From an uncultured Acholeplasmatales bacterium (lineage in GTDB: Bacteria > Bacillota_I > Bacilli_A > Acholeplasmatales > Anaeroplasmataceae): a stretch of 44,042 bases of DNA. The stretch lies in the NCBI GenBank assembly GCA_944323055.1, contig CALUQZ010000013.1, positions 1-44,042 of the forward strand, read 5' to 3'. Of the stretch, positions 1 to 44,042 are shown piece after piece. A program made the position numbers and the translations under genes. Every line of letters begins with the position of its first letter. Position 1 is the stretch's first letter. A model generated the notes under the pieces. The model was not told the DNA's origin. It did no database searches and was given only the letters and a program-made list of their open reading frames with translations.

Positions 1-81
1 TTGGGGTTCACTACACTTGGCGGTAAATACCCGTGGTAGGACTTTCACCTACTAGATTAATGCCATGCCCGGCACACGCAC
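1..81 (-). mobile_element. 5' end of a group II intron (truncated by window edge)
   Basis: Read on the minus strand from position 81, the sequence begins GTGCGTGTGCCGGGCATGGC and continues through AGGTGAAAGTCCTACC. This matches the conserved 5' start (GUGCG) and early domain I of bacterial group II introns as I know them. The exon side ends exactly in the T-run after a perfect hairpin (83-109), which is the classic insertion site of class C introns. Only 81 bases are present, so the rest of the ribozyme, any reverse transcriptase/maturase ORF and the 3' end cannot be seen. The class assignment rests on the target site, not on the intron body. Confidence 0.75.
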
Positions 82-82
82 A

Positions 83-109
83 AAATGGGCAGTTTAATAC
101 TGCCCATTT
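83..109 (-). terminator. Rho-independent terminator of the rpe operon, interrupted by the intron
   Basis: A perfect 11-bp inverted repeat (83-93 with 99-109, arms AAATGGGCAGT/ACTGCCCATTT, 5-base loop) lies about 120 bp downstream of the rpe stop. On the minus strand the descending arm ends in TTTT and the intron starts immediately after, so the U-tract has been cut by the insertion. Confidence 0.8.
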
Positions 110-127
110 CGTTTAGTATTATAGTAT

Positions 128-220
128 TCAAAATTTAAAGAAATACTACTTTCTGTTTATAGCTATACTACTTTTTAGTTTAAGCTCAAAAAGCACAAAT
201 ACTACTCAAAATTTAGAGAA
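128..220. repeat. Short imperfect direct repeats downstream of rpe
   Basis: TCAAAATTTAAAGAA (128-142) recurs with one change at 206-220, and AAATACTACT occurs at 141-150 and 197-206. I see no gene here. The function is unknown; this may be simple AT-rich redundancy or leftovers of a small duplication. Confidence 0.4.
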
Positions 221-228
221 CCCTTTTT

Positions 229-867
229 TTAATTCATTAATGATTTAATTTCTTTAATTACTGCTACTTTATTAGCACTTTTAGCTACTACTGAACCTAT
301 AATTACTACATCTGCTAAATCTTTAACATATTTAATTGTATCTTGATTAATACCACCATCTACCATTATTTGATAATGGTAGTCTTTTTGTATTTCTTTT
401 AATTTAGTTAATTTTGTAAGTGAATCTAAAATAAACTTTTGCCCACCAAAACCAGGTTCAACGCTCATTATTAAGACTAAGTCTAATTCACTTAAATAAG
501 GAATTAAAGATTCAACTCTAGTACCTGGTTTAATTGACATACCAACTTTAACTCCACTAGCTTTAATAAGGTTAATTGTATCGTCAATGTTACTTTCAGC
601 CTCATAATGAAAAGTAATCATATCGGCGCCAGCTTCAATAAATTTTGCTACATATTTTAAAGGATTTTTAATCATTAAATGCGTATCAAAAGGTAATGAT
701 GTCTTATTTCTTAATGATTTAAGAACTGGAAATCCAAAGCTAATATTAGGCACAAATTCTCCATCCATAACATCCATATGTAGATAATCAACTTCATTAT
801 ATAATTCTTTTAAATCATCATTTAAGCAGCTAAAATCAAAATCTAAAATTGATAAACTTATTTTCAT
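229..867 (-). CDS. rpe: Ribulose-phosphate 3-epimerase
   Basis: Interconverts ribulose 5-phosphate and xylulose 5-phosphate in the cytosolic pentose phosphate pathway. The 212-aa length is normal for this TIM-barrel family. Visible signatures are HMDVMDGEFVPN (His30 and catalytic/metal Asp32), THLMI (His63), VEPGFGGQKF (136-145) and MVDGGI with the second catalytic Asp170, followed by a phosphate-binding GS near 191-192. The ATG overlaps the rsgA stop as ATGA. It is the last gene of the rlmN-rsgA-rpe run. This order (rsgA next to rpe) is common in Bacillota, which supports the call. Confidence 0.96.
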   Translation of the reverse strand: MKISLSILDFDFSCLNDDLKELYNEVDYLHMDVMDGEFVPNISFGFPVLKSLRNKTSLPFDTHLMIKNPLKYVAKFIEAGADMITFHYEAESNIDDTINLIKASGVKVGMSIKPGTRVESLIPYLSELDLVLIMSVEPGFGGQKFILDSLTKLTKLKEIQKDYHYQIMVDGGINQDTIKYVKDLADVVIIGSVVAKSANKVAVIKEIKSLMN

Positions 868-1787
868 TTGTTCTCCTTCTTGATAGCTTCTAACATTTTT
901 AAGTAATTAAGATAACGAGAATTTTTAATTTGTTGCCCAACTTCTTCTCTAACTTTACAACCTTTACTTGTTTCTTCATGTAAACAATCTTTAAACTTAC
1001 ATTTAAATTTAGTAAATTCAACAAAATAATCTTTTAATTCATCTTTTTTTATATCTTGTAAATCTAGTTTAGAAAAACCTGGAGTATCACCTAAAAATCC
1101 GTTTTTAAAATGGTATAAGCTAGCTATCCTAGTAGTATGTTTTCCTCTACCTAAAGCTTTTGAAATTTCCGCCGTTTTAAGGGTAAATCCTGGGATAATA
1201 GCATTAATTAAGGTTGATTTCCCGGCCCCTGTTTGTCCGGCTACAATAGTTGTTTTGACACTTAATAGATTAACTAAATCTTGTGGGTAGTCTTTTTTAC
1301 TATTAACATAAAACACTTTATATCCTAATTCTTCATAATATTTCATTTCACTTTGCAGGTTAAATAATTCTTCTGATGTTAACTTATCTATCTTAGATAT
1401 AACTATAACAGGTTCAATATTTTGTTTCAAAATATTGACTAAAAATAGATCTAACAACAAATAAGAAAAAGCGGGTTCTTTAGCTGCAAACACTAATAAA
1501 ACTTGATCAATATTAGCTACATCAGGTCTTATTAAACTATTTTTACGTGGATATATTCTAGTAATTAAATCAGTATCAACTTCACAATAATCACCTACTT
1601 TTGGTGATAATTTAACATTACTTGTTTCTATTTTACTAGCATAACGATTTTTTCTAATTTGAAAATCACTACTTTTATCTACCCTATAATTTCTAAGTCT
1701 GCCAGCACAACGAACATTAACTGTACTATTATCTTCTAGTAAAACTTCGTAAAATCCACTATTTATACTAATAATGCGTCCGTTCAT
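864..1787 (-). CDS. rsgA: Ribosome small subunit-dependent GTPase RsgA
   Basis: Circularly permuted GTPase that acts late in 30S subunit maturation. The 307-aa product has an N-terminal OB-fold region (about 1-80), then the GTPase motifs in permuted order: G4 SKID (131-134), G1 GQTGAGKST (184-192) and G3 DTPG (234-237). A C-terminal zinc knuckle follows, with Cys263, Cys268, His270 and Cys277 visible. The family definition is the permutation plus the zinc site, and both are present. It overlaps rlmN upstream and rpe downstream by 4 bp each (ATGA), indicating translational coupling. TGA is the stop, which fixes the genetic code as standard. Confidence 0.96.
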   Translation of the reverse strand: MNGRIISINSGFYEVLLEDNSTVNVRCAGRLRNYRVDKSSDFQIRKNRYASKIETSNVKLSPKVGDYCEVDTDLITRIYPRKNSLIRPDVANIDQVLLVFAAKEPAFSYLLLDLFLVNILKQNIEPVIVISKIDKLTSEELFNLQSEMKYYEELGYKVFYVNSKKDYPQDLVNLLSVKTTIVAGQTGAGKSTLINAIIPGFTLKTAEISKALGRGKHTTRIASLYHFKNGFLGDTPGFSKLDLQDIKKDELKDYFVEFTKFKCKFKDCLHEETSKGCKVREEVGQQIKNSRYLNYLKMLEAIKKENK

Positions 1788-2806
1788 TCTAAATATTTAC
1801 TCCTCAATTGTCCACATGCCGCCGCTATATCACTGCCTTGTTCTTTTCTTAATGTAACATTTATACCTCGTTTTTTTAGCATATCATAAAAATGTCTTTG
1901 TCTAGTTAATGAAGATCTAGTGTAAGAATTTTCCATAACTTCATTATAAGGTATTAAATTAACATAAGCATTTAAATTAATTAATAAATCAGCTAATTCT
2001 AAAGCTTCTTTATCATTATCATTTAATTTATTAATTAATATATATTCAATAGTAATTCGCCTATTTGTTTTAGCATAATAGTAATTTAAAGCTTTAAATA
2101 ATTCTTCTAAATTATATTTTCTATTGATAGGCATAATTTGATTTCTTAACTTATCATTAGGGGCATGTAAGCTGATTGCTAAATTAACCTGTAATTCAAA
2201 ATCGGCAAATTCATATATTTTAGGTACTAAACCGCAAGTAGAAACTGTTAGATGTCTTTGCCCGATTTCTAAGCCTAGAGGATGATTAACAATTCTTAAA
2301 AACTTTAATAGATTGTCATAATTATCAAATGGTTCTCCGATCCCCATAACAACAATATGCGTAATTTTAACTTTAGTTAATTCTTCTACCATTAAAACTT
2401 GTAAAACCATTTCACCAGTCTCTAGATTCCTAACTTTTTTCTTTAAACCAGAAGCACAAAACATACATCCCATATTACAACCAATTTGACTAGTAACACA
2501 AAGTGAATACCCATATTCTTGATGCATTAAAACTGTTTCAATTAAATTATCATCTTCAAGCTTAAATAAAAATTTTATTGTTCCATCATTAGATATACTC
2601 TTAGTAACTAATGTTAAGGTCGGAAAATAGAAAAAATCATGCAATTTTTGTTGTAATTCTTTTTTAATATCAGACATCATAAAAAAATCTTTAACTTTCT
2701 TACGATATATCCAACTTATAATTTGTTTTGAACGAAAACTTTTTTCACCATTACTAGTAAAATAATCATTAAATTCATTTTCACTAAAATTGTATATATT
2801 TTCCAT
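1784..2806 (-). CDS. rlmN: Dual-specificity 23S rRNA (A2503-C2) / tRNA (A37-C2) methyltransferase RlmN
   Basis: Radical-SAM enzyme that methylates C2 of A2503 in 23S rRNA, and A37 of some tRNAs in related bacteria. The 340-aa length is typical. The [4Fe-4S] CxxxCxxC motif is seen as Cys110, Cys114 and Cys117 in the segment IGCNMGCMFCASG. The GIGEPFDNYDN segment and the C-terminal AAACGQL (Cys331, the methyl-carrying cysteine of the family) are present. Cfr resistance enzymes share the fold, but genome context (rsgA and rpe neighbours) and overall similarity favour the housekeeping RlmN. An AGGAGG site precedes the ATG. Confidence 0.94.
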   Translation of the reverse strand: MENIYNFSENEFNDYFTSNGEKSFRSKQIISWIYRKKVKDFFMMSDIKKELQQKLHDFFYFPTLTLVTKSISNDGTIKFLFKLEDDNLIETVLMHQEYGYSLCVTSQIGCNMGCMFCASGLKKKVRNLETGEMVLQVLMVEELTKVKITHIVVMGIGEPFDNYDNLLKFLRIVNHPLGLEIGQRHLTVSTCGLVPKIYEFADFELQVNLAISLHAPNDKLRNQIMPINRKYNLEELFKALNYYYAKTNRRITIEYILINKLNDNDKEALELADLLINLNAYVNLIPYNEVMENSYTRSSLTRQRHFYDMLKKRGINVTLRKEQGSDIAAACGQLRSKYLE

Positions 2807-2814
2807 ATTTCCTC

Positions 2815-5121
2815 CTAATCAACAGCCTTTAAAGATTCAACCATCTTAACTTTATTAATAAAAGTTGACATTAATAAATTGACCATAATACCAAATCCAC
2901 CAGTTAAAAGTAAAGTATAAATATAAGAACTAATATTTATGTTATATAAATAAGACAATAATGGGTTTTCGTTAATAACTAGAACTCCATACATTAAAGG
3001 ATATCCTATTGCTAAACCTAATAAAGAAGCTGCAACTGTTAATATCAATATTTCTATTAAGAATGAAGCCGCTATTTCTTTGTGTGAAAAGCCTAATACT
3101 TTTAAAGTAGCTATATCTTTAATTCTTTCTTTAAAATTTAATAAAGCTAAGTTATATAATACTACTATAGCTAGTAATATTGCAAAGATTTTAATTGTAT
3201 TTGTCATTATTCTAATAGATGACAATCTATTTTCTGCTTCTTGTTCTAACTCACTCATTGTCATACCAGAAGATATATCATCAATACTTAAAAATTCTTC
3301 TAAAGTATCTTCTGATTTAGTATTATCATTTAATTTAACCCAACAATTATTAGGAGCAATATCTAATAAATTACTAGCTCTAGATATAAAAATACCTTGA
3401 GATAAAGATAAATCTACAATATCAGTTATAGTAACATCATAAGATATACCATCATAAATAAATCTTATTTTATCACCAGCTTGAGCATTTATCTCATTAG
3501 CTACTTTACTAGATATTAAGCAACTAAATTCATCGTATGTAGGCACAAAAATATGGCTTGTTTCTGGCAAAATAAACAAATATGAGCTTATCATTTTATC
3601 ATTTATAATATTAACTTGTAGTTTTGTATATTCATCAGCATATAAAATATTTGAAATATTTTTATAATTTTCCTTTAAAGATATATTTGTATTATAAGAT
3701 AATGTAATATCAAAAGGAATGAGTTCTTTTTCAGTAGCAATACTATTATCTAAAGTGTCTTCTATACCAAAGCCACATAACAAAAGAGCACTACAACCCA
3801 TAACTCCAAATAAAACCATTAACGTACGACTAATTTTCCTTTTCATATTTCTTAAAGCCATTTTTAAAGTTAGAAAATTCTCTTTTTTAGTAGGTAAGTG
3901 ATCAAATAATGTAGCTTTCATATTATAGCTATTTTCGCCCCTAATACTTGTAGCCGGTACTTTTTTTAAAATATTAGTTAAAGCTATAATAGCTGTCAAA
4001 TATACAATTACAATTAATAATAAAACACTTAATAGATAAAAAGGTCTAAAAATTGGTGTAGCTATATTAGGTATTTGATATAAAATATCATATTTTTGAT
4101 TCATAACAGCCGGAATGATTAAAGGGCCTAATATAATCCCTATAATACCACCAATTAAACATAAAATAACAAAGATATTTGTATAATGCATTAATATTTC
4201 CCAATTAGAGTACCCTAACGCTTTAAGTAAACCGATATTTTTTTGTTCTTTATCTATTAATTGGGATATAGAGGTTAATATGATTAATAAAGCTACTAAA
4301 TAGAAAATAATTGGGAATATATAAATTAATTGTTTAGCTTGAATAATATCTGCTTCTATATTCATATTTGATGGTAAATCGCTTCGATTCAATGCATATA
4401 ATGTCGTATAATTATTATTGATATAATCAATGACAGAAGCTGCGTTTAAATCTTTAATTAATATTTGATTATATAGGCTAGGAATTATATTTAAAATAAT
4501 ATCTATATTAATGTTTGTGTACAATTGATTTATAGCTTTAGCAATAGCTTCTTCTCCTATATAAAGAAAATTAGGCTGATATTCACTATTATCTAAAGCT
4601 TCTGGATGAGTCATAGTCCCACTAATCGTAAATTCTAAAGCTATATTACTTAATTCTATTCCTAAAATATTAATGTTACTAACATTTAACGTAAAAGTAT
4701 CATTTATATTTAATTCATTTTTTATTAAAAAGTTTTCATCTACTAAAACCATACTAGCATCTATTTTATCTACACTAGCATAGGCAGGTATGTCAATAGT
4801 AGATTTTTCATTAAAACTAGCCACTATAACATTATAATTTTTAACAGTACCTAATAAATATAATCTTTCTTCATAATTAATACTATTACTATCTAAATAA
4901 GTTTTAATATCTTGTTGGTTATTATCTGTCATAACAATAGCATCTGCCATATTAGACTTTTGATATATTAAATCAACTTTATAAGCAAAATCTTGCCAAT
5001 TAGCATAAATTCCTGTAAATAAAGTCACAGATAAAATAGCTATGATGATAACTGTAATATATTGATTAATATTTTCTTTTATTTCACGTAAGGTTTTCCT
5101 AAATAAAACATTTTTTACCAT
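2815..5121 (-). CDS. FtsX-family ABC transporter permease (two FtsX domains)
   Basis: 768-aa membrane protein. One N-terminal helix (about 20-40) is followed by an extracytoplasmic region of some 220 residues, then three helices (about 268-390). A second helix near 435-455 begins the second half, with another extracytoplasmic region and three helices at the C-terminus (about 645-760). The segments LLKALGYSNWEI and TLKVLGFSHKEI are the paired cytoplasmic coupling motifs of FtsX/MacB-type permeases. It follows its ATPase partner with a 7-bp overlap. Such pairs are mostly involved in lipoprotein, peptide or lipid handling or in efflux of membrane-active compounds. The substrate cannot be read from the sequence. 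Confidence 0.88.
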   Translation of the reverse strand: MVKNVLFRKTLREIKENINQYITVIIIAILSVTLFTGIYANWQDFAYKVDLIYQKSNMADAIVMTDNNQQDIKTYLDSNSINYEERLYLLGTVKNYNVIVASFNEKSTIDIPAYASVDKIDASMVLVDENFLIKNELNINDTFTLNVSNINILGIELSNIALEFTISGTMTHPEALDNSEYQPNFLYIGEEAIAKAINQLYTNINIDIILNIIPSLYNQILIKDLNAASVIDYINNNYTTLYALNRSDLPSNMNIEADIIQAKQLIYIFPIIFYLVALLIILTSISQLIDKEQKNIGLLKALGYSNWEILMHYTNIFVILCLIGGIIGIILGPLIIPAVMNQKYDILYQIPNIATPIFRPFYLLSVLLLIVIVYLTAIIALTNILKKVPATSIRGENSYNMKATLFDHLPTKKENFLTLKMALRNMKRKISRTLMVLFGVMGCSALLLCGFGIEDTLDNSIATEKELIPFDITLSYNTNISLKENYKNISNILYADEYTKLQVNIINDKMISSYLFILPETSHIFVPTYDEFSCLISSKVANEINAQAGDKIRFIYDGISYDVTITDIVDLSLSQGIFISRASNLLDIAPNNCWVKLNDNTKSEDTLEEFLSIDDISSGMTMSELEQEAENRLSSIRIMTNTIKIFAILLAIVVLYNLALLNFKERIKDIATLKVLGFSHKEIAASFLIEILILTVAASLLGLAIGYPLMYGVLVINENPLLSYLYNINISSYIYTLLLTGGFGIMVNLLMSTFINKVKMVESLKAVD

Positions 5122-5816
5122 TCTATTTCACTGACTTCCTTAACTTGCTCATTATAAAAATCACTAATTATCTTACCATCATTTATTTTAATAACTCTAT
5201 CAGCTACAAGTGCAATATTAGCATTATGAGTAACTACTACAACGGCACTATCATATGATTTAGCTAAATCTTTAAGCAACGCAATAATTGTTTTCCCCGT
5301 CTTACTATCTAAAGCTCCTGTAGGCTCATCACATAACAATAACTCTGGCTTTTTAACTAAAGCACGAGCTATACTTACTCTTTGTTGTTCGCCACCACTT
5401 AAAGCAGACGGGAAATTATTAATTCTTTTTTCTAAACCAACTTTTTTTAATACATCTAAAGGATCTAAACTATTAGGTATTCGTTTAGTAGCTAATATAA
5501 CATTTTCTAAGGCAGTTAAATTATTCATCAAATTATAAAATTGAAAGACAAACCCGATTTTTTCTCTTCTAAATTTAGACAATTCTTTATTATTGTAAGA
5601 ACATACATCTATACCATTTAAATAATAAGAACCTGTTGAAGCTAAATCCATACCACCTAAAATGTTCAATAATGTTGTTTTACCAGCACCACTAGGGCCT
5701 AAAATTACAACAAATTCCTTTTTATTTATACTAAAATTAATATCATCTAAAGCTTTTACTAATGTATCGTCTTTTCCATAATATTTAGCAATATGTTCTA
5801 AACTTATATATGCCAT
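5115..5816 (-). CDS. ABC transporter ATP-binding protein (MacB/LolD/FtsE-type)
   Basis: 233-aa nucleotide-binding subunit, partner of the FtsX-family permease that follows it with a 7-bp overlap. Walker A GPSGAGKTT is near residues 40-48, the Q-loop lies in FVFQFYN, the signature is LSGGEQQR, Walker B is LLLCDEPTGALD and the switch histidine is in VVVTHN. The combination of LSGGEQQRVSIARAL and DEPTGALD is characteristic of the MacB/LolD/BceA type of exporter ATPase. It starts 2 bp after the pheT stop, so transcription from the pheST T-box promoter region could extend into it. No terminator is visible between them. Confidence 0.92.
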   Translation of the reverse strand: MAYISLEHIAKYYGKDDTLVKALDDINFSINKKEFVVILGPSGAGKTTLLNILGGMDLASTGSYYLNGIDVCSYNNKELSKFRREKIGFVFQFYNLMNNLTALENVILATKRIPNSLDPLDVLKKVGLEKRINNFPSALSGGEQQRVSIARALVKKPELLLCDEPTGALDSKTGKTIIALLKDLAKSYDSAVVVVTHNANIALVADRVIKINDGKIISDFYNEQVKEVSEIEW

Positions 5817-5818
5817 AA

Positions 5819-8191
5819 CTACCTCAAAGTTGCTTTAAAATAGAAGTCTAATCGATTTAAAATAGAATTTATAACTTTATTTATATCATTAGTTTCTAAG
5901 GTCTTATTAGGATCATTAAATAACATTTTAATAGCTAATGATTTTTTGTTTTCACCTAAAGATATATCCTCATATAAATCAAAAATATCAATACTAACTA
6001 AATATTTTTTAGCTACCATTTTAATAACATCTATTACTTCCTTAGCTTTGACATTAGAGTCAACAACTATAGCTAAATCGCGTTCAATTGAAGGGAATTT
6101 AGAAATAGGTTTATAAGAAATCGGAGCTGTATGAGCTAAAACTTTATCTAAATTTAATTCAAATACATAACTTTCTTTTAAATCATGTTCTTTTCTAAAT
6201 TTAGGATGTAATCCGGCAATAAAACCAACTAATTCTTTTTCAACATAAATTTTAGCTGCTAAGCCTAGATGATAAGTGGATTTAATATCTGTATATGCTT
6301 CATATTCAAATGCTAAATTTAATTTACTAGCTAATAAATCTAAAATACCTTTTAGTAAGAAGAAATCAACTTTTTGATTAGTTTGTTGCCATAAACTACT
6401 ACTAAAACTGCCACAAATTCCACCAGCTAACATTGTTTCTTCTTTAGTTAAACTATAACGTTTACCTATTTCAAAAACTGCAACATCGTTGATTTGTCTA
6501 GCTAAATTGTAACTAATCGTACTAATTATGCCATTTAAAACACTTAAACGCATATAAGCTCTATCATTAGTTAAAGGCATTAATACTTTAATCGGATCAG
6601 CAATATCAACAATATTATACAAATTTAGTTCTTGTTCACTAACTAAAGAGTAAGTTACTATTTCATTTAAACCTATATGAGCTAATACTTCTTTAATATT
6701 TCTAATTTGTTGTTGTTTAACCGTTAAATGACCAACCTCATTAATTGTTGAAATGGTTGTAGGAATCTTATCATAGCCAATCATTCTTGCTACATCTTCA
6801 CAAATGTCAGCAAAGAAAGCTTCTAAATCCATTCTTCTAGCAGGGATAGTTATATGATATATTTGATCATTAATTATATATTCATAACGTAATCTATTAA
6901 AGATATCTTCTAATTCATCTTTAGTAATATTAGTACCTAAGAAACTATTAATTTTATTTAATGTAACATCAACATACTTAACTTCATAAGGCTTTTTAAC
7001 ATCCTTAACAATTCCGCCACAAATTGTACCACCTGCTAGAGAACATATTAGGCTACTAGCCATATTAATAGCTCTCTCAATTCTTTCTTGACAAACAATA
7101 CGTTCAAAACGCGTAGATGCTTCACTCTTTAGATTTAGACGACTAGAAGTCTTTCTAATTCTTAAAGGTTCAAACATGGCAACTTCTAAAACAACGTTTT
7201 TTGTTTCTGGTAAAACTTCAGAATTTAAGCCACCCATAATACCAGCTAAACCTAAAGCTTTATTACCATCTGTAATCATTACATCAGTCGGTTCAAGTTC
7301 TCTTTTAATATTATCGAGTGTCACAAATTCTTTTAAATCACCAGCATCTTTGATGACAATGTTATTCCCAACAAAATCATAGTCATAAGCATGCATCGGT
7401 TGACCTAATGTTATCATAACATAATTGGTGATATCTACAACATTATTTATAGGTCTAATACCGCTAGCTATCAAGCGCATTTTTAGCCACATTGGTGACT
7501 CTTTAATTTCAACATTATTAATTAATCTAGCTTGATATTCATAACAAGCATCACTTTCAATTTTTACACTCAAAGGATTAATCATTTTTGTTTCTTTAAT
7601 TGGAAAAATTGGAAGTGCTAAATCCCTATTTAATGTAGCAGCTACATCATATGCTACACCTTCAATTGATAATAAATCTGATCTATTACTTGTAAGTTCT
7701 AAATCAATAATAACATCATCTAAGTTTAAATATTTTATGACATCACTACCAACAACAGCATCACTTGGCAATAGATAAATACCATTTTTATACTTTTCAT
7801 CTATTAATCTTTCTTCTATACCTAATTCTTGTAAAGAACACAACATACCATGTGATTCTACCCCTCTAACTTTAGATAACTTAATCGTACCACCAGGTAA
7901 CTTAGCTCCTTCTAAAGCCACAATTACTTTTTCTCCTACTGCTACATTAGGTGCACCACAAACAATGTCTAAGACTGTACTACCTACATTAACTTTACAA
8001 ACATGCAAATGGTCACTATTAGGATGCATTTCGCAAGTTAAAACTTCACCAACAACTAAATTAGTAGCTGTTGATAATTCTTTCATTGTTTCAATTTCTG
8101 AAACATGTAATGAAATAGCTTCATAAATTTCTTCTTTTGTTAAACCACTTAAATCAACATAGTCATTTAACCATTTTAATGATACTCGCAT
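5819..8191 (-). CDS. pheT: Phenylalanine--tRNA ligase beta subunit
   Basis: 790-aa beta subunit of the alpha2-beta2 phenylalanyl-tRNA synthetase. Domains in order are an N-terminal tRNA-binding EMAP-like domain (about 40-150, with CGAPNVAVGEKV), the B3/B4 editing domain (about 210-400, which hydrolyses mischarged Tyr-tRNA), the B5 domain (about 405-475), a catalytic-like core and a C-terminal ferredoxin-fold anticodon-binding domain (about 695-790, starting near SKFPSIERDLAIVVD). It overlaps pheS by one base and is controlled by the T-box upstream of pheS. Confidence 0.96.
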   Translation of the reverse strand: MRVSLKWLNDYVDLSGLTKEEIYEAISLHVSEIETMKELSTATNLVVGEVLTCEMHPNSDHLHVCKVNVGSTVLDIVCGAPNVAVGEKVIVALEGAKLPGGTIKLSKVRGVESHGMLCSLQELGIEERLIDEKYKNGIYLLPSDAVVGSDVIKYLNLDDVIIDLELTSNRSDLLSIEGVAYDVAATLNRDLALPIFPIKETKMINPLSVKIESDACYEYQARLINNVEIKESPMWLKMRLIASGIRPINNVVDITNYVMITLGQPMHAYDYDFVGNNIVIKDAGDLKEFVTLDNIKRELEPTDVMITDGNKALGLAGIMGGLNSEVLPETKNVVLEVAMFEPLRIRKTSSRLNLKSEASTRFERIVCQERIERAINMASSLICSLAGGTICGGIVKDVKKPYEVKYVDVTLNKINSFLGTNITKDELEDIFNRLRYEYIINDQIYHITIPARRMDLEAFFADICEDVARMIGYDKIPTTISTINEVGHLTVKQQQIRNIKEVLAHIGLNEIVTYSLVSEQELNLYNIVDIADPIKVLMPLTNDRAYMRLSVLNGIISTISYNLARQINDVAVFEIGKRYSLTKEETMLAGGICGSFSSSLWQQTNQKVDFFLLKGILDLLASKLNLAFEYEAYTDIKSTYHLGLAAKIYVEKELVGFIAGLHPKFRKEHDLKESYVFELNLDKVLAHTAPISYKPISKFPSIERDLAIVVDSNVKAKEVIDVIKMVAKKYLVSIDIFDLYEDISLGENKKSLAIKMLFNDPNKTLETNDINKVINSILNRLDFYFKATLR

Positions 8192-9204
8192 TATTTTGCC
8201 TCCTTGAATTGTTTTAAGAAACGTAGGTCATTAGTATAGAAATTTCTAATATCTTCAATGCCATATTTTAACATTGTAATTCTCTCAATACCTACACCAA
8301 AAGCAAATCCTTGAATCTCATTAGGATCATAACCACACATTTCTAATACATGATGATTAACCATACCAGCCCCTAGTATTTCGATCCAACCGGTATTTTT
8401 ACACATTGAACAACCTTTACCACCGCATTTATGACATGATACATCTACTTCAACAGATGGTTCTGTAAATGGGAAATAAGAAGGACGTAAACGAATCTTT
8501 CTATCATCACCTAATATTTTTTTTGCCATTTCTAAAAGAGCACCTTTTAAATCAGCTAAAGTAATATTATGACCTAAAACTAATCCTTCACATTGCATAA
8601 ATTGATGTGAATGGGTAGCATCATCGGCATCACGACGATAAGTTTTTCCCGGACAAATTATTTGAATCGGTTTTCCCTTTTTAGCTAGCATTGTTCTAAC
8701 CTGAACAGGAGAGGTTTGACTTCTAAGTAACAATTCAGGATTAATATAGAAAGTATCTTGCATATCTCTAGCTGGGTGTCCCTTAGGTAAGTTCAATTTT
8801 TCAAAACAATATTCATCTGTTTCAATTTCGGGACCTTCAGCTACTTCATAGCCTAAACCGATAAATAAATTTTCTAAATCAATTATTGTTTGCGTTAATG
8901 GATGAATTGTTCCTAAATTAAACTTATAACCTGGTAACGTAACGTCTTTAGTTTCTTTTTTAATTTGTTCTAAAACTAGAGCATCTTGTAATTCTCTTTC
9001 TTTCTCAAGAAATAAAGCTTCACAATTTTTCTTTAAAATATTTACTTCTTGGCCTAATTTTTTCTTTTCTTCAGGGCCTAAATTTTTCATTTCACTCATT
9101 TTAGCATTAATTAAACCTTTTTTTCCTAAATAAGTGACCTTTAGTTGATTAAAATCATTTAAAGTTGTAATTTTACTTAATTCTTCTTTTAATTTATCAA
9201 TCAT
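8191..9204 (-). CDS. pheS: Phenylalanine--tRNA ligase alpha subunit
   Basis: 337-aa catalytic alpha subunit of phenylalanyl-tRNA synthetase. An N-terminal coiled-coil arm (about 1-85) binds tRNA. The class II catalytic core contains motif 2 (around [12 protein letters not shown]), the zinc-ligand-like cluster [16 protein letters not shown] near residue 255, and motif 3 ([13 protein letters not shown]). It starts with ATG preceded by AAAGGAGAT at good spacing. A T-box leader ends just upstream, so expression responds to uncharged tRNA-Phe. Confidence 0.97.
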
Positions 9205-9219
9205 TTTTAATATCTCCTT

Positions 9220-9425
9220 TAAACAAAATAAAAGTCCTTAGATAAAAATCTAAGGACGAAAAACCGTGGTACCACCTTAATTCTAGCAATTTGCTAGCCC
9301 TCTTTTTGTTAACGCCAACAACGGGTATGATTAGTACCTTTTCGAAAAATGAACTTTCAAATAGCTACAATAAAATCTCTCATCAATGATTTCTTTCTGT
9401 AAATGTAGTTTATTTTACTCTTTTT
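9220..9425 (-). promoter_or_regulatory. T-box riboswitch (tRNA-Phe) leader of pheST
   Basis: On the minus strand the leader carries the T-box core AAGGTGGTACCACGG (complement of 9264-9278). It is preceded by a perfect stem (9284-9298, CTAGCAA/TTGCTAG) and followed by a terminator hairpin with a 10-bp stem (9234-9243 with 9248-9257, loop of four), then TTTTATTTT. The antiterminator can form between the T-box and the CGTCC just inside the terminator arm. By analogy with the Bacillus pheS leader, I place the likely specifier UUC at 9353-9351, with the ACCCGTTG...AACAAAAAGAGGG stem II segment after it. The specifier call is moderate; the T-box itself is clear. I do not see a promoter, so the 5' limit is approximate. 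Confidence 0.9.
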
Positions 9426-9432
9426 TTCTAGA

Positions 9433-9876
9433 TTAGAATCCTCTTCTATTTCTAACTGCACCAGAAATTAAACGAGAAACTAACCAAATAACAACTGGAA
9501 TTACAAAGAAGCAAATACTTGTTAATACTTCACGATGATCAGCTATAAAATCTACGTGGCCGCTTAAGAAGCCCATAAAACCATCACCTACAGCTAATGG
9601 TGCGTAAATGCAGAATGAGAAATATTTAGTCATAACATCACAAGCATCTAGCATCCAAGAACTTGTACCAGCATAAGTATATAAAACATAATATACTCCA
9701 GCAATTAATGTATACCAAGCAACTGCAACTATAGCCCCATGAATAAAATTAAATCTTCTTGCTGTAAATGTTCCAAATAAAAGTGGAACTAAAAATACTA
9801 GAAAAGCAATCAATATGTTCCAATTGCTCCCCATAGCAATGACTTGATTTGAAAATTCTCTAAAACATTGGCCCAT
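9433..9876 (-). CDS. Small multi-pass membrane protein of unknown function
   Basis: 147 aa, not recognised. Hydrophobic stretches at about 20-40, 48-70, 85-105 and 118-138 predict four membrane helices. A basic C-terminus (VRNRRGF) would be cytosolic by the positive-inside rule. It contains four Cys and several aromatic residues, with no catalytic motif I recognise. AGGAGG precedes the ATG, and an extended -10 promoter lies just upstream, so it has its own transcription start. No terminator is visible between it and the T-box leader, so its transcript may read into the pheST leader. Confidence 0.75.
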   Translation of the reverse strand: MGQCFREFSNQVIAMGSNWNILIAFLVFLVPLLFGTFTARRFNFIHGAIVAVAWYTLIAGVYYVLYTYAGTSSWMLDACDVMTKYFSFCIYAPLAVGDGFMGFLSGHVDFIADHREVLTSICFFVIPVVIWLVSRLISGAVRNRRGF

Positions 9877-9902
9877 AAAATCTATCCTCCTAAGTTAATT
9901 AA

Positions 9903-9911
9903 ATTATAACA
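9903..9911 (-). promoter_or_regulatory. Extended -10 promoter of the small membrane protein gene
   Basis: Minus strand TGTTATAAT (TG-n-TATAAT) lies about 27-35 bp upstream of the ATG at 9876. No good -35 is seen, as expected for extended -10 promoters. The remaining AT-rich interval up to about 10147 shows no gene; it is a gene-free gap of about 270 bp with further TATA-like runs only. Confidence 0.5.
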
Positions 9912-10148
9912 CTTGATAAAATAAAATTATGTGAAAAATATATGAAAACTTTTACATAAATCTTATTTCCTTGTCATAATTATACAACAATTATTTTTTA
10001 AAATCTATAATAAAACTAGGGTTTTTGCTAATATTATCATAATTTATACACATATACATTAAATAATATAAAAAATTGCTATAATTTAATTCTTTTTGCT
10101 ATATTATTTTCTACTAATACTAACATATTATTGCCACAACACATAAAA

Positions 10149-10170
10149 AAACATCACCGAAGTGATGTTT
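10149..10170 (-). terminator. Terminator of the hrcA-grpE-dnaK-dnaJ operon
   Basis: A perfect 9-bp stem AAACATCAC/GTGATGTTT closed by a TTCG tetraloop (minus strand) is followed by TTTTTTATG. It lies 5 bp after the dnaJ stop. Confidence 0.9.
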
Positions 10171-10174
10171 AACT

Positions 10175-11299
10175 CTATTTAAATAAATTCTTAAATCCTT
10201 CTTTAAAGTTTTCCCAAGCTGACTTTTTTTCTTGTTTTTCTACTTGATCTAATGACTTAAATAATTCAATTTCTTGTTTAGATAAATTTGTAGGTGTAAC
10301 AACTTTAACTGTTACAAATTGATCTCCTCTACCTAAACCTTTAGGATTTTTAACACCTTTACCTTTTATTTTAAAAACTTGGCCACTTTGAGTTCCTGCA
10401 GGAATCTTTATTTTTTCACTTTCCCACATTGTAGGAACTTCAATTTGATCACCTAAGGCAGCTTGTGAGAAAGTAATAGGTACTTCTAGATAAATATCAT
10501 TATTTGTTCTTTTAAATGTCTTATGTGGTAAAACATTAAATGTAATATATAAATCACCATTAGGTCCACCATTAACACCAGCTCCGCCATAACCTTCAAG
10601 GCGAAGTGACATTCCTGTTTGAATTCCTTCTGGTATCTTTAAATCTATATCCTTCGTTTTTCTTACATGCCCTGTTCCTCCACACACATCACATTTACGG
10701 GTAATTTCTTTACCTTTACCATGACAGCGCGGACAAACAGTTTGGGTTTGTGTCATTCCAAAAATAGTTTGTTGACGACGTAAAATATAACCAGTACCAT
10801 GACAATCTGGGCATGTGTGAATATCATTTTTAGAATAAGCTCCACTACCGCCACAAGCTGTACAAATTTCATCAACTGAAACTCTTATCTTTTTAGTAGC
10901 ACCATAAACAGCATCTTCAAAAGAAATATTCATTTGTTTTTCAATATCTTCACCTTGACGAGCTTGATTAGTATTTCTTTGTCTTTGTCCACCAAAGAAA
11001 GAGTTAAATATATCTTCAAAACCGCCAAAACCACCAGAACTAAATCCACTAAAACCACCAGCTCCACCAAATCCTTGTGGGCCTGCTGAACCAAATTGAT
11101 CATATTGAGCTCTCTTTTGTTCATCTGATAATGTCTCATATGCTTCATTTATCTCTTTAAATTTTTCTTCAGCACCTGGTTCTTTATTTAAATCTGGGTG
11201 ATATTTTTTAGCTAATGTTCTATAAGCTTTTTTTATTTCATCTTGACTAGCCGTCTTAGATACCCCTAATATCTCATAATAATCTTTATTAGTTGGCAT
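10175..11299 (-). CDS. dnaJ: Chaperone protein DnaJ (Hsp40)
   Basis: Co-chaperone that delivers substrates to DnaK and stimulates its ATPase. The J domain (about 1-70) has the HPD motif in [10 protein letters not shown] Gly/Phe-rich linker runs to about 115. The zinc region has four Cys repeats: [24 protein letters not shown] and CDVCGGTG. C-terminal substrate-binding domains complete a normal type I DnaJ of 374 aa. I start it at the ATG at 11299, not at an upstream start eight codons earlier. AAAGGAG sits six bases before this ATG, and the family begins close to the DYYEILG motif. Last gene of the heat-shock operon. Confidence 0.96.
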
Positions 11300-11326
11300 A
11301 ATATTCTCCTTTCTTAATAGCAAAAA

Positions 11327-11352
11327 TTAAAGGGGCGAAGCCGCCTCTTTAA
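11327..11352 (-). terminator. Intercistronic hairpin between dnaK and dnaJ
   Basis: Directly after the dnaK stop, the minus strand forms TTAAAG-A-GGCG-(loop GCTT)-CGCC-CC-CTTTAA followed by TTTTT. The flanking arms pair perfectly and the core is GC-rich. It ends about 28 bp before the dnaJ start. It probably acts as a partial terminator or an mRNA-stabilising 3' end that lowers dnaJ relative to dnaK. Confidence 0.65.
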
Positions 11353-13774
<2,422 letters not shown>

Positions 13775-13785
13775 AAAGCATCTCC

Positions 13786-14796
13786 TTAATATATTTTTGG
13801 TATTTTATTTGCCAAATACTCAACAATAGGAACAATTTTTTTATAATTAGCCCTAACTGGACTAACTGCCATAATTGTCCCATATTCATTTAAATCTAAA
13901 TAATAAGGGGTACTTATGATGCTGCAAGCCTCAAGGCCTAGTTCCTCATTATCTTTGCCAATCTTAATTGAGATACCTTTTTGTTTAGAAGCAACTAAAT
14001 TAGTTACCTTCATATCATCAACTGCATTAACAAATTTTTGCATCACTTGATAATCCTTAAACTCTGCTTGACTAAATAGAGGGGTCATGCTTGATTTATA
14101 ACATTCATTATTTAAGAAACTTGCAAAACCTTTAATCATAAAATTTAAAATGTCATCACGATAATCAACAATTTCTCTTATTCTCGGTTTTAAAGCTTCC
14201 CTCTCTAGAATGTTTCTAATCTCATAAATGGCTTGATCATACATCGCTACATCAAACATTGACATAATACGCAATAAATCCTCCATTTTGAAATCTTTAG
14301 GAACCTTCATCTTTTGACTTCTAACCACCCCAGAATTAGTAACGATTAAAAGAAGTGCATCTTCATCATTTAACGGAACTAATTCCATTTTTTTAATTCT
14401 TGCATAAGTAGCATTAGAACCAACAATAGCTAAATAACAATTTGCTGTTTTCGCAACATAGTTCATAACTTGTTCTATAGCTATTTCTTTAGTCAATAAC
14501 TTATTATTTAAAATAGAATCTATATTCTTATAAATCTCTTTTAAATCTTCATCTCTAGTTAATAGATTGTCAACATAAAATCTATAACCAAGTTCTGAAG
14601 GAACCCTACCACTAGAAGTATGTGTTTTTTCTAAATATCCGTTTTCTTCTAAATGTTGCATATCATATCTAATAGTAGCTGAACTAAAATTTAAATATGG
14701 CTTATTAGTTAAACTTTTTGAACCAATCGGTTCATTAGATATCACATATTCTTCAACGATAGCTTTTAAAATTAATTTTTGTCTATCAGAAATCAT
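13786..14796 (-). CDS. hrcA: Heat-inducible transcription repressor HrcA
   Basis: 336-aa repressor of class I heat-shock genes. It binds CIRCE and needs GroEL for activity in characterised Bacillota. The N-terminal winged helix (about 1-75) has LKAIVEEYVISNEPIGSKSL and SSATIRYDMQHLEENGYLEK. The GAF-like dimerisation core follows, and a C-terminal segment with SIKIGKDNEE and SIISTPYYL is typical of the family. First gene of the operon; its own promoter carries two CIRCE-like operators, giving autoregulation. An AAGGTG ribosome site lies within the first operator's downstream flank. Confidence 0.95.
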   Translation of the reverse strand: MISDRQKLILKAIVEEYVISNEPIGSKSLTNKPYLNFSSATIRYDMQHLEENGYLEKTHTSSGRVPSELGYRFYVDNLLTRDEDLKEIYKNIDSILNNKLLTKEIAIEQVMNYVAKTANCYLAIVGSNATYARIKKMELVPLNDEDALLLIVTNSGVVRSQKMKVPKDFKMEDLLRIMSMFDVAMYDQAIYEIRNILEREALKPRIREIVDYRDDILNFMIKGFASFLNNECYKSSMTPLFSQAEFKDYQVMQKFVNAVDDMKVTNLVASKQKGISIKIGKDNEELGLEACSIISTPYYLDLNEYGTIMAVSPVRANYKKIVPIVEYLANKIPKIY

Positions 14797-14808
14797 AGAT
14801 TCACCTTC

Positions 14809-14835
14809 TTTGCACTCTTATTCCTAATGTGCAAA
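14809..14835. promoter_or_regulatory. CIRCE operator 1 (proximal)
   Basis: TTTGCACTC-N9-ATGTGCAAA, compared with the consensus TTAGCACTC-N9-GAGTGCTAA. Arm pairing is 7 of 9 with the canonical 9-bp spacer. It lies between the -10 and the hrcA start codon. Confidence 0.85.
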
Positions 14836-14838
14836 CAT

Positions 14839-14867
14839 ATTATACATTTTCTTTTTGGCACTGTCAA
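14839..14867 (-). promoter_or_regulatory. Sigma-A promoter of the hrcA operon
   Basis: On the minus strand a perfect TTGACA (14867-14862), a 17-bp spacer and a perfect TATAAT (14844-14839). A consensus promoter is expected for a repressed housekeeping/heat-shock operon. Confidence 0.9.
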
Positions 14868-14881
14868 TAAAAAAGTGCCAA
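14855..14881. promoter_or_regulatory. CIRCE operator 2 (over the -35)
   Basis: TTGGCACTG-N9-AAGTGCCAA: eight bases per arm pair, and the spacing is exactly nine. It covers the -35 box of the hrcA promoter, so HrcA bound here would block RNA polymerase directly. Confidence 0.85.
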
Positions 14882-14965
14882 AAAATTAAACCTTTTGTTG
14901 TTTGTAATTTTAAACTGTCTATAGTTAAGAATAATTTTATTATTAACTTTATAAAGTAAAATAAA

Positions 14966-14983
14966 AAAGGTCCTAAGACCTTT
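14966..14983 (-). terminator. Terminator of the kdgT-budA unit
   Basis: AAAGGTC/GACCTTT stem (7 bp, loop of four) followed on the minus strand by TTTTTTATTTTA, just past the budA stop. Confidence 0.85.
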
Positions 14984-14985
14984 CA

Positions 14986-15711
14986 TTATTTATGTTGTGA
15001 TGCTCCCTCAACAGCTTCAGTTTTAGCTTTTAAATCTTCACATAAATTTAATTTAGTAAATTCAATATTATTAGGTAATATTAATTCATAATCACGTTGT
15101 TCATTTAATTTAAATAAAATTTCAGAACTGCTTAAACCAAGAATATGACCACCTTTTGTCAAATCTTTACTTAAAAAATGGAAATGCCAACCTGGCAAAT
15201 TAATTCCTTCTACATAATTAGGGCAATATATTGCTATTACATAACCAGGAACATTTTCATACTTATACTCTCTTTGGCATGAAGCTACTTCAGCTAAAGT
15301 TTTATAAGGTTTTTCTTCTTGTTTATAACAAGCTCTTACATGCATTGTTTTAAATACACCTTCACTTTTTATAACATAAAATTGATTTAAATTATGATTA
15401 ATATAAGGTGCTAAAGCTTCCTTGAAATCAGCTAATGATTTTATATCTCTAACAATATTTGTTTTAACTGATTCATCAAATTTAGTAACATTACCAAATG
15501 CTACATTATCATTTAAATTCATTTCAACAACTGTACCATCAGCAGTACCTTTATAAGCTCTACCATTAAAAAATATTGCTTCCCCATCAAGGCCTTCATA
15601 AGTACCAATACCAGTATCTCCGTGTTTTAACATTTCTGCAACAGATACAGTCTTATCATAATTACCTAACATTAAAGCATTTAATGTTGATGCTTGAAAC
15701 ATTTTATTCAT
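14986..15711 (-). CDS. budA: Alpha-acetolactate decarboxylase
   Basis: Converts 2-acetolactate to acetoin and CO2 in the cytosol, a pH-neutral overflow route for pyruvate. The 241-aa length fits the family. The zinc ligands are visible as His176, His178 and His189 in GWHFHFLSKDLTKGGH. The conserved Arg in HVRACYKQ (Arg127) and the Glu in GLDGEAIFFNG (Glu44) complete the active site known from the Brevibacillus enzyme. It is 13 bp behind a KdgT-type permease and shares its terminator. No acetolactate synthase or acetoin dehydrogenase gene is in the window, so the acetolactate source is elsewhere or comes from branched-chain amino acid synthesis. Confidence 0.93.
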   Translation of the reverse strand: MNKMFQASTLNALMLGNYDKTVSVAEMLKHGDTGIGTYEGLDGEAIFFNGRAYKGTADGTVVEMNLNDNVAFGNVTKFDESVKTNIVRDIKSLADFKEALAPYINHNLNQFYVIKSEGVFKTMHVRACYKQEEKPYKTLAEVASCQREYKYENVPGYVIAIYCPNYVEGINLPGWHFHFLSKDLTKGGHILGLSSSEILFKLNEQRDYELILPNNIEFTKLNLCEDLKAKTEAVEGASQHK

Positions 15712-15724
15712 AATAATTACCTCA

Positions 15725-16765
15725 CTATTCTTTAATTTCTACATTTAATTCCGGCCAAATTTCTTTAGCACGTTCAGGATGTTTCTTTTGATAATATTTA
15801 TTATTCCATCTAGTTAAGAAAGGACATAATATATTTGTGATAGCTAGCACAAAGGCTAAAATAGCAATTGCGTCAGTTGCATAAGAACCAAATGTAACTT
15901 GATCTACCATTAAAGGAATTGATAAAGCTACCCCAGCCAAACTACCTGATGCCACACTAGCATAACCAGGACGCTTCATAATAAATCTTTCTACTAAATA
16001 TGATGGAATAATTACAATAATAAAGAAAATTATACTTAATAATAATCCTTGTGGTATCTTCTTTACTGCTTCAACAAGATTGATAGTTGAACCAAATTCA
16101 AAACCTAAAAATGGTAAAATGATTGCATTACCACCAGCAAATACCTTTTTAATGTCCTTATCTAGATTACCTAAAATCATACCTAAAATAAACGGAATTA
16201 ATAAAGATATAACTTGCATAATATTAGCTGTAGTTATACCACCATTGCTATAAAAGGCAAAGAACAATAATGGTAACATAGGCATTGAAAATATTAACAT
16301 AATACCAAAACTTGCTTTATCTGAATTATCCCCAAATGGTGAGATTATTCCCATATATAAGGCAGCATTCGCTGAAGTTACAGCACAAGTGAATACTAAA
16401 AATGAAATGCCCCAAAAACCATCAAGACCAAAGATTAAATAAAATAATGCACATAATAAATACGCTACTACTAAACGTACAATTATTAATACAACCCCTC
16501 TTTTTAAGGCATCCTTTAATTCCCCTAGTTTTAATTGTGTTCCTGTACAAAACAACATTAACCCAATTAATAACATTTGTCCCGTTGACGAGAACATATC
16601 TTTCATCGGGTTTCCTAATGAACCCCATAAATCATAGTTACAAAAACCTTTAGCAATAGTAGTAATAATTGCCCCAATTATTAATGGAACAAACATAGTA
16701 CCTGCTGGTAGTTTTTGTAAAAACTTCCAAATATTAACATTGCGACTTTTCTTCTCTTCGCTCAT
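15725..16765 (-). CDS. kdgT: 2-keto-3-deoxygluconate permease (KdgT family)
   Basis: 346-aa membrane protein with about ten predicted helices. Similarity to KdgT is seen from the N-terminus (KLPAGTMFVPLIIGAIITT) through MLFCTGTQLKLGELKDALKRG, the LGMILGNLDKDI segment and the FGSTINLVEA segment. KdgT proteins are H+ symporters for 2-keto-3-deoxygluconate, the end product of pectin/uronate breakdown. The actual substrate here is inferred from the family and could be another 2-keto sugar acid. It is transcribed with budA and divergently from a PucR-type regulator. TAGGAGGAG precedes the ATG at ideal spacing. Confidence 0.85.
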   Translation of the reverse strand: MSEEKKSRNVNIWKFLQKLPAGTMFVPLIIGAIITTIAKGFCNYDLWGSLGNPMKDMFSSTGQMLLIGLMLFCTGTQLKLGELKDALKRGVVLIIVRLVVAYLLCALFYLIFGLDGFWGISFLVFTCAVTSANAALYMGIISPFGDNSDKASFGIMLIFSMPMLPLLFFAFYSNGGITTANIMQVISLLIPFILGMILGNLDKDIKKVFAGGNAIILPFLGFEFGSTINLVEAVKKIPQGLLLSIIFFIIVIIPSYLVERFIMKRPGYASVASGSLAGVALSIPLMVDQVTFGSYATDAIAILAFVLAITNILCPFLTRWNNKYYQKKHPERAKEIWPELNVEIKE

Positions 16766-16793
16766 TTTTTTACTCCTCCTATTAACGCCTAAT

Positions 16794-16799
16794 ATTATA
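16794..16799 (-). promoter_or_regulatory. -10 box of the kdgT-budA promoter
   Basis: A perfect TATAAT on the minus strand about 30 bp upstream of kdgT. No recognisable TTGACA is found 16-18 bp upstream. The space is occupied by the ACTCC...GGAGT palindrome, so the promoter probably depends on an activator. Confidence 0.5.
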
Positions 16800-16810
16800 G
16801 AAATATTTTA

Positions 16811-16839
16811 TTGTTTATTCACTCCAACAGGAGTATAAT
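16811..16839 (+). promoter_or_regulatory. Promoter of the PucR-type regulator
   Basis: TTGTTT (16811-16816), 17-bp spacer, TATAAT (16834-16839) on the plus strand, about 42 bp before the ATG. Confidence 0.65.
16821..16834. promoter_or_regulatory. Candidate regulator operator in the divergent promoter region
   Basis: The perfect inverted repeat ACTCC-AACA-GGAGT lies in the spacer of the plus-strand promoter and where the -35 of the kdgT promoter should be. It is a good candidate binding site for the adjacent PucR-type regulator. Inference only. Confidence 0.4.
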
Positions 16840-16853
16840 AATTGCAAAAAATA

Positions 16854-16870
16854 TTGTGCTAATAGCACAA
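16854..16870. promoter_or_regulatory. Perfect palindrome directly before the regulator's ribosome binding site
   Basis: TTGTGCT-AAT-AGCACAA (7-bp arms, 3-base centre) ends one base before AGGAG. It could be a second operator or a 5' leader hairpin limiting translation of the regulator. Confidence 0.4.
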
Positions 16871-16880
16871 AGGAGTATTT

Positions 16881-18047
16881 ATGGAAAATTTAATTAAAAT
16901 AATCAGTCAAACTAATGATTTATTAAAAATAACTAAAGAAATATCAAACTATTTCAACAACCCTTGTATGTTAGTAAATGCCAATTATAAAGTAATTAGT
17001 TATGCAATTACTAATACATTTCATGATGATGTTTTCAATAGTGCTATTACTAGACAAGAAATGACCTATGAATTTGTATCTCAATTTGAAAAAGAAGATA
17101 AAGATTACTATTACTTAAACATAGCTAAAAGTCCTTATAAACGAAGAATATCACGTTTAATATGTGAAGGATTAATTGTAGGTTATTTATTAATTGTTGA
17201 TGAAACTAAAGACTTACTAGATAAATTTTCTTTAGAACAATTTCAAATTATTGAAGGTTTATTAGCTAAACAAATAGTTTTTAGTGAACAAAAAGGTAAT
17301 ATTTTCACTAATAGTATTGATCAATTCTTATTATCTCTTTTAAATTCTAATATAAATGATGAAAAAATATTAAATTTAAAAATACATCAACTATTTAAAA
17401 AAAGTAATTATCCTAATGCTTTAGCTATTATAGATATTCATAATTATCATAATCTTGATTTCTTAAATGATTCATTAAAAAGAGACATTAGCTACCATAT
17501 TAGTAATAGTCACGCTATGATTTATGAAGGAAACATTCTAGTTTTTTTCCCTTATGAAGGGAAAAACTTTTTCTTTACCTTAGTAGAACGTTATAGTTTA
17601 AATATTATGTGTTCTGATCCAATCTTAAAAATACAAGATATAAAAAATACCTACTTTTTTACTAAACAAGCTTTAAACTTAGCTAAAGAAATACATAAAA
17701 CCTGTTTTATTGATGATGCAAAACGCTATTCTTTACTTATTACATATAATAACCTAACTAATAATAATCCTTATATTAGTAAAGAAATAATAGATATTAA
17801 AAACTATGATTTAATAAATAAAACAAACTATTTAGAATTATTATATCTATATTTAAAAAATGGCAAATCATTACAAAAAACTTGTGAAGATATGTTTATT
17901 CATCGCAATACCGTTTTATATAGATTAAATAACTTAAAAGACAAATTTAATTTAGATTTAGATAATACTAATAAAATAATTATGTATACAATACAATCTG
18001 GTATCTTACTATATCAAAATAAACATTATGATTTATTTTTAATATAA
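16881..18047 (+). CDS. PucR/CdaR-type helix-turn-helix transcriptional regulator
   Basis: 388-aa regulator. The C-terminal HTH (about 318-355) has YLKNGKSLQKTCEDMFIH and RNTVLYRLNNLKDKF, the hallmark of the PucR/CdaR C-terminal HTH. The N-terminal ~150 residues look like a GAF/PAS-like ligand-sensing module (ISNYFNNPCMLVNANYKVISYA). The middle (about 190-300) fits the degenerate GGDEF-like region of CdaR proteins. CdaR-type proteins activate sugar-acid (glucarate, galactarate) genes, and this one is divergent from a sugar-acid permease, so control of kdgT-budA is likely. It is the only intact gene on the plus strand. No clear terminator is seen after it. Confidence 0.85.
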   Translation: MENLIKIISQTNDLLKITKEISNYFNNPCMLVNANYKVISYAITNTFHDDVFNSAITRQEMTYEFVSQFEKEDKDYYYLNIAKSPYKRRISRLICEGLIVGYLLIVDETKDLLDKFSLEQFQIIEGLLAKQIVFSEQKGNIFTNSIDQFLLSLLNSNINDEKILNLKIHQLFKKSNYPNALAIIDIHNYHNLDFLNDSLKRDISYHISNSHAMIYEGNILVFFPYEGKNFFFTLVERYSLNIMCSDPILKIQDIKNTYFFTKQALNLAKEIHKTCFIDDAKRYSLLITYNNLTNNNPYISKEIIDIKNYDLINKTNYLELLYLYLKNGKSLQKTCEDMFIHRNTVLYRLNNLKDKFNLDLDNTNKIIMYTIQSGILLYQNKHYDLFLI

Positions 18048-18335
18048 TCATAAGCAGGCTATTCTTAAGCTTATAAATAATAATTAAAGATATTTTAACA
18101 TCTTATCAATGCACTTCTTCTTTTGTTTCTTGTTTGGATGAACATATAAGTTTAATGTTGTAGATATACCTAATATAACACTCACAATTATAGTAAAAAC
18201 AAGTTTCAAACGAAAGAGTCTATTCCGAATTTTTGGGCAAATGACCATTTTTTCGGCGTGAAAATTAATTTTTTTATATAACAATTTTTTAATTTAGATT
18301 TATAATAAGTTCAGGTGTATATTTCGGATAAAGTA
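18048..18335. other. Gene-free interval after the PucR-type gene
   Basis: About 290 bp without a supported gene. A minus-strand reading frame at 18084-18284 has a TTG start, no ribosome binding site and a single hydrophobic stretch, so I do not call it. The AT-rich content and broken frames suggest a decayed locus continuous with the remnant that follows. Confidence 0.5.
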
Positions 18336-18398
18336 GGCCAGGGTTCTCGGCAATTGTAGGCCACGTAAAAAAGGCGATAGCCTAACAAGCCGAAGGCA
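18334..18398. other. GC-richer island of unknown origin
   Basis: This ~65-bp stretch is roughly half G+C, against a far more AT-rich background. It contains the direct repeat TAGGCCA (18334-18340 and again about 23 bases later) and short inverted pieces (GGCGATAGCC; GCCGAAGGC). It sits immediately upstream of a reading frame that has lost its start. It could be an insertion-sequence end or footprint; I do not recognise it. Confidence 0.4.
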
Positions 18399-18732
18399 AT
18401 TTTATTTAAACTTTATTTTAATCATTCTCTTTTCTATACATGGAATTTTATATTATCTATATCGGTATTGTACTGTTAAAAATGACATTAAAAATTATGA
18501 AATTTATACTACTACTTTTAAAGAACCAATAACTTCTTTTATTCATCACCGTTTTTTATCTTTTAAGTTTAATATAACTGTTGATGGGATAGTTATAACA
18601 AGAAAGACATGCGCCTTCTTTTCTACTTCATCTATAAATGGTCTAGAGGTTGTTGAATATGTACAAAAAGAAGTCTTAATAGCTTATAATAAAAATACTG
18701 ATGATGTGGTTGTTGTAGGTCCTAAATATTAG
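18337..18732 (+). pseudogene. 5'-truncated remnant of a small membrane-anchored protein gene
   Basis: From the in-frame TAG at 18334-18336 to the TAG at 18730-18732 the plus strand is open for 131 codons but has no ATG, GTG or TTG start with a ribosome site. From 18412 it encodes a credible protein: a hydrophobic segment (FILIILFSIHGILYYLY), then a beta-rich soluble part with FKFNITVDGIVITRK, GLEVVEYVQKEVLIAYN and DDVVVVGPKY. The pattern resembles small DUF3592-like proteins (helix followed by a beta domain). A good terminator follows immediately. The upstream part lies in the GC-richer island and does not look coding. I conclude that the 5' end was lost. Confidence 0.55.
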
Positions 18733-18742
18733 GACTTTTTTT
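18719..18742 (+). terminator. Terminator of the plus-strand remnant
   Basis: GTCCTAA-ATA-TTAGGAC (7-bp stem overlapping the stop codon) followed by seven T. Confidence 0.8.
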
Positions 18743-18750
18743 ATTAAAAA

Positions 18751-18780
18751 AGGATTGATATCCCAATAGATATCAATCCT
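18751..18780 (-). terminator. Terminator of the Clp-like operon
   Basis: A perfect 12-bp inverted repeat (AGGATTGATATC with GATATCAATCCT, six-base loop), followed on the minus strand by TTTTTTAAT, 13 bp after the stop of the 394-aa gene. It faces the plus-strand terminator. Confidence 0.9.
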
Positions 18781-18793
18781 ATATAATTGTTTA

Positions 18794-19978
18794 TTAAATT
18801 TCAATATATAAATAATTCTTTAAATTATGATATTTTAATTCATAATTATTTAATACTTCATCATTAAAATTATATTTTTTTAATTTATCTGTAAAATAAT
18901 TAATTTTATCAGTACTTAAATTAGTATTAATCTTAATATAAAATGGTAATGTATTTTCAAAAACATCAAACTTCTGCTTAAAATCTTTATTATCTTCATC
19001 AAATGTATACATACCAACATTTATTAAACCTTCACCCATATAGTAAGGATCATTTTTTAAAATAGAACCTATTTTTAATGGTGGAAACATAACTTCTTTT
19101 TTTAAAACAAAAATTGTTTCAATATGTTCTAAACAAGCTTTAACATTCTTATATTTAAAGAAAGAAAGTTTTAGTTTATGTAATTCTAATTTATCTTCTA
19201 AATTTAATAAACCTACATTAGCAAATTTAGGTATAAATAAATTATAATGATTATTTTGGTTATAAGCATAAAGAATAATATAATTAGTAGGATCTTTTTT
19301 ATTTAAATACAATAATACCCTATCAGCTAAAGGACTATTAGTTCTATTTTCTAAATTACCATAAACTAATTTAGCATTACTTAAATCCATTTTTTTATCA
19401 TCTAAAGGATTAATTAAAGTAATATTACTTAAATCTTCTAAAATGTAATTATCATCTGTAAGAGTAAAACTATATTGGCTTATAAAATCATTTGAGTTAA
19501 ATTCATCTACTAAAATATGTAATATATCATCACTAAGTTCATTCACTTTAGCAACATAATCTACTTTTTCTTCAATTTTATTTTCTTTAACTTCTTTTTT
19601 ATTAATTTTAAAGTCTTTTAAATAGTTAATTAATTCTTTAATCTTATTTTCAATTTCTGGATTTTTTAACTCACTTTCATTAAATGTAGTTAAAATCTTA
19701 AACAATTCTGAAACTGATGGATTTTTAATTTCTACTTTATTAACTTCTATATTAAATAATTCACCTAAATCGACTCCATCTAATTTAGTTTGTAATTCAT
19801 CAGAAAATGATTTAAACTTATCAAACATATCAGCTGGCATATCATCCATAAATTTATTTATTTCTTGATATATTTCATTAGTGTTATCTGAACTAAAGTT
19901 TAAACCTGGACGTCCCTTCCTTGTTTGTTTCTCTTCATTATCTGCAAATAAAGAATTATCAAGATTCTTAATTGGCAT
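18794..19978 (-). CDS. Unknown 394-aa protein, third gene of the Clp-like operon
   Basis: Not recognised. It has a soluble composition with no signal peptide or membrane segment. Residues 1-60 are polar and partly disordered. Residues 60-140 are helical and Lys/Glu-rich (ELINYLKDFKINKKEVKE), with coiled-coil potential. Residues 150-394 look like a mixed alpha/beta domain with Tyr/Asn-rich strands (YIILYAYNQNNHYNLFIP) and no catalytic motif I can name. It starts 2 bp after the ClpP-like stop with AAGGAG at good spacing, so it is co-expressed with the ClpA/C-like and ClpP-like genes. A role as adaptor, substrate or inhibitor is inferred from position only. Confidence 0.75.
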   Translation of the reverse strand: MPIKNLDNSLFADNEEKQTRKGRPGLNFSSDNTNEIYQEINKFMDDMPADMFDKFKSFSDELQTKLDGVDLGELFNIEVNKVEIKNPSVSELFKILTTFNESELKNPEIENKIKELINYLKDFKINKKEVKENKIEEKVDYVAKVNELSDDILHILVDEFNSNDFISQYSFTLTDDNYILEDLSNITLINPLDDKKMDLSNAKLVYGNLENRTNSPLADRVLLYLNKKDPTNYIILYAYNQNNHYNLFIPKFANVGLLNLEDKLELHKLKLSFFKYKNVKACLEHIETIFVLKKEVMFPPLKIGSILKNDPYYMGEGLINVGMYTFDEDNKDFKQKFDVFENTLPFYIKINTNLSTDKINYFTDKLKKYNFNDEVLNNYELKYHNLKNYLYIEI

Positions 19979-19980
19979 AA

Positions 19981-20580
19981 TTACTCCTTATCTAGTTCTT
20001 TAATAAAATCATCTAATACTTTTGTATTTTTCTTAACTGGTTTTCTAATAGCATCTATTAAACCAAATTCTTTAGCTTCTTCGGCATTCATCCAAAAATC
20101 ATAAGTAGCTATATTCATTAATTCTTCTTCTGATTTGCCTGTTTTTTGGCTTAATATAGAGAATAAACGTTTATTTAATTTTTCATCAAATTCAATAGAA
20201 TTCTTTAACACTCTAAATTTACCTTCAACACCTGAAGCTAATTCATGAATCATAAAATGAGCATTTACAGAACCATATGCATAATCACATACAGAACTTA
20301 TAATAGTTGCCATTGAAGCACAAATACCTGTATTAAAAGCAACGACCGGATTAGGTATTTCTCTTATCTTATCAACAATAGCAAATCCATCAAGTACACT
20401 ACCGCCGCCTGAACAAATTTCTAGTTTTATAACTGCATTAGGGTCATCATTAGCTAGTACATCTAAATATGATGTGACTCTTTGAGCTACTTGTGTGTTT
20501 ATTTCACCATCAATTTTAATTATTCTTGATTGTAGAAGTTGTTCTTCTATATTCCAAACATTTAACTTAGTTTCTTCCAT
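19981..20580 (-). CDS. ClpP-like serine peptidase (divergent)
   Basis: 199-aa S14-family peptidase, probably the proteolytic chamber for the AAA+ protein encoded just upstream (14-bp overlap). The catalytic triad is intact: Ser89 in GICASMA, His112 in MIHEL and Asp161 in TYDFWMNAEEA. The oxyanion motif is CSGGGSV instead of the usual NSPGGSV, and GQAASM has become GICASM, so it is divergent from housekeeping ClpP. The ends SRIIKIDGEI and AKEFGLIDAI align well with ClpP. A phage prohead-type ClpP is less likely because of the N-terminal match and the ATPase neighbour. A separate housekeeping clpP is likely elsewhere in the genome (inference). Confidence 0.88.
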   Translation of the reverse strand: MEETKLNVWNIEEQLLQSRIIKIDGEINTQVAQRVTSYLDVLANDDPNAVIKLEICSGGGSVLDGFAIVDKIREIPNPVVAFNTGICASMATIISSVCDYAYGSVNAHFMIHELASGVEGKFRVLKNSIEFDEKLNKRLFSILSQKTGKSEEELMNIATYDFWMNAEEAKEFGLIDAIRKPVKKNTKVLDDFIKELDKE

Positions 20581-22801
20581 TTTCGTCTTTCTCCTTTAGT
20601 ATTTTATTTAATAATGCCAATTTGACAACATGATCTAAATTACGAGCGCCAAAATCATGAATATTAGCTTCTTCTTTTATCTTTTTAAGGTCATTTTTAG
20701 TAAAAGTAACTTTAACATTAGCTAATTCTTCATATTTATTTTTGTAGCGTTCAATTAGTTCATTGCTAACTTTTTCTGTCAAACGATTAAAGACAATAAT
20801 TTTGTCAATTCTACCTAAAAACTCAGGTGAAAAATGATTGTTAATAGCATCAATAGCTGATTCATTATCTGATTTACCACTACTCATAAAGGCTGTTCCT
20901 TTTTTATTAGTAGAACCAAAACCTAGATTAGTTGTAAAAATAATAATAGCATTTCTAAAACTTACTCTATTACCACCTTTATCAGTAGCATATCCTTCAT
21001 CTAAAATATTTAATAGCGATTTAAAGACTGAACTATGAGCTTTTTCTATTTCATCAAATAAGACAACACAATTAGGATTTTGTTTAACTTTAGCTAAAAA
21101 ATCACTTGTTTGTTTAAACCCAACATAACCAGGATCACTACCAAACAAATAGTTGACAGCCGTTTCTTGTTGAAGTTGTGAACCTTCAACAACTACTAAA
21201 TTACGTTCACTACCAGTAAAATTTTTAGCTATTAATTTAGCCGTAAAAGTCTTACCAGTTCCACTAGGTCCAGCAAACAATAAATTACATTTAGGCTTTT
21301 CCGGATCAACTATGTTTAATTCTATCATGTTTAAATAATTTAAAACTTCTTTTAATGGCTCATCTTGCCCTAATACATTCTTTTCTAATTCCATTTTTGT
21401 ATCTTTAACTTTAGTGTCTGACATATTAATATTAAATTGAACTCTAATAGATTCAATAACATCATCAATAACTACTTCTTTGTTATTAGCTTTACATACT
21501 TTAGAATAAGCAAACGCACTTTCAAGCATTGTTAAAGCTTTATCAGGATTAGCTGAATGCATGTTATATTGTAAAGATAAGTCATATATTTTAGAAACTA
21601 ATTCATCTTGCATTTCTCTTTCAAAAAATATTTCATTAACTTCTAAAGTTTCTTTCATTATTTGAATAGTTTCTTCTTTATTAGGTTCTTCTACTAAAAC
21701 TTTAACAAAACGTCTAGAAATAGCTTTATCTTTTTCTAAATATTCATTAAATTCATCATTTGTAGTAGCCCCAATAACTTGAATATCACCTCGTGATAAA
21801 TAAGGTTTAATAATATTAGCAGCCGTTAAATCTCCTTCATTACCACCAGAACGAACTAATGTATGCATTTCATCAATAAATAAAATGACATTATCTAATT
21901 TAGCTACAGTATCTAAAATATTTAAGATTCTTTGTTCAAACTGTCCTCTAAACTGACTACCAGCAACTAAAGCATCTAAATGCATTTCGTAAATAATTTT
22001 ATTCTTTAGATCTTTAGCTAAATCTGAACTATTATTATTGATAGCCTCTGCTAACATATAAACTAAAGTTGTCTTACCTGTACCAGCTGGTCCTACTAAA
22101 ACAGCGCTTCTTTTAGTTCTACCAGATAAGGCAATTTGTAAAGATAAAAATTCTTGTTTCATTCCTACAAAACGCATATCTTTATGCTTTAAAACATATT
22201 TATTGATGTTAGTTAAATATTTCTTTAATTTATCATCTTCTAAAGATTTAACTTCTCTTATGCTATATTTAGCCATCTCTTGCCTAAATTCTTCATATAA
22301 CGCATTTACACTAAATCCATTACTAGGCAAATCACTAGTTGAAACATTAGCAGCTACAGCATCATCATAAGCTTTTTGCATCATTAAATTGGCTTTATCT
22401 AAAACATTAAATAACTCATATTCAACATTTAAAAATAAAGTGACAATTAAATCAGTTATTCCCATTGTTCTTTCTTCATCTTGAGCTTTCTTCTTTAATT
22501 GTTCTATTAAATTTAAAGCATCAGGTGCTAAAGCAGTATCAGTTTCAAAAGGTAATTGTTCTTTTAAAGGGTATAAAGCATTATATGCATTATCAATAAC
22601 AATATAATTTAGATTATAACGATCTAATATTTTAAATACATCTGTTTTTAAATCAAAATAATCTTTATTTTTTGAATTATTCAAAAAATTAATAACAGCT
22701 AGAAAGATAATACTCGTATCAATATTTGTATATCCTTTATTTAATATAATCATACTAGCTTCATCTAAAATTTTATTAATATCATCATGTAAGATCTTCA
22801 T
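20567..22801 (-). CDS. ClpA/ClpC-like AAA+ unfoldase
   Basis: 744-aa Hsp100 protein with two AAA+ modules. A divergent Clp N-domain occupies about 1-150. D1 has Walker A GPAGTGKT (about 237-244), Walker B LFIDEMHT and a GSQFRGQFEQR pore-loop segment in which Phe replaces the usual Tyr. D2 has Walker A GPSGTGKT (about 511-518), LFDEIEKAH, GYVGF and sensor-2 GARNL. There is no long ClpB middle domain between D1 and D2, which argues against a disaggregase. The segment KKGTAFMSSGKSDN occupies the place of the ClpP-binding IGL/VGF loop, with Ala-Phe as possible docking residues. I start at the ATG at 22801, seven bases after GGAGG, rather than at a TTG one codon earlier. Confidence 0.9.
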   Translation of the reverse strand: MKILHDDINKILDEASMIILNKGYTNIDTSIIFLAVINFLNNSKNKDYFDLKTDVFKILDRYNLNYIVIDNAYNALYPLKEQLPFETDTALAPDALNLIEQLKKKAQDEERTMGITDLIVTLFLNVEYELFNVLDKANLMMQKAYDDAVAANVSTSDLPSNGFSVNALYEEFRQEMAKYSIREVKSLEDDKLKKYLTNINKYVLKHKDMRFVGMKQEFLSLQIALSGRTKRSAVLVGPAGTGKTTLVYMLAEAINNNSSDLAKDLKNKIIYEMHLDALVAGSQFRGQFEQRILNILDTVAKLDNVILFIDEMHTLVRSGGNEGDLTAANIIKPYLSRGDIQVIGATTNDEFNEYLEKDKAISRRFVKVLVEEPNKEETIQIMKETLEVNEIFFEREMQDELVSKIYDLSLQYNMHSANPDKALTMLESAFAYSKVCKANNKEVVIDDVIESIRVQFNINMSDTKVKDTKMELEKNVLGQDEPLKEVLNYLNMIELNIVDPEKPKCNLLFAGPSGTGKTFTAKLIAKNFTGSERNLVVVEGSQLQQETAVNYLFGSDPGYVGFKQTSDFLAKVKQNPNCVVLFDEIEKAHSSVFKSLLNILDEGYATDKGGNRVSFRNAIIIFTTNLGFGSTNKKGTAFMSSGKSDNESAIDAINNHFSPEFLGRIDKIIVFNRLTEKVSNELIERYKNKYEELANVKVTFTKNDLKKIKEEANIHDFGARNLDHVVKLALLNKILKEKDENGRN

Positions 22802-22820
22802 CAAAAAACCTCCGTCTTCT

Positions 22821-22829
22821 ATTATAACA
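22821..22829 (-). promoter_or_regulatory. Extended -10 promoter of the Clp-like operon
   Basis: TGTTATAAT on the minus strand, 20-28 bp before the ATG. The -35 region is weak. The same TTTGTTATAAT word occurs in the rpmG promoter. Confidence 0.5.
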
Positions 22830-22852
22830 AATTTAACTAAAAAAGCTATAAA

Positions 22853-22873
22853 AAAGAAGTCTAAGACTTCTTT
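22853..22873 (-). terminator. Terminator of the MBL-fold hydrolase gene
   Basis: AAAGAAGTC/GACTTCTTT stem (9 bp, 3-base loop) that overlaps the TAG stop codon, followed on the minus strand by a T-run. Confidence 0.85.
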
Positions 22874-23466
22874 AAATATAAATTGTATATTTTTTCATCT
22901 TTCATACTTGTAATACCATCATGACCTGGATAAACCTTAATATGGTTACTTAACTTACTTAATTTAGCTAAAGATTTTTGCATATCTAGCATACTACCAG
23001 TCGGAAAATCAGTCCTACCAATACTTTGTCTAAATAACGTATCACCACTAAATAAACAATCTTTTGTTAAATAACAAACTGAACCATTCGTATGTCCTGG
23101 TGTAAAAATAACTTTAAATTCTTCATCTAATAAATTAATAATCATATTATCTTCTATTATTTTAATATTAAGATCTTCTTTATTATATGGTATTTTACTT
23201 CCTAACATTCTATATAAATTTAAATTGCTATCAAACAATTTATCTTTATCTAATTGACTTATATAAACTGGTATTTGTTTAAAATACTTAAGACCATCTA
23301 TATGATCAACATGCGCATGTGTTATTAAAATAGCCTTTAAGTTATATTTATTAATTTCCTCTAAATTAATATTAGTACCTGGATCAACTAATACTAAATC
23401 ATTGCCTTTAATTAATAAATAAGTATTAACAAAGAAAACACCATTAGTACAAGTTTTTATCTGCAT
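22861..23466 (-). CDS. MBL-fold metallohydrolase (glyoxalase II-like)
   Basis: 201-aa metallo-beta-lactamase-fold enzyme. The metal motif HAHVDHIDG gives His50, His52, Asp54 and His55. Further ligands lie in FTPGHTNGSV, FSGDTLF and YPGHDG near the C-terminus, all in the order of the glyoxalase II-like subgroup. The substrate may be a thioester such as S-lactoylglutathione analogues, but family membership does not fix this. It begins only 24 bp after the rpmG stop, directly behind the rpmG hairpin and its U-tract, and no Shine-Dalgarno sequence precedes the ATG. It is therefore either translated from read-through mRNA with weak initiation or starts differently. Confidence 0.88.
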   Translation of the reverse strand: MQIKTCTNGVFFVNTYLLIKGNDLVLVDPGTNINLEEINKYNLKAILITHAHVDHIDGLKYFKQIPVYISQLDKDKLFDSNLNLYRMLGSKIPYNKEDLNIKIIEDNMIINLLDEEFKVIFTPGHTNGSVCYLTKDCLFSGDTLFRQSIGRTDFPTGSMLDMQKSLAKLSKLSNHIKVYPGHDGITSMKDEKIYNLYLKKS

Positions 23467-23474
23467 AAAGAAAA

Positions 23475-23492
23475 AAGCTTTATAAAAAGCTT
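23475..23492 (-). terminator. Terminator-like hairpin after rpmG
   Basis: AAGCTTT-ATAA-AAAGCTT (7-bp stem) overlaps the rpmG stop and is followed on the minus strand by TTTTCTTT. It then runs straight into the ATG of the MBL gene, so it may attenuate rather than fully stop transcription. Confidence 0.65.
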
Positions 23493-23640
23493 ACTTCTTT
23501 TCTCTATGAACAGTATGTTTTTGGCAATGAGGACAATATTTTTTAAATTCTATACGTTCAGGTGTTGTTTTCTTATTTTTATCAGTATAATAATTCTCAT
23601 TTTTACATTCTGTACAAACTAGTTTTACTAAATCTCTCAT
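23491..23640 (-). CDS. rpmG: Large ribosomal subunit protein bL33
   Basis: 49-aa zinc-ribbon ribosomal protein. The minus strand from the ATG at 23640 reads [19 protein letters not shown], then a basic middle, then [15 protein letters not shown] and a TAA stop. Two CxxC pairs (CTEC, CPHC) mark the zinc-binding C+ form of bL33, and the length is exact for the family. GGAGGGATATT precedes the ATG and a good promoter lies upstream. Confidence 0.95.
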
Positions 23641-23672
23641 AATATCCCTCCAGACATTAAATTTGCTGATAC

Positions 23673-23701
23673 ATTATAACAAATTTGTTTTTTGAATGCA
23701 A
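23673..23701 (-). promoter_or_regulatory. Promoter of rpmG
   Basis: Minus strand TTGCAT (23701-23696), 17-bp spacer, TATAAT (23678-23673), with TG one base upstream (extended -10). Confidence 0.75.
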
Positions 23702-23707
23702 GTAATT

Positions 23708-24526
23708 TTAACGCTCTGTCAAATTTTTAGATATCAATTCTTCATTATATTTTGAATCTAGAATAATAAGTTCAAATCTAAAAGAATCTAAATCATGCAT
23801 TTTAACAAATTTTAAATCTATTTTTGAATCAAAAATACAATCTTTAAAAAGTACTCTTGGATAAACAGTATATAAAGCTTTAGGTGGATACCAAGGACGA
23901 CCTAAATAAACATTATAATCATCTTTTACTTTAAAAACACAATTATAGAAAGTAAATCCTTTTTTATGAATAACATAGGTATCTGGGGCTACTATATAAC
24001 CATTACCTATCGCTTCAATTTCGCAATTTTCAAAAACACATTCAGCACTTCCAAATATAAAATCAACATCACCACAAATATATGAATTAAGAACCTTATT
24101 ATTTTTACCTAAATCAATGTATAAGGTATCTTGTTTTCCATAAAAAGAACAGTTTTCAATTTGTATATTATTAGCTGACGATTTAAAAGCTACAGCTTGA
24201 TTAGAAGCACCAGCTATTTTTTGATGTGAATTAATAAAGTTAATACCGACACATTTAAAATTAGAAGCACTTTCTAAAACAGTAAAAGTAGCACTGCCAG
24301 TCGTACCAAAAACTTGAAAACCGTCGCCACCTAAAGAATTTGGAATGATTTGGCTATGATAAGCATTATAATTAATAATAGCTTTTTCACCTATCAAAGT
24401 AATATTTTTCTTACTAATTGACACTTTTTCATTAAAAATACGGTTGCCTAAATATAAAATATCACCATCATTTAATTTATCAATTGTTTCTTGTAAGCTA
24501 ACATCACTTTTAGATATATCAATCAT
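23708..24526 (-). CDS. Pectin methylesterase (pectinesterase, CE8) without signal peptide
   Basis: 272-aa right-handed beta-helix esterase that removes methyl groups from galacturonate residues. CE8 motifs are present in order: SNQAVAF (Gln110), GKQDTLY (Gln132, Asp133), GDVDFIFGSAECVFENCEI (Asp155) and YLGRPW (Arg210, Trp212), so the two catalytic Asp and the Arg are intact. No signal peptide or anchor is seen, which suggests a cytosolic enzyme for short methylated oligogalacturonides (inference). I start at the ATG at 24526, one base after the LacI stop and eight bases after GAGAG, instead of a GTG three codons earlier. It is in an operon with a LacI-family regulator. Confidence 0.88.
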   Translation of the reverse strand: MIDISKSDVSLQETIDKLNDGDILYLGNRIFNEKVSISKKNITLIGEKAIINYNAYHSQIIPNSLGGDGFQVFGTTGSATFTVLESASNFKCVGINFINSHQKIAGASNQAVAFKSSANNIQIENCSFYGKQDTLYIDLGKNNKVLNSYICGDVDFIFGSAECVFENCEIEAIGNGYIVAPDTYVIHKKGFTFYNCVFKVKDDYNVYLGRPWYPPKALYTVYPRVLFKDCIFDSKIDLKFVKMHDLDSFRFELIILDSKYNEELISKNLTER

Positions 24527-24527
24527 A

Positions 24528-25508
24528 TTAAGCACTCTCTTTAATTTTTAATTCACATTTTAAAATGACATCATCTAAACTTGCATCATCATTTTCAATC
24601 ATGTCTTTTAAACTACGAGCACTTTCAATAGCCAAGTTATAAATCTTATTATCAATTGCTGTTAAAGTAGGACAAGTAAGTTCACAATAATTACTATCAT
24701 CAAAGCCAATAACTAAACAATCCTTACCAACTTTAACGCCTTTATTAGCTAAAGCTCTAATAGCTCCCATAGAAATTAAATCTTCACCACTAATAATCGC
24801 ATCAACTTTATATTGATCAAATAAAATTCGATTAGTTATATCATAACCGCCTAAAATGTCATTAGTTTGATAAACATGTGTACTCATTTTAGCTTCTTGC
24901 ATAGCTTTTAGATATCCATCTCTTTTTTGAGCAGCAGATTCATTATTAGAGTATTGTATATATACAATGTTTTTACAATTTTTATTAATTAGATATTTAG
25001 TAGCTTCATAAATTCCTAAACCTTCATCAACGAAAAAGAACTTATTACGTGTAACATTAATACGGCAATTACTAGAAACAACTGGTATATATTTTATACT
25101 ATTTAACACATCTAAAGATTTATTAACTTCATTAAAAATTGAACCAATAAAAATAATCCCATCAACTTGGGTTGAAACATCACTTATATACTTTAACATA
25201 TTAGTAACATCACCAGATGTATTACAAATAATAGTACGATAGCCATATTTTGATAATTCAGTATCAATATAATAAGCAGCATTAGCATAATGCGGCATTC
25301 TTATATCTACTACAAAAACAGCAACCGTCTTTAAAGAATGAGATACTAAAGCTTTAGCAATTAAACTAGGTTTATAATTATATTTTGCAATAACATCTTC
25401 TATTCTCTTTTTTGTATCAGGCCTAACATTTTTACCATTTAAATAGCGAGATACCGTTGAAATACTAGTATCTGCTTCATCAGCTATAGTGTAGATATTA
25501 ATTTTCAA
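24528..25508 (-). CDS. LacI-family transcriptional regulator
   Basis: 326-aa repressor-type regulator. The N-terminal LacI HTH reads IYTIADEADTSISTVSRYLNG, with the hinge helix around YKPSLIAKALVSHSLKTVAV. The periplasmic-binding-protein-like domain follows (about 58-326), with SGEDLISMGAIRALANKG and VIGFDDSNYCELTCPTLT typical of the family. I favour the TTG at 25508. A GTG at 25517 is only two bases from AGGAG and the TTG gives eleven, so neither is ideal. It leads the pectinesterase gene and probably controls it. The inducer is unknown, plausibly a pectin-derived sugar. Confidence 0.88.
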   Translation of the reverse strand: MKINIYTIADEADTSISTVSRYLNGKNVRPDTKKRIEDVIAKYNYKPSLIAKALVSHSLKTVAVFVVDIRMPHYANAAYYIDTELSKYGYRTIICNTSGDVTNMLKYISDVSTQVDGIIFIGSIFNEVNKSLDVLNSIKYIPVVSSNCRINVTRNKFFFVDEGLGIYEATKYLINKNCKNIVYIQYSNNESAAQKRDGYLKAMQEAKMSTHVYQTNDILGGYDITNRILFDQYKVDAIISGEDLISMGAIRALANKGVKVGKDCLVIGFDDSNYCELTCPTLTAIDNKIYNLAIESARSLKDMIENDDASLDDVILKCELKIKESA

Positions 25509-25535
25509 TTTTAACACGTCTCCTATCTCAAAATA

Positions 25536-25563
25536 ATTATAAATTAAAATTTTAAAAAATCAA
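25536..25563 (-). promoter_or_regulatory. Promoter of the lacI-pectinesterase operon
   Basis: Minus strand TTGATT (25563-25558), 16-bp spacer, TATAAT (25541-25536), followed by TAGGAGA before the start. Confidence 0.7.
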
Positions 25564-25580
25564 GAAAAACTGCACTTAAA

Positions 25581-25607
25581 AACCACTTTCAACTAAGGAA
25601 AGTGGTT
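25581..25607 (-). terminator. Terminator of the XRE regulator gene
   Basis: AACCACTTTC/GAAAGTGGTT (10-bp perfect stem, 7-base loop) overlaps the stop codon region and is followed on the minus strand by TTTTT. Confidence 0.85.
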
Positions 25608-25798
25608 AGTAAATCTACGCCTAAAACAAATGAGATATACTCTAAAGTCTTTAAACTATTTATACCATTAGTTTCGTAACGTCTAATCGTTCTTTCTTCA
25701 TATTTAAGAAGCTCAGCTAACTCAATTTGAGTTAAATTCATTTTTAGACGCAATAACTTTAACCTATACCCAGCTTGTTTTGCTAGTTTATATTGCAT
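25589..25798 (-). CDS. Small XRE-family helix-turn-helix regulator
   Basis: 69-aa protein that is essentially one HTH_3/Cro-type domain: GYRLKLLRLKMNLTQIELAEL, then RTIRRYETNG and a closing helix. I place the start at the ATG at 25798, six bases after AAAGGAGG. A longer frame runs upstream to 25885 but overlaps the neighbouring gene and includes its own promoter, so it is not the real start. No effector domain. The target is unknown; it could act on its own promoter or on the membrane protein gene next to it. Confidence 0.8.
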   Translation of the reverse strand: MQYKLAKQAGYRLKLLRLKMNLTQIELAELLKYEERTIRRYETNGINSLKTLEYISFVLGVDLLTTFLS

Positions 25799-25856
25799 CT
25801 TCATCCTCCTTTGCTGAGGATAAACCTTTTTACGCTCCGGAGTTAGATGCAATATC

Positions 25857-25885
25857 ATTATAAATAGAACTTTAAAAAAAATCAA
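25857..25885 (-). promoter_or_regulatory. Promoter of the XRE regulator gene
   Basis: Minus strand TTGATT (25885-25880), 17-bp spacer, TATAAT (25862-25857), overlapping the 3' end of the upstream gene. It shows that the XRE gene is transcribed independently and supports the short start at 25798. Confidence 0.65.
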
Positions 25886-26919
25886 TAAAGTAATATATAA
25901 GACTTATAAAACCATTGTAATAAAATAGTACAAGGAACTGCCGTTATGACATATATTACTGAACTAATTATTATTGAAGGCATAAAACTAAAAATGGACA
26001 TTGCAGCAAGTATTACTTGCAAATAGACTAATAATAAAATTAAAAAAAATGAAATTCTTAAACTTACAAAAGGTTCATATAATAAATTTTCATAATCAAC
26101 TGGTAAATGTTTAGCATCTTTAATATTAAACTCATATGGTTGTTTAATCATCCTAATAATCGCATATATTAAATATGAATGAATTATAAATATAACAATA
26201 AAGCCTATTACTAATAATAAACTATTAAGCATTCCCATAAATACACAATATAAAATATTTCCAATTAGCATTATTACATATAAAATAGGTACTAATTTTT
26301 TTAATAATTTAAATATATTTTCACTGTGAGTAAAATATAGGCGTGTTCTTTCTATTTTAGGATTACTTCTACTAACATTTGGTATTTGATTATCGACATT
26401 AACACTATTTTGCTTATTACTTTCATTATTAGAAACAACTTCACTAACATTTACAACTGGTGTTATATTAACTTCTACACCTTCTTTTTTACCATAAATA
26501 TTCATAATATAGCTAGTAACTTTGACATTCCATAATCTAAAATTATAATACTTATTAACATCATTAATTATTTCATATAGACAAGTCATATAACTTATAG
26601 CTAAATCTATATTTAATTGTTTCTCATTTTGATGTTTATGTTTATTAATTTTTAAAGCATAATCTTTTAATTTATCTAATAATTTATCATTTAATTTCAT
26701 TTCATTAATTAAATAATATTTAATAGCCTTATTATCTATTAAATAGCTAATAGAACCTCTAGAATATGTAAGTTCTTCTTTATCACAAATACTTTTTAAT
26801 AATTGTTCGCAAAAATTATTATAAGCATCATAAAAAGTATCACTAGCAGTTTGAATGGTATCTATTAAAGTTAAGTACCGTTTTAATAAATCTTTATTTA
26901 AATCAAAAATAGATTTCAT
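25882..26919 (-). CDS. Unknown membrane protein with large cytosolic N-terminal region
   Basis: 345 aa, not recognised. Residues 1-140 are helical and charged (DLNKDLLKRYLTLIDTIQTA, LKDYALKINKHKHQNEKQL), with no signal peptide. Residues 145-195 are an Asn/Ser/Val-rich linker. Four membrane helices follow at about 205-230, 232-258, 288-312 and 315-338. The gene has a TCTC-type ribosome site (GGGAGA) and is flanked by the phoR terminator upstream and the XRE gene downstream. No motif points to an enzymatic role. The helical soluble part plus a four-helix membrane part could be a sensor or a transporter accessory, but this is speculation. Confidence 0.7.
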   Translation of the reverse strand: MKSIFDLNKDLLKRYLTLIDTIQTASDTFYDAYNNFCEQLLKSICDKEELTYSRGSISYLIDNKAIKYYLINEMKLNDKLLDKLKDYALKINKHKHQNEKQLNIDLAISYMTCLYEIINDVNKYYNFRLWNVKVTSYIMNIYGKKEGVEVNITPVVNVSEVVSNNESNKQNSVNVDNQIPNVSRSNPKIERTRLYFTHSENIFKLLKKLVPILYVIMLIGNILYCVFMGMLNSLLLVIGFIVIFIIHSYLIYAIIRMIKQPYEFNIKDAKHLPVDYENLLYEPFVSLRISFFLILLLVYLQVILAAMSIFSFMPSIIISSVIYVITAVPCTILLQWFYKSYILLY

Positions 26920-26976
26920 TTTTTTGTCTCCCTTATTGTAAAAAGTTACTTATATTATTTTTAATTTTACAAAAAA

Positions 26977-26998
26977 AGAAAGTTCAAATAAACTTTCT
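26977..26998 (-). terminator. Terminator of the pst-pho operon
   Basis: AGAAAGTT/AACTTTCT (8-bp stem, 6-base loop) followed on the minus strand by seven T, directly after the phoR stop. Confidence 0.85.
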
Positions 26999-26999
26999 C

Positions 27000-28646
27000 T
27001 TATTCAAAATATATAGTTATCGTTGTCCCAACATCTAAAACACTTTCTAATTCAACTTTATAATTGAACTTTTCACAAATATGTTTAACAATAGCTAAAC
27101 CTAAACCGGTACCACCTGTTTCTTTTGATTTAGCTTTATCAACGCGATAAAACCGTTCAAATACCCGACTTTGATCATTGTAAGATATACCGATACCCGT
27201 ATCTTTACAAACAAAATGTTTTTCATCTAAAATTAATACGATAGAGCCATTTTCTTTATTATATTTAATAGCATTATCGATTAAATTAGAAAATAAAGTT
27301 TCAATTTGTTCTTTATTGCAATAAAGAGTTGTATCTTTAATATCTAAACTTAAATTAATATTTTTATTATCAATGCGAGACTGATATCTATTAATAACAT
27401 CATATAATACATCACTAATTTTAATATCTACTAACTCATAAGTTTTAGAAAATTCTAAATTAGATAATTCAAGCATATCAATAATAATTTGATTCATTCT
27501 ATTAGCTTCTTTTAATATCTTTAAACTAGCATCTTTGATTTCTTTTTTATCTTCTATAATACCATTTAAAATCATTTGTTCATAACCTATTATAGTTGTA
27601 AGTGGACTTTTAAGCTCATGACTAGCATTAGCAAAAAAATCTTTTTTAATAACTTCCATTTGTTGTTTTTCTGTGATATCTTTTAATGAAACTAAAACTT
27701 GACAACTATTAAAAGGTATAATACTAACAGAATAATTTTTACTAGACATATTAATATTTAAAAATTCGTTTTTTCGCGTATCTATAGCATTTTTTATGGC
27801 ATTTAATAATGTTGTATTTCTAAATAAATACAAATAATTTTTTCCTATTATAGCTTCTTTAGTGACATTAAAAGCTTTCAATGTTTGATCATTTACTAAT
27901 GTTACAATTTCATTTTTTAATAAAATTAAGCATTCATCAATAGCTTGAATAATAGTTTCATTTTTTGTATTTTCTTCTTTTATTTGTCTTAATTTATTAT
28001 TAATTAAAACTTTAGCTGCTTCTATAACTTCTGGTAGTTTATCAATCGTATCAGCTTTAAACACAACCTCAGCATCAGCAATTAATGCCAAATCATTTAT
28101 TTCTTTTTCAATCGGTTTTAACATGCGTTTTGATAACAAATATAAAAATACTAAAATAATTAAATAAATAATTATTATACTTAATAATGCTCCAACCGCA
28201 AATACAACATTTCCTGTTGTAAAATAAACAGTATCAAATGAAACTCTTAAATAATAATCATCGATAAGCCTAGCTATATACATCATTTTATCATTTGTTG
28301 AACCAGATTTTCGAATAATAGCTTCACCTAAATTCATAATTTCTGGTCTATTTAAATGATTATCTAAATTATCTACTTGATATTTTAATTCAGAATCATA
28401 TACAACTTTACCGGTTAAATCAATAAAAGTAATCCGAAGATTATCATCTAATGAAACCATATAATTAGCAACATCTTCAAAGTTTTCATTCTCATAATGA
28501 CTTGTAGCTACATCTAAATAAATATTTATCTCTTCAATAGCTTTATTTTTATTTTCATTAGATATTAATCCTAAAGATATTGCATATAAAGCAAGTAAGG
28601 CAAGTAATGATATTAATGAAGAAAAAATTATCATTCTTTTTTTCAT
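27000..28646 (-). CDS. phoR: Phosphate sensor histidine kinase PhoR
   Basis: 548-aa membrane histidine kinase. TM1 is at about 5-28, an extracytoplasmic sensor (30-140, with ITFIDLTGKVVYDSE like the PhoR/WalK dCache-type) follows, and TM2 is at about 146-172. A HAMP-like linker leads to a PAS domain (about 230-320). HisKA has the phosphoacceptor His343 in ASHELKSPLTT. The HATPase has the N box NLIDNAIKY, G1 DTGIGI and G2 GGTGLGL. It overlaps phoB by 4 bp. Its position after pst-phoU and beside phoB is the main reason for naming it PhoR and not a related kinase such as WalK. Confidence 0.9.
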   Translation of the reverse strand: MKKRMIIFSSLISLLALLALYAISLGLISNENKNKAIEEINIYLDVATSHYENENFEDVANYMVSLDDNLRITFIDLTGKVVYDSELKYQVDNLDNHLNRPEIMNLGEAIIRKSGSTNDKMMYIARLIDDYYLRVSFDTVYFTTGNVVFAVGALLSIIIIYLIILVFLYLLSKRMLKPIEKEINDLALIADAEVVFKADTIDKLPEVIEAAKVLINNKLRQIKEENTKNETIIQAIDECLILLKNEIVTLVNDQTLKAFNVTKEAIIGKNYLYLFRNTTLLNAIKNAIDTRKNEFLNINMSSKNYSVSIIPFNSCQVLVSLKDITEKQQMEVIKKDFFANASHELKSPLTTIIGYEQMILNGIIEDKKEIKDASLKILKEANRMNQIIIDMLELSNLEFSKTYELVDIKISDVLYDVINRYQSRIDNKNINLSLDIKDTTLYCNKEQIETLFSNLIDNAIKYNKENGSIVLILDEKHFVCKDTGIGISYNDQSRVFERFYRVDKAKSKETGGTGLGLAIVKHICEKFNYKVELESVLDVGTTITIYFE

Positions 28647-29308
28647 AATTCTACCTTATAGCCTTTACCATAACTTGTTTTTATAAGATTTTCATCTGTT
28701 TTTTTACGTATAGACTTAATATGCATATCTAATGTTCTAGTTTCAAAACCATAATCAGTTCCCCAAACAGTTTCAAAAATCTCTTCTCTGCTTAAGACTT
28801 TACCGTTATTTTTAGCTAAATATAACAAAATGTCAAATTCTTTATTTGTTAAATCAATCTTCTTATCATTAAACATACACTGTCTTTTTAGCGGATCAAG
28901 CGTTAAATCTCTAAATACAAGCGGTAAACTCCGCTTTTTATGTCTTCTCAATTTAGCATTTACTCTAGACATTAATTCAAGTAAATCAAAAGGTTTTTCG
29001 ATATAGTCATCAGCTCCTAAATCAAGACCTTCTACCTTATCTACTAACATATGTTTAGCGCTGACAATTATGATATCAATATCATCATTGACCGCATCAT
29101 TTCGTACTTTTTTTAACAATTCAATGCCACTATAATCTGGCAACATTAAATCTAACAAAATAAGGTCTGGTTTAATTTGATTAAAGGCTCTTAAAAAAGA
29201 CTTTCCATTATAAAAAGTTTCAACTTGATATCCTTGTTTTGCTAAAGTTTTATTAATTATTTGGGCTATATCTTTATCATCCTCAATGGAATAGATTAAA
29301 AATGCCAT
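28643..29308 (-). CDS. phoB: Phosphate response regulator PhoB/PhoP
   Basis: 221-aa OmpR-family response regulator. The receiver (1-120) has the acidic pair Asp10/Asp11, phosphoacceptor Asp53 (LILLDLMLPD), SAK and EKPF. The winged-helix DNA-binding domain (about 128-221) has LTNKEFDILLYLAKN and VWGTDYGFETRTLDMHIKSIRKK. It should bind the TTTACA direct repeats upstream of pstS. It lies after phoU and couples to phoR. Confidence 0.92.
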   Translation of the reverse strand: MAFLIYSIEDDKDIAQIINKTLAKQGYQVETFYNGKSFLRAFNQIKPDLILLDLMLPDYSGIELLKKVRNDAVNDDIDIIIVSAKHMLVDKVEGLDLGADDYIEKPFDLLELMSRVNAKLRRHKKRSLPLVFRDLTLDPLKRQCMFNDKKIDLTNKEFDILLYLAKNNGKVLSREEIFETVWGTDYGFETRTLDMHIKSIRKKTDENLIKTSYGKGYKVEL

Positions 29309-29320
29309 AATATCACGCCC

Positions 29321-29959
29321 CTAGTATATTTTTTTATCTTTATAAAAACCACTTTCTATATAAATAACCCATTCAGCGATGTTAACTGAATGATCAGCTA
29401 TTCTCTCTAGATATTTTACAACTAAAGTAGAATAAATAGCAAATGGCAAATATGATTTATCTTCTATTTTTGCATGTGCTAATTCTTCAACAATCGCATC
29501 ATATCTTTGATCAACATAATCATCTGCATCAATAACCTCTTGTGCTGTTTTAGTATCAGCATTTATATAAGAATTAACCGCTTTTTTTAACATATCAATT
29601 ACAAACTGTGCTAAATTATCAATATTATCATGGTGTTTAGGGTCACCAGGTACTCCTTTTAATTTATTGCTGAAAGTTATGATATCTTCTGCGTGATCAC
29701 CTATTCTTTCAAGGTCTGTTACTAATTTTAAAATTCCTGTAACTTGTTTTAAATCTGATGCATAAGGTCTTTCTTTTAATAAAATATTTAAACACATCTC
29801 TTCAATTAAGCGTTCAAATTTATCTACAATGTCATCGTTAACAATATCATCAGTTTTACCTAAATAATTATTGATAGAAATATCAATATTATCAACAACA
29901 ACATCACTCATTTTTAAGACCATTTGTTTTAGATTATCAATTTCTGTTTCTAGTTTCAT
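29321..29959 (-). CDS. phoU: Phosphate-specific transport system accessory protein PhoU
   Basis: 212-aa all-helical protein made of two three-helix bundles. It restrains phosphate uptake and signals Pst activity to PhoR. Both halves carry the family's metal-binding helix pattern: LVTDLERIGDHAEDI and VVKYLERIADHSVNIAEW. I use the ATG at 29959 (4 bp after the pstB stop); an upstream TTG start four codons earlier sits only one base from GGAAGG. The paired ERIGDHA/ERIADHS motifs make the call secure. Confidence 0.95.
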   Translation of the reverse strand: MKLETEIDNLKQMVLKMSDVVVDNIDISINNYLGKTDDIVNDDIVDKFERLIEEMCLNILLKERPYASDLKQVTGILKLVTDLERIGDHAEDIITFSNKLKGVPGDPKHHDNIDNLAQFVIDMLKKAVNSYINADTKTAQEVIDADDYVDQRYDAIVEELAHAKIEDKSYLPFAIYSTLVVKYLERIADHSVNIAEWVIYIESGFYKDKKIY

Positions 29960-29963
29960 AATT

Positions 29964-30713
29964 CTAACCAAACCTTCCTGTTATATAATCTTCTGTTCGT
30001 TTGTCTTGTGGGTTTTTAAATAATTCAGTAGTATCGTTAAATTCTACCATTTCCCCTAATAAGAAGAAAGCTGTTTTATCAGAAATACGCGTAGCTTGTT
30101 GCATATTGTGAGTTACTATTACGATTGTATATTCATTTTTTAATTCCGCAATTAATTCTTCTATTTTTAAGGTAGCAATAGGGTCTAGAGCACTTGTAGG
30201 TTCATCCATTAAAATAACTTCTGGTTTCATAGCAATTGTTCTAGCTATACATAATCTTTGTTGTTGACCACCTGATAAGCCTAATGCATTATCTTTTAAA
30301 CGTTCTTTAACTTCTTCATACAAACTAGCCTTTTTTAATGAATCAATAACAATTTCTTGTAATTTAGCTTTATTTCTAATGCCACTACAACGAGGCCCAT
30401 AAGCTACATTGTCAAATATAGACATAGGAAACGGATTAGGTTGTTGAAAGACCATACCTACTTTAGTTCTTAAATCAATAGGATTCATCTCCCTGATATC
30501 ATAATTCTCTTTATAAAGAATTTCTCCATCAATTTTACAATTAGGAATTAAATCGTTCATTCGATTTAAACAACGCAATAGAGTTGATTTACCACAACCA
30601 GAAGGGCCGATAAAAGCCGTTACTTGATTTGTAGGGATATCTAAATTTACATCTTTTAAAGTGTGTTTTTCACCATAATAAAGATTAACATTTTTTATTT
30701 GAAAATCATACAT
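29964..30713 (-). CDS. pstB: Phosphate ABC transporter ATP-binding protein PstB
   Basis: 249-aa ATPase of the Pst high-affinity phosphate importer. Walker A is GPSGCGKST (34-42), the PstB-typical [10 protein letters not shown] follows, the Q-loop segment is [22 protein letters not shown], the signature is LSGGQQQR and Walker B is [13 protein letters not shown]. The NPFPMSI block and the length identify PstB over other ABC ATPases. It sits between pstA and phoU. Confidence 0.97.
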
Positions 30714-30716
30714 ATA

Positions 30717-32009
30717 TTATACCGCCATTTTATTTAATTTTTTAGATATTAATTTAATTAAAAGTGATAAAATTAAAACTACAATTAAAATAAAGATACC
30801 TATAGCTGATGCAGCTTCATAATTAGGATTTTCTTGATTAATAATAGTCCAAATATGAACTGCTAAAGAAGATGATGATCCTGTAACACTTATGTGATCT
30901 TGAATACTTGTTCCCATAACAAAAATTAAAGCTGCAGATTCACCAATTATTCTACCAATAGATAGTAATGTAGCTGTTAAAATACCAGGAATAGCATTAG
31001 GTAAAATTACTTTAAAGACAGTTTGAGTTTTACTAGCACCTAAAGCTAAACTAGCCATCGTGTATGAACGCGGTATCACTAATAAACTTTCACTAACAGT
31101 CTTAATTATAGTAGGTAACAATACTATTGTCATAGTGAAAGCACCAGCTAAAATACTATATCCTGATGTGTTAAATGTCGTATCACAAAAAGGAATGAAA
31201 ATTATTGCTCCACAAAAGCCAAAGATAATACTAGGAATACCACTAGTCATATCAATCATTGTTGTAATTATTGTCTTTATCTTACCTTCTTTAGCATATT
31301 GTGTCAAGAATATAGATGAAATTATCCCTATTGGTAAAGAAATTATTAAAGTTAATAAAATCAAATATAGAGTTGTTATTAAACTGCCACGGGCCCCGCC
31401 GCCACCAGTCTTACATTGCATTTGATTGATAATTGTTGCCGAATTTAAAGCTTCTGCCACTCTTTCGGCTCCTTTATTAGCTGCTGTTACTTGTGTGACA
31501 TTGTTATCATTTTTATAACGAATTGTATCAAGTCTATCGCCAACTTCTACCGTATAAGTACCATCACCATTAGTTTTCGTCGCATTTTTTAAAGGTGAGT
31601 TATCAGCAATCCAAGTCACAATTACACAATCCTCGTTAGCTGTATCAACTGAATCAGCAATTGTTATACCAAAGCGTTCAACGAAATAACTTCCTTCAAT
31701 ATTGGGGTTTGTAAATGTTAAATTAGAGTCATATTCTACTGTTATTGTATTTAATACTTCTTGATAATCATCAAACAATAAATTCAAAGAAAAAGCACTT
31801 GAACCTGTCATTAAGATATATATTATAATACCGCCTAATACTAAAACAATAAAAATACTAGATAAATAAGTTGGAATTAATTTTAAAATATCAAGAATTC
31901 TTTTTACCTTTAAATTCGATTCAATTTTAATATCTTTTGAAACAATTTCATTACTTGTAGTTACTTGATTGTCTTTAAGATTAACTTCTGGTTTATTAAG
32001 CTTGGTCAT
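30717..32009 (-). CDS. pstA: Phosphate ABC transporter permease PstA with an extra extracytoplasmic domain
   Basis: 430 aa, against about 280-300 for ordinary PstA. A cytosolic N-terminal extension (1-45) and TM1 (about 47-70) are followed by an unusually long extracytoplasmic loop of about 135 residues (75-207). The permease core resumes at SLITTLYLILLTLIISLP and carries the EAA loop LALGASKTQTVFKVILPNAIPGI and the IGRIIGESAALIF segment. Part of the loop looks PDZ-like: VERFGITIADS, IVTWIADNSPLKNA, VEVGDRLDTIRY, then a helix AERVAEALNSA. The order (strand, ligand-groove-like loop, SP-x-x-A turn, GD-x-I strand, helix) is what a PDZ fold shows. It overlaps pstC by 14 bp. Confidence 0.9.
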   Translation of the reverse strand: MTKLNKPEVNLKDNQVTTSNEIVSKDIKIESNLKVKRILDILKLIPTYLSSIFIVLVLGGIIIYILMTGSSAFSLNLLFDDYQEVLNTITVEYDSNLTFTNPNIEGSYFVERFGITIADSVDTANEDCVIVTWIADNSPLKNATKTNGDGTYTVEVGDRLDTIRYKNDNNVTQVTAANKGAERVAEALNSATIINQMQCKTGGGGARGSLITTLYLILLTLIISLPIGIISSIFLTQYAKEGKIKTIITTMIDMTSGIPSIIFGFCGAIIFIPFCDTTFNTSGYSILAGAFTMTIVLLPTIIKTVSESLLVIPRSYTMASLALGASKTQTVFKVILPNAIPGILTATLLSIGRIIGESAALIFVMGTSIQDHISVTGSSSSLAVHIWTIINQENPNYEAASAIGIFILIVVLILSLLIKLISKKLNKMAV

Positions 32010-32928
32010 AACGACAAATCACCTTCTTCACAAAAGATAAAATAACATTAACTATTAAGATAGTTACAATTAACAAAATACCTACACTAAATCTGATATC
32101 ATAAGCTATACCACTAGATTCATGAAGACCTAACATCATTGTTGATGTCAAAGTCCTAGATAAATCGAACAAATTAAAATTAGGTCCATCTACCACATTA
32201 CCACAAACAAGTGATACCGCTGTAGCTTCACCTAAGGCCCGGCCAACCCCTAAAATTAAGGCTGCCATTATACCAGATTTAGCTCCACCTAAAACAATCT
32301 TAAAATTAGTTTGAGTTTTACTAGCACCTAAAGCTAAGCTCGCTTCAATTAATGGTTTCTTTACTGCTTTCATACTAGTGATAGTTAGCATTGTTATAGT
32401 AGGAATCATCATAATCATTAATACAATAATAGTTGATAATCCTGATTTACCACCAGATGTTTGAATACCAAATAATTCAGCAAAATCTCTAACTAAAGGA
32501 TTTATAATACCCATACCAAAAAGACCAAAGATGATTGAAGGAATAGCTGCTAATAATTCAACGACATTTTGTAATATTAGAGCTAACCATTTTGGCGCAA
32601 TTCTTACGATAAATAACGCAGACAAAACAGAAATTGGCATAGCTATAATAGTTGCAATAGCCGTTAAATATATTGTATTAATTAAAGCTCCTAATGCACC
32701 ATAATTTAGGTCTGTCCAACTAGTAGATGTAATAAAAGTCACAAAACTAGCTTGACTTAACCTACCATCTACTTCTGGATAAGTATTTACAAATGGCCGA
32801 ATGCCTTCTATCAAAATAAATACTATAATAAACACAATTGATGAAGCTGCTAAAGCAGCTACTAATAAGAATAAAATTTGAAAAAAACGATCAAATACAC
32901 TTTTTCTTTTTGAAGCAGTTGTATTCAT
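31996..32928 (-). CDS. pstC: Phosphate ABC transporter permease PstC
   Basis: 310-aa membrane subunit with six predicted helices. The EAA loop is seen in LALGASKTQTNFKIVLGGAKSGI, after the TSMKAVKKPLIEAS segment. SIIFGLFGMG and GRALGEATAVSLVCGN are PstC-typical. I start at the ATG at 32928, preceded by AGGAAG. A frame extending to 32958 would need a TTG inside the U-tract of the preceding terminator. Read-through of that terminator from pstS supplies its transcript. Confidence 0.94.
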   Translation of the reverse strand: MNTTASKRKSVFDRFFQILFLLVAALAASSIVFIIVFILIEGIRPFVNTYPEVDGRLSQASFVTFITSTSWTDLNYGALGALINTIYLTAIATIIAMPISVLSALFIVRIAPKWLALILQNVVELLAAIPSIIFGLFGMGIINPLVRDFAELFGIQTSGGKSGLSTIIVLMIMMIPTITMLTITSMKAVKKPLIEASLALGASKTQTNFKIVLGGAKSGIMAALILGVGRALGEATAVSLVCGNVVDGPNFNLFDLSRTLTSTMMLGLHESSGIAYDIRFSVGILLIVTILIVNVILSFVKKVICRYDQA

Positions 32929-32957
32929 AATACACTTCCTAATCCTTAATATACGCA

Positions 32958-32978
32958 AAAAAGGCCTGAGGCCTTTTT
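32958..32978 (-). terminator. Internal terminator between pstS and pstC
   Basis: AAAAAGGCC-TCA-GGCCTTTTT (9-bp perfect stem) followed by T and GCG on the minus strand. It is typical of operons in which the binding protein is made in excess over the permease. Confidence 0.85.
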
Positions 32979-33001
32979 ATTAACTTTTAATAATCTACTT
33001 T

Positions 33002-34927
33002 CTAACGAACGTCAGACCAACTTGTGATTTCACCACTAAAGATAGCTACAAGTAATTCTGGAGTAGCATTAGTTAAAACTGTATTTTCAGGGTTAACAAT
33101 AGCTACAATACCATCTTTACAAATCATACCATAAGTACCTTCAGCTGCTGGTTCATCACCTGTAAGTTCAATTTCTCTTGATAAGAAACCGATATGTAAA
33201 CTTGTTTGACTATCTTTGTCTGAACCTTGAGTACGTTTATATGCGTCACCTGAACCTGTATGATTATGAGATGCTACAAAACCACTTACTTCTTCAGAGA
33301 AAGCTTGTGTTAAAGCTTCAGCTATATTTTGTACTGATGTTGAACCACCTAAATTAATAGTAACTTTAGTTCCTGCTTCTGATAATGCTAATGCTTGTTT
33401 AACATCTGCATCATTAGCTTTTAAATCACTCCATAATTCTGCTGAATCTATATCGCCACCTGGCATTAAGATACCGTCATTTGCTTGTACTGTTGTAAGA
33501 CCAGCATCTGAGAACATATATTTAATGAAAGCACTAACCATTACACGTTCATTTTCTGACATATCACTATCTTGACGAACGATATAGTTAAAGTTACGAG
33601 ATAAACCATATGTGCCGTTTTGAACATTTTCAACTGAAGGAACAACACCATTATAATTTAATCCTTTAACATCATCTGATTCTAAAACTGAAGCTAATGA
33701 AGCATATCCAATACCATATGTATCATTAACAATTGAGTTCATCATATCGCCATTTGAACTAACAATAGCTGTTCCACTAGCTAATAGTTTATCATCTGAT
33801 TTTGCATCTTCATAACCAATAGTTGTGAAGAAACCATCACGTGTACCTGAAGTAGTATCTCTTGAATATACTTTAATTGCACCTTCAAATGGTTCATAAT
33901 CTTTAGCTGCTTGCCATGTTGTAATACCGCCAGTAAATAAAGCTACAAGTAATTCTGGAGTAGCATCAGTTAAAGCTGTATTTTCAGGGTTAACAATAGC
34001 TACAATACCATCTTTACAAATCATACCATAAGTACCTTCAGCTGCTGGTTCATCACCTGTAAGTTCAATTTCTCTTGATAAGAAACCGATATGTAAACTT
34101 GTTTGACTATCTTTGTCTGAACCTTGAGTACGTTTATATGCGTCACCTGAACCTGTATGATTATGAGATGCTACAAAACCACTTACTTCTTCAGAGAAAG
34201 CTTGTGTTAAAGCTTCAGCTATATTTTGTACTGATGTTGAACCACCTAAATTAATAGTAACTTTAGTTCCTGCTTCTGATAATGCTAATGCTTGTTTAAC
34301 ATCTGCATCATTAGCTTTTAAATCACTCCATAATTCTGCTGAATCTATATCGCCACCTGGCATTAAGATACCGTCATTTGCTTGTACTGTTGTAAGACCA
34401 GCATCTGAGAACATATATTTAATGAAAGCACTAACCATTACACGTTCATTTTCTGACATATCACTATCTTGACGAACGATATAGTTAAAGTTACGAGATA
34501 AACCATATGTGCCGTTTTGAACATTTTCAACTGAAGGAACAACACCATTATAATTTAATCCTTTAACATCATCTGATTCTAAAACTGAAGCTAATGAAGC
34601 ATATCCAATACCATATGTATCATTAACAATTGAGTTCATCATATCGCCATTTGAACTAACAATAGCTGTTCCACTAGCTAATAGTTTATCATCTGATTTT
34701 GCATCTTCATAACCAATAGTTGTGAAGAAACCATCACGTGTACCTGAAGTAGTATCTCTTGAATATACTTTAACATTTGATGATAAGTTAAAGCTACTAC
34801 CACCATTATTATTGTTGTTGTTATTGTTGTTATTATTGTTATTATTGTTGTTTTCTGGATTTGTACAAGCTACTAAACCTGTTGTACATAATAATCCTGC
34901 CGCAAGAGCAAGTAATACTTTTTTCAT
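33002..34927 (-). CDS. pstS: Phosphate-binding lipoprotein PstS, tandemly duplicated and permuted
   Basis: 641-aa lipoprotein: signal peptide with lipobox LVAC (Cys21), a run of 16 Asn (26-41), then two nearly identical 299-residue units. Each unit is in permuted order. The half that is normally C-terminal comes first (KVYSRDTTSGTRDG, GIGYASL, GVVPSVENVQNGTYGLSR), then the normally N-terminal half (NLGGSTSVQNIAEAL, GFLSREIEL, GIVAIVNPENT). The protein therefore reads C-N-C-N and stops at the hinge after SGEITSWSDVR. Phosphate-contact motifs GSTSV and SGTRD occur twice. The middle N-C pair (about 219-490) makes one ordinary PstS domain. The outer two halves could close a second one. Ordinary PstS has one domain of about 280-300 aa. 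Confidence 0.9.
   Translation of the reverse strand: MKKVLLALAAGLLCTTGLVACTNPENNNNNNNNNNNNNNNNGGSSFNLSSNVKVYSRDTTSGTRDGFFTTIGYEDAKSDDKLLASGTAIVSSNGDMMNSIVNDTYGIGYASLASVLESDDVKGLNYNGVVPSVENVQNGTYGLSRNFNYIVRQDSDMSENERVMVSAFIKYMFSDAGLTTVQANDGILMPGGDIDSAELWSDLKANDADVKQALALSEAGTKVTINLGGSTSVQNIAEALTQAFSEEVSGFVASHNHTGSGDAYKRTQGSDKDSQTSLHIGFLSREIELTGDEPAAEGTYGMICKDGIVAIVNPENTALTDATPELLVALFTGGITTWQAAKDYEPFEGAIKVYSRDTTSGTRDGFFTTIGYEDAKSDDKLLASGTAIVSSNGDMMNSIVNDTYGIGYASLASVLESDDVKGLNYNGVVPSVENVQNGTYGLSRNFNYIVRQDSDMSENERVMVSAFIKYMFSDAGLTTVQANDGILMPGGDIDSAELWSDLKANDADVKQALALSEAGTKVTINLGGSTSVQNIAEALTQAFSEEVSGFVASHNHTGSGDAYKRTQGSDKDSQTSLHIGFLSREIELTGDEPAAEGTYGMICKDGIVAIVNPENTVLTNATPELLVAIFSGEITSWSDVR
33044..33874 (-). 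repeat. pstS internal repeat, downstream copy
   Basis: 831 bp repeated with a period of 897 bp at 33941-34771. By eye I find only two base differences, both near the low-coordinate end (encoding NTV..TNA versus NTA..TDA). Flanks differ outside these limits. Confidence 0.9.
33941..34771 (-). repeat. pstS internal repeat, upstream copy
   Basis: Partner of 33044-33874. The 66 bp between the copies are unique and encode the linker around TWQAAKDYEPFEG. The near identity at third codon positions indicates a recent duplication or continuing gene conversion. Confidence 0.9.
34803..34850 (-). repeat. Asn-codon trinucleotide repeat in pstS
   Basis: Sixteen consecutive AAC/AAT codons encode the linker between lipobox and first domain. 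Length changes by slippage would stay in frame and alter only linker length. Confidence 0.9.
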
Positions 34928-34954
34928 TTCTTTTTATCTCCTTTTCACGCCCAT

Positions 34955-34960
34955 ATTATA
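34955..34960 (-). promoter_or_regulatory. -10 box of pstS
   Basis: A perfect TATAAT on the minus strand with no TTGACA at the -35, as expected for a promoter activated by PhoB/PhoP from the box just upstream. Confidence 0.65.
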
Positions 34961-34992
34961 TATTTTTCTGTAAGCTGAAAAAACCATAAACT

Positions 34993-35020
34993 TGTAAAGA
35001 AATTGTAAAAAAGTTGTAAA
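34993..35020 (-). promoter_or_regulatory. Pho box (PhoB/PhoP binding site)
   Basis: On the minus strand TTTACA occurs three times with exact 11-bp periodicity: TTTACA-N5-TTTACA-N5-TTTACA. This matches the Bacillus PhoP box (TTAACA-like repeats spaced by five). It lies 33 bp upstream of the -10 of pstS. A further TTTACA at 35049-35044 is out of register. Confidence 0.88.
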
Positions 35021-35056
35021 GAAAACGCTTTATTTGGGGCAAATGTAAAAAAAGAA

Positions 35057-35074
35057 CCTCCAAATTATTAGAGG
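35057..35074 (-). terminator. Terminator of the LRR protein gene
   Basis: CCTCTAA/TTTGGAGG-type stem of seven pairs including one T-G pair (4-base loop) followed by TTCTTTTTTT on the minus strand, about 15 bp after the stop. Confidence 0.75.
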
Positions 35075-35088
35075 CCCATCTTAAAATT

Positions 35089-38000
35089 TTAAATTTCTTT
35101 TATAACAATTTCTCCATTTTCATCATATGTCCAGTACTTACCGGCATCTATAGGATTTTCATTATAAATATAAATATTATCATTAGTTAAATTCACTTCA
35201 TTTACTAGACACAAATGATCAATGTCAGCACTTGTCAAGAACGAACTAGGGATAGTTTCTACTTCACTTAAAATAACTAAATAATCTAAGGTAATACCTT
35301 TAAACATTTGATCATCTAAAACACTCTCATTTGTTATAGTCACTTTAGATAAATTTTCTGGCATATAATCAGCTTGCGAATTATTACTAATAGCTCCAAA
35401 GATATAAGCAAAATATTCATTATTAGTTTCACTACCGCCAACAAAAGGTAAAGTCATTTCTTCAATATCTGCACAATTTCTAAACGCTCCTCTTGCAATT
35501 GATGTAACTGTATCAGATACAAAAACATTAATAAGGTTCGTATTTTCAAAAGCATTAGCTTCTATCGTCAATACACCTTCACCAATAATTACTTCTTCAA
35601 TAGGGGTATTAATAAAGAAAGACTCAGTAATGTTAGGAGTATAAATAATAACTTTTCTCAAACTATCTAGAACACTATTATTATCTTTATCATTACTTGA
35701 ATAATAAAGACCTAATCTACTTAAATTAAACTCTCCTATTAAAGTTAAAGTCTCTACATCTAGAATTTCTACAAAATAATCACTAGTAGCTATTACATCA
35801 TTATCTAATATAACATTTTTGATACTATATGAATATCCTCTACTAACAGTAAATGTATCTTTAGATATATAACCACCATTAACAATTAAAGTATCTAATT
35901 GTCTATTGCTAATGATTGAGCTTAAACTTGTAGTATCTAAACTGTCTTTAGCTATAAATGGTAAGGTTAGATTATTTAGACTATTCATAGTACCAAACCC
36001 ACCAGTAGGATAAGATATTAGTGTATCTGGAATTACTAAATCAGTTATGTTACTTTTACTAAACGCATAATTACCAATCGTTTCAAGAGCATTAGGTAAT
36101 GTCACTTTACTAACTGTAGAATTATAGAATAAGTATTCTGGAATAGCTTTTAAACTATTAGGCAAAACTACTTCAGCTATCTCACAATTTTCAAAAGCTT
36201 CTTTTCCTATTTCTAATAAAGTATTTGGTAAACGTAATTCTCCTATTGTACTATTTTCAAAAGCTCGTTCGCCTATTGAAGTGACACCATCAGGTAAAAT
36301 CATTTTGCCAATTTCACTATAACAAAAGGCTTCATCAACAACACTACTAAAATTGCCTTCAAAAATAATTTCTAAAGCTGTAATATTACTAAAAATGTCT
36401 GGCAAAGTATTATAATCTCCTGCAATAGTTAAAGTCCCTATTTCAGCTAAATATAATATTCCACTATCTAAACTTTCTACATATGGCATATATAAATTAG
36501 ATAAAGTAGCATTGTAGAAAGCATAACTCTTAATAACCTTTACACTATTTGGAATATTAAGTGTAGTTAAATTAATACTATCAAAGGCATACGTACTAAT
36601 TGTTTCAAGTCCTTCATTTAAAGTAACACTTCTTAAATTAAAATCAGCAAAAGCATAAGCCCCTACCTCTTTTGTGCCTTCAGGTATTACTAAATCTATA
36701 ACTTCTTGATATTGTCCATCAATTTTAAAGAAAAAATGTAATACATCTTCATGCATTGAAGATGAACGTTCTATTGTTAAATAATCAGATATATCGCCAT
36801 CATAAAAAACATTAGGATAATAACTTTCATCACTAGAATTTAAATAAAAAGCTGAACTACTTACGCTCTCTAAAGTGTTAGGTAGATAAAGATTATCAAA
36901 ATATGTTTGATAAAAAGCCTCATAGCCTAAATGTTTAGCCTTTGTCAAATAAAGGTCACCAATTAGTTTTTCAGTAAACCAACCATTTTGATATCTATAT
37001 CCAGAAAATAAATAATTTAAATAAGCATTACTTTTATCGTCAATAGTTGAACCTAAATAAGGAATTTTTAAAATATCTAGATAAACATTTTTTAAGATAC
37101 ACTCACCAATATAGCTAACATCACCATTAATATATAATTCATCTAGACTAGAATCAGCAAAAGCGTAATCATCAATTGTATCTATATTGTTTAATTCTAA
37201 TACTTTAATATTAGTATTTCTAATTGCATAACTACCTATATAATCAAGGTCATTATTAATTGTTAATGTTTCTAAACTCTCTAGTCCACTAAAAGCAGAA
37301 TCACAAATACTCTTAACATTATTTAGAACAATATTTGTAATATTAGCACGACTAAATGCATTTTCATAAATAATACCTCTATCAACTTCTACATAACTTA
37401 AAGAAGGTAGAGATTCATAAGACGAATCACCAATCAAATATAATAAATTAGCACTTTCAAGCTCTTCTTCACTAGCACTATCAATACTTGTAATTTCTTT
37501 AGAACCTAAAAATGGTATTTTTAAACTTTCTAAAAGAGAACTATCATATAAAATACTAGCACCTATACTAGTCACCGAATTAGGAATCGTTAAACTTTTT
37601 AAATAGTTATAGGCAAAAGCTCTATTACCAATACTTACAAGAGTGCTTGGTAAAGTAATATCTGAAATATATGAACTTTCAAAACTATTATCACCTATTT
37701 CTAAAAGCCCTTCAGGTAAAACAAGAGGAGCTATAATTTGTACATATTCAAAAGTGCTATCGCTTATTACTTTTAAAGTTGAAGGGAAAGAAACATAATT
37801 AAATTTAGTATGTAAAGGCTCACTTCGATAAATAGATGTAATACCTTCACCTATAACTAAATCAACTGATACTGTAGCACTATCACTATAAATAGCACGA
37901 TATAATTCCATATAAACATCAATATCTAAAATCTTAGCTAAATCAGCTGTGCCATTACCAGTAATTTCAACGACAAGTCTATCATTATCTCGCTTAAAGG

Positions 38001-39864
38001 TATAATTAATATTATCTTCTTCTACTGATGAATTTCCACTATGAACTAAAACTTTAGTTTCATAATAATTACCAACTGAATCATATAAACTAATATTAGA
38101 AATACTGCCATTTTCACTATTAGAAAGGGAAAGAACTTCTGTTTTATAATCATATATAAAAGAACCATCACTATAAATAACTTTGATCGACACAATTGAA
38201 TCTGTAGAATAGAAATCTTGCAAGATTTCAACACTTTCTACTTCTTTACTATCTAAATTTCTAGTGTCTTTAATATATTCAATTCGCTTAAAATCTCTAT
38301 TAATTTTAATTAATACATCGTCATATTCATAAATATATTCTTGACTAGTCTCAACATAATCTGGAAAGTTTTCTTCGAAACTAGAAATTAAATAATATTC
38401 ATCTTTCAACAATTCTTCAGCAAGTTTTTCAATCTTCCAAGGTTCTTTTAAATTAGACCATAAACTATTATTAAAAACAAACCCTATCAATACTATTCCA
38501 CCAAGAACTATAAAGGTAGTTGAAGTTCTTAAAATAGAAATAAGACTCTTTTGATAATAAACTGGTTTATTTATTGCTTCTTCCTTAATCACAACTTCTT
38601 TTTTAGCTTCTTTTACAGCTGCTAAAGTTGAACGATAATGAGTTTGACTAATCTTCCATCTCTTAATTCTACCAGGTAAAAATAGAATAAAGATCCCAAA
38701 TGTTGGAATACAAAGTAACAACCAAATAATCCATTTACCTATTAATTTAGCCCCATTACCTTTAAATATTAATCTTTGCCCATCATAAATTGTATGATTT
38801 ATTTTATAACCATATTTCCAACATGTAGTAAAAGGAACTAATATAAAAATAGTACAAATATTTAAAATAAAACAAGCTATTTTTAGTAATAAATTAACAA
38901 TGAAAATGCCTGTATAATCGCCTTTTTCATCCGTCTCTATACCTTTAAAATGTGTATGTTTAGCTACCCACTTATTAATTCTATTAGGTATAAAGAAAGC
39001 ATAAATACTAAAAGTAATAACACTTAAAAGTATCCATAAAACCCATTTACCAATTAATTGACCACCATTACCATCAAAATACATGGCTTTGCCATCATAT
39101 TTAGTATGTTTTACTTCTCTACCTATTTTCATACATAACACAAACGGATAAGCAAAACCTAAAGTAATAGCTAAAATAAATCCTCTACCAATTTTAGCAA
39201 AGAAAGCTGGAATAGCATGATCATCATAATAACTTTTCGTACTAATATCAACACTATCATCTTTTTCACTACTTGGTTCTGTTATTGGTACAACTATCGC
39301 CGTTAAAGCTTCACTATCATTTTCTAAATAAGCATTATTTAATTTACTTATTAAATCATTTTTTACTTCGACAGGAAGTTCACTATTCTTTATTTCTTTA
39401 TACTTTTTCCCAACATCTTTAATAAACTTACTATATTTACTGCCAAGTTTATGTAAAACGCATAAAATAACAACTACAACTAATAATACTGCACCAGTAA
39501 TAATAAGAATTCTTTTTTCTTCTTCAGGTAAAGGTGACTGCGGAAGAACTGATGTTAAAATAATAGCTATAATTATTCCTACAACTGTCATTATTGAAAG
39601 AACTAAAATATAGATATTAAACCCATTACCTATTCTTTGCCTTTTAATTTTATTTTTAGTAATTACTAAAAATAATAATATTGGCATAAATATTATTAAA
39701 GAACTATACATAGCTAAAACATTATATAATGTTTTGTGATTAGGAAATGTTGTATAATCAATTATAAATGGAGCGACTAGAATCCCAATTACAAATATTA
39801 ATAATAAAAGCCTGCCAAATGTTGAATTTATTTTATAAAATCTTCTCGCCCTTTTGACTTTCAC
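35089..39864 (-). CDS. Membrane-anchored BspA-type leucine-rich repeat protein with two YjgN/DUF898-like units
   Basis: 1591 aa. Residues 1-155 hold about four membrane helices. A cytosolic stretch is followed by two similar membrane units (about 225-310 and 330-415), each with HTxYDG, GNG..LIGKW, then a helix pair ending in IN(K)W/IKRW. This layout resembles duplicated YjgN/DUF898-type modules. One more helix (about 445-465) leads to a large external part. From about 650 onward there are many BspA-type LRR units (pattern LxLPxSLxxIGxxAFxxC; for example SIGERAFENSTI, LEIGKEAFENCEI), interrupted by YxGS-type insertions. I choose the GTG at 39864, eight bases after AGGAGG, over a TTG two codons earlier. 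BspA LRRs commonly bind host or bacterial surfaces; the role here is inferred. Confidence 0.85.
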   Translation of the reverse strand: MKVKRARRFYKINSTFGRLLLLIFVIGILVAPFIIDYTTFPNHKTLYNVLAMYSSLIIFMPILLFLVITKNKIKRQRIGNGFNIYILVLSIMTVVGIIIAIILTSVLPQSPLPEEEKRILIITGAVLLVVVVILCVLHKLGSKYSKFIKDVGKKYKEIKNSELPVEVKNDLISKLNNAYLENDSEALTAIVVPITEPSSEKDDSVDISTKSYYDDHAIPAFFAKIGRGFILAITLGFAYPFVLCMKIGREVKHTKYDGKAMYFDGNGGQLIGKWVLWILLSVITFSIYAFFIPNRINKWVAKHTHFKGIETDEKGDYTGIFIVNLLLKIACFILNICTIFILVPFTTCWKYGYKINHTIYDGQRLIFKGNGAKLIGKWIIWLLLCIPTFGIFILFLPGRIKRWKISQTHYRSTLAAVKEAKKEVVIKEEAINKPVYYQKSLISILRTSTTFIVLGGIVLIGFVFNNSLWSNLKEPWKIEKLAEELLKDEYYLISSFEENFPDYVETSQEYIYEYDDVLIKINRDFKRIEYIKDTRNLDSKEVESVEILQDFYSTDSIVSIKVIYSDGSFIYDYKTEVLSLSNSENGSISNISLYDSVGNYYETKVLVHSGNSSVEEDNINYTFKRDNDRLVVEITGNGTADLAKILDIDVYMELYRAIYSDSATVSVDLVIGEGITSIYRSEPLHTKFNYVSFPSTLKVISDSTFEYVQIIAPLVLPEGLLEIGDNSFESSYISDITLPSTLVSIGNRAFAYNYLKSLTIPNSVTSIGASILYDSSLLESLKIPFLGSKEITSIDSASEEELESANLLYLIGDSSYESLPSLSYVEVDRGIIYENAFSRANITNIVLNNVKSICDSAFSGLESLETLTINNDLDYIGSYAIRNTNIKVLELNNIDTIDDYAFADSSLDELYINGDVSYIGECILKNVYLDILKIPYLGSTIDDKSNAYLNYLFSGYRYQNGWFTEKLIGDLYLTKAKHLGYEAFYQTYFDNLYLPNTLESVSSSAFYLNSSDESYYPNVFYDGDISDYLTIERSSSMHEDVLHFFFKIDGQYQEVIDLVIPEGTKEVGAYAFADFNLRSVTLNEGLETISTYAFDSINLTTLNIPNSVKVIKSYAFYNATLSNLYMPYVESLDSGILYLAEIGTLTIAGDYNTLPDIFSNITALEIIFEGNFSSVVDEAFCYSEIGKMILPDGVTSIGERAFENSTIGELRLPNTLLEIGKEAFENCEIAEVVLPNSLKAIPEYLFYNSTVSKVTLPNALETIGNYAFSKSNITDLVIPDTLISYPTGGFGTMNSLNNLTLPFIAKDSLDTTSLSSIISNRQLDTLIVNGGYISKDTFTVSRGYSYSIKNVILDNDVIATSDYFVEILDVETLTLIGEFNLSRLGLYYSSNDKDNNSVLDSLRKVIIYTPNITESFFINTPIEEVIIGEGVLTIEANAFENTNLINVFVSDTVTSIARGAFRNCADIEEMTLPFVGGSETNNEYFAYIFGAISNNSQADYMPENLSKVTITNESVLDDQMFKGITLDYLVILSEVETIPSSFLTSADIDHLCLVNEVNLTNDNIYIYNENPIDAGKYWTYDENGEIVIKEI

Positions 39865-39941
39865 TGCCAAATCCTCCTTTTATAATTAGATGCTTTAAAA
39901 TAAAAAATATTCATATTATTTTAATTTTTTACTATACATCA

Positions 39942-39969
39942 ATTATATAAATGACAAATAAAATATCAA
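39942..39969 (-). promoter_or_regulatory. Promoter of the LRR protein gene
   Basis: Minus strand TTGATA (39969-39964), 16-bp spacer, TATAAT (39947-39942), located just after the terminator of the upstream giant gene. Confidence 0.6.
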
Positions 39970-39980
39970 TTTACGCCAAA

Positions 39981-40021
39981 AAAACCTTAAAACAAAGATA
40001 ATATCTAAGTTTTAAGGTTTT
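39981..40021 (-). terminator. Terminator of the giant Asn-rich protein gene
   Basis: Perfect 13-bp inverted repeat (AAAACCTTAAAAC with GTTTTAAGGTTTT) with a smaller AGATA/TATCT palindrome in the loop, followed by a T-run on the minus strand. Confidence 0.9.
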
Positions 40022-40025
40022 ATTT

Positions 40026-43000
40026 TTAAGCTAACGCATATTCTTCTATTGACTCTAAATACAACACACTTTGTGGTAAAGCTGCTGTATCTACTTCCCA
40101 ACCATCGCCATTATCAACATAACCAACATTTTCTTCATGACTATAACTATTTACAAACTCATAAAGATTATCTAAATTAACTGTCTCATTTATATTGTTT
40201 AAAGTTAAGTCATTAGTAGTTAGTTTAATATTACATATAGAAGCTAATGGTAAATCTAAACTAAATTTAAATTGTGATAAATAAGACTCACCTTCAACTA
40301 ACTTAGTCCCTAAAGATAATACCATATTACCTAATAAATCGTTACCAGTAACTTCTGCTAGATTAAGGCCTATCTCATAATTATTCTCATTAACTACTCC
40401 CATACCCGTAACTACATTAGTTAAATCCATATTTGGATTGATAGTGATACCTTCATATATAGCTTCCATTATTGAATCACTAAAACCAATTCCATAATTT
40501 AAAAGATAGTACAATATATTATTAATAAACTCTGTATCACTTATTTTAAGCTGTTTCTTAACTGTTCTAGGACCAAATATATTATCTATTGAATCAATTC
40601 TGTTTAAATAAACATATCTATCTTTATAGTAAATTTCTAAATTTCTAGTACCAGCTAAATCTCCAAATGAATAAGCAAAATCATTATTTATAGGAGAAAT
40701 AATAGGAATATTAGTCATACTCACATATACTTCAGGATAAACAGAATTGTCTACTCTTTTAACTTTAGCATTAATATTGATATTTTTATTAACAGGGATA
40801 CCTAATATAGTAGCTGTTACATTAAATGTACCTGAAATATCAAAATCAGTTAATAAAGCTGTATTAAAGATTGTTTTAATTAATGGATTTAGCATAGACA
40901 AATCATAATAATCATATTCAGGCACTACTATATTACCATTATAAATACCTGTATAAGTAACTATCATATTAGATAATTTTAAGCCACTGTATTCTAAATT
41001 ATTAATTTCAACATTCTTTAATTGCATATTATCATCTAAGATAATAGCTAAATCTAAATTAGCTGTATTATTAATATTTAAAGATAAACTTAAAGCTTTA
41101 GCTAATGTATCTATATTTAAATATTTAATTATCTCAGCAAAATTGACTTTGTCAATAACATCAACAATATTAAAATCTTTAATGTCATCTAAACCATTCT
41201 CAATCTTAGAAAAATCAAAATTAATCATTTGTGAAATAGTATTAATTAACTCTAATAAATCACTTTCATTAGCTTTAAAATTTAAAGTCTTATTAGCTTC
41301 ACCTTCAACATTAGTCAATAAATTATCATATATCAAATAATAAACTGGATTATTATCTTCTACTATACGATACAATTTTACATAATGCTCATTAGCTATA
41401 TTTAAAGCAGCTTCAAAAGTAACATTATCTTTAAATCTAATAGATATATTACCTTCAACTAAATAATCTGTATTATTAATATTAACAATGCCATTAATAC
41501 TAAAACTTAAACCTTCATTAGAACTTAACTCTACTATATTTTTAAACATCTTAATACCCATAGCTAATTGTTCATAGTTTAAATAATTATTTTCTGGCAT
41601 TACATTATTAATACTACCTTTAGAAATTTCTATATTAGTGTTATTTAAACTTATATTACTAATACTAATATCACTTATACTCAATTTATTATTATTTAAA
41701 TTAACAGTAATATTACCTAAATTTAATAAAGATAAACTAACATTAACCCCATTATCTACATCAATGAATATAGAATTAATAATTGTTTTTAAATCAAGAT
41801 TAATACTATCACTATTAATATCTAAATTAAAACTATCTAAGGCTTCTTGAACTAATGATATTAATTCTTCAATTGTCACATTAATACCAATATTGCCATA
41901 AGCTAATTTTAAATAGTTATCTTTATAAGATATATAAACTACATGTTCTAAGTTTTGACTAGTTATAAATTTAATAGTACCTTCTACTACTTTATTTTCT
42001 AAAGATAAATTTAAATTAGCTAAAATCTTAAATTCTGTCGTTTCAGCTACTAATTTAGTTTCTAAATTAATATTAACTGTATCATTAAATGTTTCTATTA
42101 AAGTCATAATATTATCTTTAATTACTAATAGATCATCTATATTAATAGTAGCATCTTCTTCAATATTTCTAACTACATCATTATTTATTGTAGTTAAAAC
42201 ATTTATCTCACTAATACTAATATTATTATAACTGATAGAATCAACACTAACATTTAAGTTTTCATCTACAAATAAGACTATATTTAAATCATTAATTAAG
42301 AAACTTACTTTAAGCTTATTATCAACAAAATCAATATATAAACTATCTAAAATATTAGTTATATTAATATCTGATTTAGTACTAAATAATTTAGTTAAAT
42401 CACTTAAATTAGTTTCAATAACATTATCATTAAATTTAATTTTTAAAATGTCTTTATTTAAACTTAAATAAATATTATAATCACTAATCTTAATAACTGC
42501 ATAAATTGCCAAATTCTTATTAACGCTAATATTAGCATTAATATTTAAATTATTAATTGAAGTTGATAGCACAAAATTAAAAGTATTATTAGACATTATA
42601 TCTTTAATAACTGGAATAAATACCATTAAATTAGCTATATCAAAATAATTAATATCTAAAACACTATTAACACTATCTGTTATTGAAGAAATAGTTAAAT
42701 TAATATTATTATTTAACTCATTAATATGGATACTAGAATCAATATTAATGTCTAAAGCTAAATTTAATAATTCTAAATAAATATTATTATTACTTGTATT
42801 AATAGTATTTAATAAACTATTTAAATCAAATTCTATATCAGTTAAATTAAAGCCTAATCCTTGAACAAAACTTAATATATCACTAATACTACCTTTAATA
42901 CCAATATTATTAAATGCTACATAACAAATGCCATCTACATAATAAATATTTAATTCAATATTATTAATTGATATAACACCACTAATATTTAATTCTTTAT

Positions 43001-44042
43001 CAATTATTACATCAAAATTAATATTATTATAACTACCTTTAATATTTATATTATCTTTACTTACTACATCTATTACTTTACTTACTACATTAATAATATT
43101 ATCTATATCATTCTTATCTAAATTAGGTTCATATTCTACTACTTCAAAACTACTACCTGGTTTAACTTCTACTTTTGTATTAGTTATATTAAGGTCATTA
43201 ATATTCATATCAGCTAAACTGATAATTAGATTATCTTCATTATAACTAACTCTTAAAGTTATCCCTAAAATTGTTATTAATAGTTCATTATTATCTAATT
43301 CTACATTTTCTAAAATGTTATTTGTTTCTATATTAAGTTTACTAAAGTAACTTAGTAATTCGTCTGTTGTTAATTTAACTACGATATTATTTCCTAATTT
43401 AACTGTTAGATTATTATCTTTATATAATATATTAACAGTTAAATCTTTTCCTAATAGATTTATATTAAATGTGCCATTTAATACTAAATTAGCTATATCT
43501 AATGATAAATTACCTGTTAAAGTTATATCATTATTCTTATAAGATAATGTTGTTGTTAAGCTAATATTTAGATAATTATTATCTACATATTTTAATATTA
43601 AATCTAAATATGGTAATAAAGTTTTTAAATCGATACCTTTTATTTCTTCTTTTGTTATTTCATTTGTCGTATTTGTTATAGTTAAATTAGCTCCTAATAC
43701 AGATACTGTTATTTTATCTGTCGTATTAATAACTATTTCTTTATCTAATATTTCAAATGTTAAGTTATTTGAAGAAGTTTTTATATTTGTTAATAAATTA
43801 TTTAAATCGAAATCTAATGATATATCTACTAGATATGTTTTTATAATATCTATTAATTCATTTAATGTTGTTTTTAGTGTTATATTATTATAAGTTAAAT
43901 AAATATTTCCATTATTATAATAATTAATTTTTAAACTTATCTTAGCTATATCTATTATAGCTTCTATATTTAATTCTTTATCAATTATTACATCAAAATT
44001 AATATTATTATAACTACCTTTAATATTTATATTATCTTTACT
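40026..44042 (-). CDS. Giant Asn/Ile-rich repetitive protein, 5' end beyond the window
   Basis: The frame stays open from the stop at 40026 to the right edge: at least 1338 codons. The ATG at 43208 is internal, because 278 in-frame codons of the same repetitive type lie upstream of it. The protein is built of alternating polar/hydrophobic strands rich in Asn, Ile, Leu, Asp and Ser, in repeated blocks of the form FDLNSLLNTI...NLNNNKLSISDI...NISLNN, and EGTIKF/VEGNISI strands with VYISYKDNYLKL-like turns. This suggests a long extended beta structure, likely extracellular. The last ~300 residues are less repetitive and end YLESIEEYALA without LPXTG or a membrane helix. I do not recognise the family. 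It precedes the LRR protein gene. Confidence 0.8.
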   Translation of the reverse strand, partial: SKDNINIKGSYNNINFDVIIDKELNIEAIIDIAKISLKINYYNNGNIYLTYNNITLKTTLNELIDIIKTYLVDISLDFDLNNLLTNIKTSSNNLTFEILDKEIVINTTDKITVSVLGANLTITNTTNEITKEEIKGIDLKTLLPYLDLILKYVDNNYLNISLTTTLSYKNNDITLTGNLSLDIANLVLNGTFNINLLGKDLTVNILYKDNNLTVKLGNNIVVKLTTDELLSYFSKLNIETNNILENVELDNNELLITILGITLRVSYNEDNLIISLADMNINDLNITNTKVEVKPGSSFEVVEYEPNLDKNDIDNIINVVSKVIDVVSKDNINIKGSYNNINFDVIIDKELNISGVISINNIELNIYYVDGICYVAFNNIGIKGSISDILSFVQGLGFNLTDIEFDLNSLLNTINTSNNNIYLELLNLALDINIDSSIHINELNNNINLTISSITDSVNSVLDINYFDIANLMVFIPVIKDIMSNNTFNFVLSTSINNLNINANISVNKNLAIYAVIKISDYNIYLSLNKDILKIKFNDNVIETNLSDLTKLFSTKSDINITNILDSLYIDFVDNKLKVSFLINDLNIVLFVDENLNVSVDSISYNNISISEINVLTTINNDVVRNIEEDATINIDDLLVIKDNIMTLIETFNDTVNINLETKLVAETTEFKILANLNLSLENKVVEGTIKFITSQNLEHVVYISYKDNYLKLAYGNIGINVTIEELISLVQEALDSFNLDINSDSINLDLKTIINSIFIDVDNGVNVSLSLLNLGNITVNLNNNKLSISDISISNISLNNTNIEISKGSINNVMPENNYLNYEQLAMGIKMFKNIVELSSNEGLSFSINGIVNINNTDYLVEGNISIRFKDNVTFEAALNIANEHYVKLYRIVEDNNPVYYLIYDNLLTNVEGEANKTLNFKANESDLLELINTISQMINFDFSKIENGLDDIKDFNIVDVIDKVNFAEIIKYLNIDTLAKALSLSLNINNTANLDLAIILDDNMQLKNVEINNLEYSGLKLSNMIVTYTGIYNGNIVVPEYDYYDLSMLNPLIKTIFNTALLTDFDISGTFNVTATILGIPVNKNININAKVKRVDNSVYPEVYVSMTNIPIISPINNDFAYSFGDLAGTRNLEIYYKDRYVYLNRIDSIDNIFGPRTVKKQLKISDTEFINNILYYLLNYGIGFSDSIMEAIYEGITINPNMDLTNVVTGMGVVNENNYEIGLNLAEVTGNDLLGNMVLSLGTKLVEGESYLSQFKFSLDLPLASICNIKLTTNDLTLNNINETVNLDNLYEFVNSYSHEENVGYVDNGDGWEVDTAALPQSVLYLESIEEYALA
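42985..43061 (-). repeat. 77-bp exact repeat inside the giant gene, copy 1
   Basis: Identical to 43966-44042, period 981 bp (327 codons), encoding SKDNINIKGSYNNINFDVII and the following strand. Confidence 0.9.
43966..44042 (-). repeat. 77-bp exact repeat inside the giant gene, copy 2 (runs to window edge)
   Basis: Second copy of 42985-43061. It reaches the last base of the window, so the identical stretch may extend further. It shows a long repeat unit of about 327 residues. Confidence 0.9.

Follow-up and report, generated by a model that had tools for sequence, protein, structure and literature searches.

The window, meaning the whole 44,042-nucleotide stretch of DNA analysed, belongs to a 48-contig draft genome of 1.62 Mb (G000) and carries a complete pstSCAB-phoU-phoBR cluster, headed by pstS and with all genes on the same strand (Table 1). 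Profile and genome searches of the contigs of G000 detected no second pstS. The pattern TTTACAN5TTTACA, which underlies the direct repeat ahead of pstS, has two overlapping matches there with a period of 11 bp, against 0.10 expected by chance per window, and 62 of the 120 loci examined contain it as well. The repeat is closely similar to the Pho-box of S. pneumoniae, TTTACACAATCTTTACA (PMC4913102). Together with the pst/pho gene context, this Pho-box-like repeat points to Pho-type control of pstS, and thus to phosphate-starvation-regulated uptake. The hairpin between pstS and pstC is listed on the + strand by the scan, with its T run read on the - strand, and may be a partial terminator favouring PstS over the membrane parts. 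The only Pfam match in PstA is BPD_transp_1, from residue 226 on, and the insert between TM1 and this permease domain resembles a PDZ domain slightly (VIVTWIADNSPLKNAT...GDRLDTI). Upstream of pstS, positions 35089-39870 (- strand) encode a protein of 1593 aa in which membrane/DUF898-like segments precede BspA-type leucine-rich repeats.

Table 1. Features of the pst/pho cluster of G000, segments of its PstS (C, second PstS half; N, first PstS half) and the PstS of G070. Positions are those of the window unless another locus is named.
Feature	Position	Strand	Basis
Pho-box-like triple direct repeat TTTACA-N5-TTTACA-N5-TTTACA	34993..35020	-	66-93 bp upstream of pstS start
PstS lipoprotein signal peptide, residues 1-20, lipobox LVA-C, lipidated Cys21	34868..34927	-	sequence
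PstS poly-Asn tether, 16 AAY codons, residues 26-41	34805..34852	-	sequence
PstS C1 (RDTTSGTRDGFF ... NDGIL), residues 52-188	34364..34774	-	HMM segmentation
PstS C-to-N linker of module 1, conserved W, residues 189-222	34262..34363	-	
PstS N1 (GGSTSV ... FLSRE ... FTGGITTW), residues 223-338	33914..34261	-	HMM segmentation
PstS N-to-C inter-module linker QAAKDYEPFEGA, residues 339-350	33878..33913	-	
PstS C2, residues 351-487	33467..33877	-	HMM segmentation
PstS C-to-N linker of module 2, residues 488-521, no difference from module 1	33365..33466	-	
PstS N2, residues 522-637; diverged from N1 over the last 28 codons	33017..33364	-	HMM segmentation
Hairpin in the pstS-pstC gap, with A and T tracts, AAAAAGGCCTCAGGCCTTTTTT on - strand	32958..32978	.	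consensus match only
pstC	31996..32958	-	TIGR02138 above cut-off
pstA, ~130-aa insert after TM1	30717..32009	-	best match TIGR00974, just under cut-off
pstB	29964..30713	-	TIGR00972 above cut-off
phoU	29321..29971	-	PF01895
phoB/phoP-type response regulator	28643..29308	-	
phoR-type histidine kinase with PAS domain	27000..28646	-	
G070 PstS, cut inside C half, pstC-like ORF directly after	L042, 513-1457	-	

pstS is a single ORF of 641 aa (33002-34927, - strand) that contains a tandem duplication in frame, with the period of 897 bp given in the initial annotation. At this offset, positions 33079-33876 are identical to 33976-34773, 798 bp without any mismatch, and the longer stretch 33044-33876 (833 bp) differs from its copy only at 33070 and 33078, so that the earlier description, copies of 831 bp with two differences, was right to within 2 bp. 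Beyond the repeat, divergence is abrupt at the 5′ side of the gene and gradual at the 3′ side. The two encoded modules differ at 12 sites, 11 of them within the last 28 codons.

The order of segments in the protein is signal peptide, lipobox LVAC, 16 Asn, C, linker, N, 12-residue linker, C, linker, N and stop. PF12849 covers residues 219-474 (5e-43) and TIGR02136 residues 218-476 (222.5 bits, cut-off 206.6), each as one normal N-to-C stretch. At the DNA level, TIGR02136 additionally matches on either side of this central stretch, with its positions 162-283 ahead of it (a C-type fragment) and 34-160 behind it (an N-type fragment), and the C-N-C-N order first proposed from the letters is recovered by the central match and its two flanking fragments. 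The motifs RDTTSGTRDGFF, GGSTSV, TGSGDAY and FLSRE each occur exactly twice in the 641 residues, and the two complete sets of binding residues supposed earlier are therefore present. The signatures GGSTS, GSG, SR and R..SGT, which make up the phosphate site in this family, vary little or not at all among 13 permuted modules. With its TIGR02136 and PF12849 matches, these signatures and its pstC, pstA, pstB and phoU neighbours, the protein belongs to the PstS family, and high-affinity phosphate binding would be its expected function. The break point is in the loop after FSGEITSW, where ordinary PstS has W..VGGxDxP before the SGTR strand; this loop presumably sits just inside lobe 2. The break had been placed at the interlobe hinge: its position near FSGEITSW holds, but it falls not in the hinge strand but one element later, in the W..VGGxDxP loop. 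The G000 PstS is a real, in-frame, doubled and circularly permuted protein. The AAC/AAT codons of its poly-Asn tether, which follow the lipid anchor, form an in-frame trinucleotide array that could change length without a frameshift, and congeners carry other low-complexity tethers in its place.

In the family and order, the same pstS slot is usually occupied by a single SP-C-N protein (signal peptide, C, N) of ~320 residues. Such proteins are found in the pstS-pstC-pstA slot across the order and class, with the adjoining pstC checked for 16 loci. Among 108 proteins with both halves, 87 are C-N, 12 are N-C, seven are C-N-C-N, one is C-N-C-N-C-N and one is c'-N-C'; as this sample was picked by similarity to the query, the counts are not unbiased frequencies. 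Retention is patchy, with a match to the G000 PstS absent from 36 of the 55 family genomes, including all eleven of genus g5. That a single-domain PstS could be permuted, as guessed earlier, is supported by the form that fills the slot in most relatives. The view that the layout arose only in this gene is not supported, since the permutation long predates the doubling and is the usual form in related genomes.

The claim that no permuted PstS is known is not supported either, as a structure with the same order has been solved. A profile of the permuted module matches PDB 4H1X (S. pneumoniae PstS2) as one continuous stretch, 3-282 to 8-264, whereas the ordinary PstS structures 4gd5, 4q8r and 4exl match it as two swapped stretches. 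Because 4H1X is matched end to end, a permuted PstS is already in the structure database. No paper calling S. pneumoniae PstS2 or 4H1X permuted was found in the literature searched, and nothing relevant on permuted or tandem PstS was found in the library searched. The 4H1X protein shares the C-N order and the break point (it ends FSGKLTTWDK and begins GTIEVISRENGSGTR) but has one module per chain where the G000 PstS has two; the latter is thus a variant of the 4H1X type. Ordinary PstS (TIGR02136 / PF12849; 4GD5, S. pneumoniae PstS1 4EXL) has the family membership, phosphate-site signatures and operon role in common with it, but is an N-C single domain with the hinge loop W..VGGxDxP and a short C-tail.

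A search of related genomes, which the initial annotation had suggested, found C-N-C-N PstS in seven or more species belonging to four genera (G000, G032, G033, G069, G130, G141 and G142). G032 and G033 belong to the same genus as G000, and G141 and G142 are a genus pair that both carry the tandem. All tandem relatives have comparable inter-module linkers, of 12-24 aa. In G142 (L027/L077) a frame change interrupts the first C half but the rest is intact, which could be either a sequencing error or the decay of one module. A three-module permuted PstS, in one frame of 910 residues, is found in another family of the class (G403, L078, 508-3237, + strand), and has Pro/Glu-rich spacers at the N-to-C junctions, between the C-N units. 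Two other frames considered as tandems were rejected: G210 has two adjacent permuted genes instead, and G200 two adjacent N-C genes. Several contigs end in or beside pstS, namely L018/L023 (G036), L076 (G134), L072 (G139) and L074 (G096), as expected if extra tandem copies broke the assembly.

It is very improbable that the doubling in G000 is an assembly artefact, that is, a single C-N pstS or a strain mixture assembled twice in a draft. The genome is in 48 contigs and the repeat is perfect over 798 bp, and in G036, of the same genus, a contig ends inside pstS. However, the copies diverge from each other at their 3′ ends and are joined by an in-frame linker in one ORF with an undamaged frame, and the architecture is shared, with diverged copies, by the congeners G032 and G033 and by the single-contig genomes G069 and G142. 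As these two single-contig genomes also carry tandems, an artefact is unlikely as a general explanation. Since the 798-bp repeat exceeds short reads, assembly may account in part for the copy number seen in G000, which could be higher than two, and for the perfect identity of the copies.

Synonymous divergence is unevenly distributed between the copies. In 28-codon estimates that are rough and near saturation in places, dS of the last 28 codons versus the rest is 0.20 vs 0.00 in G000, 0.69 vs 0.01 in G032, 1.23 vs 0.13 in G033 and 2.10 vs 0.02 in G141. The interiors of these four tandems contain identical runs of 425-798 bp, a length reached by 0 of 1000 mismatch shuffles. We read these tandems as old, with interiors homogenised by gene conversion or unequal exchange, and part of the perfect identity in G000 could stem from assembly. 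Divergence at silent sites in the 3′ ends weakens the view that all tandems are recent duplications, each specific to its species. In G130 the modules have a dS of 0.90 with dN/dS of 0.10, and in G403 a dS of 0.52-0.57 with dN/dS of 0.13-0.21; silent sites have diverged while the protein is conserved, which argues that these modules are under constraint and hence maintained. The whole-module dN/dS of 0.70 in G000 is based on 12 differences and says little.

These values bear on whether the doubling is a recurrent neutral duplication without a function of its own, gained and lost by recombination. Near-identical copies from the same species cluster in the tree, tandem versus single requires about six changes on it, at least four of them forced, and a perfect direct repeat of 0.8 kb should recombine readily, all of which would fit such turnover. 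It nevertheless appears rather unlikely, given the maintained modules of G130 and G403, the age of the 3′ ends of the copies (dS 0.2-2.1) and the presence of the tandem in both G141 and G142.

The modules could pair in two ways. In the initial annotation, N1 and C2 formed an ordinary central PstS domain, while C1 and N2, at opposite ends of the chain, closed on each other as a second. N1, linker and C2 do give one continuous match to the normal-order model, at 12 aa the N-to-C linker is about as long as the hinge loop in ordinary PstS (9-10 aa), and the same contacts are expected from either pairing. However, C-N alone is complete in relatives (87 loci) and in 4H1X, and the C-to-N linker, including its W motif, is as conserved in tandems as in single-module forms. 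The N-to-C joints are variable, with the Pro/Glu-rich spacers of the triple falling there, and the last 28 codons of N1, beside this joint, have drifted from N2. The complete C-N proteins, the conserved W linker and the positions of the spacers disfavour a middle domain with closed outer halves, which is improbable. The pairing C1-N1 and C2-N2 is preferred: C-N would be the folding unit, since in most relatives and in 4H1X it makes up the entire protein, the linker within it is conserved and the spacers of the triple lie between C-N units. AlphaFold models of one module and of the mature protein, made with two aligned sequences each, had mean pLDDT of 39.9 and 40.9 and are used for no claim.

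We thus favour, with a probability of about 0.78, a PstS with two tandem permuted modules and two sites serving one PstCAB, which would have arisen by permutation followed by in-frame duplication, with recombination or conversion between the copies. C1-N1, the 12-aa linker and C2-N2 would be held on a lipidated Cys with a poly-Asn tether and feed one PstC/PstA/PstB. Each module would close on one phosphate independently, and with C-N as folding unit there would be two independent phosphate sites per lipid anchor. Two sites per chain may place more loaded binding domains near the transporter. In GlnPQ (PMC8025302) a 14-residue linker joins two binding domains, each of which binds independently of the other with its affinity unchanged, which makes GlnPQ a reasonable model, by analogy, for the 12-residue linker here. 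The likeness, on our side judged from sequence, lies in two binding domains on one chain, joined by a short, flexible stretch (14 aa in GlnPQ, 12 aa here). In GlnPQ, however, the domains are part of one chain with the membrane subunit, have different specificities and no permutation is described for them, whereas the G000 PstS is a separate lipoprotein gene, with pstC as the next ORF, and its modules are near-identical. It may work like GlnPQ but is not a member of that type.

As to origin, an ordinary N-C PstS would have been permuted to C-N early in the group. In several lineages the C-N unit would then have been duplicated in frame, with recombination or gene conversion keeping the copies alike, and trimming of a tandem could yield C-N, N-C (as in three relatives) or possibly another order (as in G070). 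Permutation by duplication has been described (PMC3320104), and in the circularly permuted DNA methyltransferases duplicated and permuted forms of one family are regarded as steps (PMC5944983). The present case differs from the methyltransferases in that the units doubled in the tandem were permuted already, there is also a triple, and the original order has apparently been regained in some lineages.

Three family members, G011, G029 and G030, have the N-C order. In the tree they fall within a 15-row clade with permuted forms (support 100/96), and no bootstrap tree unites all N-C forms. An AU test rejected the union of the three with ordinary N-C PstS at p = 0.035, a moderate value. Their C-tails are SWEEIKNSNKDFKELCSK or similar, the W-containing C-to-N linker of permuted forms, whereas ordinary PstS C-tails are 3-8 residues long. 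Two of the three have FDTSK at the N-to-C junction, a motif that lies between lipobox and C in permuted forms. They therefore appear to represent a reversal to N-C nested deep inside the permuted clade, for which the simplest route would be a C-N-C-N gene losing its outer C and N; the vestigial linker in their tails supports such descent from a tandem.

A third order, c'-N-C', is found in G070, with the last 35 C residues, N, and the first 100 C residues (Table 1). A derivation by trimming of the tandem in G069, a congener, was considered but rejected, as the sister of G070 in the tree is the single C-N gene of G057, not the tandem of G069. One pst operon slot is thus occupied by C-N, C-N-C-N, C-N-C-N-C-N, N-C and c'-N-C' proteins, with the tandem and both orders in one orthologous group. 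We lean slightly towards the reading that the order of PstS halves is fluid and reversible, and that long-lived converting tandems act as a hub giving rise, time and again through recombination and trimming, to C-N, N-C, triple and new permutant forms.

Permutation of PstS as such is not new, given 4H1X; the doubling is the unusual part. As far as searched, tandem and triple PstS and the apparent return to N-C are undescribed. Profile-based annotation misses both doubling and permutation, and labels the protein simply PstS. Circular permutation is usually inferred from its end points. Here, permuted, doubled, tripled, apparently reverted and re-permuted forms of one binding protein occupy one operon position in related species. 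For permutation by duplication, this is a natural series of unusual completeness. With all these forms at one position, the duplication-and-trimming route and its reversibility are directly testable. Natural PstS chains that carry two or three near-identical sites also offer a handle on the role of multiple binding domains in ABC importers. If tandems do act as such a hub, circular permutation would have been undone in nature.
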